From: Actinomycetales bacterium
Lineage (GTDB): Bacteria; Actinomycetota; Actinomycetes; Actinomycetales; Actinomycetaceae
Assembly (NCBI GenBank): GCA_015655375.1
Contig: JAATFD010000044.1
Span: 1-64,000 of the forward strand
Direction: 5' to 3'
DNA length: 64,000 nucleotides
Shown here: piece by piece, positions 1 to 64,000 of the stretch
How positions within the stretch are numbered: the first letter of the stretch is position 1
Layout of the letters: every line of letters starts with the position of its first letter
Notes under the pieces: generated by a model
What the model saw: the letters and a program-made list of their open reading frames with translations, nothing else
Told to the model about the DNA's origin: nothing
Databases searched by the model: none
Translations under genes and position numbers: made by a program

Positions 1-113
1 GCATCCACGGCGAGCGAGAACCGATCCCCCCGTACGTGTCCGAGCATCGGGCGATCCAGCTGCGGCTGGTGCTCGAAGCACGAGACCCGATCCGTCAGTC
101 GTACCAGTGCCAT
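1..113 (-). CDS. MBL-fold metallo-hydrolase, N-terminal fragment (cut by window edge)
   Basis: Too short for the ORF track. Reading down from the ATG at 113 gives 37 codons beginning MALVRLTDRVSCFEHQPQ and continuing through DRPMLGHVRGDRFSLAVDA. The pattern 'sDRV...DRP.LG.I.G...L.VDAG' is how many metallo-beta-lactamase-fold hydrolases begin. The metal-binding HxHxDH motif would lie beyond the window, so the fold is inferred from the first strand pair only. It starts 7 bases after the stop of the SseB-like gene and probably closes the histidine operon transcript. Confidence 0.55.
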   Translation of the reverse strand, partial: MALVRLTDRVSCFEHQPQLDRPMLGHVRGDRFSLAVD

Positions 114-120
114 GGCGACC

Positions 121-987
121 TCACGCCACCCGAGCCCATACGGGGGTGACGACGATCTCCTCCGCCGCCACCGCCAACCGTTTCGAGGCGCCCAGGGCCT
201 GCGCCGCGCGGGCGACCTCGGCCCGGACGCGCGCCGCTCCTTCACCCTGTCTCTGGTCGGCATCTACGACGAGTTCCACCCGCACACCGATCCCGCCGTC
301 GAAGGCGACACGGACGTCGATGATCGAGGAGGCAGTGGCCTCGCTCGACCCGTCGGTCTCCGTCCGAGTCGCGCTCCTCGCACCGCTCAGCACTCTCAGC
401 TCGTCGCGCAGCTGCTCGTCCTTCCAGGCGGGCAGCCAGGAGTCACCCTGGGCGAGCGCAGCGACAGCGGGCCGCGGCAGCACGACGGCCGCGCTTCCCG
501 GGTCGACGACCACATGGCCCGAGGTCTCCACCAAAGCGGTCAGGGCGACCTTCTGGATCTCGAAGGGCATCGGGCGTGCCTCTGGCCGATCGCTCGCCAA
601 CGCACCCGCTGAGGAATACACGGCCAACGCTGGACCGAATCCCGTCCCCGTCGACACGAAGTCAGCCGCATGCTCGCCACCGGGGTGAACGCCCGTCGCC
701 CGAGGATCGGATTCGACCTCGACGGGGACGATGACGCGTTCGGAGCCGAGAGTCTCAACCAACGCCTCGAGCCGAGCCGCACCGGAGTCGCTCCCCTCCC
801 CCACGGCGAGGGCGGCGGCAGTCAGCGGCAGCGTGCCCCCGGTGTCGGCTCCGGCCGCCGGGCGGGCGAGCCTCTGGGCGAGCATCGCGCGCTGTTGGGC
901 CGTCAGGGCCGGAATTGTGTGTCGATGTCCCGTCCGGTGAGGCAGCGCCGGCTGGACCTCGCTTTCGGGTGTCCCGTCCTCGCTCAT
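121..987 (-). CDS. SseB family protein
   Basis: A 288-residue soluble protein with no catalytic motif. The middle (about residues 70-185) looks like an SseB N-terminal domain: a strand-rich stretch with VIVPVEVE, then GPALAVYSS, then a conserved-looking [14 protein letters not shown] followed by an aromatic-rich WLPAW. The last 70 residues form a separate alpha/beta region. SseB-like proteins are widespread in Actinobacteria and their role there is unknown. The ATG start overlaps the hisA stop as ATGA, so it is translationally coupled to the histidine genes. That linkage is positional and does not prove a role in histidine synthesis. Confidence 0.7.
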
Positions 988-1721
988 ACGACCTCCCCGC
1001 GCGCCACGGCCAGCGCTTTCTCCAGGGTGAAGGCCCCCGCGTACAAGGCCTTCCCGACGATCGCGGCCTCGACCCCGACCTCGGTCAGCCCCCGCAGAGC
1101 CTCGATGTCCGCCAGCGAGGACACTCCGCCTGACGCGACGACGGCGGCATCAGTCGCCGCGCAGACCCGTGCCAGCAACTCGAGGTTCGGCCCTGACAAC
1201 ATCCCGTCGCGCGCGACGTCCGTGACGACGTAACGCCGGCATCCGACGGCGTTGAGCCTCTCGATCGTCTCCCACAGGTTCCCACCGTCGCGGGTCCATC
1301 CCCGCGCCGACAAGGTCTCACCCCGCACGTCCAGACCAATGGCAACCCGGTCCCCGAACTCACCGATGACGCGCTTCGTCCACTCTGGGTCCTCGAGGGC
1401 GGCCGTGCCCAGATTGACCCGACGGGCTCCCCCGTCCAACGCCCGACGCAACGAGGCGTCATCACGGATCCCGCCGGAGAGCTCGACATTGATCGGCAGC
1501 TCGGCGACGATCCCGGCCAGCAGTTCCGCATTCGAGCCGCGCCCGAAGGCCGCATCGAGGTCGACCAGATGCAACCAGCTCGCGCCCGCTTCCACAAAGG
1601 TCCGCGCTGCCTCCAGTGGCGACCCATATGAGGTCTCGGTCCCGGCCTCACCCTGGGTCAGGCGCACAGCCTGCCCGTCCACGACATCGACGGCGGGCAG
1701 CAGGATCAGTGGTGCGTTCAT
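984..1721 (-). CDS. priA: Phosphoribosyl isomerase A (HisA/PriA)
   Basis: A (beta/alpha)8 isomerase of 245 residues that converts ProFAR to PRFAR in histidine synthesis. In many actinobacteria it also isomerises phosphoribosylanthranilate for tryptophan. The N-terminal [15 protein letters not shown] carries the catalytic Asp. [11 protein letters not shown] carries the second Asp, and GGIRD and ASGGVSSL are the phosphate-binding loops. The segment [12 protein letters not shown] resembles the Arg/Trp loop of bifunctional PriA, so dual activity is plausible. The ORF track starts at a GTG (1733) overlapping the hisH stop. I prefer the ATG at 1721, which has GAGGGAG a few bases upstream. Confidence 0.93.
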
Positions 1722-1729
1722 GGTCTCCC

Positions 1730-2368
1730 TCACAATGTTCCCAGCCAGTTCTTCAACAGCTGGGCGCCCGCATCCCCGGACTTCTCGGGGTGGAACTGGG
1801 TGGCGTTCAGGGCTCCGTTCTCAACCGCGGCGACGAAACGCGACCCGTGCTCGGCCCACGTTGTGCGCGGTGGCATCAGCGGCCCGGCCGCCGTCATTGC
1901 CTGAGCGGGATCGGTCAGGACCCCGTAGGAATGCACAAAGTAGAAGCGCTGGTCCTCGACACCCCGAAAGAGCACAGTGTCCTCGGGCGGAGATACGAGC
2001 GACCACCCCATATGGGGCACGACCGGCGCGTCCAGACGCTCAACGGTCCCCTGCCACTGGCCGAGGCCCTCGTGCGTCCCTTTCTCGGTCGAGGACTCGA
2101 ACATCACTTGGAGTCCGACGCAGATGGCGAGCACTCCACGCCCACCCGCCAGCAGCCTCTCGATCTTCCGGGGAGCGTCCACCGCCCGCAGCTGGTCCAT
2201 GACCGCCGCAAACGCCCCGACGCCCGGCACCACCAGCCCATCTGCCCCTGCGACGAGGTCGGGGTCCGCACTCAGCTCGACGTTCGCGCCGACCCGTTCC
2301 AAAGCGCGGCAGGCCGACCGGACGTTGCCCGACCCATAGTCGAGCACGACGACGCGTGGAGCAGCCAT
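1730..2368 (-). CDS. hisH: Imidazole glycerol phosphate synthase, glutamine amidotransferase subunit
   Basis: A class I glutamine amidotransferase of about 212 residues. It hydrolyses glutamine and channels ammonia to HisF for imidazole ring closure. The N-terminus [13 protein letters not shown], the oxyanion region GVGAF, the nucleophile motif ICVGLQVMF and the C-terminal QFHPEKSG (His and Glu of the triad) are all present. HisF, its obligate partner, is not in the window. The ATG at 2368 is preceded by GAGGAAGTGAGAACG. An in-frame GTG at 2377 overlaps the upstream stop and is the alternative start. Confidence 0.95.
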
Positions 2369-2373
2369 CGTTC

Positions 2374-3045
2374 TCACTTCCTCTTGAACCAGCCCCGGGG
2401 ACCGGGCTTGCGGCGCACAGTTCCGTCGGGAGCGACCGAGTCGTCGTAGCAGGTGGGCACCGAGCGCCCGAGCAGCAAATCCTCCGTCGCCGCCGGCATC
2501 GATCCGAGCAAGACTCCCGCCGGGATGTCCTCCTCGGGATTGCCCGCGACATAGCGCCGCGCGGTGATCTGGCCGGACACCCCCGGCTCCACGCCCTCGC
2601 CCTCAACGAGCCACGACATCACCGCCACCGACCCGTACTTCGACAACCGAGACACGACGCGGGCGACCCGGTCGACGGCGTCGGGCATCGGGCGCTCGTC
2701 GGACAGGAGTGCTTCCAGTTCGTCCTCGGGAGTGGGCACGGTCTCGACCCGCAGCCAGACCGCGGTCCACGGCTTGAGTCGGACAACGGCCTCGCGGATC
2801 CCAGCCAGGGTCAACAACGAGTGAAGGGCCTCTGGTGAGGAGACCGGCGCCAGGACGAGTCCGACCGACAGGCGCCCGCCCTCCAGGTGAAGCGACTCGT
2901 CGACGGGAGTGTCGAGATCCTCGCCGTCGCTCGGCAGACGCCCGAGGTCCGCAAGATCGTCAGAGGATCGGTCGATCGAAGACCCGTCGAGGTGGGAGAC
3001 GATGTCCGCGAATTCAGCGTCGATGTCGTCGTCCCCATCGGCCAT
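2374..3045 (-). CDS. Conserved-looking protein of unknown function in the histidine operon
   Basis: I do not recognise a family. From the ATG at 3045 it encodes about 223 residues. An acidic, probably disordered N-terminus ([16 protein letters not shown], then Ser/Asp-rich) precedes a compact alpha/beta region (about 60-200) with [27 protein letters not shown] and [20 protein letters not shown]. It ends in a basic tail GPRGWFKRK. There is no signal peptide, membrane segment or obvious catalytic motif. It lies between hisB (109-bp gap) and hisH (stop next to the hisH start), so co-expression with the pathway is likely. A regulatory or adaptor role is possible but unsupported. Confidence 0.75.
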
Positions 3046-3154
3046 GGTCGTTCCTTCCGTCGCCCTGTGTCCACTCACTCCCGGCCTGGCGCGTCACCCC
3101 ACGTCCGCAGCCATTCCGGCGCCCGGCCCGCAGGCGTGCGCACGTCGGTCCATG

Positions 3155-3760
3155 CTACAGCGAGCCTTTCGTGGAGGGGATTCCACTGACCCGGGGATCC
3201 GGCTCGACCGCTGTGCGCAGAGCACGGGCCAGCGCCTTGAACTGGGCCTCGACGATGTGATGGGGATCGCGGCCGTGCAACAGAGTGATGTGTAGGCACA
3301 GTCCCGCGTTGAAGGCTAGCGACTCGAAGACATGGCGCGTCATTGCCCCGGTGAAATGCCCGCCAATCAGGTGATACACCTGTGCTTCCGGCTCGCCCTC
3401 GTGAACGACGTAGGGTCGTCCAGCAACGTCCACGACCGCCCGTGCCAGCGCCTCGTCCAGGGGGACGGTCGCGTCCCCGAACCGGCGGATCCCCCGCTTG
3501 TCCCCCAGCGCTTGCTTGAGGCCCACCCCCAAGCAGATCGCCGTGTCCTCAACAGTGTGGTGGACGTCGACATCGGTATCTCCCTCGGCGTGCACCGTCA
3601 GGTCGATGAGCGAATGGCGTCCGAGGGCGGTGAGCATGTGATCGTAGAACGGCACGGTCGTCGAGATGTCGGTCGTCCCCGTCCCGTCCAGGTCGAGCTC
3701 AACGTGGATCCTCGACTCCGATGTCTCTCGATCGATGACCGCCACACGTGTTCCGCTCAT
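3155..3760 (-). CDS. hisB: Imidazoleglycerol-phosphate dehydratase
   Basis: A monofunctional HisB of 201 residues that dehydrates imidazoleglycerol phosphate to imidazole-acetol phosphate. The manganese-binding repeats are clear: [14 protein letters not shown]...[16 protein letters not shown] in the first half, and [17 protein letters not shown] with [20 protein letters not shown] in the second. The ORF track runs upstream to 3970, but the conserved N-terminus starts at [16 protein letters not shown] (ATG at 3760). This overlaps the hisC stop as ATGA, the usual arrangement in this operon. Confidence 0.96.
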
Positions 3761-4884
3761 GCCGTGACCTCCTTGAGTGCGGCCGTGAAGGCCTCGATTT
3801 CGGCCGGCGTTCCCACCGACACTCGTAACCAGCCCTCGGGCCCGACGACACGGATGAGGACTCCGCGCTCCAGCAAACCACGGAAGACGGCCTCGCGATC
3901 GGGGAAGGTCCCGAAAAGGATGAAGTTCGCATCCGAGTCCGCGACCTGCCATCCATGTCCCCTCAACCACACGGCCAGCGCATCCCGGTCACCGCGCAGG
4001 GAGGCGACCTGGGCCATCAGTTCCTCCCGGTGTCGCAGCGCCGCAAGCGCAGCCGCCTGAGTGATCGCCGAGAGGTGATAGGGCAGACGCACGAGCATGA
4101 TCGCATCGACGATCTCGCGGGCGGCTGCCAGGTAGCCCACCCGCAGCCCCGCCATACCGAAAGCCTTCGACATCGTCCGGGAGACGACCAGATGCGGGTG
4201 GTTTGCCAACTGCTCGAGAGCCGAGGGCACGCCCTCGCGGCGGAACTCGCCATAGGCCTCGTCGATGACGACCAGCGTCGCACCGGACACCCCGTGGACC
4301 TCCGGCCCCGACGTCGCCGCCAGGTCGAGCACGCGCCGCACGTCCTCGGCGCCCAGTGCCGTTCCCGTCGGATTGTTTGGGCTCGCCAGCAGGAGAACCG
4401 AAGGGCGCTCGGCCTCCAAAGTGTGGGCGACCTCGTCGAGATCGAGCACGAACCCGTCGCCGCGCTCCCCCTGCACCCAGCGGGTGTTCGTGTCGCGCGC
4501 GTACTCGTGGTACATCGAGTACGTCGGTGCAAAAGAAACGACGGTGCGGCCCGGGCCGCCGAAGGCCTGGAGGATTTGGACCATCACCTCATTGGAGCCG
4601 TTGGCGGCCCAGATCAGTGACGAGTCGAGACGGACGTGGGACTCGACGGCCAAATAGTCCGCCAGAGCCTCACGCAACGCCGGGAAATCCCGGTCCGGGT
4701 AGCGATTGAGACCACCGGCTGCCTGCCGCACTGCGGCAGCGATGTCGTCGACGACCGCCCGGGAGGGCGCGTACGGGTTCTCGTTGACGTTGAGTCGCAC
4801 CGGGACATCCAGCTGGGGAGCCCCGTAGGGATCGAGCCCCTCAAGATCCACACGCAGCGGCAGAGGTCCGGGTCGGCCGGTCAT
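3757..4884 (-). CDS. hisC: Histidinol-phosphate aminotransferase
   Basis: A fold-type I, PLP-dependent aminotransferase of 375 residues that converts imidazole-acetol phosphate and glutamate to histidinol phosphate. It shows [12 protein letters not shown] near the N-terminus, the cofactor loops [12 protein letters not shown] and [12 protein letters not shown], the Asp/Tyr region [10 protein letters not shown], and the Schiff-base lysine in [18 protein letters not shown]. The start ATG overlaps the hisD stop by four bases, so the two genes are coupled. Confidence 0.96.
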
Positions 4885-6224
4885 GACGAGGCCTCCGCCG
4901 TATCGACGGCACTGCCCCGACCCTCGCGCAGCAGGACGGCCGCGCCGTGGGCAGGCAGGTCCTCCGCCCGAGCGAGCGCATCGAGTGGACCCGACACCGA
5001 GGCCAACGCCTCCCGGGAATACTCGACGATCTGTTGGGAGCGCAGAAACTGTGTGACGTTGAGACCACTGGAGAAGCGAGCGGTCCCTCCGGTGGGCAGG
5101 ACGTGGTTCGAGCCCGCCAGATAGTCGCCGAGCGGCACCGGTGTGAACGGTCCGACGAAGATCGCACCTGCATTGTGCACGTGGGCCGCGACCTGGGAGG
5201 CATCCCGGGTCTGGACCTCAAGGTGCTCCGGCGCATAGGCATCGACGACCCTCAGCCCGTCCTCATTGTCATCCACGAGGACAATGCCCGACTGCGGACC
5301 GGACAGCGCCTGCAGAATCCGCTCGGTGTGCTCGGTCCGCTCGGCCTGACCGGGCAGAAGCGCCTCGACGGCATCGGCCAGGACGACGTCGTCGGTGATG
5401 AGCACGCTAGCCGCTGCGGGATCGTGCTCGGCCTGGCTGAGCAGGTCAGCAGCGACGAGCGTCGGGTCGGCGGAGGAATCGGCGAGCACCGCGATCTCTG
5501 TGGTCCCGGCCTCCGCGTCAATGCCGACCGTGCCGCGCACCAAACGTTTGGCGGCCGCGACATAGATGTTACCGGGTCCGGTGATGACGTCGACGGGCTG
5601 GCAAAGGTCCTCCCCGTCCGCAAAACCATACGTGAGCCCGGCGATCGCCTGGGATCCACCCATCGACCAGACCTCATCGACGCCGAGGAGGGCGCACGCC
5701 GCAAGGATCGTCGGGTGCGGCAGACCGCCGAACTCCGCTTGCGGGGGCGAGGCCAGCGCGATCGAAGCGACGCCGGCCACCTGCGCCGGAACGACGTTCA
5801 TGACGACCGAGGACGGGTAGACGGCAAGCCCGCCTGGCACGTACAAACCGACCCGGCCGACCGGCACCCACCGTTGGGAGACACTCCCACCGGGCACGAC
5901 CTCGACGCGCGCCGGGGACGGCAGCTGCCGGGCATGACCGATCCGGTTGTGCTCGATGGACAGCTCAAGGGCATGGCGGACGTCCGGGTCGAGGTCGTCC
6001 AGCGCGGTGGCAATCGCCTCGGCAGGGACGCGCAGCCGGTCGGGGCGCACATGGTCGAACCGTTCGGCGAGGTCGTAGAGGGCCTCGGCCCCCCGTTTGC
6101 GAACGTCCTCAATGAGAGGTCGGACTGCCTCGGCGGCCGCATCCGCGCCAAGGGCGGCACGGGGAAGCATCCCCCGCAGCTCCGGCGTGGTCGGTCGCAC
6201 GCCCCGAAGGTCGATGCGTCTCAT
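4881..6224 (-). CDS. hisD: Histidinol dehydrogenase
   Basis: A zinc-dependent, NAD-linked enzyme of 447 residues that performs the last two oxidations of histidine synthesis. Family signatures seen are [26 protein letters not shown], the zinc and substrate region [29 protein letters not shown], and the C-terminal [22 protein letters not shown]. Length is normal for the family. It is the first gene of the operon. A TAGGCT hexamer sits exactly six bases before the ATG, with GGAGG in between, so transcription may start at or next to the start codon. Confidence 0.96.
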
Positions 6225-6230
6225 GCCTCC

Positions 6231-6236
6231 AGCCTA
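6231..6236 (-). promoter_or_regulatory. Probable -10 element of the histidine operon
   Basis: On the minus strand TAGGCT is followed by GGAGGC and the hisD ATG. The TANNNT-N6-ATG layout is typical of actinobacterial leaderless or near-leaderless transcripts. No good -35 element was found. The GGAGG could still act as a ribosome binding site if transcription starts further upstream. Confidence 0.4.
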
Positions 6237-6366
6237 GGGTTGTGCGCCTCCCAGGCGACGGCTCGCCCGAGGCCCGGACATCGCCGAGTTCCTCCGCCGT
6301 CGAGCACCGGACCTCCTAGACTTACGATGTCGACCGGTGCAACGCCGTTGACGAAGGGAGAGGCCC

Positions 6367-7254
6367 ATGAACGACGAACAAGTCAAGCGCATGGGGCACG
6401 ACGTTGGTTTCATCGCGGCACTCGATCAATCGGGTGGCTCAACGCCACGGGCCCTGGAGGCCTACGGGATCCCAGCCGGATCCTGGGCGGACGATGCGGA
6501 GATGTTCGACCTCGTTCACGCCATGCGGAGCAGAGTCATCGAGGATGCGGCCTTCACCTCGGAGCACATTCTCGCCGCGATCCTTTTCCAGAAGACCATG
6601 GAGCGCGAGATCGACGGACTTCCCTCGGCGACCTATCTGTGGGAGCGCAAGCGCATCGTTCCCTTCCTCAAGATTGACAGGGGCCTAGAGGACGCCGCAG
6701 GCGGGGTCCGGCTCATGAAGCCGATCCCGGACCTCGACGAGCTTCTCGAAGCGGCATCGGCCGCCGGGGTTCTCGGGACAAAGGAACGCTCCGTCATCCT
6801 GGAGCCGCACGCCGTCGGGGTCAAGGAGATCGTCGAGCAGCAGTTCGAGCTCGGCCGCGAGGTTCTCTCCCACGACCTCGTGCCGATCTTCGAGCCCGAG
6901 GTCGACATCCACGCCCCCGACCGTTCCGTCGCCGAGACGCTCCTGCTCACCGAGATCAACGCCCATCTGGACCAACTCGAGGACGGCCAGAAGGTCATCT
7001 TCAAACTGACGATCCCCGAGCGCCCGGATCTCTATGCCAGTCTCATCGCCGATCCGCGGGTGCTGCGCGTTGTGGCTCTGTCGGGCGGATATTCGCGCGA
7101 CGAAGCCTGCCAACGCCTGGCCCGCAACCACGGGCTCATCGCATCCTTCTCGCGCGCGCTGCTCGCGGGGCTCTCCGCCCAGCAGTCGGATGCGGAATTC
7201 TCTGCGACGCTGAAGGCCTCCATCGAGCAGATCTCAGCGGCCTCGGCCTCGTGA
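6367..7254 (+). CDS. fda: Class I fructose-bisphosphate aldolase (staphylococcal FDA type)
   Basis: A 295-residue Schiff-base aldolase that cleaves fructose 1,6-bisphosphate in glycolysis and needs no metal. The sequence follows the short bacterial class I type known from Staphylococcus throughout: GFIAALDQSGGSTP near residue 14, LMKPIPDLDELL, GLVPI-like LVPIFEPEVDI, the catalytic lysine strand KVIFKLTIPE, and VVALSGGYSRDEA with IASFSRALL. A GGGAGAGGCCC ribosome binding site precedes the ATG. The gene diverges from hisD and its stop overlaps the next gene. Whether a class II aldolase also exists cannot be seen here. Confidence 0.93.
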   Translation: MNDEQVKRMGHDVGFIAALDQSGGSTPRALEAYGIPAGSWADDAEMFDLVHAMRSRVIEDAAFTSEHILAAILFQKTMEREIDGLPSATYLWERKRIVPFLKIDRGLEDAAGGVRLMKPIPDLDELLEAASAAGVLGTKERSVILEPHAVGVKEIVEQQFELGREVLSHDLVPIFEPEVDIHAPDRSVAETLLLTEINAHLDQLEDGQKVIFKLTIPERPDLYASLIADPRVLRVVALSGGYSRDEACQRLARNHGLIASFSRALLAGLSAQQSDAEFSATLKASIEQISAASAS

Positions 7255-7514
7255 CTACCACGCGCTCGGGATCGGATGCCCCCGTCCCCACGTTCACCGT
7301 CACCGGCGAGATCCGCCTAGGCCAGTTCCTCAAGCTCGCGGGATTGGTCGAGGACGGGGCCACCGCGCGCATCGCTGTCCAGTCCGGGGATGTCCTGGTC
7401 AACGGCGAGATCGAACAACGTCGTGGTCATCATCTGTCTGACGGCGACCTGGTCGAGGTCGACGCCCCCTTTGGGGTGCTTGCCGCCCGGGTGCGCGCCG
7501 TGACGCGGAGCTGA
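7251..7514 (+). CDS. S4-domain RNA-binding protein (YbcJ/YaaA-like)
   Basis: A small protein of 87 residues consisting essentially of one S4 domain: IRLGQFLKLAGLVEDGATARIAVQSGDVLVNG followed by RRGHHLSDGDLVEV. This is the alpha-L fold of ribosomal protein S4 and pseudouridine synthases, and stand-alone versions bind RNA or ribosomes. The GTG start overlaps the aldolase stop as GTGA, so translation is coupled to fda. The specific RNA partner is unknown. Confidence 0.85.
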   Translation: MTTTRSGSDAPVPTFTVTGEIRLGQFLKLAGLVEDGATARIAVQSGDVLVNGEIEQRRGHHLSDGDLVEVDAPFGVLAARVRAVTRS

Positions 7515-7575
7515 TGCACTCCGGCCATTGCCGCCAGGCCGATTCCCGGAGCACGACGCGGCACTCACACGCCGC

Positions 7576-11118
<3,543 letters not shown>

Positions 11119-11124
11119 GGTCCG

Positions 11125-11130
11125 ATTCTA
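11125..11130 (-). promoter_or_regulatory. Probable leaderless -10 element of dnaE
   Basis: On the minus strand TAGAAT, then CGGACC, then the dnaE ATG. The hexamer is close to the sigma-70 optimum. The six-base spacing would place the transcription start on the A of ATG, and no Shine-Dalgarno sequence is present. The same CGGACCATG junction occurs at the clgR-like gene. Confidence 0.5.
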
Positions 11131-11244
11131 GTGCGGGACCTCCGCAACGCTCCGTCGCGCTCAACGCCGGATGCCCCACATCCACGACGGAAACATCACC
11201 CGGAACAACCGGTAATCAGCAGATCCGTGAGAAATGGGCGGCGA

Positions 11245-11805
11245 CTACGCACCGCGGCCACTGCCCCACAGCACCTGGGACATCTCGCGGTGGACAATCC
11301 CCGCGTCGAGGTATTCGGACTTGCCCGTGTCGACGTAACCAAGCCGCTCATAGAAGCCCAGCGCGTGGACCTGCGCATCGAGGACGACGCGGACCCGCGT
11401 GCCCACAGGCGTCGAGGCACGAAGGAACTCATGGACCGCGCGTACCAGCGCCGCACCGACCTTCCGTCCACGCGCCTCTCGGCGCACCGCCAGGCGCCCG
11501 AGATGGACGGACGCCAGCCGATCGCTATCCAGTTCCTCGGGCTGACCATGCGGCACGAGCTCCCCCGTGCCATCGGGGATGATCCGCGCGGTCCCGAGGG
11601 CGACGTCCTGCGGATCGACGGCCAGGAAATGGTGGACGTCATCACGGAAGTCTCGCTGATCGATCTCAAGGACCGGGGCGACTCCTTGTTCGACGACAAA
11701 GACGTCCCAGCGGATCGAGATCTCCTCCAGACGCTCCTCGCGCGAACACGCCTCGATGACGCGCACACCCCGCTCGTCGTGGCCGGAGACGATGGCCCCG
11801 GTCAT
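11245..11805 (-). CDS. GNAT family N-acetyltransferase
   Basis: A 186-residue acyltransferase of the GNAT fold. After an N-terminal strand, [13 protein letters not shown] is the usual opening helix of the YjdJ/ElaA-like subgroup. The acetyl-CoA loop is [25 protein letters not shown], and the C-terminal strand [21 protein letters not shown] is also typical. The substrate cannot be predicted. The ATG at 11805 overlaps the rluD stop as ATGA; the longer ORF-track start has no support. It sits between rluD and dnaE. Confidence 0.85.
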
Positions 11806-12722
11806 CCCTTGCCCTCTCTCAGCAGCTCGAGGGCTCGAGCCAGATCCGGCGGGTACGGAGACCGCACCGTCACGGCCATCCCGGTGCGCGGATGGGCGAA
11901 GGTCAGCTCCACCGCGTGGAGCCACTGTCGCTCCAGACCGAGCCGAACAGCCTGCGTCGGATCAGCCCCGTAGAAGACATCACCGACACAGGGATGATGG
12001 ATCGCCGCCATGTGGACGCGGATCTGGTGGGTGCGACCCGTCTCCAGATGGACCCGCAGCAGGGCCGCTCCCCCGACGAGTTCGAGCGTGTCGTAGTGGG
12101 TGATCGCCCGTTTGCCGCCCTCAATGACCGCCATGCGCCACTCACGCGATGGGTGACGTCCGATCGGCGCATCGATCGTTCCCGAATCCGGATCCGGGTG
12201 TCCGGCGACCACCGCGTGGTAGATCTTCGTCACTGTGCGTTCCTTGAAGGCCCGCTTCAGGACGGAGTAGGCCAGGTCGGACTTCGCGACCATCATCGCC
12301 CCGGACGTCCCCACGTCGAGACGGTGGACGATCCCCTGACGCTCCAGCGGCCCCGAGGTCGACACGCGGTATCCCGCAGCCTCCAGATTGCCGAGGACCG
12401 TCGGTCCGCTCCATCCCGGTCCGGTGTGTGCGGCGACTCCGACGGGTTTGTCGACGACGACTATGTCCTCGTCGTCGTAGAGAATCTCCATTGATGTCAC
12501 CGGAAGAGGGACGACCTCGACCTCGGGCAACTCAACCTCAATGAGGACATCGGCGGGCAGACGCTCGGACTTCGACGCAGGCCGACCGTCGACCACGACG
12601 TGGCCGTCCGAGATCAGCTCACCACAACGCGTCCGGGACAGACCAAGCAGCCGTGACAGAGCGACGTCGACCCGTTCGCCGACGAGCCCGTCTGGCACGG
12701 GCAACAGGCGACGATCACTCAT
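11802..12722 (-). CDS. rluD: RluA/RluD family rRNA pseudouridine synthase
   Basis: A 306-residue enzyme. An N-terminal S4 domain ([31 protein letters not shown]) is followed by the RluA-type catalytic domain with [18 protein letters not shown], whose Asp attacks the uracil, and [17 protein letters not shown]. The exact rRNA target (E. coli RluD modifies helix 69 of 23S rRNA) is assumed only from family and context. The start [12 protein letters not shown] at 12722 overlaps the lspA end by eight bases. The lspA-rluD pair is widely conserved. Confidence 0.92.
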
Positions 12723-13257
12723 CGACAGACCCTGACTCACCCGAGAGCGAGGTGTCGTCCGTCCTCTGACGTCCCGTGTCGGACAGCACGTAGATTCCCA
12801 CCAACCAGATGGCGCCGACGACGATCCAGACATCGGCGACGTTACCGATGAACAGTCCGTGATAGTTGATGAAATCGACGACATGACCCTGCCCAATCGA
12901 GGGCGGCTGGACCAAACGATCAATCAGGTTGCCGATCGCCCCACCGCCGAGCAGCCCGACCGCGCAGGCCGTCGGCAGATCCGGGATGCGCGGCAGACAG
13001 AGACCGATCCCGATGATGACGACGACCGCGACCAGCGTGAAGATCCAGGTCATCTTCGATCCCAGGGAGAGGGCCGCGCCGGAGTTCCGAATCAGCTGAA
13101 GAGTGATGAGGTCGCCGATCAACGGACGCCGGCCGTCCACGCTCAGGGAGCGCACGGCCCAGGTCTTGCTGACCTGGTCGAGGATCAACGCCACCACGGC
13201 AACGACGAGCGCCGTGGCGACGATGCGACGACGGGGACGGCTTGCTTCGCCGCTCAC
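12715..13257 (-). CDS. lspA: Lipoprotein signal peptidase (signal peptidase II)
   Basis: A membrane aspartyl protease of about 180 residues that removes signal peptides from prolipoproteins after diacylglyceryl transfer. Four hydrophobic segments are visible. The catalytic aspartates are in [11 protein letters not shown] and [13 protein letters not shown], and the conserved N/S/G patch is [12 protein letters not shown]. The ORF track starts at GTG 13263, but that codon lies inside the GGAGG ribosome binding site, so the GTG at 13257 is the better start. The gene lies between wag31 and rluD. Confidence 0.93.
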
Positions 13258-13383
13258 GCACACCTCCGCAGATGGATGGAATCGGAGTCATCCGGAGACG
13301 ACACCTGACAACGAGGCGCGGTGGTCCCGGCGCTCAACCGCGCCGTGACCACCGCGTTCCACCCGTCGGGGTGTCTCCCTGGC

Positions 13384-14010
13384 TCAGTTCTCGGGACCCT
13401 GGTTGACCTCAGACAGAAGGCTCTCCAGGTGAGTGCGGATCGAGGCCCGGTAATCGGCCTCGAAGCCACGCAGCTCATTGATCTTGGCCTCCAGCAGGCC
13501 ACGCTCCTGGTCGAGCTGGGCCAGGATCGTCTCGTGCTGCTTTTGCGCATCGGCGACGATCTCGTCGCCCTTCGTCCGGGCCTCGGCCACGATGTGCTCG
13601 GACTCCTCGCGCCCGTCACGCACGTACTCGTCATGGACACGCTGAGCGAGGGCAAGCATCGCCGCAGCCGACTCCGTGTCGCCCTCGACCGGAGCAGTTG
13701 GAGCCTCGACCACGGCCTCCACAACGGGCTCAGGCTCCGGAGCGGGAGTTGGGGCCTCCTCGATCACCGCGGTCTGGACGACAGCGGCGGTCTCCGCGGG
13801 AGCGGGGGCCTCGCCGGAGGACAGCTCGGCGATGCGACGCTCGGCCGCCTCGAGCTTCTCCTTCAGCTCCTGGTTCTCAACCTGGAGGGCGTAGATCGTC
13901 GCAACGACCTCGTCAAGGAATTCGTCGACCTCGACCTGGTCATATCCCTCGCGGAACTTGACGTACTGGAACTTCTTGTTGAGCACGTCCTCGCTCGTGA
14001 GCAGCGCCAT
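13384..14010 (-). CDS. wag31: DivIVA-like polar growth protein Wag31
   Basis: A cytoplasmic coiled-coil protein of 208 residues that marks negatively curved membrane at poles and septa and organises apical cell wall growth. The N-terminal membrane-binding domain starts MALLTSEDVLNKKFQYVKFREGYDQVEVDEFLDEV. A first coiled coil (about 40-65) is followed by a Pro/Ala/Glu-rich linker (about 70-115) and a long C-terminal coiled coil from 120. The ATG at 14010 has AGGTG upstream; the longer ORF-track start adds non-conserved sequence. Its position after yggT matches other actinobacterial dcw clusters. Confidence 0.95.
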   Translation of the reverse strand: MALLTSEDVLNKKFQYVKFREGYDQVEVDEFLDEVVATIYALQVENQELKEKLEAAERRIAELSSGEAPAPAETAAVVQTAVIEEAPTPAPEPEPVVEAVVEAPTAPVEGDTESAAAMLALAQRVHDEYVRDGREESEHIVAEARTKGDEIVADAQKQHETILAQLDQERGLLEAKINELRGFEADYRASIRTHLESLLSEVNQGPEN

Positions 14011-14211
14011 TTCTTCACCTCTCGGTATCTGGCTGTTGTACGGCGGACGGGAAGGACCCTCCACCATCACCGGACCACCGGGAAGACCAGGCGATCTGGA
14101 TTCAGACTCTTTGAATGATAACGGACAGAGACGCCACTTGAACAACGCCCGTCACAGTGTGCCCGAGACTTCTCATTTCTGCACGGCCTCCGAAGACCCA
14201 CCGATACCGTT

Positions 14212-14514
14212 CTATTGGAGGAGCAAGCCCAGCCTTTGAATGAGGATGACGGCGATGAACAGGACCATGTATCCAACATCCAGAGCGAATCCCTGCCCCA
14301 GGCGCAACGGCGGGATAAAGCGCCGCAGGAAGCGGAGCGGCGGATCCGTCAGAGCATAGATGACATTGGCCACGAACAGGATGACGCCGGAGGGACGCCA
14401 CTGCGGGGAGAAGAACCGGACCCAGTCGATGACCATCCGCACGAGCATGACGAGCAGATAAAGACCGGCCACCAAGGAGATGACCGCTCCGACCACATGA
14501 AGCATCACTGGCAT
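14212..14514 (-). CDS. YggT family membrane protein
   Basis: A 100-residue inner-membrane protein with one hydrophobic segment near the N-terminus (VVGAVISLVAGLYLLVMLVRM), the family signature region ALTDPPLRFLRRFIPPLRLG, and a second hydrophobic segment at the C-terminus (LDVGYMVLFIAVILI). Its role is poorly defined; it is usually found beside sepF. Its ATG shares one base with the sepF stop (TGATG), so the two are coupled. Confidence 0.9.
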   Translation of the reverse strand: MPVMLHVVGAVISLVAGLYLLVMLVRMVIDWVRFFSPQWRPSGVILFVANVIYALTDPPLRFLRRFIPPLRLGQGFALDVGYMVLFIAVILIQRLGLLLQ

Positions 14515-14990
14515 CAGCCCTGATTGAACAGTGCGTCGCGGCGCGACCCGGTGATGTCGCCACTGACCTCGATGGTATGGGGCGACAACAGAAAGACCCG
14601 GTTGGTCACGCGCTCGATGACACCATGCAGACCGAAGGTCAGGCCGGCCGCGAAGTCGATGACGCGACGAGCCTCCATCTCCGACATGTCGGTGAGGTTG
14701 ATGATGACCGGCACGCCTTTGCGGAAAGCCTCACCGATCGGAAGGGCATCGTTGTAGGACGCCGGGTGGATCGTCACAATCCGGCTGAGATCGGTGTGGG
14801 TCTCGTGGCGGGTCTCTGGGTCGCGCCGCAGCGGGCTGACGACCTGCCTGCTCAGGGGTGCGACTTCGGCGACTTCACCCGCATCGGGGGTGTCGTCGAT
14901 CATGTCGAAGTCCTCATAATCGGACTCGGTGTCCTCAGGCGTGTACCAACCCATGAACTTTCTGGCCCTACTGCCGAACGAATCAGCCAT
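14514..14990 (-). CDS. sepF: Cell division protein SepF
   Basis: A membrane-binding partner of FtsZ, 158 residues. It has an N-terminal amphipathic stretch ([20 protein letters not shown]), an acidic linker, and a C-terminal DUF552 domain with [47 protein letters not shown]. In actinobacteria that lack FtsA and ZipA, SepF is the main membrane anchor of the Z-ring. The start at 14990 has GGAGACGAGG directly upstream. The ORF-track extension to 15482 overlaps pgeF and is not real. Confidence 0.95.
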
Positions 14991-15114
14991 CCTCGTCTCC
15001 TCACCTGGGGTCCGCGATCCATACGCTAATGCAGGGCCGCCACGCCTCCCGCCAGGGCGCGCGGCATGTCGCGAGACCGATGTCGAACGCCTCGATGAGT
15101 TCCAGAGACGGCAC

Positions 15115-15831
15115 TCAGTTTCGGCGCGGGACGATGACTCCCACTTGACGCCCGCATGTGCCCTCACGGCGGTAGGAATGCAACGTGGGAGTCTCTCGCG
15201 TGCACTCCGGACTTCGCCAGACGTCAACGACGCCGAGCCCGCGTAGTTCTTCCTCGGCTCCTGCCGCCAAGTCGAGGGAGGGGGTGCCCCAGGTCGTCGT
15301 CGCCCATGTCGCAGGGTGGCTCCGCGCGACATTCTCGCGCAGGCCGGCAGGCACTTCATAGCATCCACCGCAGATCGCCGGACCGATCGCCGCCCGGAGC
15401 GCCACCGCGGGCCCGAGCAGGGCGTACATCGCGGTGACGGCGGCCGTGAGAATTCCCCCGGCCAGCCCGGCTCGCCCGGCATGGACTGCGGCGATGACCT
15501 CGCCCGCTTCGTCGGAGAGCAGGACGGGCAGACAGTCCGCCACCATCACGGCGGGCGCTGGCGCATCGGGCCATCCACGGGCATCGACGATCAGGCCGTC
15601 CCCATTCGTCGGACCCTGCCCGACCTCGTCGCCCGGCCCGAGGACGACGACGCGGATGGAATGGGTCTGATCCATCCAGGCGACCGGGCGAGCGATCTCA
15701 TCGGCCAGCAGAGCACGGCGACGCCCCACGTCACCAGGATCGTCGCCGACGTGCAGACCGAAATTGCCCCGGTAACGCTCTTTCCCCGCCCCCGCACGCG
15801 TGAAAGCGACGGAGGCGCCTCCCAGACGCAT
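15115..15831 (-). CDS. pgeF: Peptidoglycan editing factor PgeF (YfiH / DUF152)
   Basis: A 238-residue member of the multicopper-polyphenol-oxidase-like DUF152 family. It has MDQTHS and the [12 protein letters not shown] region, the Cys motif [10 protein letters not shown], and the conserved [14 protein letters not shown] with [13 protein letters not shown]. In E. coli the homologue cleaves mis-incorporated L-Ser from UDP-MurNAc-L-Ser. Its position right after ftsZ fits a quality-control role in wall precursor synthesis. The PLP-binding ylmE gene that usually follows in actinobacteria is missing: only 124 bases separate pgeF from sepF. Confidence 0.9.
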
Positions 15832-15836
15832 CGTGC

Positions 15837-17144
15837 TCAGCGCAGGAAATCCGGAATGTCGAGGTCGTCGGTGTGCTCGTCCTCCTCATCGAAGATCCGC
15901 GGGACCTCCAGCGAGTTGTCGGCGGCCCGGCCCTCGCCCTGATGCTGTTCCTGGGCGGCGCGGACGCGGGCCTCCTCCATCGGGATCGCACCAGTGCGTG
16001 TGGGGACCTCGGGCGCCGCGCGATGCGCGGCGCGAGCAGCTTCCGAAGCCTGCGGAACCGTCCCCAGCGGGCGGGTCCGCGCATCGGGCGCCGACGGCGC
16101 CGGACGGGCAGAGGGAGCGTGCGAGGACGAGACCGCAGAGGTCTCCAGGGGGATCGACGGGACCGCGCCCGCCAACTCCGAGGACTCCGACTGCTCACCC
16201 GTCTCGTCGAACCCGGCGGCGATGATCGTCACACGGATCTCATCGCCCAGGGAGTCGTCCACGACGTTGCCGAAGATGATGTTCGCTTCAGGGTGTGCGG
16301 CCTCGCGCACGAGCAACGCGGACTGATAGATCTCCTGCAGACCGAGATCGGATCCGCCCTGGAAAAAGATGAGGACGCCGTGAGCGCCGTCGATGGAGGC
16401 CTCAAGCAACGGGGAGGAGATCGCGGTCTCCACAGCGCGCAGCGCACGGTCCTCTCCGGTGGCGGCACCGATTCCCATGAGAGCAGAGCCCGCGTCCTTC
16501 ATGACGGACTTGACGTCATTGAAGTCGACATTGATCAGACCGGGAGTAGTGATCAACTCGGTGATGCCCTGGACTCCGGAGAGCAACACCTGGTCGGCCG
16601 CCCGGAACGCATCGAGGACCGAGATGTTCGAATCCGAGATCTCCAGGAGTCGATCGTTGGGGATGACAATGAGCGTGTCGACCTCGTCACGCAACGCCTC
16701 TACCCCGGTGTCTGCCTGGGATGCACGACGGTTCCCCTCGAAGGAGAAGGGCCGGGTCACGACGCCGACAGTCAGCGCCCCGGCTGTACGAGCGATCTTG
16801 GCAACCACCGGCGCGCCGCCCGTGCCGGTTCCGCCTCCCTCCCCGGCGGTGACGAACACCATGTCCGCGCCCTCGAGGGAATCGGCGATCTCGTCCGCGT
16901 GGTCCTCTGCGGCCTGACGACCCACCGCGGGATCTGCTCCAGCACCAAGGCCGTGCGTCAGATCACGTCCGATGTCGAGCTTCGTCTCCGCGTCGGACAT
17001 CAGGAGCGCCTGGGCGTCCGTGTTGACCGCGATGAACTCAACCCCCTTGAGACCGACATCAATCATGCGGTTGACGGCATTGACCCCTCCGCCACCCACG
17101 CCGACGACCTTGATCACTGCCAGATGGTTCTGCGGTGTCGCCAC
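15837..17144 (-). CDS. ftsZ: Cell division GTPase FtsZ
   Basis: Tubulin-like GTPase that forms the Z-ring, about 435 residues. It shows [17 protein letters not shown] at the N-terminus, the tubulin signature [10 protein letters not shown] near residue 105, and the T7 loop [11 protein letters not shown] near 205. After a low-complexity linker of about 100 residues the C-terminal peptide [10 protein letters not shown] is the docking site for SepF and FtsW. The ORF-track start at 17186 is too long: a GTG at 17144 follows AGGGGGG and gives the conserved [12 protein letters not shown] start. A promoter candidate lies in the ftsQ-ftsZ gap. Confidence 0.97.
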
Positions 17145-17218
17145 GTCATCCCCCCTAGTCACCGTAACCCTCAAGCTCTCGTTCAAGGTTGGTGTTGTAC
17201 CTGCTGTCTGCCGGGAAG

Positions 17219-17247
17219 AAGGTAGGGAAAGGCAGGCGGACCTTCAA
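17219..17247 (-). promoter_or_regulatory. Candidate ftsZ promoter
   Basis: On the minus strand TTGAAG is separated by exactly 17 bases from TACCTT. This is a good -35/-10 pair in the 156-bp ftsQ-ftsZ gap, the longest gap inside the murC-to-ftsZ run. It would give a leader of roughly 65-70 bases. A dedicated ftsZ promoter is common in actinobacteria, where ftsZ must be expressed above its neighbours. Confidence 0.45.
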
Positions 17248-17300
17248 GGAACGAGCGGGGCGTGTCGCACCACGACCCCCACAAATCCTTCAGAGCACCA

Positions 17301-18377
17301 TCAGGATGTCACCGGTCGGGATGGCACCGAGACGTCATAGACCTGGGCGGGGCGCTGGGCGAGGAGAACTCCGAGGACCTGAGCCTTCAGATCCGAGTCT
17401 TCCTCAGAACCCCATTTCACGGTGCGGTTGTCCTTGAGCGTCAGCGTCATCTGGTCGCCGTCACCGGCCATCGAGACGACCTGTCCGCGCAGTTCCTCGC
17501 TCAGCGAGGCCCAGACAGTGGCGGCCTGTCCAGCCGCACGGGTCCGTGCGGCGCTGTCCTGGGGAAGCGAGACCAAGGGCAGCCCGTCCGGAACGGTTCC
17601 GTCAGTGGGAAGCACAGCGCCCTGGTCGTCAACGACCTGCTCTCCCGATCCTGTGGATTCACGCAGGGCCGGAGTACGGACGGACATCTGCACCGTGAGG
17701 CCATCAGGCCAGTCGAAATGCACCGACACGTCCTTCGCCAGTGGCAGGGCGGCGACGGCGGACTCCACCGTGCCCGTGTTCAGGCGAGTCAGGGGCGTGC
17801 CGACGTAGGGAGCGATAACGGCCTTGACTTGATCGGCGGACAGAGACTCGGTCGCGCCCTCGACAGCGATCTGGTCGGACTTCAGAGCCAGCAACGGCGA
17901 GAAGAGAACGATCCAGGCAACCAGGATGACAGCGAGGAGTCCTCCGGCGAGCACCGCCAAGCGGGTTCCCCTCAACCGACGGCGTGCGCGACGCCGTTCA
18001 TCGAGACGCTCGACAAAGCCGGTGGAGACATCGTTCTCATGTGATCCCAAAAGATCAGCGGCGTCCGCGGCGCCGACCGGTCCATCGAGGGCACGGGAGA
18101 CCGCAGGACGTGAAACCTCACGTCCTCGTGATGAGGGTGCATCGGGCGTGGCGCCCGTCGACTCCCTCGACGTCGTGCGCTGGAGGGAGAATTTCTTCTT
18201 CGCCGGCCTGGGTGTCGCTGTCCGCGCGGGTGTGGGAGGCTTCGAGCCGTCCCCGTGCCCATCCGCTTCCAGCTCCTCCGGCGGGGTCGCTGGTTTCTGC
18301 ACCCCTGCTGCGGCCGTTCGGTGGCTGCGGGGCGAGGATGCCGAGGAGGAGCGCTTCGGGCGTGGAGGCTGTCTCAC
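17301..18377 (-). CDS. ftsQ: Cell division protein FtsQ
   Basis: A bitopic membrane protein of the divisome, about 358 residues. The cytoplasmic N-terminus is long, basic and Pro/Ser/Thr-rich (about 1-125). It is followed by one transmembrane helix (LAVLAGGLLAVILVAWIVLFSPLLAL), a POTRA domain (IAVEGATESLSADQVKAVIAPYVGTPL) and the FtsQ beta domain. The GTG at 18377 overlaps the murC stop as GTGA and has AGGAGA upstream; the ORF-track ATG at 18398 is the alternative. The cytoplasmic tail is longer than in E. coli FtsQ, as is common in actinobacteria. Confidence 0.92.
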   Translation of the reverse strand: MRQPPRPKRSSSASSPRSHRTAAAGVQKPATPPEELEADGHGDGSKPPTPARTATPRPAKKKFSLQRTTSRESTGATPDAPSSRGREVSRPAVSRALDGPVGAADAADLLGSHENDVSTGFVERLDERRRARRRLRGTRLAVLAGGLLAVILVAWIVLFSPLLALKSDQIAVEGATESLSADQVKAVIAPYVGTPLTRLNTGTVESAVAALPLAKDVSVHFDWPDGLTVQMSVRTPALRESTGSGEQVVDDQGAVLPTDGTVPDGLPLVSLPQDSAARTRAAGQAATVWASLSEELRGQVVSMAGDGDQMTLTLKDNRTVKWGSEEDSDLKAQVLGVLLAQRPAQVYDVSVPSRPVTS

Positions 18378-19774
18378 TCGCTCGTCTCCTGAGCCCATTC
18401 GTCGAGGGCGTCGGCACCCGTGGTCGTGATGTCGCCGGCGCCCATCGTCACGAGGATTCCGCCCTCGGGCGTCAATCGGGCCGCGACGCGGGTGGCCTCA
18501 TGCAGGTCGTGGACGAGGTGGGATCCGGGCAGCCGATCCGTGATCAGCGAGGAGTCGACCCCCTCGATGGGGTCCTCGCGCGAGGCATAGATGTCGGTGA
18601 CGACGACCTCGTCGGCGCGCGACAGAGCACGCGCGATCCGGTCGGCGAAATTGCGCGTCCGGGAGAAGAGGTGGGGCTGGAAGACGACGGCGACGTCTCC
18701 CCCGTCGGCGACGGTACGCGCTTCCGCTAGGGCGGCCTCGATCTCCGTGGGGTGATGGGCGTAGTCGTCGAAGAGTCGACGCGTCCCGACCTGGCCTCGG
18801 GCCTCGAACCGGCGCGCCGTGCCCGTGAAGACCGCGAGCGACCGGGCCATGGCCACCGGATCCACACCGAGTTCGACGCCGACGCACCAAGCACCCGCGG
18901 CGTTGACGACATTGTGTGCCCCGGGGATCGAGACATGCAGGGGTACACGCGTCCCGCCATCGATGAGGACGGCATCCGACCCGGTGGCCCCGGCCTTCAC
19001 GTCCTCGATGAGGACATCGGGCCGCTCGGCACAGGATTCGGGGCGTCCATAGGTCCGCACCCGATGGGTCACGCGGGCCTGGGCGGCCAGGCGTGCGGCC
19101 CCCTCGTCCTCCTGGCAGCACACGAGGAGGCCGCCCTCGGCCAACCGGTCGGAGAAATCGACGAAGGCCTGCTCGAAGGCCTCACGGGTGCCGTAGTGAT
19201 CGAGGTGATCCGGCTCGACGTTTGTGACGAGTTCAATCGTCGGAGCGTAGTTGAGGAAGGAGCCATCCGATTCGTCGGCCTCGGCGACGAAAACGTCCCC
19301 CTCCCCCAGATGTGCGCCGGTCCCGAGCTGGGCGATGACGCCGCCCACCGCTGCCGAGGGGTCCAGTCCCGCCTGCGCGAGGGCGACCGCCAGCATCCCG
19401 GAGGTCGTCGTCTTGCCATGGGCGCCGGCGACCGCGACGAAACGCATGCCCGCGGCCGCCAGCGTCAAGGCCTGCGAGCGGTGGATGACGGTCAGACCCC
19501 GCGAGCGCGCGGCAGCCAGCTCGACATTCGAGTCGCGCACTGCGGAGGAGATCACGACGACGGCGTCTTCGGGGACCTGAGCGGGGTCGTGGCCGACGTG
19601 TGCCTCGATCCCGGCCGCACGCAGACGGTCGAGGACCGGCGACTCAGCGCGGTCCGATCCACTGATCGACAGACCTCGCTGGGCGAGAAGCTCAGCGACG
19701 ACCGACATGCCAGCGCCGCCGATGCCGATGAAATGGAACCGCGCGGGGGAACTGCCCCCGGTCGTCGTTGTCAT
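18374..19774 (-). CDS. murC: UDP-N-acetylmuramate--L-alanine ligase
   Basis: A Mur ligase of 466 residues that adds the first stem-peptide amino acid. It starts MTTTTGGSSPARFHFIGIGGAGMSVVAELL (Rossmann loop). The ATP site GAHGKTTTSGMLAVAL is near residue 119, and VAEADESDGSFLNY and TNVEPDHLDHYG are the metal and central-domain motifs. DYAHHPTEI marks the C-terminal domain. The start at 19774 fits the family; the ORF-track extension reaches into murG. Confidence 0.95.
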   Translation of the reverse strand: MTTTTGGSSPARFHFIGIGGAGMSVVAELLAQRGLSISGSDRAESPVLDRLRAAGIEAHVGHDPAQVPEDAVVVISSAVRDSNVELAAARSRGLTVIHRSQALTLAAAGMRFVAVAGAHGKTTTSGMLAVALAQAGLDPSAAVGGVIAQLGTGAHLGEGDVFVAEADESDGSFLNYAPTIELVTNVEPDHLDHYGTREAFEQAFVDFSDRLAEGGLLVCCQEDEGAARLAAQARVTHRVRTYGRPESCAERPDVLIEDVKAGATGSDAVLIDGGTRVPLHVSIPGAHNVVNAAGAWCVGVELGVDPVAMARSLAVFTGTARRFEARGQVGTRRLFDDYAHHPTEIEAALAEARTVADGGDVAVVFQPHLFSRTRNFADRIARALSRADEVVVTDIYASREDPIEGVDSSLITDRLPGSHLVHDLHEATRVAARLTPEGGILVTMGAGDITTTGADALDEWAQETSE

Positions 19775-19799
19775 TGCCGTCCTCCTCCTCGCGGTGCCC

Positions 19800-20915
19800 T
19801 CAGGCACCGACCTGCGCCAGCACGAGGTCCGCGAGGGCCTCTGCGGCATCCGTCCGTCCCAACGACGCACTCGCCCCAGCCATTGTCACCAGTTGGTCGG
19901 AGCCCAACAGCGGAAACACGCTGGAGGTGACGACCTCGGGAGTGAATCGGTCGTCGGCCACCATCCGGGCACCGCCCGAGGCCACATGATCCTGGGCGTT
20001 CAACCGTTGCTCCCCATTGCCGATCGGCAGGGGGACGTAGAAGGCAGGCAATCCCAGGGCACTGAGTTCGGCGACCGTTCCCGCCCCGGAACGGCACACG
20101 ACGAGGTCGGCGATGGCCCACGCGTCCTCCATCCGCGTCAGGTAGTCCAGAACCACCCACCGCTCCGACAGCCCGGCAGCCTCGACAGCCTCACGTACCG
20201 GGGAGTCCTTGTCCCGACCCGTCAGATGAAGGACCTGTGCGTGCGCGGGCAGGGAGCGGGCGGCCGCCGTCATGGCTTCATTGAGGTGCTGGGCGCCCAG
20301 CGATCCACCAGTGACGACCAGGGTCGGCGCGGTCGGATCCAGACCGAGGCGCGTGGCCGCTGCCTGACGGGACTGCCGCCGTCCACCCTGTGTCGATCGC
20401 AGGACGACGAGGTCGGAGATTGCCGGTCTCAAGGGCAGCCCAACGACCGCTGTGCGCCCGTGACGGGCCCGAAGCGGCGTGGAGGAAAACGTCAGAGCGA
20501 CCACGGACGCCGACCGGGCGCCGACCCTGTTGGCCAGACCCGGACGCGCATTCTGTTCGTGGACGACCACCGGGATCCCGGCGAGCTGGGCCGCCCGGTA
20601 GACCGGAGTGGACACGTAACCGCCGAAGCCCACGACCACGTCGACGCCGCGCAGCGCGACACCGGCTTGACGCACGGCGTCGTGCATGCGGCGTGGAAGA
20701 GTAAGCAGGGCCGGGGTCGGACGCCGTGGCAGAGGAACGCGCGGGATCGTCACGAGTCGGTATCCGGCCGCGGGGACAAGGTCAGTCTCCAGTCCCTGAG
20801 AGGTTCCGAGGACAACGATCCCGCTGCCCCGAGCCTTCAGCGCATCTGCGGTCGCAAGCAGTGGGTTGACGTGACCGGCAGTACCCCCGCCGGCCAAGGC
20901 GATCGTGGGACTCAT
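19800..20915 (-). CDS. murG: UDP-GlcNAc:lipid I GlcNAc transferase
   Basis: GT-B glycosyltransferase of 371 residues that converts lipid I to lipid II at the inner membrane face. The N-terminal G-loop is IALAGGGTAGHVNPLLA and the second G-loop is VTGGSLGAQHLNEAM. VCRSGAGTVAELSALGLPAFYVPLPIGNGEQRLNA is the UDP-GlcNAc-binding segment, with the usual Gln/Asn pair. The ATG overlaps the ftsW stop by four bases and has CCGGAGGC upstream. Confidence 0.95.
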   Translation of the reverse strand: MSPTIALAGGGTAGHVNPLLATADALKARGSGIVVLGTSQGLETDLVPAAGYRLVTIPRVPLPRRPTPALLTLPRRMHDAVRQAGVALRGVDVVVGFGGYVSTPVYRAAQLAGIPVVVHEQNARPGLANRVGARSASVVALTFSSTPLRARHGRTAVVGLPLRPAISDLVVLRSTQGGRRQSRQAAATRLGLDPTAPTLVVTGGSLGAQHLNEAMTAAARSLPAHAQVLHLTGRDKDSPVREAVEAAGLSERWVVLDYLTRMEDAWAIADLVVCRSGAGTVAELSALGLPAFYVPLPIGNGEQRLNAQDHVASGGARMVADDRFTPEVVTSSVFPLLGSDQLVTMAGASASLGRTDAAEALADLVLAQVGA

Positions 20916-22285
20916 GAACGTGCCTCCGGGAAAGGATGGGGCCGACGGGCGGTGAGCCCAGTTTCGACGGGCGAGAAGCGCCGCAGACGTGCTGTGGTCC
21001 GAGTCGCACTGCCTCGGACCCCTCGGGTGCCATCAGCGCGTCGGCGTCGAGGAGCCCGACGCGGATCGCGGCCAGCGGAGGCCTCGTCCGGCTTGCCAAT
21101 CATCCGCATCCCCGCTTCCTCACGGGCGAACGCTGCGACGACGGCGACGGCACAGGCCGTGAACAGGAACGAGGACCCACCATAGGAGACCAGAGGAAGA
21201 GGCACGCCGATGACGGGGCCGAGACCGATGACCGACATCGTGTTGAGAAGCGATTGCACCGCCACCCAGGTTGCCACGCCGCCGGCCACGACCTGGACGA
21301 AACGGGAGACCGAGTGCTGACAGACACGGATCATTCCCCACACCATGAGCCCGAGACAGATCAGAACCGTGATCGCTCCGAGCAGACCGAACTCCTCGCC
21401 GATGATGGCCAGGATGAAGTCCGTGTGCGCGGCCTGGAGGTACTGCCATTTCTCCCGCGATGCTCCCGGTCCGAGGCCCCAGAGCCCGCCGGAGCCGAGT
21501 GCCCACAGTGCGTGGTCGGACTGGGTGGGTGCCGTGATCGACGGCGTGGAATGACCCGGCAGGATGTCGAGGATCCGTTTGAGGCGGGTCGGGTTCTGAA
21601 CGACGAAGAAGACGAGGACGGGGACCATGGCGATTCCGAGGCCCGCGAACCAGCGACCGGACAGACCCGCGACCCACAGCGCTCCGATGGCGCAGGCCGC
21701 GACGACCAACGCCGTACCGAGATCCCGTCCGAGCATGACGGCGCCAAGAGCTGCCAGGATTGGAATGCCGACAGTGACCGCCATTTGTTTCCAGTCACGG
21801 AGCCGAGCACCGGGGCGTGTCAGGGCATGGCCGAGGAACAGAGCGAGGGCGAGCTTGAGCAATTCGGAGGGCTGGAGCAACAATCCAGCAAGCCCGGGCA
21901 TGTGGATCCAGTTCCTGTTGCCGCCCGAGGTCGATCCCAGCGGGGTGATGACCAAGGCCTGCACGACGAGGGCCACCGGCAGGATCCACAACGCCACCCG
22001 CTGCCACCGTCGTTCGGGCACGAACTGCACGAGGGAGGCGATCAGGAGCGAGAAGACGATGATCGCCAGCGGCCGCAAGAAGGCCACATATGGATTTGCG
22101 CCCGAGGCGATGTTCGTCACCGTTGAGGCGGAGAATCCCATGAGCAGGCCGAAGACTGACAGCACGAGAGCAGGAACGACGATGAGGTAATAGGTGAGGA
22201 CCGGCGAGGACACCGATTCCCGTCTCTCGCCAGTCCCGAACTGGACGCGCGGCAAGCGCGCCAGGAGCTCCCGGGGTGACCTCAC
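20912..22285 (-). CDS. ftsW: Septal peptidoglycan glycosyltransferase FtsW
   Basis: SEDS-family polytopic protein, about 457 residues with ten or so hydrophobic segments. It polymerises lipid II together with FtsI at the septum. Seen are LLMGFSASTVTNIASG early, the PSELLKLALALFLGHAL motif and the C-terminal GLGPVIGVPLPLVSYGGSSFL. A hydrophilic Arg-rich tail of about 60 residues follows the last membrane segment. The GTG at 22285 overlaps the murD stop as GTGA and matches the operon habit; the ATG at 22300 would add five residues. Confidence 0.93.
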   Translation of the reverse strand: MRSPRELLARLPRVQFGTGERRESVSSPVLTYYLIVVPALVLSVFGLLMGFSASTVTNIASGANPYVAFLRPLAIIVFSLLIASLVQFVPERRWQRVALWILPVALVVQALVITPLGSTSGGNRNWIHMPGLAGLLLQPSELLKLALALFLGHALTRPGARLRDWKQMAVTVGIPILAALGAVMLGRDLGTALVVAACAIGALWVAGLSGRWFAGLGIAMVPVLVFFVVQNPTRLKRILDILPGHSTPSITAPTQSDHALWALGSGGLWGLGPGASREKWQYLQAAHTDFILAIIGEEFGLLGAITVLICLGLMVWGMIRVCQHSVSRFVQVVAGGVATWVAVQSLLNTMSVIGLGPVIGVPLPLVSYGGSSFLFTACAVAVVAAFAREEAGMRMIGKPDEASAGRDPRRAPRRRRADGTRGVRGSATRTTARLRRFSPVETGLTARRPHPFPEARS

Positions 22286-23766
22286 GCCCGCTTCCCCCAT
22301 TCCTTGTCCAGACGGCGCACCGCGTCGACGAACACGTCACCACGTTGACCATAGTCGTGGAACTGGTCCCACGAGGCGGTCGCCGGAGCGAGAACCACCG
22401 TGTCTCCTGGGTGGGAGAGTCCGACAGCCTCGTTGACGACGGAGAACATCCAGTCCTCATGTCCGTCGACCTCGACGACGGGCACGTCCGGCGCCTTTCG
22501 CCGGAGGGATCCGCGCAGCGGGGCACGATCCGCCCCGATGAGGACGACTCCGCGCAACAACGGCGCCACCTGGGCGACGAGGTCGTCGAAATCCTGTCCC
22601 TTTGCGTCTCCACCCGCGATCCAGATGACGGTTCCGGGCTCCAACCCGGCCACGGAAGCGGCAGCAGCATGGGCGTTCGTCGCCTTCGAGTCATCGATCC
22701 ACGTCATGTCCGCGACCTCGCCGATGACTGCGCGGCGATGAGCGGCAGGGCGGAAGTCCCGAAGCCCCGCGGCCACATACTCGGGCGCGACCCCATGGGC
22801 GCGTGCCAACGCGGCGGCCGCCAACGCGTCGGACACGACGGCGGGCGACGGCTGGGCTCTGGCGACGTGGACGAGGTCGTCGAGCGTCGCCAGATGTAGG
22901 GCCTCGTGGTGGCGCGTCCGCAGAAAGGCACGGTCGACGAGGGAGCCCTCGACGAGGCCGACCTGGGAGATCGCCGGGATGCCGAGCGTGATCCCGATCG
23001 CGCGGGCGCCCTCGACGACATCCGCTTCCTCGACCATGTGCTCGATCTCGACGTCGGCCGCCGGGTAGATACAGGCGACACGGGTCAGGTGGTAGATCCT
23101 CGCCTTGGCCGCCGCATAGGCCTGGACCGAGCCATGCCAGTCGAGGTGGTCGGCATCGACGTTGAGGCAGATCGAGGCCTCGGGCGACACGGTGTACGTC
23201 GTCTCTAGCTGGAAGCTCGACAGCTCGACGGCGAACGCGGTCGCATCGGAGTCGATGGCGCGCGTGATCGGCCTGCCGATGTTGCCGACCTCGAGGGCCT
23301 TCTCACCCGCCGCACGCAGGATCGATCCAAGCATCCCGACAGTCGTGGTCTTCCCGTTGGTCCCGGTGACCGTCAGCCAAGGTCGGCCCGCGTGTGGACC
23401 GGATTCCTGGAGGCGCCAGGCCAGCTCGACCTCGCCCCACAGGGGAATGCCTGCCTCTTTGGTGCGCCGCCACACGGGCGTATGAGGAGCGACTCCCGGA
23501 GAAACGACAACCAGGCGTGGATGGATCGCGAGGACCACGTCCGCCAACGCCGCCTCCTCGGCTACCACGTGCACATCGACGTCCTTGAGACCGTCGTCCG
23601 AGGCCGATTCCGGTGCGCGCTGGTCAAAACCGACGACCCGATGTCCACGCTGGACGAGGGCGAGCGCAGCCGCGCGCCCGGAGGTCCCCCATCCGATGAC
23701 GGCGATGGGAGCACCTGGGTCTCCCGGCAGACCGCTCTCAGCAGTCAGGTCCGTGTCATCAGCCAA
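22282..23766 (-). CDS. murD: UDP-N-acetylmuramoylalanine--D-glutamate ligase
   Basis: Mur ligase of 494 residues that adds D-glutamate. It has AVIGWGTSGRAAALALVQRGHRV at the N-terminus, the ATP loop VTGTNGKTTTVGMLGSIL near residue 136, and NVDADHLDWHGSVQAYAAAK in the central domain. DDSKATNAHAAAASVAGL and the C-terminal LAPATASWDQFHDYGQRGDVF complete the family signature. The start is a TTG at 23766, overlapping the mraY stop by eight bases. The nearby ATG is out of frame, so TTG is the only supported choice. Confidence 0.94.
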   Translation of the reverse strand: MADDTDLTAESGLPGDPGAPIAVIGWGTSGRAAALALVQRGHRVVGFDQRAPESASDDGLKDVDVHVVAEEAALADVVLAIHPRLVVVSPGVAPHTPVWRRTKEAGIPLWGEVELAWRLQESGPHAGRPWLTVTGTNGKTTTVGMLGSILRAAGEKALEVGNIGRPITRAIDSDATAFAVELSSFQLETTYTVSPEASICLNVDADHLDWHGSVQAYAAAKARIYHLTRVACIYPAADVEIEHMVEEADVVEGARAIGITLGIPAISQVGLVEGSLVDRAFLRTRHHEALHLATLDDLVHVARAQPSPAVVSDALAAAALARAHGVAPEYVAAGLRDFRPAAHRRAVIGEVADMTWIDDSKATNAHAAAASVAGLEPGTVIWIAGGDAKGQDFDDLVAQVAPLLRGVVLIGADRAPLRGSLRRKAPDVPVVEVDGHEDWMFSVVNEAVGLSHPGDTVVLAPATASWDQFHDYGQRGDVFVDAVRRLDKEWGKRA

Positions 23767-24850
23767 GTTTGGTCACCCATTCCGCGTAGAACAATCCGAC
23801 GCCGACGACGGCGAAGAGGGCCGCGATCAGCCAGAACCGGACGACGATCGTGATCTCCTTCCACCCCTTGAGCTCGAAGTGGTGGTGGAGGGGGGCCATG
23901 CGGAACACCCGTTTGTGCGTCGCCTTGAAGACGCCGATCTGGATGACGTCGGACATCGTGATGACGACGAAGAGGCCGCCGATGATGACCGCGATGAACT
24001 CGGTGTTCGTCAGGACCGACAGTCCGGCGAACGCTCCACCCAACGCCAGCGAGCCAGTGTCACCCATGAAGATCTGGGCCGGCGAGGCGTTCCACCACAG
24101 GAAGCCGACCAGCGCCCCGACCAATCCCGCGCAGAAGACGGCGAGCCCCAATGGGTCGCGAGTCGAATAGCAGCCCTCCAGGTTGAGCGTTGATCCCCAG
24201 CAGGACTGAGTGTTCTGGAAGACGGCGATCATCGCGTAGGCGATGAAGACGAAGATCGAGCAGCCGGTGGCCAGTCCGTCGAGTCCGTCGGTCAAGTTGA
24301 CGGCATTCGACCAGGCGGCGACCAGGAAGTTCACCCAGATGATGAACAGGATGACGCCGACGACGCCGACCCCGCCGATTGCCAGGTTGATGCCCGTCGG
24401 TCGAGTGATCGAGATGAACGTCGATCCCGGTGTCGTTCCATGCTCGTTGGAACGGGTCAGAGCCAGCGCCGCGAACAGCGACCCGAGCAGGACCTGAAGA
24501 AGGAACTTCGCACCTGCGTGCAGGCCCAAGGAGCGCTGTTTGTGGATCTTGATGCCATCGTCGAGCAGGCCGATGAGCCCGAGCCCCAGGAACAGCCCGA
24601 CCAACAGGATCGAGGACCAATCCGGCCACCCTCCATTGACGAAGCACCCGACGAACCACGCGACGATCGTCGCCAGGATGAAGACGACGCCACCCATCGT
24701 GGGAGTTCCACGTTTCGTCAAATGCTGGGTCGGGCCGTCCTGGCGGATGAACTGCCCGAAGTGATGGGCGACCAGGTAGCGAATCAACAGCGGCGTCGCG
24801 GCCCAACACAGGATCAGCCCGGTGGCGAACGAGACGATGACGCCGATCAC
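23759..24850 (-). CDS. mraY: Phospho-N-acetylmuramoyl-pentapeptide transferase
   Basis: Polytopic transferase of about 363 residues that makes lipid I from UDP-MurNAc-pentapeptide and undecaprenyl phosphate. It has TKRGTPTMGGVVFI with the substrate-binding Lys/Arg, LGLIGLLDDGIKI (the acidic metal motif), NAVNLTDGLDGLATG, and FMGDTGSLALGGAFAGL. The C-terminal MAPLHHHFELKGWKEITIVVRFW is the HHH motif. The GTG at 24850 overlaps the murF stop as GTGA, whereas the ORF-track start lies inside murF. Confidence 0.96.
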   Translation of the reverse strand: MIGVIVSFATGLILCWAATPLLIRYLVAHHFGQFIRQDGPTQHLTKRGTPTMGGVVFILATIVAWFVGCFVNGGWPDWSSILLVGLFLGLGLIGLLDDGIKIHKQRSLGLHAGAKFLLQVLLGSLFAALALTRSNEHGTTPGSTFISITRPTGINLAIGGVGVVGVILFIIWVNFLVAAWSNAVNLTDGLDGLATGCSIFVFIAYAMIAVFQNTQSCWGSTLNLEGCYSTRDPLGLAVFCAGLVGALVGFLWWNASPAQIFMGDTGSLALGGAFAGLSVLTNTEFIAVIIGGLFVVITMSDVIQIGVFKATHKRVFRMAPLHHHFELKGWKEITIVVRFWLIAALFAVVGVGLFYAEWVTKLG

Positions 24851-26247
24851 CGCTCGCCTCCGTCCCGAATGAGGGCGTCTGCGAGACGCCACACACCCGA
24901 GTCATTCGACCCCTTGACGAGGACGACGTCCCCGTCGGCGAGCTCCGTCGCGAGGAGCGAGCGGGCCTCCTCGGGGGTGTTGACGTGGCGGGAGGCCACC
25001 GTGCTCCCGGCACCGTCGAGGTATCCCTCAGCACCCGTGCCGACTCCGATGAGGAGGCCCACACCGGTGCCGGCGGCACGGTCGCCCACCTCTCGATGGA
25101 GCTGCTCCGAGTCATCACCGAGTTCGAGCATCTTCCCGAGGACGGCGACCGTGTGGCCGTCTCTCCCCAGGGACTCGAGGGCAGCGAGTCCGGCCCTCAT
25201 GGAGTCGGGGTTCGCATTGTAGGAATCGTCGATGAGCGTGACGTGGCGTCCGTCGAGGTCGAGGGCGGCCACGGCCATGCGATGCGGCGACAGGGCGTCG
25301 GCGAGCGAAAGGCCAGCGGCGATCTCGACCGCCGACAGACCCAGGACGTCAGCGGCTGCCGCGGCAGCCAGCGCATTGTGGACGTGGTGGGCGCCGACGA
25401 CGTGCAGGGTGACCGGGGCGCTGCCCGTCGGAGTCTCCAGGACGAATGACGCACGATCGAGGTCGTCGACGGCGATGTCGTGGGCGCGGACCTCCGCGTG
25501 GGGATCATCGCTGGTCGAGAAGAAGACAATGGGCCCCTCGGCGATCCCCGCCATCGCCGCGACGCGCGGATCGTCGGCATTGAGCACAGCCGTCCCACCG
25601 GGACGCAGGCCCCGGACGAGTTCGGCCTTCGCGGTGGCAACCGCCTCCTGGGAACCGAACCCACCGAGGTGGGCCCGTCCGACCATCAGCTCGACGGCGA
25701 TGTCCGGGGGCGCGATCCGTGTCAGGAGCGTCAGGTGGCCCGGACCGGAGGCTCCCATCTCGAGGATCAGGTGACGGGTGTCTGTGTCGGCGCGCAGCAC
25801 GGTCAGGGGGACCCCGACCTCGTTGTTGAACGAACGGAGCGGCCACACGGTCGGGGCGTGGGTGGACAGCACCTGGGCGAGGAGGTCCTTCGTCGTGGTC
25901 TTGCCAGCCGATCCGGTGATGGCCGTGACGTCGAGGAGACCACGGGCCCGCAGATCCTCCAGGTGGGCGTGGGCGAGGTCACCAAGGGCGACGGTTGTGT
26001 CGTCAACGACGACGTGGGTCAGACCGGCGTCGGCGACCTCGTGATCGACGAGGGCGCACACAGCCCCGGCGGAGCGGGCAGCGGCAATGAAGTCGTGGCC
26101 ATCGGCCTGCTCCCCTCGTCGGGCGACGTAGAGGGCGCCGGGTACGGACTCCCGGGAATCCGTGACGGTGGGACCCGTGACCAGGACATCCGGTCCGTTC
26201 ACCCGCCCTCCGACCGCCTCTGCGATCCACGACGTCTGCCTGTCCAT
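24847..26247 (-). CDS. murF: UDP-MurNAc-tripeptide--D-Ala-D-Ala ligase
   Basis: Mur ligase of about 466 residues that adds D-Ala-D-Ala to the stem peptide. Motifs are DSRESVPGALYVARRGEQADGHDFI in the N-terminal domain, ITGSAGKTTTKDLLAQVL near residue 117, LEMGASGPGHL, and DDSYNANPDSMRAGL in the C-terminal domain. The ATG at 26247 has AGGGAG five bases upstream and begins MDRQTSWIAEAVGG, as in other MurF proteins. The ORF-track GTG at 26298 overlaps the ftsI stop as GTGA and is the alternative. murE, normally directly upstream, is absent. Confidence 0.94.
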   Translation of the reverse strand: MDRQTSWIAEAVGGRVNGPDVLVTGPTVTDSRESVPGALYVARRGEQADGHDFIAAARSAGAVCALVDHEVADAGLTHVVVDDTTVALGDLAHAHLEDLRARGLLDVTAITGSAGKTTTKDLLAQVLSTHAPTVWPLRSFNNEVGVPLTVLRADTDTRHLILEMGASGPGHLTLLTRIAPPDIAVELMVGRAHLGGFGSQEAVATAKAELVRGLRPGGTAVLNADDPRVAAMAGIAEGPIVFFSTSDDPHAEVRAHDIAVDDLDRASFVLETPTGSAPVTLHVVGAHHVHNALAAAAAADVLGLSAVEIAAGLSLADALSPHRMAVAALDLDGRHVTLIDDSYNANPDSMRAGLAALESLGRDGHTVAVLGKMLELGDDSEQLHREVGDRAAGTGVGLLIGVGTGAEGYLDGAGSTVASRHVNTPEEARSLLATELADGDVVLVKGSNDSGVWRLADALIRDGGER

Positions 26248-26294
26248 CGTTCTCCCTTCGGGCGCCCCGTTGGCGTCCAGACTCTGCCGCACCG

Positions 26295-28106
26295 TCACTG
26301 CTCGGGCTTGATCGGAAAGAGATCCACGGTCCCCGAAGACGCCGGAATGGCCAGATTGCGCACGGCTTGGGTCGCGACCTCGCTGAAGAGGGGCGCCGCC
26401 GAATCCGACGACAGCACTCCGACCTTGGGATTGTAGAGCACCACGGAGATGGCCAACTGTGGCGAATCCGCCGGGAGGACGCCCGCCACCGTCGAGACCA
26501 CCGCGTCCTTTCCATCCACCGTGATGTCGGCTGTGCCCGTCTTGACGGCGAGCTGGTACCCGGTGACCGCCGCGGCCTGCCCTGTGCCCGCGGTCGAGTC
26601 GACCGTCGACTCCATCATCGTGATGAGGTCCTGTGCTGTGGTCGAGGACATCGCCTGGACCGGCTCGCTCGCCTCCGGCTGGTGGACGGTCCCGTCGGCA
26701 TCGGTCCAGGACGTGACTAGGCGCGGAGCGATCCGCACTCCTCCGTTGCCGATCGTCGACATCACAGTCGCCTCCTGGAGGGCCGTCATCAGGTAGGACT
26801 GGCCGAACATCGTGACGTATTTGTCACGGTTCACCAACTCGGACGGGGACTTGATCATGCCCGCCGACTCACCGGCGAGCTCGATGCCGGTCGTCTGGCC
26901 GAGCCCGAGCCTCTGCTGCATCTCGTAAATGGATTCCTGACCGCTCTTCTGACCGATGAGGATCGTCCCGACATTGGAGGACTCGGCGAGAATCCCCGTG
27001 GCCGTCAGGTCCTCGGTCTCGTGCGATTCGTGGTCGTGGATCGGAGTATCACCCGAGTCCGAAAAACTGATCTCGTACGGAACGGAGAACACGGACGTCG
27101 GTGTGATCGTCCCGTTCTCGAGAGCCGCCGCCATCGTCACGACCTTCCCGACGGAGCCGGGCTCAAAGGCGTACTGGACCGCACGGGCGGTCTGGGGTGC
27201 GGATCCACTGGGAGACGTCGACCCCGAATCGGCCATCACCAGGACGTCCCCGGTCGTCACTGACCGGATGACGACCGCTCCCCAGTCGGCATCGTGCTTC
27301 TCGACGCGCGCGTCGAGGATCTGCTGGACCGCGTACTGGAGATCGGCATGGATCGACGTCGTGATCGTCGCGCCGTCCTGAGGCTCTTCGATGGTCTGCT
27401 TGCCACCGGGCATGATCGCCCCGTTCGGCGCGATCTCGTAGGCCTCCTTGCCGGCCGTGCCCTTGAGGAGGCTCTCCTCGGCGGCCTCGAGCCCGGACGA
27501 GCCCACGCCGGAGGAGTCGACCGTCCCGATCACGGTCGCTGCGGTGCTGTCGTTCGGGTAGACGCGCTGCTCGGAGGACTCCCATTCGATGCCATAGATG
27601 TCGAGGGCGCGGATCGCGCGGTAGGTCTCCGCGCTGACGTCCTTCTTGAGGTAGACGTAGGTCTGGTCGCCGACCATCATCCCACCCAGGACGACGGGGT
27701 CCATGTCGAGCAGCGAGGCGAGTTGGCGAGCGGCCTCTGACGGACCGCATCCGACCAGGGTCTCCCCCGATTTCGTCCGGTCGACCGAGGACGCACAGGC
27801 CGTGAGATCGGGGGTGTCCGTGTTCCCGGACTGCGACAGGTCCTCGTAGTGGGCGTAGCTCAGGATGTTGATCTGATTGACGGCGATGTGGTAGGTCTGC
27901 ACCGAATCGGCGAGCACCACACCCGTGGCGTCCTCGATTGCCCCCCGGTTCGCCGCGACAGAGCTCTCCGAGGTGCGCACGGCCTGCCCTTCGGCAGCCA
28001 GCGCCGGACCTTCGATGATCTGGACCTGGAAGAGACGCGCGGCGCACACCAGAAGGAAGATGGTGAACAGCACGATGATCCAGCGTGCTCGACGTGCCGA
28101 GGTCAT
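26295..28106 (-). CDS. ftsI: Septal transpeptidase FtsI (class B PBP)
   Basis: Monofunctional D,D-transpeptidase of 603 residues that cross-links septal peptidoglycan with FtsW. There is an N-terminal membrane anchor (WIIVLFTIFLLVCAARLFQVQII) and a PBP dimer domain. The transpeptidase motifs are SxxK in PGSVGKV (about 319), SxN in AESSNVGTIL (about 377) and KTG in AVKTGTAD (about 520). GAAGGGGG precedes the ATG. Its stop overlaps a possible murF GTG start, leaving no room for murE. Confidence 0.95.
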   Translation of the reverse strand: MTSARRARWIIVLFTIFLLVCAARLFQVQIIEGPALAAEGQAVRTSESSVAANRGAIEDATGVVLADSVQTYHIAVNQINILSYAHYEDLSQSGNTDTPDLTACASSVDRTKSGETLVGCGPSEAARQLASLLDMDPVVLGGMMVGDQTYVYLKKDVSAETYRAIRALDIYGIEWESSEQRVYPNDSTAATVIGTVDSSGVGSSGLEAAEESLLKGTAGKEAYEIAPNGAIMPGGKQTIEEPQDGATITTSIHADLQYAVQQILDARVEKHDADWGAVVIRSVTTGDVLVMADSGSTSPSGSAPQTARAVQYAFEPGSVGKVVTMAAALENGTITPTSVFSVPYEISFSDSGDTPIHDHESHETEDLTATGILAESSNVGTILIGQKSGQESIYEMQQRLGLGQTTGIELAGESAGMIKSPSELVNRDKYVTMFGQSYLMTALQEATVMSTIGNGGVRIAPRLVTSWTDADGTVHQPEASEPVQAMSSTTAQDLITMMESTVDSTAGTGQAAAVTGYQLAVKTGTADITVDGKDAVVSTVAGVLPADSPQLAISVVLYNPKVGVLSSDSAAPLFSEVATQAVRNLAIPASSGTVDLFPIKPEQ

Positions 28107-28122
28107 GACGGACCCCCTTCAC

Positions 28123-28518
28123 TCATTGCGCGGCCTGACCACCATCGACAGTACCGGTCGACAGGGTCACCAGGCCCGTCTGACCCGCCTTGACCATGCC
28201 TTGTGCCTGGGCAGCCTTCTCGAGCGCATTCGGGGAGCTGACCTTCTGCAGCTCTGTCTGCAGTGTCCACGAATGAGCGTCCAGCTCATTGAGCTGCAAC
28301 TGCTTGTCCCTGATCGCAAAGGAGGTCTCGGCCATCTGAGTGTTGATGACCATCGGGATGATGATCGCTGCGATCAGGACGATGAGTGCGATGATGGTCA
28401 GAGGAACAACTGACCTGCGCACATTCACACCCTCAACGACCCGGAGGTCGGGACGCGCAGCCTCTCGCAGACGCTCGGGACGCGGTGTCGGACGGGTCCT
28501 CGCAGTGGCTGTGCTCAT
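28123..28518 (-). CDS. ftsL: FtsL-like septum protein
   Basis: A bitopic protein of 131 residues. It has a basic cytoplasmic tail, one transmembrane helix (VVPLTIIALIVLIAAIIIPMVINTQM), then a short predicted coiled coil (FAIRDKQLQLNELDAHSWTLQTELQKVSSP). FtsL proteins diverge strongly in sequence. The assignment rests on topology, size and position between rsmH and ftsI. It would form the FtsQLB-type complex that activates FtsWI. The ATG overlaps the rsmH stop by four bases. Confidence 0.8.
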   Translation of the reverse strand: MSTATARTRPTPRPERLREAARPDLRVVEGVNVRRSVVPLTIIALIVLIAAIIIPMVINTQMAETSFAIRDKQLQLNELDAHSWTLQTELQKVSSPNALEKAAQAQGMVKAGQTGLVTLSTGTVDGGQAAQ

Positions 28519-29564
28519 GCGCGTGTCCTCCAGGGTGAGACAATCTCCACCGCGCGCAGACGCACGGAGGCGGAACGGGGGTTATGAGTCAGTTCGGTCG
28601 CATCGGCACGCAAGGCGCCATGGGTGAGGAGTCGCAACGGGGGCTCCATGCCCTCGGGCACGACCGGCAGACGATCCGGAACATGGGTCTCACTGCCCTG
28701 CCGGAAGGTCGCCTTGACGATGCGGTCCTCCAGCGACTGGTAGGCCTCGACCACCACGCGTCCACCGACGCGCGTGTGGGCCAGCGCTCGGGGAAGAGCG
28801 TCCTCCAGGAGGTGCAACTCGTCATTGACTGCCACGCGCAACGCCTGAAAAGTCCGCTTAGAGGGATTGCCCCCCGTACGCCGAGCCGGCGCAGGAATCG
28901 CTCGGCGCACGAGGTCTGCCAGCTGCGAGGTCCGGGTCACGGGCTGGTCGACCCGTTCCTCGACGATCATCCGGGCGATGCGGGACGCGAAGCGCTCCTC
29001 GCCGTAAGTCCGAAGAACACGGGTCAGCTCCCTCGCATCGGCGCTCGCGAGGAGCTCAGCGGCGGAGACCCCCCGGCTCGGATCCATCCGCATGTCAAGC
29101 GGCGCGTCCTGGGAATAGGAGAACCCACGTTCGGGATCGTCGAGCTGCAGACTGGAGACTCCCAGGTCCATCAGCACCGCATCGATCAACCCGTCACGGC
29201 CATGTGCGGTGGCGACCTCGTCAATGTGGTCGTAGGTCGTCTCGACGGCGATGAAACGATCCCCGAAGGGAGCCAGGCGCGTCGACGCGAGGGCGAGGGC
29301 GCGGGGATCACGATCGATGCCCACGACCCGGATTGCCGGGAAGCGCCGCAGTGCGGCCTCCGTGTGCCCCCCCATTCCCAGCGTCGCGTCCACCAGAACA
29401 GCATCCGGCCCGTTCAGTGCCGGAGCGAGAAGATCGAGGCAGGTCTGAAGGAGCACCGGCACGTGAAGATCTTCGGCACGAAGCTCGGACGTCCGGACCG
29501 TCGCACGTGCATCCGGGCGAGCGTCCTCGATCAACGGATCGAGAGAATCGGCGTCGGGTGCCAC
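28515..29564 (-). CDS. rsmH: 16S rRNA m4C1402 N4-methyltransferase
   Basis: SAM-dependent methyltransferase (MraW) of about 349 residues acting on the ribosomal P site. It shows HVPVLLQTCLDLL, the SAM loop VDATLGMGGHTEAALRRF, GIDRDPRALALA, and the substrate region DAVLMDLGVSSLQLDDPERGFSYSQDAPLDMRM. The C-terminus NPRSASVRLRAVE is typical. The ORF track runs far upstream into mraZ. An AGGAGG eight bases before a GTG at 29564 marks the likely start. Confidence 0.95.
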   Translation of the reverse strand: MAPDADSLDPLIEDARPDARATVRTSELRAEDLHVPVLLQTCLDLLAPALNGPDAVLVDATLGMGGHTEAALRRFPAIRVVGIDRDPRALALASTRLAPFGDRFIAVETTYDHIDEVATAHGRDGLIDAVLMDLGVSSLQLDDPERGFSYSQDAPLDMRMDPSRGVSAAELLASADARELTRVLRTYGEERFASRIARMIVEERVDQPVTRTSQLADLVRRAIPAPARRTGGNPSKRTFQALRVAVNDELHLLEDALPRALAHTRVGGRVVVEAYQSLEDRIVKATFRQGSETHVPDRLPVVPEGMEPPLRLLTHGALRADATELTHNPRSASVRLRAVEIVSPWRTRA

Positions 29565-29686
29565 GACATTCACCTCCTGCGGGTCTTCGATGCCCGGGAT
29601 GGTTCCTCGTAGGTCGGGGTCCCCCACCGTGATCTGCCATCGGGGAAGTGACGTCAGAGCATCGGGCGGAGACCTCGGCCTGCGGG

Positions 29687-30118
29687 TCAGAACATTCCGG
29701 GAATGATTTCTTCTGCGGTGTTTGAGAACACGTCCTCCTGGACGGCGAGGTAGTCGCGCCAAGAATCGGAATTCCAGATCTCCGCACGCGAACCTGCGCC
29801 GATGACGGCGAGCTCACGCGCGAGGCCTGCGTACGTGCGGAGATCGGCAGGGATGACGATGCGTCCTTGTTTGTCCGGAACCTCCTTGTAGGCACCCGAG
29901 AGCATCACGCGGATCCAGTCACGGGCCTGTTTGGAGGACAGGGGCGCGCGACGGAGTTCCTGGGTCATGGACTCGAACTCATTGGCCGGAAACGCATAAA
30001 CGCAGCGCTCCTGACCACGAGTGAGGACGATTCCGCCCTCCATGTCGTCACGGAATCGGGCAGGCAGAATCACACGTCCCTTCTCGTCGAGTCTGGGCTC
30101 GTAGGTCCCGAGGAACAT
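29687..30118 (-). CDS. mraZ: Transcriptional regulator MraZ
   Basis: A 143-residue DNA-binding protein with two SpoVT/AbrB-like domains: [25 protein letters not shown] and [29 protein letters not shown], each ending in the swapped-hairpin pattern. MraZ binds direct repeats ahead of its own gene and controls the dcw operon. Three such repeats are visible upstream. It is the first gene of the cluster. Confidence 0.96.
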
Positions 30119-30149
30119 GTGTCACCGCCTTCCCCTCCGTGGCACGTGC

Positions 30150-30174
30150 TCCCACTCTAACCCACTTTCCACCA
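30150..30174 (-). promoter_or_regulatory. MraZ boxes (three 10-bp-spaced repeats)
   Basis: On the minus strand TGGTGGAAAG, TGGGTTAGAG and TGGGAGC follow each other with an exact 10-bp period, about 32-56 bases before the mraZ ATG. TGGG direct repeats with one-turn spacing are the known MraZ operator, so autoregulation of the division cluster is expected. Confidence 0.65.
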
Positions 30175-30434
30175 CAAATCGGGTCCGCCACTGGCGGTGT
30201 CGTCGAACGAACGCCACAAAGACGTTGGAATTCCGCGCAATTGTTTGGGTGGAGGAAGATGGAGGGAAACGTGTCAGCGATGACGATTCAACCCGAAGTT
30301 CTCTCCACGCATCGGACTGCCACCTCTTCCATGGGAGGAATCCAAGGGATCGTCACTCCGATGTGGAGAGAGGTTGGCAACCGGGTGGTGGGAAGTGGGG
30401 AGGGTGGTGAGGAGCCGACTCAGGGCATGACGAA

Positions 30435-30475
30435 GGGGCGCATCCATCGACGGTCAGTGCCGATGGATGCGCCCC
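30435..30475 (-). terminator. Strong hairpin after the DUF3040 gene
   Basis: A perfect 15-bp inverted repeat, GGGGCGCATCCATCG against CGATGGATGCGCCCC, with an 11-base loop. It lies 29 bases past the DUF3040 stop. There is no long T-run on either strand, so it is either a U-poor terminator of the kind common in high-GC genomes or an mRNA 3-prime end stabiliser. Confidence 0.65.
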
Positions 30476-30503
30476 TATTCAGTGGAGAGGAGGAAAGGAG
30501 CGA

Positions 30504-30926
30504 TCAGGAATCGTCGCGGGTGTCCCAGCGGCGTTCCTGGTCTTGGATGAACCGGGACCACCCGCCCCGAGGACCGGACGGACGAGAGGCTCCAGTTCGT
30601 CGCGAACGTCGGTTGCGGGATGACGACCCGGTCGTGCTCAACGCCAGGAAGATCCCCCCGACCATCATCGCGAAACCGAGGACCCCCAGAAGAATCGACC
30701 ACACGGGCTGACCGACGGCCACACCGCCGAGAACCACCCCGAGTCCGACGACCGCGAGGACCGAGCCGATCGCGATTCGACGGGGCGAGACACGTCCCCG
30801 GCCCGCCGGAGGCACAGATGCGAGATCCGGCCCCTCGGACATCGTCGAAGCGAGACCGGGATCTGCCTTCTGCAGCTCGGCCTCCATCTGTTCGAGTACC
30901 TGCTTCTCATAGTCAGACAGCGCCAC
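30504..30926 (-). CDS. DUF3040 membrane protein
   Basis: A 140-residue protein of the actinobacterial DUF3040 family. The N-terminus VALSDYEKQVLEQMEAELQKADPGLAS is the family hallmark (short cytoplasmic helix). Two closely spaced hydrophobic segments follow (IAIGSVLAVVGLGVVLGGVAVG and WSILLGVLGFAMMVGGIFLAL), then a basic, disordered tail. Function is unknown. The GTG at 30926 has AAGGAGG upstream; the ORF-track start is inside dinB. It is 40 bases from the dinB stop, so the two are probably co-transcribed. Confidence 0.88.
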   Translation of the reverse strand: MALSDYEKQVLEQMEAELQKADPGLASTMSEGPDLASVPPAGRGRVSPRRIAIGSVLAVVGLGVVLGGVAVGQPVWSILLGVLGFAMMVGGIFLALSTTGSSSRNRRSRRTGASRPSGPRGGWSRFIQDQERRWDTRDDS

Positions 30927-30966
30927 GACACACCTCCTTCGCCGACATCGGACTGTGAGGACAAGT

Positions 30967-32217
30967 CTAGTGCCCCGGACGGCCAGGAACCCAGTCAGTG
31001 CCATGCTCATCGGACAGCAAGGACGCCGGACCGATCGCTTCACCACCGAACCTGCGGGTGACGGCGTCCATCGCACGCTCCGCTGCCAACGACCGCTCGT
31101 CATCGTCGAGGGTAACCGCGATCCCGTCGCTGCGCCGCTGCAGGTTCTCTGCGCGGACCCCAAACAACCGCACGCCACCCGAGGGCATCGTCTCACGCGC
31201 GAACAAGGATGAGGCCGCCCGCGCGATCTCTCTGCCCAGGTCCGTCGGGGCCGGCAGGGTCAGGGAGCGGGTGATCGTGTGGAACTCGATGTCACGCACC
31301 TTGATCCCGATCGTCCATGCAACCAGGCCGCCCGCGCGCAGACGCCGAGCACACTGGTGGGAAGAACGCACGAGGAATGTCTCGATCGCGCGCCGGTCCG
31401 TGATGTTCTCCGCGAAGGTCGACTCCGTGCTGATCGACTTCTCGTCCCGACCGGGGGTCACCGACCGATGGTCGATGCCCCAGGCCTGGTCATGGAGATG
31501 ATGAGCTCCCACTGCCCCCAGGAGCCGCGTCAGCCGACGGATGTCGGCCCGCGCGAGGTCCCCCACCGTGACGATGCCCTCACGATCGAGGACGTCTCCG
31601 GTTCTCCCACCCACACCCCACAGCACCCCGACAGGCAGTCCCTGGAGGAAGTCGACGGTCGCTTCCGAGGGCACCAACAGAAGACCGTCGGGCTTCGCGT
31701 GGGAGGACGCGATCTTCGCGACACCCTTCGTCGCCGCGATTCCGACCGAGGCGGGAATCCCGACCTCGGCGCGAATCCTTTCGCGCAACATGCGGCCGAT
31801 CCTTGTGGGAGACCCCAAACGCCGACGTGAGCCGGACACATCGAGGAAGGCCTCGTCGATACTCAGCTGCTCGACCAGGGGCGTGACATCGGACAGGATC
31901 GCCATGACGTGCCGCGAGTAGTCGCCGTAGAGCCCGTGACGCACGGCGACGACGCGGGCTTGCGGGCACAGGGCATGGGCCCGCCCCATCGGCATCCCGG
32001 CGCGGACGCCCAGGGCCCGGGCCTCGTAAGTAGCAGAGGTGACGACGCCGCGCGTCCCGACTCCCCCGACGATCAGGGGTCTCCCCGCAAGTGAGGGATC
32101 CTCGGCCAATTCAACCGAAGCGAAGAAAGAATCCATGTCGACGTGGAGGATCGTCGTGTCCGAGTCGTCGCCGCCCCAGTCCCGTCGGGCGCGCTCGTCA
32201 CGGGGCGCATTCGACAC
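30967..32217 (-). CDS. dinB: DNA polymerase IV (Y-family translesion polymerase)
   Basis: Error-prone Y-family polymerase, about 416 residues. It has ILHVDMDSFFASVE with the first catalytic Asp, the steric and finger region SATYEARALGVRAGMPMGRAHALCP, and the catalytic SIDEAFLDV. The helix-hairpin-helix thumb and a little-finger domain follow. No beta-clamp motif was positively identified at the C-terminus (WVPGRPGH). The GTG at 32217 has GGAGG eight bases upstream. No LexA box was seen in the 108-bp gap to the divergent gene, so SOS control is not supported. Confidence 0.92.
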   Translation of the reverse strand: MSNAPRDERARRDWGGDDSDTTILHVDMDSFFASVELAEDPSLAGRPLIVGGVGTRGVVTSATYEARALGVRAGMPMGRAHALCPQARVVAVRHGLYGDYSRHVMAILSDVTPLVEQLSIDEAFLDVSGSRRRLGSPTRIGRMLRERIRAEVGIPASVGIAATKGVAKIASSHAKPDGLLLVPSEATVDFLQGLPVGVLWGVGGRTGDVLDREGIVTVGDLARADIRRLTRLLGAVGAHHLHDQAWGIDHRSVTPGRDEKSISTESTFAENITDRRAIETFLVRSSHQCARRLRAGGLVAWTIGIKVRDIEFHTITRSLTLPAPTDLGREIARAASSLFARETMPSGGVRLFGVRAENLQRRSDGIAVTLDDDERSLAAERAMDAVTRRFGGEAIGPASLLSDEHGTDWVPGRPGH

Positions 32218-32325
32218 GGTGGTCGCCTCCCTCCTGCTCGCCGCCCCCGGACTCGGGAACACCACCATCGTAGGAGGGACCACCCCCGATCCGCGGCCGC
32301 ACCGCCTCCACGTAGGCTGACGGGT

Positions 32326-33213
32326 GTGTCCCACCGATCCGGCCCTCGTTCCTCCTCGCCCGACGAGCGTCCGACTCACCGTGCCCGCGGACGCGTCGAC
32401 CACGAGGTCGCCACGGGGACCGTCTCGCTGATCCGCGAGGGCTCCCGAGTGACTCTCTTCCTCGACGGCGTCGAGTCCTCCTGCCTCGATCTCGATCATC
32501 CCGAACGACTCGAGTTCGAATACATGCAGCAGATGACCGCCGCGCTGGAGGCCGCAATCCCCTCCCCCTCTCCGATCCGTGCGATGCACATCGGTGCCGC
32601 GGCCTGCGCACTGCCGCGCGCCTGGGATGCCGCGAGGCCGGGCTCACGCCAGATCGCCGTCGAGGTCGATCCCCTTCTGGCTGAGGGTGTGCGCAGATGG
32701 TTCGACCTGCCACGCGCCCCGCGTCTGAGGATTCGAGTCGGCGACGGGCGCGCTGAGTTGTCCCGCACCAGACCCGGGAGCCTTGACGTCGTCGTTCGGG
32801 ACGCCTTCGATCATGGGGTCGTTCCCACCCATCTCGCGACACTCGAAGCCGCCCAGACGTCCGCCCGGGCCCTGCGCCACGGTGGATTGTGCCTGGTCAA
32901 TACCGCCCACGGCGGTTCTCATGACGCTCGACCCGACATCGCGGCGTTCGCCGAGGCCTTTCCGCAGGTCCGTCTGATTGCGGACCCGAAGGTCCTGCGC
33001 TCCGGACGTCATGGCAACATCGTCATCGTCGCCCAGACCGCACCTGCTGACGAGGACGGGCTGCTCGATGCCGACGAACTAGATCGAGCCCTGCGGCGCC
33101 TGCCCCTGCCGACCCGGCTCGTGCGTGGACGCGACCTGGATCGATGGCTGGCGGGGGCGCTCCCGGCGACCGATGCGTCCCTCGGATCGACCCCACCGGG
33201 TGAGCCCTCCTGA
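32326..33213 (+). CDS. Spermidine-synthase-like SAM-fold protein
   Basis: A 295-residue Rossmann-fold protein related to spermidine synthases. The N-terminal strand pair includes LIREGSRVTLFLDGVESSCLDLDHPERLEFEYMQQM. MHIGAAACALPRAW takes the place of the usual GGGDGG loop, IAVEVDPLL follows, and VVVRDAFDHGVVPTHL stands where polyamine enzymes have a DxxDP motif. The polyamine-specific acidic residues are not obvious, so true spermidine synthase activity is doubtful. The GTG start is seven bases after TAGGCT, a leaderless layout. It diverges from dinB and converges on the MFS gene. Confidence 0.75.
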   Translation: MSHRSGPRSSSPDERPTHRARGRVDHEVATGTVSLIREGSRVTLFLDGVESSCLDLDHPERLEFEYMQQMTAALEAAIPSPSPIRAMHIGAAACALPRAWDAARPGSRQIAVEVDPLLAEGVRRWFDLPRAPRLRIRVGDGRAELSRTRPGSLDVVVRDAFDHGVVPTHLATLEAAQTSARALRHGGLCLVNTAHGGSHDARPDIAAFAEAFPQVRLIADPKVLRSGRHGNIVIVAQTAPADEDGLLDADELDRALRRLPLPTRLVRGRDLDRWLAGALPATDASLGSTPPGEPS

Positions 33214-33235
33214 TTTCAGGTCGAGGACCGTGGCC

Positions 33236-34498
33236 TCAGATGGCTGTTCCACCCCGTCGCCGTACCCTGGACCGCGACGCGAGAACGCCAATCAGGCCGA
33301 TTCCCCACGTCACGACCTGAAGGGAAAGCGCCAGGCGGAATTCCTGCCACCCGAGCACCCCGTCGCCCGATGTCGCGTCGAGTGCTGTGCCGATCGCCTC
33401 GACCGCGATGAGGGTCGCGGCGAATCCACCCATGTTCGTCGCCCCGGTCGCAGTTCCCAGGCGTTCGCGCACTGCGCCCTGACGGACGAAGTCGAACCCG
33501 ATCGAGGACGAGACTCCCGCGAGCGCCAATACGACCACCAACACGACCACGACCCATGCGGGCACGGGACGAGTGGGAGCAAGCACGGCTCCCCACACGA
33601 GCACCACAGCCACGGCCGACCCGACGACCATCGGGATCCGGGCGCCCGGACGCTTGGCCGTCAGCTGCCCGACGAACGGACCAGCGACGATGTTGATGAG
33701 GGTGAACAGCACCAACATGCTCGACGCGTTTCCGGCGCTCATCCCCATTCCGAGCGTCAGAAAGGGCACACCCCACAACAGAGTGAAAGTCATCGCGGGA
33801 CCTGCGCCACTCCAGTGAGTGAAGAAGCCGAGCCAGGTCCAGGGCGATCCCAGCACGCGGCGCAGGGTGAGTGCAACGGGCTCATGAGGGTGTTCTCCCG
33901 GACCGGACGGGTGGCGAAGCGTTCCCGGAGTGTCACGGACGAAGGCGGCGACCAGCAACGCTCCCGCAAAGGTCATGCCGCCCATCACGGCGAAGGCGAA
34001 CGACCATCCGAAGTGATGGAGGACTCCCATGAAGGGCCAGGCGGAGATCACCTGGCCGAGCGTCCCGATGATGGACGTCAGCTGCGTGAACAGGGGGATC
34101 CGGAAGGGAGAGAACCACGACGGCAGCAGGCGCAGCACGGAAACGAAGGCCGTCGCGTCGCCGATGCCCAGAAGCACCCGAGCCGCGAGTGCCGTCGGCA
34201 CTCCATCGGCAACGGCCATCCCCAGTTGGGCCACTGCGACCAGGACGGCACCCGTGTACAGCAGACGGCGGGGGCCCCACCGGTCCAGGGCCAGTCCGAC
34301 CGGGATCTGGGAGATCCCGTAAATGCCCACCTGCAGACTGGAGAAGAGGGCCAGGGTCGCTGCAGACATCTCGAAGCGGTCCATTGCCTCGACCCCGGCG
34401 ACGCCGAGGGAGGTCCGTCCCGCGATCGCACAGATGTAGGAGATCATCGCGCACGCCCACACGGCCACTGCCTTACCGGCAGGGCCGGGTCTCCCCAT
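33236..34498 (-). CDS. Major facilitator superfamily transporter
   Basis: A polytopic permease of about 420 residues with 12 predicted membrane segments. The motif-A-like loop VGLALDRWGPRRLLYTG lies between helices 2 and 3, and the second half has FVGQLTAKRPGARIPMV. No residue identifies the substrate; nitrate/oxalate-type or drug carriers share this general layout. I prefer the ATG at 34498 (MGRPGPAGKAVAVW); the ORF-track start at 34525 adds nine residues. It follows the PAC2 gene on the same strand. Confidence 0.8.
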   Translation of the reverse strand: MGRPGPAGKAVAVWACAMISYICAIAGRTSLGVAGVEAMDRFEMSAATLALFSSLQVGIYGISQIPVGLALDRWGPRRLLYTGAVLVAVAQLGMAVADGVPTALAARVLLGIGDATAFVSVLRLLPSWFSPFRIPLFTQLTSIIGTLGQVISAWPFMGVLHHFGWSFAFAVMGGMTFAGALLVAAFVRDTPGTLRHPSGPGEHPHEPVALTLRRVLGSPWTWLGFFTHWSGAGPAMTFTLLWGVPFLTLGMGMSAGNASSMLVLFTLINIVAGPFVGQLTAKRPGARIPMVVGSAVAVVLVWGAVLAPTRPVPAWVVVVLVVVLALAGVSSSIGFDFVRQGAVRERLGTATGATNMGGFAATLIAVEAIGTALDATSGDGVLGWQEFRLALSLQVVTWGIGLIGVLASRSRVRRRGGTAI

Positions 34499-34514
34499 CG
34501 TGGTCACGCGCCGA

Positions 34515-34554
34515 CACGACCCCACAAAGGTCGTGCACCGGGCCGGGCGACCTT
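34515..34554 (-). terminator. Overlapping alternative hairpins between the PAC2 and MFS genes
   Basis: AAGGTCG at 34527-34533 can be part of a stem with CACGACC (34515-34521) or with CGACCTT (34548-34554, touching the PAC2 stop codon). The two stems are mutually exclusive. It may be a simple terminator after PAC2 or an attenuator before the MFS gene; there is no T-run. Confidence 0.3.
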
Positions 34555-35611
34555 AGTGAGAGGTGTCGTCCGAACCCGAGGCGTCCCAGGGGTTGTCGGC
34601 GCGGTGGCGTGCCCGACGGGGATGATTCGGGTCGACGACATCCGGCTGCCGGGATTCACCCGCGTCCGCCTCGCTCGTCCGATCACTGTCAAACTCTTGC
34701 TCACGACGTGCACGATTCGCAAGATACGCCTCGATGACGTCGCCGATGTCCTCGGCGGAGCCCTCGTCCAACACACCCTCGGGCAGCGTCGGCGAGGCGG
34801 AGGCGTCCCCACCCGCAATGAGGGCGTCATAGTGATGTTCGAGAGCCTCAACAGTGCGCGAGACCTCGGCATTGCCCGCCACAATCTGCGACACCTGATC
34901 CATGTCAACGCTGGCTCCGCGCTCGAGGTCACCGACCGGCAGGGACAGGTCCGCATATTCGGACAGCCGACCGAGCAGGGCCGAAGCAGCCCGCGGATAG
35001 GCGTTCTCCGCCATGTAGTACGGGACGGCCGCCATCAGGGCGATGCCCTCGATCCCTTCCGAGGAGAGCCTCTCCTGGAGGAAGGAGGACATCGGTGCCG
35101 GGAACTGCATGGTCCCGATCATCTGGGGCTGATCGGGGATCAGCGAGGACTCGGTGGCCTGGACATGGACCGGCGTCGGACGAGTGTGGGGCACCCCGGA
35201 GGGGATCCCGTGCAGGGAGAAGGAAATCTCGACGCCAGCCGCGCGGACGATGTCGGCAACCGCACGCGCAAAAGTCTCCCACCGCGCGTCGGGCTCGGGC
35301 CCATGAAGCAGGAGAATCGGGTGCCCGAGGTCGTCGTGGACGAGATCGAGGGCGATCTCCGGAGTCTCGACGTCCGTCGTCACCCAGTTCTCCACCGAGA
35401 TGATCGGACGGTGCGAGCGGTAGTCGATGAGCAGGTCGGAGTCGAAGGTCGCGACCCGTTGGACGCCGAACGAATGCAGCATCTGGTCGACCGCGAGGCC
35501 TCCCGCTCCCCCCGCGTCCATCGCCCCGTCGAAATGCGTGACGAGGATCGGGGCTCGTGCTCCGGTTGCGGGTCCGTCCTCGTAGAGTTCGACATCGTTT
35601 CCCTGGTCCAT
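34553..35611 (-). CDS. PAC2 family protein
   Basis: A 352-residue protein of the proteasome-assembly-chaperone-2-like family, common in actinobacteria. It shows ILVTHFDGAMDAGGAGGLAVDQML, VATFDSDLLIDYRSHRPIISVENW, ILLLHGPEPDARWETFARAVADIV and LHGIPSGVPHTRPTPVHVQATE. The last 75 residues are charged and probably disordered. The bacterial function is not established. GGAGGAG precedes the ATG at 35611; the track's longer start overlaps the divergent helR-like gene. Confidence 0.88.
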   Translation of the reverse strand: MDQGNDVELYEDGPATGARAPILVTHFDGAMDAGGAGGLAVDQMLHSFGVQRVATFDSDLLIDYRSHRPIISVENWVTTDVETPEIALDLVHDDLGHPILLLHGPEPDARWETFARAVADIVRAAGVEISFSLHGIPSGVPHTRPTPVHVQATESSLIPDQPQMIGTMQFPAPMSSFLQERLSSEGIEGIALMAAVPYYMAENAYPRAASALLGRLSEYADLSLPVGDLERGASVDMDQVSQIVAGNAEVSRTVEALEHHYDALIAGGDASASPTLPEGVLDEGSAEDIGDVIEAYLANRARREQEFDSDRTSEADAGESRQPDVVDPNHPRRARHRADNPWDASGSDDTSH

Positions 35612-35878
35612 GGTCTCCTCCTCCCCACTACGCGCCGTCCAACGGCGACTTCCTCTTCTGCGGACCACGCTACCCGCCCGCGCGAACGGCTGCGAGGTCT
35701 GTCCCCCGGATTGCGCCGCCAGTGGAATCGGGAATGATCGAGGTTCGTTCATCGGCCGCATCCCCGGGACCACGCCATGGTGCGGGACAATCCCATGGGT
35801 CGACGCCACGCGCGACCGCACACGCGTCGTCCATTGATGAGGCACAATGGACCACCTGTTTTCCGGCGAGGGAGGCTC

Positions 35879-38161
35879 ATGAGCGTGGATGACACTCCAG
35901 CGGGGTCCTACGACGAGGAGATCGGTGTCGAACAGCATTTTCTCGATCATGCCTATACGACGCTGGATCGAACCCGCTCCAGCCACCGCGCGGCACAACG
36001 CAGGGCCCAGGCCGATCATGGCGTTGGCAACGCTCAGGGCCTGACAGAGCGGGACGCGATCGCCGCGCATTTCGGGGATCTCGCGGCACGCCTCGAGCAC
36101 GTCGAGGACCGCCTGGTCTTCGGCCGCCTCGACACGGTCGAGCCGTCCCTGCTCTACATCGGACGTATCGGGCTGTCCGACGAGGACGGTTCCCCTCTGC
36201 TCATCGACTGGCGCGCTCCCGCGGCCCGCGCCTTCTACCAGGCAACTGCGGCCCACCCCGACGGCGTCGTCCGGCGCCGCCACATCACGACCAAGGCCCG
36301 CCGAGTGACGTCCATCGAGGACGAATTGCTCGACACCGGCCGCGCCGACGAGGACGAGCTGGCGCTGCAGGGCGAGGGCGCACTGATCTCCGCACTGTCA
36401 CGGGCCCGGGAGGGACGCATGGGCGACATTGTCGCCACGATCCAGGGCGAGCAGGATCGGGTCATCCGCGCCGACGACAACGGCCTGATCGTCGTGCAGG
36501 GCGGACCCGGCACCGGGAAGACAGCCGTCGCTCTTCACCGCGCCGCCTACCTCCTCTATTCCGAGCGCTCCCGTCTCGAGCGCTCCGGGGTGCTCCTGGT
36601 CGGACCCTCCCGCGTCTTTCTGCGCTACATCGAACAGGTGCTCCCCTCGCTCGGCGAGTCCGGCGTCGTCTCGGTGACGATGGGCGACCTCGTTCCCGGC
36701 TTCCATGCCGAAGCCGTCGATCCCGAGGACATCGACGCCGCCAAGGGCCGCGAGGCCTGGGCCAGCGTGCTCAAGGCCGCGGTGCGCGACCTTCAACGCG
36801 TCCCCACTCAGGACCAGACACTCACCGTGTGGAACCGGAGCGTCGTCCTGACAGTCAGTGACGTCGTCGAGGCCCGCACCCGGGCGCGGCGCGGCGGTCA
36901 GCCCCACAATGTCGCTCGCGAGGGATTTGCCGTCGGTCTCGTTGACCTGCTCGCCCGCAGACTCGCCGCACAGTCCGACGCTCCTGGGGAAAAGCCGGAT
37001 TCCGAGGACGTCGACATGTGGGCCGGCGAGGTTAGGGACTCCCGCGAGGCCCGCCGGGCGATCAACCTCGCCTGGATGCCGACCTCCTCGCGCACGCTCC
37101 TCGACCGTCTCTTTGCGCGTCCGCAGCTCCTGGCGCGCCTCAACGCGTCGGTCACGCCTCACCTCTCCCAGGCAGACCTCGGTCTGGTTGCGCGCGCCAA
37201 GGGCTCGCCCTTGACGGTGTCCGATATCCCTCTCATCGACGAACTCGAGGAGCTGCTCGGCACCAGTGATGCCCTCGCAGCACGCACCGCCTCCGAACGA
37301 GCCGCCCGCGAGGCCGACGAGGTCGCCCGGGCCCGTGAGGCGATCGCCTCACAATCGTTGGGCGGCGGAATCGTCACGGCCGAGCAATTGGCCGATTTCG
37401 CTCGCGGCGAGGTCGACGTCGCGCCCCTGGCCGAACGAGCGGCCGCGGATCGGTCATGGACCTACGGACACGTCGTCGTCGACGAGGCCCAGGAACTGAC
37501 GCCCATGGGATGGCGGTCGTTGCTGCGCCGCTGCCCCTCGCTCAGCTTCACCGTCGTCGGCGATCTCGATCAACGCCGGGGACATCACCGTCCTGCGACC
37601 TGGAAGGATGCCTTGGGACCCGCTGCGCGGGCACTCTCGGACGAATACGTCCTGTCTGTGTCCTATCGCACCCCGCGTTCCCTGACGGCCCGCGCCCAGG
37701 ACGTCATGGAGGCCGTCGGCGAACCCGTGCGTTACCCGCTCATCGCGGTGCGCGAGGTCGAGGACTCCTACGCGCTCTCCCGTATCCCCGGAGGCACGCA
37801 GACTCCCTCACCGCGCGGAGACGACTCCGTGTGGACCCGCGTGCAGGAGGTCATCGAGGCGGAGAGCATACGACTCGATGACCTCGTCGGCCAGGGCCGA
37901 GGTCGTCTGGCCATCGTCGTCGGATCCTCCCGCGCCGAGGCCTGGGGCGCGGACACGGTTGGATACTCCGGGCTCGACCAACGCGTCAGTCTGTTGGGTG
38001 CGACCGGGGTCAAGGGACTCGAGTTCGACACGGTCATCCTGGTCGAGCCCGCCGAGATCCTCGCCGACGGGCCCGGGGACCTCTTCGTCGCCCTGACGAG
38101 AGCCACCCAACGCCTCCACGTCGTGGCCGCGGGATCCCTACCCGACGGGCTGGAGGCCTGA
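35879..38161 (+). CDS. helR: HelD/HelR-type RNA polymerase recycling ATPase
   Basis: A 760-residue SF1-like ATPase of the HelD family, which binds RNA polymerase, removes it from stalled or rifampicin-bound complexes and is recycled by ATP hydrolysis. An N-terminal coiled-coil arm (EEIGVEQHFLDHAYTTLDRTRS) leads to Walker A GGPGTGKTAVALHRAAYLLY near residue 209. Further motifs are VVVDEAQELTPMGWRSLLRRCP, VVGDLDQRRGHHRP and VALTRATQRLHVV. GGGAGG lies four bases before the ATG. The actinobacterial HelR subtype is inferred from the DQRRG signature. Confidence 0.87.
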   Translation: MSVDDTPAGSYDEEIGVEQHFLDHAYTTLDRTRSSHRAAQRRAQADHGVGNAQGLTERDAIAAHFGDLAARLEHVEDRLVFGRLDTVEPSLLYIGRIGLSDEDGSPLLIDWRAPAARAFYQATAAHPDGVVRRRHITTKARRVTSIEDELLDTGRADEDELALQGEGALISALSRAREGRMGDIVATIQGEQDRVIRADDNGLIVVQGGPGTGKTAVALHRAAYLLYSERSRLERSGVLLVGPSRVFLRYIEQVLPSLGESGVVSVTMGDLVPGFHAEAVDPEDIDAAKGREAWASVLKAAVRDLQRVPTQDQTLTVWNRSVVLTVSDVVEARTRARRGGQPHNVAREGFAVGLVDLLARRLAAQSDAPGEKPDSEDVDMWAGEVRDSREARRAINLAWMPTSSRTLLDRLFARPQLLARLNASVTPHLSQADLGLVARAKGSPLTVSDIPLIDELEELLGTSDALAARTASERAAREADEVARAREAIASQSLGGGIVTAEQLADFARGEVDVAPLAERAAADRSWTYGHVVVDEAQELTPMGWRSLLRRCPSLSFTVVGDLDQRRGHHRPATWKDALGPAARALSDEYVLSVSYRTPRSLTARAQDVMEAVGEPVRYPLIAVREVEDSYALSRIPGGTQTPSPRGDDSVWTRVQEVIEAESIRLDDLVGQGRGRLAIVVGSSRAEAWGADTVGYSGLDQRVSLLGATGVKGLEFDTVILVEPAEILADGPGDLFVALTRATQRLHVVAAGSLPDGLEA

Positions 38162-38452
38162 GGCGCTCGGAACGCACCAGCCAATCACCCGGTTCCCCGC
38201 GGCGCCCGAGATGCCCGTCACCTGTGTGCTCAGGCGCACGGCACGGTGGGAATGGCCGAGATCACCGCCAGGATTCCGGAACCCGACCGGTGAGTCTTCG
38301 GCTCGGTCCTGACCGTCAGGCACAACGTCCTCGCCAACTGGTGTCGGCGATCGCAGAGGTTCGCCGGCAGAGTGGTCGCGCATGCCGACAGCCGCACGCC
38401 CGCCCTTCGACCGACCCGACACCGGGAGCCGGGGCCGTGGCATCATGCCTCC

Positions 38453-39658
38453 ATGACCCGTGCCTTGATCCTCGAAAACCCCCATATGGACGCCGACCGG
38501 ATCTTTGACTCGCATGGAGTCTCCGTGACCCGGGTGCGCGGCGCCCTCGACGAGGACGAGCTGATCGCCGCCCTCGACGGCGTGGACATTCTCGGCATCC
38601 GATCGAAGACACGCGTCACCCGGCGAGTCCTCGAGTCCACTCCCCAACTGACGACGATCGGCGCTTTCTGCATCGGCACCAACCAGATCGACTTGGCGAC
38701 GGCGACAGAACGCGGTGTCGCCGTCTTCAACGCGCCGTACTCGAACACGCGCTCCGTCGTCGAACTCGCCGTCGGGGAAATCATCGACCTCACCCGCAGG
38801 GTGACGGTGCGCAACTCGCGACTGCACCGGGGCATCTGGGACAAATCCGCCGACGGCTCCCACGAGGTGCGCGGCCATACCCTGGGCATCATCGGCTACG
38901 GCAATATCGGCACCCAGCTGTCAGTCCTCGCCGAAGCCTTGGGGCTCAACGTCATCTACTACGACATCGCCGAACGACTCTCGCTGGGCAACGCGACACA
39001 GATGCCGACCCTCGACTCCGTGCTCCGCGAGGCCGACATCATCTCGATCCACGTCGACGGGTCCGTCTCGAACGCGAACCTCTTCGGGGACCGCGAGTTC
39101 TCTTTGATGAAACAGGGGGCACTGTTCATCAATCTGTCGCGCGGCTTCGTCGTCGACCTCGAGGCGTTGCGGGCGCACTTGGTCTCGGGTCATCTGGGCG
39201 GCGCCGCCATCGACGTCTTCCCCCAGGAACCCAAGGCGAACGGCGATCCCTTCGAGTCGCCGTTGGCCGGCCTCGACAACGTCATCCTCACACCCCATGT
39301 CGGGGGGTCGACGGAAGAGGCTCAGCTCGACATCGGGCACTTCGTCTCTGCCAAGATCTGCGACTACATGGACACCGGCTCGACCGAGATGAGCGTCTCA
39401 CTGCCGAACCTCCAGCTGAAGCCCTCTTCCATCAGCCTCAACCGGATCCGCCTGATCCACCGGAACATGCCGGGAGTCCTGGCACGTGTCAACCAAATCC
39501 TCGCGGGGTCCGGGGCGAACATCGACGGTCAGATCCTCGCCACGGAGAGGACGATCGGCTATGCGATCACCGACATCTCGACCGAGCCGCCGGTCGGCGC
39601 CCTGGAGACGATCGCGGCAATGCCGGACACCGTCCGCCTGACTGTCACATCGCTGTAG
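38453..39658 (+). CDS. serA: D-3-phosphoglycerate dehydrogenase with ACT domain
   Basis: NAD-dependent enzyme of 401 residues for the first step of serine synthesis, of the short (E. coli-like) type. It has DILGIRSKTRVT, IGAFCIGTNQIDLATATERGV, the NAD loop GIIGYGNIGTQLS, INLSRGFVVDLEAL and the catalytic TPHVGGSTEEAQ. The C-terminal ACT domain (RIRLIHRNMPGVLARVNQIL) probably binds serine for feedback inhibition. A CATCAT hexamer lies six bases before the ATG and there is no clear ribosome binding site, so leaderless expression is possible. The 291-bp region upstream holds nothing else I can identify. Confidence 0.93.
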   Translation: MTRALILENPHMDADRIFDSHGVSVTRVRGALDEDELIAALDGVDILGIRSKTRVTRRVLESTPQLTTIGAFCIGTNQIDLATATERGVAVFNAPYSNTRSVVELAVGEIIDLTRRVTVRNSRLHRGIWDKSADGSHEVRGHTLGIIGYGNIGTQLSVLAEALGLNVIYYDIAERLSLGNATQMPTLDSVLREADIISIHVDGSVSNANLFGDREFSLMKQGALFINLSRGFVVDLEALRAHLVSGHLGGAAIDVFPQEPKANGDPFESPLAGLDNVILTPHVGGSTEEAQLDIGHFVSAKICDYMDTGSTEMSVSLPNLQLKPSSISLNRIRLIHRNMPGVLARVNQILAGSGANIDGQILATERTIGYAITDISTEPPVGALETIAAMPDTVRLTVTSL

Positions 39659-39755
39659 GGCCACCGCGGGAGCCACTGCGTCCGAGGTCACGCCAATGTG
39701 GGAAGGACGTCAGCGTCGCCCGTGGAGTGATCCGGTCGTCGAGCAGCACTGGGAA

Positions 39756-39790
39756 TTGACCTACGCTACCGTAGACCTACGGTAGCGTAG
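39756..39790 (+). promoter_or_regulatory. Tandem palindromic operator overlapping the acyl-CoA ligase promoter
   Basis: CTACGCTACCGTAG (39761-39774) is followed two bases later by its exact reverse complement CTACGGTAGCGTAG (39777-39790). Each half is itself a near-palindrome (CTACG...CGTAG), giving two operator-like sites 16 bp apart. A TTGACC at 39756 and a TACGGT at 39778 (16-bp spacer) make a promoter buried in the repeat. This is what a TetR-family repressor site looks like. The ligase ATG is 28 bases downstream. No regulator gene is adjacent. Confidence 0.75.
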
Positions 39791-39818
39791 GGCCGGTCGA
39801 CGAGTCTGGAGGAGTGCA

Positions 39819-41657
39819 ATGTCACTGACGGAAGAGCTGAGGACCGGATATGCCCCCGGAGTCCCGAACCGGATCAACGTCACGGACGATCGAATCACCG
39901 ACGTCCTCGAGCAGGTGACACGCCGGTATCCGGACCGTGCTGCCCTCGATTTCTTCTCCCGGGCGACGTCCTACAGCGATCTCGTCGACCAGTCGCGACG
40001 GGCCGCCTCCGTGCTGAAGGAGGCCGGGGTTCACCCCGGCGATCGCGTTGCCATGGTCATGCCCAACTGTCCTCAGCACATCGTCGCGGTCTACGCGACC
40101 CTGTACCTCGGTGCCATCGTCGTCGAGCACAATCCGTTGGCGCCCTCCCCGGAGTTGCACACGGAGTTCGAGCGTCATGGGGCCCGCGTCGTCATCGCCT
40201 GGGAAACGATCCTCGACAAACTCGACTTCCTCGACCCTTCGACGGCCCTCTTCGCGATGGATCTCACCCGAGGCCTCCCTGCGGCCTCCCGAGCTCTGCT
40301 GCATCTGCCGATCCCGGCCGTACGCCAGCGTCGCGACGAGATGACGGGCCCAGTTCCCGACGGAGTTCCGTCGTGGGATCGCGCCGTGGCCCACTCCCCT
40401 CGTTGGAACGGGACCTGTCCGGTCGGACCCGATGACCCGGCCTTGTTGATCCACACTGGAGGCACGACCGGCGTCCCGAAAGCCGCCACGCTGTCGCACC
40501 GCAATCTCTGCTCGAACGTCATCCAGGACATCGGCTGGGTCCCCGAGCTCCACGAGGGAGCGGAGGTCTTCGACCTGGTTCTGCCCCTCTTCCATGCCTT
40601 CGGATTCGGCGTGGCCTTCCTCGCCGGAATCCGCATGGGAGCGACCCTCGCAGTCTTCCCGAAGTTCGACACGGCGATGGTCCTGACGAGCCAGCGACGC
40701 TTGCCCTGCACCTTCTTCGTCGGCGTCGCTCCGATGTTCGAGCGTCTGCTCAACAAGGCCGACGAGCTGGGTTCAGACCTGACTTCGATCAAGAGTTCAG
40801 TGGCCGGCGCGATGCCCCTGTCTCCCGAGCTCGCCCGTCGGTGGGAGGCCTCCACCCACGGAATCATTGCCGAAGGATACGGCATGACCGAGGCCTCCCC
40901 CATCATCCTGGGTTCTCCCGTTTCCCCGTTGCGTCGCCACGGGACACTCGGTCTGCCGTACCCGTCCACCGACGTGCGCATCGTCGACCCGGAGGATCTC
41001 TCCCGGGACGTCGCTCCCGGCGAGGTCGGGGAGCTCATTGCCTCGGGCCCCCAGGTCTTCCTCGGGTACTGGGATCGCCCCGATGAGACCGCTGAGGTCC
41101 TCGTCGACGGCTGGCTGCGCACCGGCGACCTCGCGCGCCTCGAGGACGGATTCATCGTCATGGCCGACCGTCGCAAGGAAATGATCAACTCCTCCGGTTT
41201 CAACGTCTATCCGAGCCAGGTCGAGGAAGCCGTCCGCTCGATGCCCGGGGTCCGCGACGTCGCCGTCGTCGGGTTGCCGAGTGGCAGCTCCGGTGAGTCC
41301 GTCGTCGCGGCAGTCGTCCTTGAGGCCGGGGCCTCTGTGACTCTGGAGGACGTGCGCACGTGGGCGGAACGCTCGATCGTCCACTATGCGCTTCCGCGTC
41401 AGATCATCGTCATGACCGAACTGCCGCGTTCCCAGATCGGCAAGGTCATGCGCCGCCGGGTCAAGGAGGAAATCCTCAAGGGCATGCAAGCGACAGCCGG
41501 CCTAGCCGACCAGGCACAGAACGCTGTCAGCGCAGTGGCCGCCGAGGCGTCCGAGCGACTGAGGAGCATGCGCGAGGCCAAGTCCGAGCGGGATTCGCCC
41601 CAGTCCAGCGCGCCCACGGTCGATCCTGAGGCCGACGGAACGGGCCCGACACGCTGA
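39819..41657 (+). CDS. fadD: Long-chain-fatty-acid--CoA ligase (AMP-forming)
   Basis: An adenylate-forming enzyme of 612 residues. The ATP loop is LLIHTGGTTGVPKAATLSHRNL, followed by LPLFHAFGFGVAFL, GYGMTEASPI, DGWLRTGDLARL and the lysine region near RSQIGKVMRRRVKEEIL. It activates fatty acids to acyl-CoA for lipid synthesis or degradation; chain length cannot be read from the sequence. A C-terminal tail of about 60 residues (Ala/Glu-rich helix, then a polar stretch) extends beyond the usual end. GGAGGAG precedes the ATG. The palindromic operator just upstream implies fatty-acid or acyl-CoA responsive control. Confidence 0.9.
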   Translation: MSLTEELRTGYAPGVPNRINVTDDRITDVLEQVTRRYPDRAALDFFSRATSYSDLVDQSRRAASVLKEAGVHPGDRVAMVMPNCPQHIVAVYATLYLGAIVVEHNPLAPSPELHTEFERHGARVVIAWETILDKLDFLDPSTALFAMDLTRGLPAASRALLHLPIPAVRQRRDEMTGPVPDGVPSWDRAVAHSPRWNGTCPVGPDDPALLIHTGGTTGVPKAATLSHRNLCSNVIQDIGWVPELHEGAEVFDLVLPLFHAFGFGVAFLAGIRMGATLAVFPKFDTAMVLTSQRRLPCTFFVGVAPMFERLLNKADELGSDLTSIKSSVAGAMPLSPELARRWEASTHGIIAEGYGMTEASPIILGSPVSPLRRHGTLGLPYPSTDVRIVDPEDLSRDVAPGEVGELIASGPQVFLGYWDRPDETAEVLVDGWLRTGDLARLEDGFIVMADRRKEMINSSGFNVYPSQVEEAVRSMPGVRDVAVVGLPSGSSGESVVAAVVLEAGASVTLEDVRTWAERSIVHYALPRQIIVMTELPRSQIGKVMRRRVKEEILKGMQATAGLADQAQNAVSAVAAEASERLRSMREAKSERDSPQSSAPTVDPEADGTGPTR

Positions 41658-41686
41658 CGTCTCCGGGACCGGTTGTCGCGAGCGCT

Positions 41687-42322
41687 TCAGCCGTCGAGCA
41701 GCGTCGGCTCCCGATTCGTCTGCTCGGTCGCCGTCTTGTGCGAGCGAGCAGCTCGACGTTTGCGTCCGCTGGGTGGAGCATCAACTGAGGTCCCATCCGA
41801 CGCGCCATTGTCCGCAGCCTTCTGCGGAGCCTCGGCCGACGCAGGAGCATCCGCGGATTCCCGAACGGTAGCCGCCTCGTCGCGGCCTCTAAGTTCGGCG
41901 ATCGCGGCCTCGAAGTCGTCGAGGGTCTTGAACCCACGGTAGACGGAGGCGAAGCGAAGGTAGGCGATCTCGTCGAGCTCGGAGAGGAACGGCAGGATGG
42001 CCTTCCCGACCTCTTCGGAGGAAACGATCGACACGCCGGAGGAGCGCAATGTCTCCTCGACCTGTTGGGCGAAGACCGCCAGATCCGTCTCCGAAACGGG
42101 TCTGCCCTGACACGCCTTGCGGACACCGGAGACGACCTTGTCGCGGGAAAACAGCTCAACAACTCCGGAGCGCTTGACCACCTGGAATGAAGAGGTCTCC
42201 AGAGTGGTGAATCGCCGCTTGCATTTCATGCACTCACGGCGCCGACGAATCGAGGCGCCATCATCCGCGATTCTCGTGTCGACGACTCGAGAATCTGGGT
42301 TGTGGCAGAAGGGACAGTGCAC
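41687..42322 (-). CDS. nrdR: Transcriptional repressor NrdR with C-terminal extension
   Basis: Zinc-ribbon plus ATP-cone repressor of ribonucleotide reductase genes. The first zinc cysteines are [17 protein letters not shown] and the second pair [16 protein letters not shown]. The ATP-cone follows ([29 protein letters not shown]). The core ends near residue 150 ([17 protein letters not shown]), as in other NrdR proteins. About 60 extra residues, Ala/Asp/Ser-rich then basic, follow. The GTG start has AGGAGG five bases upstream. It lies downstream of the LysM gene, as in mycobacteria and corynebacteria. Confidence 0.95.
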
Positions 42323-42415
42323 GGTGGCCTCCTGTGGGGTAACGGCTCAACGCTACGTTTCACCCGCCACTCGTGCAACACTCGTCCCACTCAGGTCACG
42401 TGGGATCCGCCATTC

Positions 42416-42919
42416 TCACTCGGTCGGCAGCATGACCTCCTGGCCGACCGTGAGTCCGCCTTGAATTCCATTGAGCTGCTCAATGTCCACGACGACTTGC
42501 TCCAGCGGACGGTCCGATCCAACCGCGGAGGCCAGGCCCCACACGGATTCGCCTGCCGTGACCGAATGCTCGACAGTCGGACCCGAATAAGCATCGGGCT
42601 GGGCCAGCAGCCCCGCTCCGACTCCGACGCCCACTCCCGCACCGACGGCGAGCACGGTCAACGCTGCACGCGCGACCAAGGACGCGCCGCTGCGACTACT
42701 CGTCCGCACGGCCGGGCTCATCGTTGCACTTGCACGGGCCGGGCGCCGACGCATGGCCGGGTCTTCCGCACATAGCACCCGGCGACGCCGCTGAACCGAG
42801 GGGGCCGTGGAGATCTCCCGGACATCGGCCAGTGGCTCATCAGGAATGGCCCGCAGACGCGGATGGCGATCGACCGAGCCACGTTTGGACGCTGCGGGAG
42901 CAACAGTAATGGCACTCAT
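42416..42919 (-). CDS. LysM membrane protein, ChiZ/DivS-like SOS division inhibitor candidate
   Basis: A 167-residue protein: a basic, disordered cytoplasmic N-terminus (1-75), one transmembrane helix (LVARAALTVLAVGAGVGVGVGAGLLA), then an extracytoplasmic LysM-like domain (HSVTAGESVWGLASAVGSDRPLEQVVVDIEQLNGI...VGQEVMLP). Architecture and position (divergent from lexA, followed by nrdR) match M. tuberculosis Rv2719c (ChiZ) and C. glutamicum DivS. Those are LexA-controlled and delay division after DNA damage. The same role is inferred here from synteny, topology and LexA boxes. AAGGAG lies eight bases before the ATG. Confidence 0.82.
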   Translation of the reverse strand: MSAITVAPAASKRGSVDRHPRLRAIPDEPLADVREISTAPSVQRRRRVLCAEDPAMRRRPARASATMSPAVRTSSRSGASLVARAALTVLAVGAGVGVGVGAGLLAQPDAYSGPTVEHSVTAGESVWGLASAVGSDRPLEQVVVDIEQLNGIQGGLTVGQEVMLPTE

Positions 42920-42942
42920 CTCATGGTCTCCTTCTCACCGAG

Positions 42943-42975
42943 ATCGTACATCTGTTCGACGAACACCTGTACGAT
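42943..42975. promoter_or_regulatory. Palindromic divergent lexA/LysM promoter with two mirrored LexA boxes
   Basis: A 33-bp near-perfect palindrome: ATCGTACA and TGTACGAT arms around GTTCGACGAAC. It contains two SOS-box-like sites, CGTAC-ATCT-GTTCG (42945-42958) and CGAAC-ACCT-GTACG (42960-42973). Each differs by one base from the actinobacterial consensus CGAAC-N4-GTTCG. TACGAT -10 hexamers point outward from both ends, one toward LysM and one toward lexA, so LexA bound here would cover both -10 elements. Confidence 0.75.
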
Positions 42976-43007
42976 AACACTGGGATTCGAGGAATGTCGA
43001 GACCCGC

Positions 43008-43023
43008 TCGAACATATGTTTCA
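43008..43023 (+). promoter_or_regulatory. Third LexA box in the lexA leader
   Basis: TCGAACATATGTTTCA matches the actinobacterial SOS box TCGAAC-N4-GTTCGA with the right spacing and two changes in the second half-site. It lies about 115 bases before the lexA GTG and downstream of the TACGAT -10 element. A further degenerate copy (TTCGAACGGGGTTCA) follows with a spacer one base too short. Confidence 0.55.
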
Positions 43024-43137
43024 CATTCGAACGGGGTTCACATACCCTGACATCGACTAGTGGACCAGCACCCATGTGCATCTGCGGACGGCATAGGCCG
43101 ACGCGGGGGTCCTGAAATCGGACAGGAAGAGGTCACC

Positions 43138-43842
43138 GTGAGCGAAAGAGCCCCACTCTCGCAGCGCCAGAGCCAGATCCTCGACGTCGTGCGCGCCAGT
43201 GTGGACGATCATGGGTATCCCCCCTCCGTCCGCGAGATCGCCGAGGCAGTGGGCCTGGCCTCACCCTCGACCGTCAAACACCATCTCGACGCGCTGGAGC
43301 GCGCCGGATACCTCCAGCGGGTGCCAGGACGGCCCCGCGCACTGGAGGTCGCCGCCCTCGAGCCCACCTCCGATGTCCAGGACACCGATACCATCGCGGA
43401 GGCCGCGGATAGCGGCCGGACGAATGTCGTCACCATCGAGTTGCCCGTGGGCGTGGCCGACGACGGATCGGCCTCGTCGATCCCCCTGGTCGGACGGATC
43501 GCCGCCGGCGCCCCCATCACCGCCGAGCAACAGGTCGAGGACGTGTTCGAGCTCCCGACCCGGCTGACCGGGCATGGCGCCCTCTTCATGCTGGAGGTCC
43601 ACGGCGAGTCCATGGTCGATGCGGGCATCCTCGACGGCGATTTCGTCGTTGTGCGTTCCCAGGCGACTGCCTCGGACTCCGAGATCGTCGCGGCCATGAT
43701 CGATGGCGAGGCCACCGTCAAGGTCCTCTCCCATGCCGGTGGACATGTGTGGCTGATGCCACGCAACGCCGACTACTCCCCGATACCCGGCGATGAGGCG
43801 ACGATTCTCGGCAAGGTCGTCACCGTCCTGCGGTCGCTGTAG
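43138..43842 (+). CDS. lexA: SOS repressor LexA
   Basis: Repressor and self-cleaving serine protease, about 234 residues. The N-terminal winged helix reads LSQRQSQILDVVRASVDDHGYPPSVREIAEAVGLASPSTVKHHLDAL. The Ala-Gly cleavage site is in GRIAAGAP near residue 122, the catalytic Ser in VHGESMVDAGI near 157 and the Lys in EATVKVL near 194. RecA-stimulated autocleavage relieves repression. The GTG at 43138 has AGGAAGAGG upstream; the ORF-track extension to 43060 is leader sequence. Three LexA boxes upstream indicate autoregulation. Confidence 0.95.
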   Translation: MSERAPLSQRQSQILDVVRASVDDHGYPPSVREIAEAVGLASPSTVKHHLDALERAGYLQRVPGRPRALEVAALEPTSDVQDTDTIAEAADSGRTNVVTIELPVGVADDGSASSIPLVGRIAAGAPITAEQQVEDVFELPTRLTGHGALFMLEVHGESMVDAGILDGDFVVVRSQATASDSEIVAAMIDGEATVKVLSHAGGHVWLMPRNADYSPIPGDEATILGKVVTVLRSL

Positions 43843-43946
43843 ACCACTCACGACGCCCCCGACACGAACGCCCCCTGAATGGACAGAGCAGAATCTGGCT
43901 CATGCAGGAGGCGCCGTCGCCGACAGCGAGGTCCGGCCGGAGGCTC

Positions 43947-44939
43947 TCAGAAGCCGAGGCTGCGAGCGACCTCCCGCAGGCGCGTGGCCGAGGCGGTCAG
44001 TCCGTCACGCTCACCGAGAGTGACGGGCGGGTTCAGCACCCGTCCCGCCCCAGAGCGTCCGACGATCGTCGGAGCAGCCATGCAGACGTCCGAGATCCCC
44101 TCCCAGTCCTCCAGCAGGGTCGAGATCGTCAAGACGCGGGACTCGTCACGAAGAACGGCTCCCACGATGTTGGAGGCAGCCAGACCGATCGCGTAGTTCG
44201 TCGCGCCCTTGCCCTCGATGATCTTGTAGGCCGACTGGACGACCTCGGTGGCGATCTCGCGCTGGAGCAGTGTGTCGAAGAGCCGACCGTTCAGGGTCGG
44301 ACCCCAATGGCGGATCGGGACGTTGCCGATCTCCGCCGATGACCACAGTGCGACCTCGGAATCTCCGTGCTCACCGGCGACGTAAGCGTGGATGTTCTGC
44401 GTCGCCACACCCGTCTCCAGGGACACCAGATAGCGCAACCTCGAGGTGTCCAGCACAGTACCGGACCCGAACATCTGGTTGCGGGGCAGCCCCGTGAGCT
44501 GCAGGGACGCGTAGGTGACCACGTCCACCGGGTTGGTGATGAGCATGTAGACCGCCTCGGGTGCGACGGCCAGCAGATTCGGGAGGATCTTCTTCATCAG
44601 GTCGACCGTCGAACCCGCCAGTTCCAGGCGCGACTGTCCGGGCTTCTGCTTCGCGCCCGCGGTGACGATAACGAGGTCGGCCCCACGCACGATCTCGACG
44701 TCGTCGGAGCCCTCCACCGATCCCGTCGGCGTGAACTGGATGCCGTGGGCGATGTCAAGCGCCTCGGCCTCGACCTTCGGCTTGTTAATGTCCTGAAGCA
44801 CGATGCTGCGGGCGTCACCGCGCATCGCGCAGGCGTAGGCGACCGCCGTCCCGACGGCTCCTGCCCCGATGATCGCAATCTTCGACGGACGCCCTTCGGA
44901 ACCAGAGGGGTAAAGACTCTTCGCGTGTGACTCGGGCAC
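43947..44939 (-). CDS. ldh: L-lactate dehydrogenase
   Basis: NAD-dependent LDH of 330 residues that reduces pyruvate to L-lactate during fermentation. It has the N-terminal GAGAVGTAVAYACA loop near residue 25, LQDINKPKVEAEALDIAHG, VTAGAKQKPGQSRLEL (substrate-binding Arg and loop), ITNPVDVVTY, GSGTVLDTSRLRY and the catalytic His in AGEHGDSE near 191. Gln before the loop Arg (KQKPGQSR) favours lactate rather than malate specificity. GTG start with AGGAGG five bases upstream. It converges on lexA. Confidence 0.93.
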   Translation of the reverse strand: MPESHAKSLYPSGSEGRPSKIAIIGAGAVGTAVAYACAMRGDARSIVLQDINKPKVEAEALDIAHGIQFTPTGSVEGSDDVEIVRGADLVIVTAGAKQKPGQSRLELAGSTVDLMKKILPNLLAVAPEAVYMLITNPVDVVTYASLQLTGLPRNQMFGSGTVLDTSRLRYLVSLETGVATQNIHAYVAGEHGDSEVALWSSAEIGNVPIRHWGPTLNGRLFDTLLQREIATEVVQSAYKIIEGKGATNYAIGLAASNIVGAVLRDESRVLTISTLLEDWEGISDVCMAAPTIVGRSGAGRVLNPPVTLGERDGLTASATRLREVARSLGF

Positions 44940-45054
44940 GATGTCCTCCTGTCGCGGCTGTGGCGCCCCCATTTTCGCAGATGCACGGCCCCCGGGACAG
45001 CCCACAGGTCCCGTTTCGCCCGCGTCCTCGGTCTCAACTGGGCGCAGGACGCTC

Positions 45055-47040
45055 TCAGGCGGCGGAAGCACTGCTCCGAGAGGACTCCGACCCGACCGAG
45101 TCGGCCAGTCGTCCCAGGGCGGCACGTGCGACCTGCGGGTCAATGGTCGGCCACATCGGTGGCATCGAAGACAGAACGAACTGCCCGTAGGACTTCGTCC
45201 TCAATCGCGGATCGAGGACGGCGACCATCCCCCGATCGGTCGTGGAACGCAGCAGTCGACCCGCGCCCTGAGCCATCAGCAGGGCGGCGCGGGAAAGTTG
45301 GACGGAGCGGAACCCATTGAACCCTTGCCGCTCGGCGTCGATCGCCCGTGCCTTCGTCACCGGGTTGTCCGGATGCGGGAAGGGGATCCGGTCGATCGTG
45401 ACCAGGCGACACGATGGTCCGATCACGTCCACGCCCTGCCACAGGGACATCGTCCCGACCAGGCAGGAATCGCGATGGTCGCGGAAACGCTGGATGAGGA
45501 CCGAGGTCGTCTCCTCTCCTTGGAGAAGGACCTCAAGCGCCGTCCCCTCTCGCAGGGCGGCCACACCCGCCTGGGCACCTCGCCAGGAGGAGAACAGTGC
45601 GAGTGCCCCTCCCCTGCTGGCACGCACAAGGTCGCACAGTTCCTCGAGCAGGGCGGGGTCCGGCCCTGAGCGTCCCGGATCCGGCAGCCCAGCCGCGATG
45701 TACAGGATGCCCTGGGTCTTCGCATCGAAGGGCGATCCGACGTCAACACCGTGCCACGGGACCTTCGAGACCATCAACCCCGTCTCGTGAGCCATTGCAT
45801 CGAAGGATCCTCCCAGAGCGAGAGTGGCCGAGGTGAGGACCGCCGGACGGTCCCCCAACCCGATCGTCCCGATCGCAGGAGCGACATCGAGGGGGGCGAC
45901 GACGAGTTCCTCCGGTTCATCGCGCTCCGGCCGCGAAATCCACGTGATCGACTGCTCGGGCGGCCGCGACCAGGCATCCACAGCCTCGGACAACTCGTCG
46001 AGGGCACCACGGGCCAGAAGCTTTTCCGCCTGGTCGACCGAAGATTCCTGGACCTGGGTGAGAGCATCGCGGACCGCGGCGTCAACACCGCGCATCGCAG
46101 CCGACAATGGATCCGGCCGACTCGTCAGCAGCCCCTCATCGAGGACCGCAAGAGCAATGCCGAGTCCGGCACCCGCCTGGTCGAGAGCAGCCGTGTCGAT
46201 CTTCGCGTGGGTGTGCGCCGTGCGGCCCGCGCGCTGGATCGCGCCCTGGGAGAGATGGCTGCTGGCCTGTTCCCGGACGCGTTCGGCCAGCTCGTGCGCC
46301 TCGTCGACGACGACCACGTCGATCTCGGGAAACAAGTCCGGCGCCCCCATCGCGTGGATGCCGAGCATCGAATGATTCGAGACGACGAGGTCGGCCCCTG
46401 CCGCCCGTTCGCGGGCACCCTGTGGGAAACACTCCTTGAACATCGGACAGGCGTGCCCCAGGCATTCGCGCCGGGAGACCGAGACCTGGTGCCAGGTTCG
46501 GTCCGAGACCCCGGGGACCAGATCGTCACGGTCTCCCGTGTCCGTTGTGGCGGCCCATTCGCGGACACGCAGGACTTCCCGGCCCAGGTCGGTCGAGGGG
46601 CCCGCATCGGCGGCGTCGAACAGGGCGTCCGCCCCCACCGTCCCATCTCCGACGCGGTTGAGGCACACATAGTTGTTCCAGCCCTTGAGCAGGGCAACGT
46701 CCGGGCGCGTCCCGGTCTCCGCCGCGATCGCATCGACCACGACCGGTGCATCCTTGACGAGGATCTGACGCTGCAGGGCGAGCGTCGCCGTCGTCACCAG
46801 CGCACGATGGCCGAACTCCACGCAGTCGGCGAGGACCGGGACGAGGTAGCCGATCGACTTGCCGGTGCCGGTGCCCGCCTGGACCAGCAGGTGTTCGCTC
46901 TTCTCGATGGCGGTGGCGACCTCGTCGACCATGCGGACCTGACCCTCGCGGCGCGACCCGCCCATCGCGGAGAGGACCCGGGTGAGGACCCGTTGGGCGA
47001 GTCCCTCCCGCACGGGCCCCTCTTCCTCAGCGGACGCCAT
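45055..47040 (-). CDS. dinG: DinG-like ATP-dependent DNA helicase
   Basis: XPD/DinG superfamily 2 helicase, 661 residues. Walker A is QAGTGTGKSIGYLVP near residue 58 and the DEAH box is VVVDEAHELAERV. Four cysteines placed as in the Fe-S domain lie at about 126 (NNYVCLNRV) and 193-205 (RRECLGHACPMFKECF). The C-terminal half has LFSSWRGAQ, GTMSLWQGVDVIGPSCRLVTIDRIPFPHP and QGAGRLLRSTTDRG. It probably unwinds structured DNA or R-loops. The ATG at 47040 lies inside the hflX end (14-base overlap); the track's longer start is hflX sequence. Confidence 0.9.
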   Translation of the reverse strand: MASAEEEGPVREGLAQRVLTRVLSAMGGSRREGQVRMVDEVATAIEKSEHLLVQAGTGTGKSIGYLVPVLADCVEFGHRALVTTATLALQRQILVKDAPVVVDAIAAETGTRPDVALLKGWNNYVCLNRVGDGTVGADALFDAADAGPSTDLGREVLRVREWAATTDTGDRDDLVPGVSDRTWHQVSVSRRECLGHACPMFKECFPQGARERAAGADLVVSNHSMLGIHAMGAPDLFPEIDVVVVDEAHELAERVREQASSHLSQGAIQRAGRTAHTHAKIDTAALDQAGAGLGIALAVLDEGLLTSRPDPLSAAMRGVDAAVRDALTQVQESSVDQAEKLLARGALDELSEAVDAWSRPPEQSITWISRPERDEPEELVVAPLDVAPAIGTIGLGDRPAVLTSATLALGGSFDAMAHETGLMVSKVPWHGVDVGSPFDAKTQGILYIAAGLPDPGRSGPDPALLEELCDLVRASRGGALALFSSWRGAQAGVAALREGTALEVLLQGEETTSVLIQRFRDHRDSCLVGTMSLWQGVDVIGPSCRLVTIDRIPFPHPDNPVTKARAIDAERQGFNGFRSVQLSRAALLMAQGAGRLLRSTTDRGMVAVLDPRLRTKSYGQFVLSSMPPMWPTIDPQVARAALGRLADSVGSESSRSSASAA

Positions 47041-48616
47041 CGGTGTGGGCCGCGCCTGGCCCGACCTCGAAGTCGGAGGAAACGACGGAATCCGCAGGTG
47101 ACGCGTCGGTTGCGACGGTGACCTCACCGAGGTGAGCCGCGAGCGCCTCGTCGACGCGCGCCACCAGATGCGTGCCGACGTCGATGTAGTCCTCGGACAC
47201 CACCTCGCCGTCCTCGTGGACCTCATGGACGAGGTCGCCCCGCGAGTATGGCACGACGACATCGACGAGAAGGCGGGGCCGGGGCAGCGTGTCCTGGATG
47301 TGCCCACGCAGTTCCTCGATCCCCTGCCCCGTACGCGCCGAGACCTCGATGGAGTGCGGGAAAGTGGTGCGCAGAAGCGCCAACTGCTCCGGAGCCGCTA
47401 GGTCGACCTTGTTGAGAACGATCAGCTCGGGGATCTCCTCGGTCCCGGGAATCGTTGCAAGAACCGCGCGGACGGCCTCAACCTGACCGACGGGGTCAGG
47501 GTGGGCGGCGTCAACGACGTGGAGGATGACGTCGGACTCCCCCACTTCCTCCAGTGTCGAGCGGAAGGCCTCCACCAGCTGGGTCGGCAGGTTCCGGACG
47601 AATCCAACCGTGTCGGTCAGCGTGTACACGCGTCCGTCGGGGGTCGTCGTGCGTCGGACCGTCGGATCGAGGGTCGCGAAGAGGGAGTCATCGACGAGCG
47701 CCTCAGCGCCGGTCAGCCGGTTGAGCAATGTGGACTTCCCGGCGTTCGTGTACCCGGCGATCGCGACAGAGGGGATTCCCCCGCGTCTGCGCGACGCACG
47801 CTGGGTCCGCCTAGATGGCTCCATGTCACGGATCTGGCTGCGCAGCCGGGCCATCCGCGTACGGATGCGACGACGGTCGAGTTCGATCTTCGTCTCACCG
47901 GGACCACGCGAGCCGATGCCCTCACCACCGGCGACCCGGCCACCGGCCTGCCGGGACATCGAGTCTCCCCAGCCTCTCAGACGTGGCAGCAGGTATTCGA
48001 GCTGGGCGAGTTCGACCTGAGCCTTGCCCTCCCGAGACTTCGCGTGTTGGGCGAAGATGTCGAGGATCAGTGCCGTGCGGTCGACGACCTTGACTGTGAC
48101 GACGTCCTCGAGTCCGCGCCGTTGCGACGGGGCGAGTTCCCCGTCGACGATCACGGTGTCGGCGCCATCGGCCCTGATGATCTCCGCAAGTTCGTGGGCC
48201 TTGCCGGAGCCGAGATATGTTCCGGGGTCGGGAGCCTGCCGACGCTGGAGAATGCCATCGAGGACACGCGATCCCGCAGTCTCGGCCAGGGCGGCCAACT
48301 CGCGCAGCGAGGCCTCCGCCTCCTCCTGGGTTCCGTCGAGGCGTAGCCCGACCAGGACGACACGCTCGAGGCGAACCTGACGGTATTCGACCTCGGAGAT
48401 CTCCTCGACGTCGGACGACAGCCCCTCGATACGACGGGTGCCCGCACGGGCCTCACGTTCGAGGGATCCGGCTTCGCCCCGATGGTCCTGGTTGGCGGTC
48501 GAGGCCAATGCCGTCCCTCGTCGGGCCAGGATCCGGGCGACCACGTCCTCGGCCCGACGCATGTCCTCGCCCTCGGGGACAGTCCCGTCAGTGTCCGACG
48601 TGGTGTGCTCGGTCAT
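47027..48616 (-). CDS. hflX: Ribosome-associated GTPase HflX
   Basis: OBG-HflX GTPase of 529 residues that splits stalled ribosomes. The N-terminal HflX domain has LVGLRLDGTQEEAEASLRELAALAETAG and PDPGTYLGSGKAHELAEII, followed by a coiled region SRGPGETKIELDRRRIRTRMARLR. The G domain has the P-loop GYTNAGKSTLLNRLTG near 287, DPTVRR (G2), DTVGFVRNLP (G3) and NKVD (G4). A C-terminal tail of about 110 residues follows. GAGGGAGGG lies just before the ATG. It is translationally coupled to the dinG-like gene. Confidence 0.94.
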   Translation of the reverse strand: MTEHTTSDTDGTVPEGEDMRRAEDVVARILARRGTALASTANQDHRGEAGSLEREARAGTRRIEGLSSDVEEISEVEYRQVRLERVVLVGLRLDGTQEEAEASLRELAALAETAGSRVLDGILQRRQAPDPGTYLGSGKAHELAEIIRADGADTVIVDGELAPSQRRGLEDVVTVKVVDRTALILDIFAQHAKSREGKAQVELAQLEYLLPRLRGWGDSMSRQAGGRVAGGEGIGSRGPGETKIELDRRRIRTRMARLRSQIRDMEPSRRTQRASRRRGGIPSVAIAGYTNAGKSTLLNRLTGAEALVDDSLFATLDPTVRRTTTPDGRVYTLTDTVGFVRNLPTQLVEAFRSTLEEVGESDVILHVVDAAHPDPVGQVEAVRAVLATIPGTEEIPELIVLNKVDLAAPEQLALLRTTFPHSIEVSARTGQGIEELRGHIQDTLPRPRLLVDVVVPYSRGDLVHEVHEDGEVVSEDYIDVGTHLVARVDEALAAHLGEVTVATDASPADSVVSSDFEVGPGAAHTDGVR

Positions 48617-48734
48617 GGACCCTCCCTCGACGGGTGACGGCTGACCCGGGATGGTCCGGGAACGTGGCGCCGCCGCACGTCCCATCAGTCTCCCACGTCG
48701 GGACCGACCTGCCCCCTCCACTACGCTGTGAGAC

Positions 48735-49352
48735 GTGGAAAACCAGTACTTCACCGATTCCGCTCCCGCGACCGAGGACGAGCAGCACATGCTGAGCCTC
48801 GACGTGCGCGGTCGCGAATTGCGCATGCGGGTATCCGACAGAGTCTTCTCCGGACAGCGCCTGGACCTGGGAACCCGTCAACTCCTCGAAGAGGCTCCCG
48901 AACCACCGCAAAGCGGGACCTTCCTCGATCTCGGCTGCGGGTGGGGCCCGATCGCTGTGACGCTGGGACTCGAGGCGCCCGGAGCCGAGGTCTGGGCCGT
49001 CGACGTCAACACCCGCGCCCTCGACCTGACCGAGCGCAATGCCCACGACAACGGGGCCGACAACGTCATCGCGATTCCCGCCGAAGAAGCACTCCAACGC
49101 GCCCGCACAAAGGACGTGCGGTTCGATCGCATCTGGTCGAACCCGCCCGTGCGGATCGGCAAGGCGGCGCTGCACGGCCTGCTGCTCGACTGGCTCGGAT
49201 TGCTCGCACCCGACGGCACCGCCGTCCTGGTCGTCCAACGCAACCTCGGCGCAGACTCGCTGACGCGCTGGCTGGAGGGGCAGGGCTTCACCATCCGGCG
49301 CCTCGCCTCGAAGAAGGGCTACCGCATCCTCGAGGTCCGCACCGCCGCATAA
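48735..49352 (+). CDS. RsmC-like class I SAM methyltransferase
   Basis: A 205-residue methyltransferase that resembles the catalytic half of 16S rRNA m2G methyltransferases. It has QYFTDSAPATEDEQHMLSLDVRGRELRM at the N-terminus, VFSGQRLDLGTRQLLE, the SAM loop FLDLGCGWGPIAVTLGL, VWAVDVNTRALDLTERNA and the NPPxR catalytic motif in SNPPVRIGKAAL. The N-terminal pseudo-domain of E. coli RsmC is missing, as is usual in actinobacteria. The GTG lies seven bases after TACGCT, so the mRNA is probably leaderless. It diverges from hflX. Confidence 0.87.
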   Translation: MENQYFTDSAPATEDEQHMLSLDVRGRELRMRVSDRVFSGQRLDLGTRQLLEEAPEPPQSGTFLDLGCGWGPIAVTLGLEAPGAEVWAVDVNTRALDLTERNAHDNGADNVIAIPAEEALQRARTKDVRFDRIWSNPPVRIGKAALHGLLLDWLGLLAPDGTAVLVVQRNLGADSLTRWLEGQGFTIRRLASKKGYRILEVRTAA

Positions 49353-49354
49353 GT

Positions 49355-50344
49355 TCAGAGTTCCAGGTGGGCGACCGGTGTCGCGGGGCCGGACAGCGTC
49401 ACCGTGTCCTCGCCGAGATCGACCTGGACGGAACCGCCCGGAATCTCGACGATCCACGTCAGCGGAGCCTCCTCACCCTGAGCGCGCGCCGCGGACACGG
49501 CCGCCGCACAGCACCCTGTCCCGCATGAGGTCGTCTCACCCACGCCTCGCTCAAGCACCCGCATCAACACATGCCCGACCTCGGCGCCCGGCTCGGTGAC
49601 ATCGACCGTCAACTCCAGGTTGACGCCATGGAGTGGGTAGGGATCGTACTGGGGTCGCACCGGCGCCGGCGCCGCGGCAATGTCAACGTCGGGCAGCACC
49701 GCCGAACGCAGGGCCTCACGCGTCTCCACGTCGATGACCGCATGAGGATTCGGAATCTCGATCCGCTCCGCATCCCACACATCGTCGAGGCCGACGACGC
49801 GCACGTTCATCCGGTCGGGCAGGATGCGCGCCGGGCCCATGTCCACGGAATACCACTCCTCGACAGCAATCTGTTCGGCAGCGTCAGCGTCGGTGACGGC
49901 GCTCATCGTCGGGACTCGGACCTCCTGTGCGGGGCGGACCTCTCGCTCCCACACGGGCCCAGCAGCGCTGATGGGCCGGGGCCCCAACGCCGTGGCCGTG
50001 CGCAGCCCCCCGCGCGTCAAAACCGGCAGCGCATCCCCTGGGTCGAGGTCGACCAGACCGACCCGACGCAGATGATCGACGAAGACCCGGATTCCGTTGC
50101 CGCACATCTCCGCCAAGGACCCATCGGCATTGCGATAGTCCATGAACCAGACGCCATCGCGGCGCACGCACCGGATCAGCCCGTCGGCGCCGATACCTCG
50201 AGACAGATCACACAGTTCGGCGACGGTGCGGGCGCAAACGTCGAGACGATCGTCGGGATCATCCATCAGGAGGAAGGAATTCCCCGTGCCGTGGCCCTTG
50301 TCGAGGGTCGTCCCCGCGGGCAATCCGAAATGCGTCATGGGCAC
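49355..50344 (-). CDS. dapF: Diaminopimelate epimerase
   Basis: PLP-independent racemase-fold enzyme of 329 residues that converts LL- to meso-diaminopimelate. It has the two catalytic cysteines in RNADGSLAEMCGNGIRVF and ETTSCGTGCCAAA, plus KGHGTGNSFLLMDDP at the N-terminus. At 329 residues it is longer than E. coli DapF (274), with insertions in both lobes, as common in actinobacteria. The product feeds lysine and, if the wall is DAP type, peptidoglycan. The GTG at 50344 or the ATG at 50338 may start it; there are only three bases to the miaA stop. Confidence 0.93.
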   Translation of the reverse strand: MPMTHFGLPAGTTLDKGHGTGNSFLLMDDPDDRLDVCARTVAELCDLSRGIGADGLIRCVRRDGVWFMDYRNADGSLAEMCGNGIRVFVDHLRRVGLVDLDPGDALPVLTRGGLRTATALGPRPISAAGPVWEREVRPAQEVRVPTMSAVTDADAAEQIAVEEWYSVDMGPARILPDRMNVRVVGLDDVWDAERIEIPNPHAVIDVETREALRSAVLPDVDIAAAPAPVRPQYDPYPLHGVNLELTVDVTEPGAEVGHVLMRVLERGVGETTSCGTGCCAAAVSAARAQGEEAPLTWIVEIPGGSVQVDLGEDTVTLSGPATPVAHLEL

Positions 50345-50347
50345 ACG

Positions 50348-51325
50348 CTATCCCAGCGTCTCCGCCTCGCCGCGCACCACGTCCAGCGCGCGGGCGAGCA
50401 CCATCGCGTGATCGGTCTCATCCTCGACGTCCAGCCAGTGAATGCGAGGGTCGGGGCGGAACCACTTAATCTGGCGGCGAGCGAGCTGCAGGGTTGCCGC
50501 ACCCACGGAAGCTACGGCCTCGTCGACGTCCATGTCCCCATCGAGGACCGCGAGCGCCTGGGCGTAGCCCGTTGCGCGCCGAGCGGTGCGTCCCTCACGC
50601 AGACCGAGGCCCACCAGTTCCCGGGTCTCCTCAAGCAGCCCCTGGTCGAACATTGCCCGGACGCGCAGGGCGATCCGCCGGTCGAGGACCTCACGCGGGC
50701 GACGGATACCGATCAGGACAGCCGGGGCGTTGAATTCATGGCGCGGCATGTGGGAGGAATATTTCTCCCCCGTCAGCTCGATGACTTCCAGCGCGCGGAT
50801 CATTCTGCGGGCATTGTGAGGATTGATGCGAGAGGCAGAAACCGGGTCGAGGACAGCCAAGCGCCCGTGGAGCCCACGTGATCCGTCCGGCCCCTCGGCC
50901 TCTGCCTCCAGGCGAGCGCGCACGGTGGGATCGGTTCCGGGGAAGTCAATGACATCCAGAAGAGCGCGCAGGTACAGCCCCGATCCCCCGGCGACAAGGA
51001 CGACGCCACCGTGGGAATGAATCGCCGCGACGTCCGAGCGCGCAGCGGATTGGTAATGGGCGACCGAGGCCTCGTCGGTCACATCGAGAACATCGATCTG
51101 GTGGTGGACGATGCCGCGGCGCTCTCCGACCGGGGTCTTGGCCGTCCCGATGTCCATGCCGCGGTAGAGCTGCATCGCATCGGCTCCAACGAGCTCAGCA
51201 GGGCCGCCCGCGCCCAATGCGTCGGGAAGCAGGTCCGCGAGGCCGAGGGCGAGGTCGGACTTCCCCGAGGCGGTCGGCCCGACGACCGCAACGATGAGTC
51301 GATCGGGTCGAGTCACGGCAGGCAC
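50348..51325 (-). CDS. miaA: tRNA dimethylallyltransferase
   Basis: Enzyme of 325 residues that prenylates A37 of tRNAs reading UNN codons. It has the P-loop VVGPTASGKSDLAL, GADAMQLYRGMDIGTAK, HHQIDVLDVTDEASVAHYQ, VLVAGGSGLYLRALLD and INPHNARRMIRALEV. With miaB (52453-54000, separated by the YbjN pair) it makes ms2i6A. The GTG at 51325 is close to its GGAGG; a GTG three codons in (51316) has better spacing. Confidence 0.95.
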   Translation of the reverse strand: MPAVTRPDRLIVAVVGPTASGKSDLALGLADLLPDALGAGGPAELVGADAMQLYRGMDIGTAKTPVGERRGIVHHQIDVLDVTDEASVAHYQSAARSDVAAIHSHGGVVLVAGGSGLYLRALLDVIDFPGTDPTVRARLEAEAEGPDGSRGLHGRLAVLDPVSASRINPHNARRMIRALEVIELTGEKYSSHMPRHEFNAPAVLIGIRRPREVLDRRIALRVRAMFDQGLLEETRELVGLGLREGRTARRATGYAQALAVLDGDMDVDEAVASVGAATLQLARRQIKWFRPDPRIHWLDVEDETDHAMVLARALDVVRGEAETLG

Positions 51326-51431
51326 GCCTCCACACCATCACCGAGAGTCTCGGGTGGGTCGAACTCGGTCATGGACGACAGTCTAGGAGCCTCGCCCGGG
51401 GCCTCCATGCGCACGCACCTATGCTGGAGGC

Positions 51432-51878
51432 ATGTCCGAGTCGACCACCCCGGCCGTGGATCTCGATCGGATCGCGGAAGCGGTTCGTCGGGCCGGCCTC
51501 CTCCCCTTCATCGCGGGAGACACTCAGGTGGCTGCCATCCTGCCCTCGCGAGTGATGCGCATCGTCGTTCCCGGCCACAACCCTCCCCAGGGCATCGCCG
51601 AATGGAGCCGCGCGCTGAACATCCGCTTCGCACCGGATGCCGCGCTGTTCGCTCGAACCTTCAACGCGACGACCTATCTGCCGAAGATGGTCACCGCCGT
51701 CACAGATCAGGGAGATGTGCACATTCGGTTCCAACACACTTTCAATTGGGTCGGCGGCGCATCCGAGTCGCAGGTCCGCGAAGAGGTCCGCCAATTCGTC
51801 CTCGCGACACTCGGCGCCTTCGACCGACTGGAGGCCCGCTTCCCCGACACGTGGGCCTCAGGAGCCGATGATGTCTGA
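51432..51878 (+). CDS. YbjN domain-containing protein
   Basis: A 148-residue protein of the YbjN (type III secretion chaperone-like) fold. It has LDRIAEAVRRAGLLPFIAGDTQVAAILPSRVMRI, LNIRFAPDAALFARTFNATTYLPKMVTAV and the strand VHIRFQHTFNWVGGASESQVREEVRQFV. The alpha-beta-beta layout with a final helix is typical. YbjN proteins have no established biochemical function. TATGCT-GGAGGC-ATG at its start is the same promoter-to-start layout as hisD. It overlaps the next gene, a second YbjN-like protein. Confidence 0.72.
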   Translation: MSESTTPAVDLDRIAEAVRRAGLLPFIAGDTQVAAILPSRVMRIVVPGHNPPQGIAEWSRALNIRFAPDAALFARTFNATTYLPKMVTAVTDQGDVHIRFQHTFNWVGGASESQVREEVRQFVLATLGAFDRLEARFPDTWASGADDV

Positions 51879-52434
51879 CTGGCACCGATGGAACCTCGAA
51901 GGCCCCAACCCCGATGACAGCTCCGATTCGACGCCGAGCGATGGATCGGACGACGAGCCCCTGCCCGAGGACGAGAGTGGCGACTCGAGTGAGGAAAGTT
52001 CCCTCACCCTGGAGCGACTGAGCATGGCGCTGGCCCTGCATGGATGGCGCCCACACAATGATTCCGTCTCCGTCACGGTCACTCTCGAGGGGATCTCGCT
52101 GCGTTTCCATCGTGAGCCGGAGACATCCCCCTGGCTCCAGGTCGAGTCACGGGTCAGACTCGAGTCCGGAGCCGACGGCGAGGAACCGGAGCTGTCCGAC
52201 TTCGAACTCCAGCAGGTCGCGAACACCTGGAACACAACGCACCTGCAGCCCACGGTCTTCGCCGACCGCTCCGAGGAGGGACGGTTCTTCGTCCTGGCGA
52301 CGCGGTTCTTCGTCGGGGAGGGTCTCACGAACGGACAGATCGAGGTCATGATCCGCCGGGCACTCGTTGTCGGGCTGCAGGCGACCCGTGAGCTCCCCGG
52401 TCTGATCCCGCCAACGGGGCTGACCTCGGAATAG
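51871..52434 (+). CDS. Second YbjN-like protein
   Basis: About 187 residues. A very acidic Ser/Asp/Glu-rich N-terminus (about 10-45) is followed by a YbjN-like domain: TLERLSMALALHGWRPHNDSVSVTVTLEGISLRF, LSDFELQQVANTWNTTHLQPTVFADRSEEGRFFVLATRFFVGEGLTNGQIEVMIRRAL. It overlaps the preceding YbjN gene by eight bases and is surely co-expressed. The two proteins are different enough to form a hetero-pair rather than a recent duplication. Either ATG (51868 or 51871) could be the start; spacing to GGAG favours 51871. Confidence 0.75.
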   Translation: MSDWHRWNLEGPNPDDSSDSTPSDGSDDEPLPEDESGDSSEESSLTLERLSMALALHGWRPHNDSVSVTVTLEGISLRFHREPETSPWLQVESRVRLESGADGEEPELSDFELQQVANTWNTTHLQPTVFADRSEEGRFFVLATRFFVGEGLTNGQIEVMIRRALVVGLQATRELPGLIPPTGLTSE

Positions 52435-52452
52435 GCCGGCCGGGCCTCGCCC

Positions 52453-54000
52453 TCAGCTCGCCCCGACGCGGATCCGCGGCATTCCGAGCGCCACGCGCTC
52501 GTCGTCCTCGCGCTGCTGACGCTCCTGCCAGGCGTCGCCCGCCCTCGTGCGCCGCAGGGAGTAGAGGCCGCCGGGGACCACGGCGGAATCCGCGATCAAG
52601 TGATGAGGCGCCCCATGAGTAATCGTCGCATCGACCATATCTCCGGGACGAGGACGCTGGGATTCGGGCAAGCCGATGGGAAGCGCGACGTGGACGAGCC
52701 GGTTGTCGCGAGCCCGCCCGGAGATCCTCGCGGTCTCTCCGTCCTTTCGGCCCTCACCCTCGGAGACGAGGATCTCGACTTCGCGGCCCTCCAGCAACGC
52801 ATTGTCCTCGGCACAGATCCGCTCCTGCAGGGCGATCAATCGCTGATAACGCTCGGACTTGATCTCGTCGGGCACCTGATCCCCACGGTCGGCAGCCGGA
52901 GTCCCCGGGCGTGGCGAATAGAGGAACGTGAAGGCGGAGGCGAAGCGCGCCTCCTCGACGACCTCCAGAGTCTGAGCGAAGTCCTCTTCGGTCTCCCCGG
53001 GGAAGCCGACGATGATATCGGTCGTGATCGCGGCTTCCGGCATCGCAGTGCGAACTTTGTCGAGGATGCCCATGAATTTGGCCCGCCGGTATGAGCGGCG
53101 CATCTGGCGCAGGACCGCGTCCGACCCGGACTGCAGGGGCATGTGAAGGCTTGGCATGACAGTCGGGGTCTCCGCCATCGCAGCGATCACGTCGTCGGTG
53201 AAGGCTGCGGGGTGGGGCGAGGTGAAGCGCACGCGCTCCAGACCCTCGACTGCGCCAACGGCCCGCAACAGCTTCGCGAATGCTCCTCGTTCCCCAAAGC
53301 CGACGCCGTAGGAGTTGACGTTCTGACCGAGCAAGCTGACTTCGATCACTCCCTGGGCGACGACGGCTCCGACCTCGTCAAGGATCTCGCCCGGACGACG
53401 GTCTCGTTCCTTGCCACGCAGATGCGGGACGATGCAGAAGGTGCAGGTGTTGTTGCAGCCCACTGAGATCGAGACCCAGGCAGCCGAGGCGCTCTCACGC
53501 CGGGTCGGCAGGGTCGAGGGGAAGACCTTGAGGGACTCCTCGATCTCGACGGCAGCCTCGCGGTTGTGCTCGGCACGGCGCAGCAGGGCCGGCAGAACGT
53601 CGATGTTGTGGGTCCCGAAGACCGCATCGACCCACGGAGCCTTCTCAATGATCCCATCGCGCATCTGCTGGGCGAGACAGCCTCCCACAGCGATCTGCAT
53701 GCCGGGGCGCTCGCGTTTGACGGAGGCGAGCTGGCCGAGGTTGCCGAAGAGCTTGTTCGCGGCGTTCTCGCGCACGGAGCAGGTGTTGATGACGACGACG
53801 TCCGCACCCATGTCGCCGGCCTCGGTCGCACGTGCGGCGGCTTCCGGGACGAGGTCGACGGGAATCAACCCCTGGGCCTCCAGGAGTCCGGCCATGCGTT
53901 CAGAATCGTGCTCGTTCATCTGACAGCCCAACGTGCGCACGGCGTAGGTGCGCGGCAGCGAGGTGTCGGACGGGGGCAGCGGAGAGATCGTCTTGCTCAT
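52453..54000 (-). CDS. miaB: tRNA-2-methylthio-N6-isopentenyladenosine synthase
   Basis: Radical-SAM methylthiotransferase of 515 residues. The UPF0004 domain supplies three cluster cysteines ([37 protein letters not shown]). The radical-SAM motif is [23 protein letters not shown] near 182-200, and the C-terminal TRAM region ([12 protein letters not shown]...[18 protein letters not shown]) binds tRNA. It acts after MiaA. The ATG at 54000 matches the family start; the ORF-track extension covers pncC. Confidence 0.95.
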
Positions 54001-54055
54001 CGAGGGCAGTTTAGCCGCACCGAGGCTCACGCATGCGATCGGTGCGTCCGAGTCC

Positions 54056-54541
54056 TCAGCCGAGCTCATTGCCCTCAGAGAGGACCTCATCGAGCAGATC
54101 GAGGGCTCTCTGGACGCTCTGAGTCCGGATCGCGGCTCGATTGCCCTCGAGGTGAAGCTCGCGGTGGACCACGCCACCGGGGAAGGAGCATGCGATGTGA
54201 ACCGTTCCGGCGGGCTGCCCGTCGGAGGGACCCGGACCTGCAACGCCGGTGGTCGACAGGGCGACGTCAGCACCCATGAGGCGTGAGACCCCCTGCGCCA
54301 TCTGGATGGCGACCTCGCGGTCGACAGGACCAGTTTCAGCGAGACGCTCACGTGAGACGCCGAGGACCTCGGCCTTCAGCTCGGTGGCGTAGGAGCACAC
54401 TCCCCCGCGCACGGTCGCAGAGGCCCCGGGCACATCGACGAGGCGAGCGCATAGCGCTCCCCCGGTCAGAGACTCAGCTGTCGCAATGGTGAGGCCACGT
54501 CGAATGAGGTCATGGATCAGATCGGAGACGTCAGCACCCAT
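54056..54541 (-). CDS. pncC: Nicotinamide-nucleotide amidase (CinA C-terminal domain)
   Basis: A stand-alone CinA C-terminal domain of 161 residues that deamidates NMN back into NAD synthesis. It shows [79 protein letters not shown]. In other actinobacteria it usually sits between pgsA and the clgR-like gene; here it is on the far side of recX. TACCCT lies six bases before the ATG, so it has its own near-leaderless promoter. Confidence 0.92.
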
Positions 54542-54747
54542 GTCCCCAGGGTAGAGGCGACAGGCCGAGCGCGCCTGGGCCCATCGGGAGTCTGCCCCAC
54601 CCTCGCTCCGGGCGCGCTTTGCCCACGAGATCGCACCTGCTGACAGACCGGCGCCAGCTCAACGCGGATATGTGCACCAGCTGCAGTCTCGCGAGCCACG
54701 TATACAGGTGAGGCCAGACCGAAAGTCGATGTTCTGCATTTTCGATC

Positions 54748-54876
54748 TCACCACCGGTCAGCCTCGAGATCGAACCTTTTGGCCATCAAACGTGCCATAA
54801 CTTCGATCTCGAAATCGAATTGATAGAACACCCAGAGCACGAAGACGACCACGACCAGCATGAGGACGTCCCGCAT
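54748..54876 (-). CDS. Possible 42-residue single-pass membrane peptide
   Basis: From an ATG at 54876 the frame reads MRDVLMLVVVVFVLWVFYQFDFEIEVM and ends ...AKRFDLEADRW. It has one strongly hydrophobic helix at the N-terminus and a charged C-terminal tail. The ribosome binding site is weak (GAGAGTG). The first half has normal GC-rich third positions while the second is less biased. It could be a genuine small membrane protein, a toxin-like peptide or a remnant of a larger gene. No family was recognised. Confidence 0.3.
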   Translation of the reverse strand: MRDVLMLVVVVFVLWVFYQFDFEIEVMARLMAKRFDLEADRW

Positions 54877-54976
54877 CGTCACTCTCGGCCCGATCGGATC
54901 CCCCGACCGCACGCTCTCTGCTGCCAGATCACAATTGCCGACACAACCACCGCCAACTGAATGACGGCTCACACAG

Positions 54977-54996
54977 CACCTGCGATCTCGCAGGTG
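54977..54996. repeat. 20-bp palindrome CACCTGCGA-TC-TCGCAGGTG
   Basis: Two 9-base arms around TC, with a further CAGCACC / GGTGCTG pair at 54974-54980 and 54997-55003 that can form a competing stem. It sits about 100 bases upstream of the possible membrane peptide. It could be an operator, a terminator stem or the end of a lost element. Confidence 0.45.
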
Positions 54997-55165
54997 GGTG
55001 CTGAATACCGCCGGACGACAATCGACCGCTGAGCAGCGTCAACCGATTGATCCGCCATCATAGGCTCCTCCGCGTCGATGAACGACTCGACAAAGATATT
55101 GCCCTGTCAGGGACTGCTCACACTCGAGGTTCTGCGTGGGCGATGACCCGTTGATTGTGTTCGAT

Positions 55166-55450
55166 GACCGCGAGCGTCGCACAGGCGTCAGTCCTTCTGT
55201 CGAACACCGCGAGCAAGTGATCCACGTCCTCGCTGCGGAGCTCACCTCCCCCGAGTCCGCTCTCGTGGTCGACGCGGCTGCCCTCATGCCCCTCGATCGG
55301 CATGACCCACAGGAATCGATCGCGAACCTCTTGATCTGGTTGACCTCACCGGAGAACACCCATTGCTGTGGCCAGACGATCCACCGCGACGGCGGTGCCG
55401 ACGTCGTCCCGACAGGCGAGGACACCTGGTCCTGGACCGAGTACTCCATC
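55166..55450 (+). pseudogene. Short-chain dehydrogenase remnant (C-terminal part)
   Basis: In one plus-strand frame DPQESIANLLIWLTSPE, then NTHCCGQTIHRDGGADVVPTG and EDTW (55304-55429), reproduce the end of SDR oxidoreductases: the helix before the final strand, the SPENTHxxGQ turn and the DGGAD loop. The N-terminal NAD-binding GxxxGxG half and the catalytic YxxxK are absent. The frame runs on far past the natural end without a stop. The outer limits given are approximate. I read it as a decayed gene; a sequencing frameshift is unlikely because the first half is not present in another frame. Confidence 0.55.
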
Positions 55451-55840
55451 TGGACGAAGTTCACGAGTCTCCTGGCCCGAGCATCGCTCGCATGCGCCTG
55501 TCCGACCGTCGCGCCCAAGTCAGACGAGTCACCCTTTGACCACGAAGCTAATCCTCTTCCAGGCGCTAGACGCATCCAGGGACGAGGGCGGTCGCCGGGA
55601 TCCGGACCGTGGTCGGGGCTGCTGGTCTGTGCCAGGTCAACTGGCGGGACGGCGGTCAGCAACCCGGACAAAGCTGGTGCCCAGTGGGGGGACTCTCACC
55701 GACTGCTTGTTCGAAGACTGGTGGCTCTTATGATCAGCTCGGAGCGGGTGAAACCTTCCTTCAGGGCCGTGACTCGCCCTCGTCCTCGCCGATGGACGCG
55801 TCTCAAGGTCCGAAGAAGATCTGGCTCGCGTCTGCGCTTC

Positions 55841-56434
55841 TCAGCGCTCGTCCAATGCCTCCCGGACGACCTGGATGGCAACGCCCGGCGAGTAGCCCTT
55901 GCGGGCGAGCATCCCGGTCAGGCGGCGATAGGCGACGTCCCGGGAGACGCCGGACATCGACCGGAGGCGATGCGCGACCAGATCGGCCGCACGCTCGCGT
56001 TCGGCCCCTCCCCCGGTTGCCTCCGCGAGTGCCGACTCGATCGTCTCCCGGTCCAGTCCTTTGCGCCGGAGATCCTCGACGAGGGCGCGCCCCACCTTGC
56101 CACTGCCCGAAAAGCGCTCACGGGCCAAGGCTACGGCGAAGGTCCGATCGTCGACCAGACCGACTGCCTGCAATCGTGAAACGACCTCATCGGCGATGTC
56201 CTCAGAAAAGCCGCGCGACGTGATCGCAATGTGGAGCTCCGAGGTCGACCGTGCCCGGGTATCAAGCTGGCGCAGCGCGACCTCTCGAGCAGCCTCGATT
56301 GCAGCAACCCCCGTCAGCGTCGCATTGCGCTCACGCTGGCGCGCTAACCGCTCCGCCGGTGAGGACGACCGCCGTTTCCGGGGTCCATCCTCACCGAGCT
56401 CGGGATGATCCTCCGGATCGAGATAGCGGACCAC
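55841..56434 (-). CDS. recX: RecA regulator RecX
   Basis: A 197-residue all-helical modulator that caps or inhibits RecA filaments. After a charged N-terminus, three tandem three-helix repeats are visible: AREVALRQLDTRARSTSELHIAITSRGFSEDIADEVVSRLQAVGLVDDRTFA, then RFSGSGKVGRALVEDLRRKGLDRETIESAL, then YRRLTGMLARKGYSPGVAIQVVREAL. The GTG start is 12 bases past the recA stop, so recA and recX share a transcript. Confidence 0.93.
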   Translation of the reverse strand: MVRYLDPEDHPELGEDGPRKRRSSSPAERLARQRERNATLTGVAAIEAAREVALRQLDTRARSTSELHIAITSRGFSEDIADEVVSRLQAVGLVDDRTFAVALARERFSGSGKVGRALVEDLRRKGLDRETIESALAEATGGGAERERAADLVAHRLRSMSGVSRDVAYRRLTGMLARKGYSPGVAIQVVREALDER

Positions 56435-56446
56435 CGCTCAGCCTCC

Positions 56447-57580
56447 TCAGAACCCGGCGTCCTCGGACGGATCGATGTCACTGGCAGCCGCCGCGCGGGG
56501 TGTCCCGCCAGCCGTGGCCGCTGCTGCGCCTTCTCCGGTTGCAGTGGTTCCGGCATCGGGGGCGGTCGCCATTCCGAGTTCGGTGAGGATACGTCCTTCG
56601 ATCTCATCGGCGAGCTGTGGGTTGTCAACGAGGAACTGCCGGACATTTTCCTTGCCCTGGCCCAGCTGGTCGTCCCCATAGGTGAACCAGGACCCCGACT
56701 TGCGGATGATCCCGTTGTCGACACCCATGTCGATGATCGAGCCTTCACGAGAGATGCCCTTGCCATAGACGATGTCGAACTCCGCCTGCTTGAAGGGCGG
56801 GGCCATCTTGTTCTTGACGACCTTGGCGCGCGTACGGTTGCCGACCGGCTGGCCAGCTTCCTTGAGGGTTTCGATCCGTCGGACGTCGATGCGCACGGAG
56901 GCGTAGAACTTCAGGGCCTTGCCACCCGTCGTCGTCTCCGGAGAGCCGAAGAAGACACCGATCTTCTCGCGCAACTGGTTGATGAAGATCGCCGTGGTGC
57001 CCGTCGCCGAGAGGGCGCCCGTGATCTTGCGCAAGGCCTGGCTCATCAGACGAGCCTGGAGCCCCACGTGAGAATCACCCATTTCGCCCTCGATCTCCGC
57101 CTTCGGGACGAGGGCTGCCACTGAGTCGATGACGACGATGTCGATACCCCCGGAGCGGATCAGCATGTCGGCGATCTCCAGCGCCTGCTCACCCGTGTCG
57201 GGCTGTGAGACGAGCAACGCATCTGTGTCGACGCCCAGGGCGCGCGCATACTCGGGGTCGAGCGCATGTTCAGCGTCGATGAAGGCGGCGTTCCCGCCGC
57301 CCTTTTGGGCGTTGGCTACCGCGTGGAGGGCAACCGTCGTCTTGCCGGAGGACTCCGGTCCATAGATCTCGACGACGCGACCGCGAGGAAGGCCGCCGAT
57401 TCCCAGGGCAACGTCCAGGGCGAGGGATCCCGTCGGGATCACCCGCACAGGGGGACGCGAGTCATCGCCGAGGCGCATGATCGAGCCCTTGCCGAATTGC
57501 TTGTCGATCTGCGAAAGCGCCAGCTCCAAGGCCTTGTTCCGGTCATTGGTGCCGCGCCCGCCCGATGTGTCCTTGGCCAC
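56447..57580 (-). CDS. recA: Recombinase RecA
   Basis: Strand-exchange ATPase and LexA co-protease of 377 residues. It has Walker [14 protein letters not shown] (about 74-82), [18 protein letters not shown], Walker [13 protein letters not shown], loop L1 with [19 protein letters not shown] and loop L2 [28 protein letters not shown]. The C-terminus is an Ala/Thr-rich tail ending in acidic residues. The GTG at 57580 has AGGAGG eight bases upstream; the longer ORF start is leader. A LexA box lies upstream. Confidence 0.97.
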
Positions 57581-57756
57581 GATGGGTTCCTCCTGTGCGG
57601 GCCTCTCCGGCCCCTTGTCCTGGCTGGTCTGGATCATGTGGTCCCCTCGCCGGGGCACATGGACGACGGTATGCCCGACCACTGGCACCTGGAACGCATG
57701 CCCTCATCACCTGTGGACAAGGGCGGTGTTCCACTCGCATCGATGAATAGACTATG

Positions 57757-57772
57757 TGGAACACCTGTTCGA
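57757..57772 (-). promoter_or_regulatory. LexA box upstream of recA
   Basis: Minus-strand TCGAACAGGTGTTCCA matches TCGAAC-N4-GTTCGA with a two-base difference at the end of the second half-site. A TAGTCT hexamer follows four bases later and could serve as the -10, placing the operator within the recA promoter. The recA GTG is about 175 bases downstream. Confidence 0.7.
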
Positions 57773-57813
57773 TGCACATCGACACGCCGGAACGCCCACG
57801 TCCCATCGCCCGC

Positions 57814-58053
57814 TCACTCGCGTCGAGTACGCGTCGCTTTCTTGCGATCACGTCGATGGACCCAGCGAGCGTCCTCGCCCTTGCCGGTCTCCTCGATCAA
57901 TGCGGCCCACACCACGTCCGGTTCCACGCCCGCATCCAAGGCCTCCGTGGCCGTGGCACGGACCTCAGAAAGATACAGATCGACGACAAGGGAACGCCCC
58001 AGAGCCGGTCCATAGACCGTCTCCAGGGCGTTCCAAAACTCTGAGAGCTTCAC
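57814..58053 (-). CDS. DUF3046 protein
   Basis: A 79-residue protein starting at the GTG at 58053. VKLSEFWNALETVYGPALGRSLVVDLYLSEV...ATEALDAGVEPDVVWAALIEE is the DUF3046 pattern (an Xx-L-x-x-FW helix, then a helix pair ending in VWxAL). A basic C-terminal tail (RRDRKKATRTRRE) is longer than usual. The gene is found upstream of recA in mycobacteria and relatives. Function is unknown. It is eight bases from the clgR-like stop. Confidence 0.82.
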   Translation of the reverse strand: MKLSEFWNALETVYGPALGRSLVVDLYLSEVRATATEALDAGVEPDVVWAALIEETGKGEDARWVHRRDRKKATRTRRE

Positions 58054-58060
58054 GCGGGGC

Positions 58061-58375
58061 TCAGCCGATGAGGGCGACCGGCATGAGGTCGTCGGGAACG
58101 GTGTCGGGAACCGTGGCGCCCTCAAGCATCGCCATCCGATCGGAAACCTCGCGCAGGATGAACCACAGCGGGACCCCGAGGGCACCGGCAATCGCTTGGA
58201 GAAGCTCCGAGGAGGCTTCCTTCTGTCCTCGCTCGACCTCAGAAAGGTAGCCGAGCGAGACCTGGGCCTGGGAGGAGACCTCCCGCAGGGTACGTCCCTG
58301 ATCCTGGCGCAGCGCGCGCAGGACATCGCCGATCTCCCCGCGCAGCAGGGGGGCAGTGCCTGTCGTGGTGGTCAT
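58061..58375 (-). CDS. clgR: ClgR-like XRE-family regulator
   Basis: A 104-residue HTH regulator: [62 protein letters not shown] closely matches ClgR, the activator of clp protease and stress genes in actinobacteria. The C-terminus ends hydrophobic ([10 protein letters not shown]), as in ClgR proteins that are themselves Clp substrates. TACAGT-CGGACC-ATG indicates a leaderless start. The reading frame is open further upstream, but the conserved part begins here. Its position before DUF3046 and recA is as in mycobacteria. Confidence 0.87.
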
Positions 58376-58528
58376 GGTCCGACTGTAGCCCTTCGCCTGA
58401 GGGACCCGCATCCGCAGATCGTTGGTGTGATAAGCCGGCACCGACCGGTTCTCCCGGGTGATGGCGGCCGTCGTGGACGGTGTGTGCTTCATGGTCATCA
58501 CAACGCTCTTCTCCCGAGACCTATTCCC

Positions 58529-58547
58529 CCGTCCAGCTATCGGACGG
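58529..58547 (-). terminator. Hairpin after pgsA
   Basis: Minus-strand CCGTCC-GATAGCT-GGACGG, a six-bp GC-rich stem with a seven-base loop, 22 bases past the pgsA stop and upstream of the clgR-like promoter. It is followed by G-rich sequence instead of a T-run, so termination strength is uncertain. Confidence 0.35.
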
Positions 58548-58569
58548 CTGTGACTTGCGTCAGGTCGGC

Positions 58570-59208
58570 TCAACCTGCGCCGATCCCCCGCCACAGCTTC
58601 GCGCCCTCGACGACGTAAGCCAGGCCCGACCACACGGTGGCAATCAACGCTGCCACACCCACGACGAGCTGGACGACCTGCACCGCCAGCATCGGAGCCG
58701 GCAGAGCGAGAGGCCAGATCGCGACAGAGTCGGGATTCATCGGCCAGGGGATCAGCGTGAGGACGATCAACAGCATCTGGAGGACGGTCTTGAGCTTGCC
58801 CGCCATGTTGGCGGCGACAACGATCCCCCGCTTCAGCAGAACGGTCCTCAGCCACGTGATCCCCAGCTCACGCACGGCAACGATGATCGTGAACCACCAC
58901 GGCAGCAGGCCGTCGACGCTCAGCATGACGAAGGCCGACAGCGTCAGGGCCTTGTCCGCAATCGGATCGGCGATCCGCCCGAAATCAGTGATCAACCCTC
59001 GAGAGCGGGCGATGTGTCCGTCAAGCTGGTCGGTTGCCGCGGCCACGCAGAAGAGCGCAAGCGCACACCAGCGCATGGGCGTTCCGTCCAGCAGCATCAG
59101 CCACACGAAGACCGGGACCAGAACCAGACGGAGGACGGTCAGCGCGTTGGGCACGTTGACCACCGGGACGTGAGACGCGTCCTCGAGTCGTGAGACGTTG
59201 TCGTTCAT
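58570..59208 (-). CDS. pgsA: CDP-diacylglycerol--glycerol-3-phosphate 3-phosphatidyltransferase
   Basis: CDP-alcohol phosphatidyltransferase of about 212 residues with five or six membrane segments. The family motif [27 protein letters not shown] carries the metal-binding aspartates. [22 protein letters not shown] opens the protein. By length and similarity it is likely the phosphatidylglycerophosphate synthase, though actinobacterial paralogues make other phosphatidyl-alcohols. TAGAAT lies seven bases before the ATG at 59208, another leaderless-type start. Confidence 0.88.
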
Positions 59209-59232
59209 CCCCACGATTCTATCCGAGTCCCC

Positions 59233-62061
59233 TCATCGACCGGTCAGCTGCCACGCGTCCTCGTTCTCGTCCGGCTCCTCGTCGACCCAATCGACCTGGC
59301 CTCCGAAGTCGTGGCCCCCCAAGGGGTCCGAGGATGCCGCGGGCGTGACGGGTACCGTCGCAGCGGTTGCCGGACGGGGCGCCGATCCATCCTGGTCGTC
59401 CCCCTCAGATGCCAGCCCGCCTGAAACGGACGGACCCGACGCCGCGGACGGACCCAAAGTGGTTGCCCCAGCCACGGATCCCGTCGCGCCAGCCGACGGG
59501 GATCCCCCAGGATCGGGCCCCGAGGCGTCACCGGACTCCCCCATTCCACCGGTCTCCCCGCGCAGCATCGCGAGGACCTCGGGCAGGGATTCGGGCGGAA
59601 CCAAGACCTCACGGGCCTTCGAGCCCTCCGAGGGGCCCACGATCTCGCGCGACTCGAGCAGATCCATCAGTCGGCCGGCTCGCGCGAACCCGACGCGGAG
59701 CTTGCGCTGGAGCATCGAGGTGGACCCCAGCTGGGTCGAGACCACGAGTTCGGCGGCCTGTAGCAGATCGTCGAGATCGTCCCCGATGTCGTCGGCAACC
59801 TTGGCCGTCTTGGCCGGAGCAATGACGTCAGGACGGTAGTGGGCTTCCATTTGTTCCTTGACGTGAGCGACGACCTCGTGGATCTCGGACTCCGTCACCC
59901 ATGCACCCTGGACACGCATTGGCTTAGCCGCACCGGCAGGCAGGTACAGCGCATCTCCCTGCCCGATCAGCTTCTCGGCACCGGGCTGATCGAGGATGAC
60001 GCGCGAGTCCGCCAGCGACGAGGTCGCGAACGCCAGACGCGACGGAATGTTCGCCTTGATCAGACCGGTGACGACATCGACCGACGGACGCTGGGTCGCC
60101 AACACCAAGTGGATCCCGGCGGCACGGGCCAGCTGGGTGATCCGCTGGACCGACGTCTCGACGTCGCGGGGAGCGACCATCATCATGTCGGCCAACTCGT
60201 CGACGACAACCAGCAGATAGGGATAGGGATGCAACGTCCGATTCAACCCGGGCAATGCCGTGACCTGGCCGGCCGAGACTGCCTTGTTGAAATCGTCGAC
60301 GTGCTTGAAGCCGTAGGTCGCGAGGTCGTCGTAACGCGCCTCCATCTCCTTGACGACCCACTCGAGTGCCTCGGCGGCTTTCTTCGGATCGGTGATGATC
60401 GGAGAGATCAGGTGTGGGATCCCCTCGTAGACGGTCAGCTCCACCCGCTTGGGATCGACGAGGATCATCCGGACCTGCTGAGGGGTCGCGCGCATCATGA
60501 TCGAGGTGATCATCGAATTGATGAAACTCGACTTGCCGGATCCGGTCTGTCCGGCGACCAGGAGATGCGGGGTCTTGGCGAGGTTGGTCACGACGTAGCC
60601 GCCCTCGACGTCCTTGCCGACACCGACGACGAGCGGATGCTGATTGCGTCGGGCGGCACCCGAACGCAAGACGTCGCCCAGGGCGACGGTTTCACGGTCG
60701 GTGTTGGGGATCTCGATGCCGATCGCGGATTTGCCCGGGATTGGCGAGAGGATCCGGACGTCCGCACTGGCGACTGCATAGGCGATGTTCTTCGACAAGG
60801 CCGTGATGCGCTCGACCTTGACGCCCGGGCCGAGGGTGACCTCGTAACGAGTGACTGTCGGGCCGCGGGAGAAACCAGTGACCGTCGCATCCACGTTGAA
60901 CTCGGAGAGGACCTGCTGAAGTGCCTCGACGACGTGGTCGTTGACAGCGGACCGGGTCTTGTGCGGGGCCCCGCGGATCAGCAGGGACTCATCGGGCAGC
61001 GTGTAGGCGATCGTCTCGTCGAGTTCGGGCTGGAAGACGTCCTTCGGGGCGTCCGTGACGGGAGGTACCTCCAAGGGCCGCGCGACCGAGAGCTGCTGGG
61101 TCGGGGCCTCCGGGCTGGATGTGGCCGCCGTCGGGACCGGGGCCGCGGGCTGAGGAGCCGGAGCCGACTCGGGCTCCAGCTCCTCCGTGGGATCCACCGA
61201 GGGCGCCGTCTCCGGGTCCTCTTCCCACTGCGCGGTCGTGTCGTGGGCGCGACGGAAGGCCTCATCCGCATCGTAGGAGTCAAGGAACGGATCGTCTCCC
61301 GCGGCGAGATCCTTGCGCCCTCGCTTCCGAGCAACCTCAGCCGGGGAGAGATCCGACTCGTCGTCGCCCTCTCCGACGTCGGAGGAAGCATGGCTCAGGC
61401 TCGCTCGGAGCTCGCGCAGACGCTGCGGCACCTCGGCGACCCTCGTCCGGGTCCCCAGAAGGACGGAGTAGACGAAGAGGAGGACGAGGATCGCGCCCGC
61501 GCCCCACGGCGAGAGCAGATTCGTCAATGGACGGGCGACGAACCAGCCGATGAGCCCGCCGGCTTCCTCGATTCCCGAGAGAGGATCCAGGGCGGGATTG
61601 CCCTGGGACACATGGACGAGACCCGTGAGCGCGACAAGGATACCGATGGCACCGGCCACGTGGTGCGGCAAGGCATGGGCTCCCGACCTCGCACGGAACA
61701 ACTCGACGGCCAGACCGACGAGGGCAACCGGAACGACCACGGAGAACAGCCCAACCAGACCCGCCACGCCGTGGTGGATGAGGATGCCGGCCTGTCCCGA
61801 GATGTGGAACCACTCACGCAGGGCCACGACAACAGCAGCGGCCAGACAGATGAACGCGAGGGTGTCGCGTTTCGCCTGGGCATCGATTGCCTTCCACCAC
61901 GACACCACCGCTCGCGTTGCCCGGGCCGAACCCGACGCGGCCCGGGCCAGAAGGCCCGGACGCGACAGACCTTCGGACGTGGCGCGTGGGCGCGACGAGG
62001 TGCGCCCGGCCTTGCCCGAAGAGGACGAACGGGATTTCTTCGCAGGTGGTCTAGTGGCCAT
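59233..62061 (-). CDS. ftsK: DNA translocase FtsK
   Basis: Septum-located DNA pump of 942 residues that clears and resolves chromosomes at division. A basic N-terminus is followed by four membrane helices (about 65-205), then a Pro/Ala/Glu-rich linker. The RecA-like motor has Walker A VAGQTGSGKSSFINSM near 503 and VVVDELADMMM. The winged-helix gamma domain (about 740-805) binds the KOPS-type DNA signal (LLQAAELVVSTQLGSTSMLQRKLRVGFARAGRLMDLLE). About 110 extra Gly/Ser/Pro/Asp-rich residues follow the gamma domain. Confidence 0.95.
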   Translation of the reverse strand: MATRPPAKKSRSSSSGKAGRTSSRPRATSEGLSRPGLLARAASGSARATRAVVSWWKAIDAQAKRDTLAFICLAAAVVVALREWFHISGQAGILIHHGVAGLVGLFSVVVPVALVGLAVELFRARSGAHALPHHVAGAIGILVALTGLVHVSQGNPALDPLSGIEEAGGLIGWFVARPLTNLLSPWGAGAILVLLFVYSVLLGTRTRVAEVPQRLRELRASLSHASSDVGEGDDESDLSPAEVARKRGRKDLAAGDDPFLDSYDADEAFRRAHDTTAQWEEDPETAPSVDPTEELEPESAPAPQPAAPVPTAATSSPEAPTQQLSVARPLEVPPVTDAPKDVFQPELDETIAYTLPDESLLIRGAPHKTRSAVNDHVVEALQQVLSEFNVDATVTGFSRGPTVTRYEVTLGPGVKVERITALSKNIAYAVASADVRILSPIPGKSAIGIEIPNTDRETVALGDVLRSGAARRNQHPLVVGVGKDVEGGYVVTNLAKTPHLLVAGQTGSGKSSFINSMITSIMMRATPQQVRMILVDPKRVELTVYEGIPHLISPIITDPKKAAEALEWVVKEMEARYDDLATYGFKHVDDFNKAVSAGQVTALPGLNRTLHPYPYLLVVVDELADMMMVAPRDVETSVQRITQLARAAGIHLVLATQRPSVDVVTGLIKANIPSRLAFATSSLADSRVILDQPGAEKLIGQGDALYLPAGAAKPMRVQGAWVTESEIHEVVAHVKEQMEAHYRPDVIAPAKTAKVADDIGDDLDDLLQAAELVVSTQLGSTSMLQRKLRVGFARAGRLMDLLESREIVGPSEGSKAREVLVPPESLPEVLAMLRGETGGMGESGDASGPDPGGSPSAGATGSVAGATTLGPSAASGPSVSGGLASEGDDQDGSAPRPATAATVPVTPAASSDPLGGHDFGGQVDWVDEEPDENEDAWQLTGR

Positions 62062-62154
62062 GGTGATTCGACGCTACCTGTGTCGAGGCGCCGGACGTGA
62101 CAGGCACGCCGATCGGAGGCGCTGCTGGGCCAGCGATCACACGGAACAAGACGC

Positions 62155-63099
62155 CTAGAAAGAGTAGGTGACGCCGCCCTCGGCGAGCACATGATCAATC
62201 TGTTCCCGGGTGGGCACCGGGAGCGCCGACTCGTGGGAGATCGCCACCGCAGAAGCCGCATTGGCCGTCCGGCACGCGGAGACGAGGTCCTTCCCCAGCA
62301 AGATCTCGGCGCACATCGTCGCGATGTGGGTGTCGCCGACGCCCTCAGTGTCCACCGTCACCGCGTCAAAGGCCGGGATCGGGATACGGGCCTGGTCGCG
62401 ATCGAGCTGGACTTCACAGCCCATGACCCCCAACCGGCGCACGAGGGCGGCATCGGGTCGCAGCACATGGCGGATCCCGGTGCCGGGTTCCGATGAGGCC
62501 AGAATGCGTCCCAGGGATGCGGCCTCGCGGATGTTCATCGTCACGGTGTCGGCGCGACGCAGCAGCCGCTTCCACGCCCACACTGGCACTTGATCGACCG
62601 CCGGGGAGACGGAGACGACCAACGTGACCGACTCAGGCAGGCTTCCACCCCATCCGGACAGGACCTCCGCACCGACCTCGCTGGCAAGATCGGCACCTGC
62701 GATGTGGACGAGGTCGCCGGGTTGCAGGCGGATCCCATCGAGTGCGCGCCGGGAGGGCTCCGACTCCACGCCAGCCGTCACCACCGAGGTCGTGGAACCG
62801 TCGGCTTCCACTAGGAGGAGTGCGACGCCGATGTCTCCCACAAGCTCATCCGTGAGGATCTCCACGCCCGCCTCCGCCAATTGCTGGCGCACGGTATAGG
62901 AGTTCGGTCCGGTCCCCAGCGGAGACACGAGCGCCGCATGGACACCCAGGGCAGACACGGCCGACAGCGTCGTGAAACCGCCACCCGGAGTCGAGGTCGC
63001 AGTGTCCGCGCGCACCGATGCTCCGCGTTCGGGCAGGCGATCGACGTGCAGTGGCAAAGAGAGAGCAACGGAGTGGGTCGAAAGGAAACGCCCGGTCAT
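62155..63099 (-). CDS. PfkB family carbohydrate kinase
   Basis: Ribokinase-fold protein of 314 residues. PGGGFTTLSAVSALGVHAALVSPLG is the first PfkB region and DTEGVGDTHIATMCAEILLG the second, with the catalytic Asp in GVGD (most members have GAGD). The lid and sugar-binding region LPERGASVRAD is present. The substrate is unknown; ribokinase- and fructokinase-like members share these features. The ATG is four bases after the lysS stop, so the two may be co-transcribed. Confidence 0.85.
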   Translation of the reverse strand: MTGRFLSTHSVALSLPLHVDRLPERGASVRADTATSTPGGGFTTLSAVSALGVHAALVSPLGTGPNSYTVRQQLAEAGVEILTDELVGDIGVALLLVEADGSTTSVVTAGVESEPSRRALDGIRLQPGDLVHIAGADLASEVGAEVLSGWGGSLPESVTLVVSVSPAVDQVPVWAWKRLLRRADTVTMNIREAASLGRILASSEPGTGIRHVLRPDAALVRRLGVMGCEVQLDRDQARIPIPAFDAVTVDTEGVGDTHIATMCAEILLGKDLVSACRTANAASAVAISHESALPVPTREQIDHVLAEGGVTYSF

Positions 63100-63103
63100 G
63101 GCC

Positions 63104-64000
63104 TCACCGTACCGCGCCGTGGTCGGACAGTGGGCGCACAAAGGGGAAGGCCAGGATCTGTCGGATCGGCATGCCCGTCAGCAGCATGACCATCCGGTCC
63201 ATCCCGATTCCCACACCTCCGGTCGGCGGCATTCCAAGCTCAAGATCACTGAGGAAATCTGTGTCCACGCTCATCGCCTCCGGATCACCGGCAGCAGCAG
63301 CCAGCGACTGGCGGGTGAAACGATCGCGTTGGTCGATCGGGTCGGTCAGCTCCGTGTAGGCGGTACCGAGTTCCATCCCGAACGCGACGAGGTCCCAACG
63401 CTCCGCCAGCCGAGGGTCACGACGGTGCTTACGCGTCAGCGGTGAGGACGAGGCCGGAAAGTCCGTGAAGAACGTCGGCGCGATCGTCCGGGCCTCGACG
63501 AGTTCGTCGTAGAGTGCACCGACCAAGGACCCATCATCGAGGACCGGAGGCAGCTCGATTCCGTGCTCGCGGCACAGGCGCGCCAGCTCGTCGGCGCTCG
63601 TGTCCGGGCTGACCGGGCGACCGACGGCTCGCGAGATCGCCTCGTGGACGGTCACGACTGGCCATTGACCCGACAGATCGAACTCTTCGAGGTCGATCCC
63701 ACCCAGGTGAGCCACCACAGGAGCATCCTCGGCCCCGGCCGTCCCGACGGGGCGCAGACACACGCACCGACCGTTGACCGCGATGGCCGCGCGTTGGATG
63801 AGCTCTTGGGTCAGCACGCGCATCGTTTGGTAGTCCCCACCCGAGCGATAGGCTTCCAGGGAGGTGAACTCGGGATTGTGGGTTGCGTCGGCGCCCTCGT
63901 TTCGAAATGACCTCCCCATCTCGAAGATCGCATCGAGGCCGGCCACCATCAGTCGCTTGAGGTACAACTCCGGCGCGATACGGAGATAGACGTCCGTCCC
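63104..64000 (-). CDS. lysS: Lysyl-tRNA synthetase, C-terminal part (continues beyond window)
   Basis: Class II aminoacyl-tRNA synthetase. The visible 298 codons hold the end of the catalytic domain: YLRIAPELYLKRLMVAGLDAIFEMGRSFRNEGADATHNPEFTSLEAY (motif 2), FGMELGTAYTELTDPIDQRDRF and motif 3 GMPPTGGVGIGMDRMVMLLTG, ending at PFVRPLSDHGAVR. The frame is open to the window edge. The ORF-track start at 63967 is an internal TTG; the real start lies outside. LysS rather than the short EpmA type is favoured by motif 2 context and by the upstream sequence continuing. Confidence 0.92.
   Translation of the reverse strand, partial: GTDVYLRIAPELYLKRLMVAGLDAIFEMGRSFRNEGADATHNPEFTSLEAYRSGGDYQTMRVLTQELIQRAAIAVNGRCVCLRPVGTAGAEDAPVVAHLGGIDLEEFDLSGQWPVVTVHEAISRAVGRPVSPDTSADELARLCREHGIELPPVLDDGSLVGALYDELVEARTIAPTFFTDFPASSSPLTRKHRRDPRLAERWDLVAFGMELGTAYTELTDPIDQRDRFTRQSLAAAAGDPEAMSVDTDFLSDLELGMPPTGGVGIGMDRMVMLLTGMPIRQILAFPFVRPLSDHGAVR

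Follow-up and report, generated by a model that had tools for sequence, protein, structure and literature searches.

What controls lexA and the divergent gene beside it in this member of the Actinomycetaceae, and why does the DNA between them carry a nearly perfect palindrome? The window analyzed here is a stretch of 64,000 nucleotides of contig JAATFD010000044.1, and the palindrome, ATCGTACATCTGTTCGACGAACACCTGTACGAT, lies at positions 42943-42975. It is 33 bp long with an odd centre, and 14 of its 16 positions pair with the reverse complement. No other odd-centred 33-mer within the 64-kb window reaches 14/16, and a first-order Markov model, used to simulate 20 windows of 64 kb, produced a single site of this quality. 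Scored with the LexA box consensus TCGAACN4GTTCGA (12 scored positions), the palindrome resolves into two boxes of 16 bp, neither with an assigned strand. Box 1, TCGTACATCTGTTCGA, at 42944..42959, is on the LysM-gene side and matches the consensus at 11/12 positions; box 2, ACGAACACCTGTACGA, at 42959..42974, matches at 10/12. The base pair 42959 is common to both boxes, so that their centres are 15 bp apart. Thus, the two LexA-like boxes in mirror orientation described in the initial annotation are confirmed, and the mirror symmetry of the 33-mer arises because two palindromic boxes abut.

The genes on either side fit an SOS operator. The lexA gene (43138..43842, plus strand) encodes 234 aa matching TIGR00498 with 233 bits, with LexA_DNA_bind and Peptidase_S24 domains, the Ala-Gly cleavage site, and the catalytic Ser and Lys. 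The Ala-Gly, Ser, and Lys motifs are invariant in the family alignment, and the nearest LexA relatives of the window protein are Actinomyces/Schaalia records, which suggests that the organism belongs to the Schaalia-Actinomyces group. The divergent gene (42416..42919, minus strand) encodes a small membrane protein of 167 aa, with a hydrophobic segment at about residues 85-105 and a LysM-like C-terminus. Pfam LysM is found in 10 of 11 aligned members, but not in the window protein itself, where the LysM motif is nevertheless aligned. ChiZ and DivS act as suppressors of division once DNA is damaged, and DivS is reported not to be significantly similar to YneA (PMC3989709); YneA uses its LysM domain and its membrane segment to block FtsW (PMC13396833). 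Like YneA, ChiZ, and DivS, the window protein is small, has one hydrophobic segment and a LysM-like C-terminus, and is encoded next to and divergently from lexA, and we count the membrane segment and LysM motif expected of ChiZ/DivS-like inhibitors as present. Unlike YneA, it scores only 22.3 bits against the YneA equivalog model NCBIfam NF010723, below the cut-off of 60, and its inhibitor role is putative. We therefore regard the 42416..42919 product as a candidate SOS division inhibitor. The sequence thus supports the earlier placement of a LexA operator region between lexA and a LysM/transmembrane gene of the ChiZ/DivS/YneA type. Directly downstream of the LysM gene, after a gap of about 93 bp and on the same minus strand, is nrdR (41687-42322); it may be co-transcribed with the LysM gene, in which case the SOS response would also govern this repressor of ribonucleotide reductase.

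Could the pair of boxes have arisen by chance? An alignment across the Actinomycetaceae had been proposed as a check on the palindrome. In the family set, lexA was found in 59 of 61 genomes, and the upstream regions were scanned in the lexA orientation. The pair, at a spacing of 14-16 bp, is kept in 54 of the 59 lexA loci, with box 1 in the same position, and the spacing is exactly 15 bp in 49, as in the window. Across the sampled genera of the family, the identity of LexA to the window protein drops to 45-67%, while the pair with its fixed spacing is retained. These loci are related, and the counts are not independent samples; the case for conservation consequently rests on the contrast between boxes and flanks in otherwise unconserved DNA, with the boxes near 2 bits of information in the family alignment and the flanks at about 0.1 bit. 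Conservation on this pattern provides the strongest evidence that the predicted pair did not arise by chance.

The pair also follows the divergent gene, with exceptions. In 10 family members, the divergent gene has no recognizable LysM domain, and its N-terminal/membrane part and the pair are kept in all 10. These genes (loci L020, L022, L026, L027, L032, L038, L042, L044, L046, and L053) have an MSA...RPxLRxV-like N-terminus. The N-terminal part of the divergent protein may be its functional core. All six Streptomyces records are without the LysM gene and without the pair, yet keep one box. In most Microbacteriaceae, the LysM gene is present and no pair was recognized by the consensus used. 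The link between the LysM gene and the pair thus appears strong but not absolute.

Where does transcription of the LysM gene begin? The only sigma-70-like promoter reported by an independent promoter scan within 42880-43140 is on the minus strand at 42971..43000, with TCGACA (43000-42995), an 18 bp spacer, and an extended -10, TGT-TATCGT (-10 at 42976-42971). This predicted promoter points inward through the pair from the lexA side. A counterpart is seen in 52 of 54 family loci, with the -10 beginning 2-9 bp ahead of the outer edge of box 2 and a -35 of TCGACA, TGGACA, or TAGACA typically 17 bp upstream of the -10. The counterparts have a mean score of 9.5, compared with 7.1 in shuffled flanks, and 89% vs 11% reach a score of 9. 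In most relatives, the promoter is farther from box 2 than it is in the window, by about 4-5 bp. The LysM transcription start should therefore fall inside box 2, so that boxes 1 and 2 would cover the start and the early leader, up to the ribosome-binding site. GTACGA is frequent as the right half of box 2 in class relatives; overlap with the -10 was considered as its cause, but such overlap is found only in the window and about 8-10 close relatives, and elsewhere in the class the box and the -10-like element are separate.

A start inside box 2 places part of the palindrome in the LysM leader, as would be expected if its main role were that of an RNA hairpin or a terminator-like element and not that of a DNA operator. 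However, a transcript beginning there would lack most of the outer arm, and no terminator was called at the palindrome. Furthermore, the conserved bases are exactly those of the LexA consensus in both boxes, with variable centres, as expected of boxes. We consider the RNA reading extremely improbable, and we treat the palindrome as two LexA operators.

The initial annotation had instead read the TACGAT hexamers at the two outer edges of the palindrome (42970-42975, plus; 42948-42943, minus) as outward-facing -10 elements, between which one symmetric operator would repress lexA and the LysM gene in lock-step. Both hexamers are indeed present, and the pair is situated between the genes, as that model has it. 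The hexamers do not hold up as promoters, however. Neither has a -35 (2/6 matches at a 17-bp spacing for both), and among 54 family pairs the left TACGAT is kept in 1 and the right in 10, while the conserved promoters are found elsewhere. In the window, the LysM -10 candidate, read as its reverse complement, overlaps with the TACGAT on the right. The model meets a further obstacle in a third box on the lexA side, which had gone unnoticed in the initial annotation.

This box 3, TCGAACATATGTTTCA, at 43008..43023 (no assigned strand), matches the consensus at 10/12 positions, and its right half holds the -35 of the predicted lexA promoter. That promoter, at 43020..43048 on the plus strand, consists of TTCACA (43020-43025), a 17 bp spacer, and TACCCT (43043-43048). 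In 44 of 59 family loci, the start of box 3 is followed after 34-36 bp by a TANNNT; in relatives, the box has a conserved right half that reads GTTTGA, GTTTGC, or GTTTCA. The lexA gene would thus have a box of its own over the -35 of its own conserved promoter. Moreover, lexA of M. tuberculosis is reported, in the account given in PMC8151990, to be under a single box. Lock-step control of both genes by one operator is thus not supported, and we regard it as very unlikely.

The two halves of box 3 are unequal. The left half is nearly perfect, with 5.63, 6.00, and 5.79 of 6 matches in three sets, in a search that favoured the left half and core, and the GTTTGA-like right half has 4.63, 4.75, and 4.17. 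We suggest that the right half departs from the consensus because it also serves as the lexA -35. Janky and van Helden described an abundance of TCGAACA half-sites in actinobacterial lexA promoters, and asked about monomeric LexA binding there (PMC2248561). As judged from these sequences, the half-site asymmetry of box 3 needs no new LexA binding mode; a right half that doubles as a -35 would be a simple explanation of the lopsided SOS boxes reported for actinobacterial lexA promoters.

Boxes 1-3 are thus predicted to be operators of the LexA (SOS) type of Actinomycetota, with LexA binding and damage induction to be expected: the boxes are consensus-like, they adjoin or overlap predicted promoters, and a self-cleaving LexA is encoded beside them. 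We think it likely that the region contains two adjacent operators served by a common pool of LexA, with the LysM gene controlled by the pair and lexA by box 3. The boxes, their spacing, their conservation, and the positions of promoter-like sequences are observed here; the binding, the starts, the order of induction, and the division block are all inferred. In undamaged cells, one LexA dimer would occupy each of boxes 1 and 2. With their centres 1.4-1.5 helical turns apart, the two dimers would lie on opposite faces of the DNA, and they would cover the LysM start and about the first 30 transcribed bases and touch the -10. Such double occupancy would keep the LysM gene, whose product could be harmful as a division inhibitor, tightly repressed. 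On box 3, a dimer of its own would cover the lexA -35, giving autoregulation. After damage, RecA-stimulated self-cleavage would lower LexA, and both promoters would open, probably out of step, since two sites would hold the LysM gene shut longer than one site holds lexA. The expectation of a later and tighter LysM response comes from the presence of two sites, by analogy with colicin operons, and match counts do not rank the boxes. Boxes 1, 2, and 3 score alike in match count (12.0, 12.2, and 12.1 of 14), and unequal box strength was rejected as a cause of induction timing (Wilcoxon p 0.34 and 0.72). This assignment of boxes to promoters corrects the lock-step idea and provides a precise, testable map of SOS division control in the Actinomycetaceae.

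Might all three boxes instead form one cooperative array, through contact or a looped spacer, so that the whole complex governs both promoters? The boxes are within about 80 bp of each other in nearly all relatives, and distances between boxes 2 and 3 near 53, 64, and 74 bp in some class members would suit such an arrangement. In the window, however, this distance is 49 bp, and helical phasing of box 2 against box 3 in the family was not convincing (at a period of 10.5 bp, R was about 0.26, and other periods did at least as well). Furthermore, M. tuberculosis lexA is described in PMC8151990, as far as its account extends, as insensitive to the other boxes. A single cooperative array is therefore unlikely, and we retain the reading of two adjacent operators.

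How does this locus compare with known systems? In M. tuberculosis, the lexA-Rv2719c (ChiZ) intergenic region has four SOS boxes (Dullaghan et al. 2002, via PMC8151990). One of these controls lexA, and the divergent operon is served by the remaining three together with a PafBC motif, according to the summary in PMC8151990; the name given to the operon in that paper is Rv2019c-Rv2017c, which we take as Rv2719c and downstream genes. Compared by this published description, the present locus is similar in having a divergent lexA and SOS-induced membrane/LysM division inhibitor, here a predicted one, with several boxes between, and the conserved promoter positions seem to fit the same division of boxes, one for lexA and the rest for its partner. 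Unlike the M. tuberculosis region as described there, the window has three boxes, two of them with a common base pair, and no PafBC-type motif was found. The motif sought beside the LysM promoter (locus L001) was TGTCR-N11-TANNNT. A fourth LexA box is present in 8 of 50 relatives, in 7 of these over the LysM -35. These seven loci (L016, L022, L027, L039, L049, L050, and L056) carry TGTCTAGAAC or TGTCCAGAAC at that position and so have four boxes, the number reported for M. tuberculosis. The kind of locus is already known in outline from M. tuberculosis, and its assignment as a further member, an Actinomycetaceae version with a one-base-pair overlap, is solid at the level of sequence. A literature search found no LexA study in Actinomycetaceae; the same geometry may already be published for corynebacteria.

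The closest match in geometry comes from colicin plasmids. The ColE1 operator 31-mer, CTGTATATAAAACCAGTGGTTATATGTACAG, was found as an exact match in NC_001371 at 5063-5093, and an open frame follows it after 47 bp. As in the window, a coding region is closely preceded by two 16-bp LexA boxes that have one base pair in common and a centre-to-centre distance of 15 bp. Unlike the window, with TCGAACN4GTTCGA, the colicin operator has the LexA recognition sequence CTGN10CAG; it is on a plasmid and not the chromosome, and the gene products are unrelated. The likeness is presumably convergent. Overlapping boxes in colicin operons bind two LexA dimers, giving high affinity and low or no detectable basal expression (PMC2994835, PMC4482635). 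Colicin operons are thus another case of the same dimer geometry on a host-harmful gene that needs tight shut-off.

How far does the arrangement extend? In class relatives outside the family, the pair is mostly 16 bp apart, that is, abutting without a common base; the class sample has this spacing in 19 of 22 pairs. Most of the named relatives outside the family (L105-L133) likewise have a spacing of 16 bp instead of 15. The strict 15-bp pattern has a match in 29 of 397 phylum genomes, and lexA adjoins 9 of 30 newly fetched loci. We propose tentatively, and at somewhat less than even confidence, that a double-dimer operator (15-16 bp) on the inhibitor gene, together with a lexA box whose right half is also the lexA -35, recurs as a standard design in a large part of the Actinomycetia. 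If true, this would explain part of the TCGAACA half-site excess (PMC2248561) without monomeric or heterodimeric LexA, and it would make induction of the inhibitor later than that of lexA.

Other expected LexA targets in the genome were also seen to carry boxes. A LexA box, TGGAACACCTGTTCGA, lies at 57757..57772 (no assigned strand), upstream of recA (56447-57688, minus strand) in the same window, and another box accompanies a ruvA-like gene at a different place in the genome. With boxes at both of these genes, the predicted regulon context is sound. A further palindrome is found at 39760-39791, CCTACGCTACCGTAGACCTACGGTAGCGTAGG, with an even centre and 15/16 pairs, just upstream of an acyl-CoA synthetase-like gene at 39819. 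It is possibly the operator of a local regulator.
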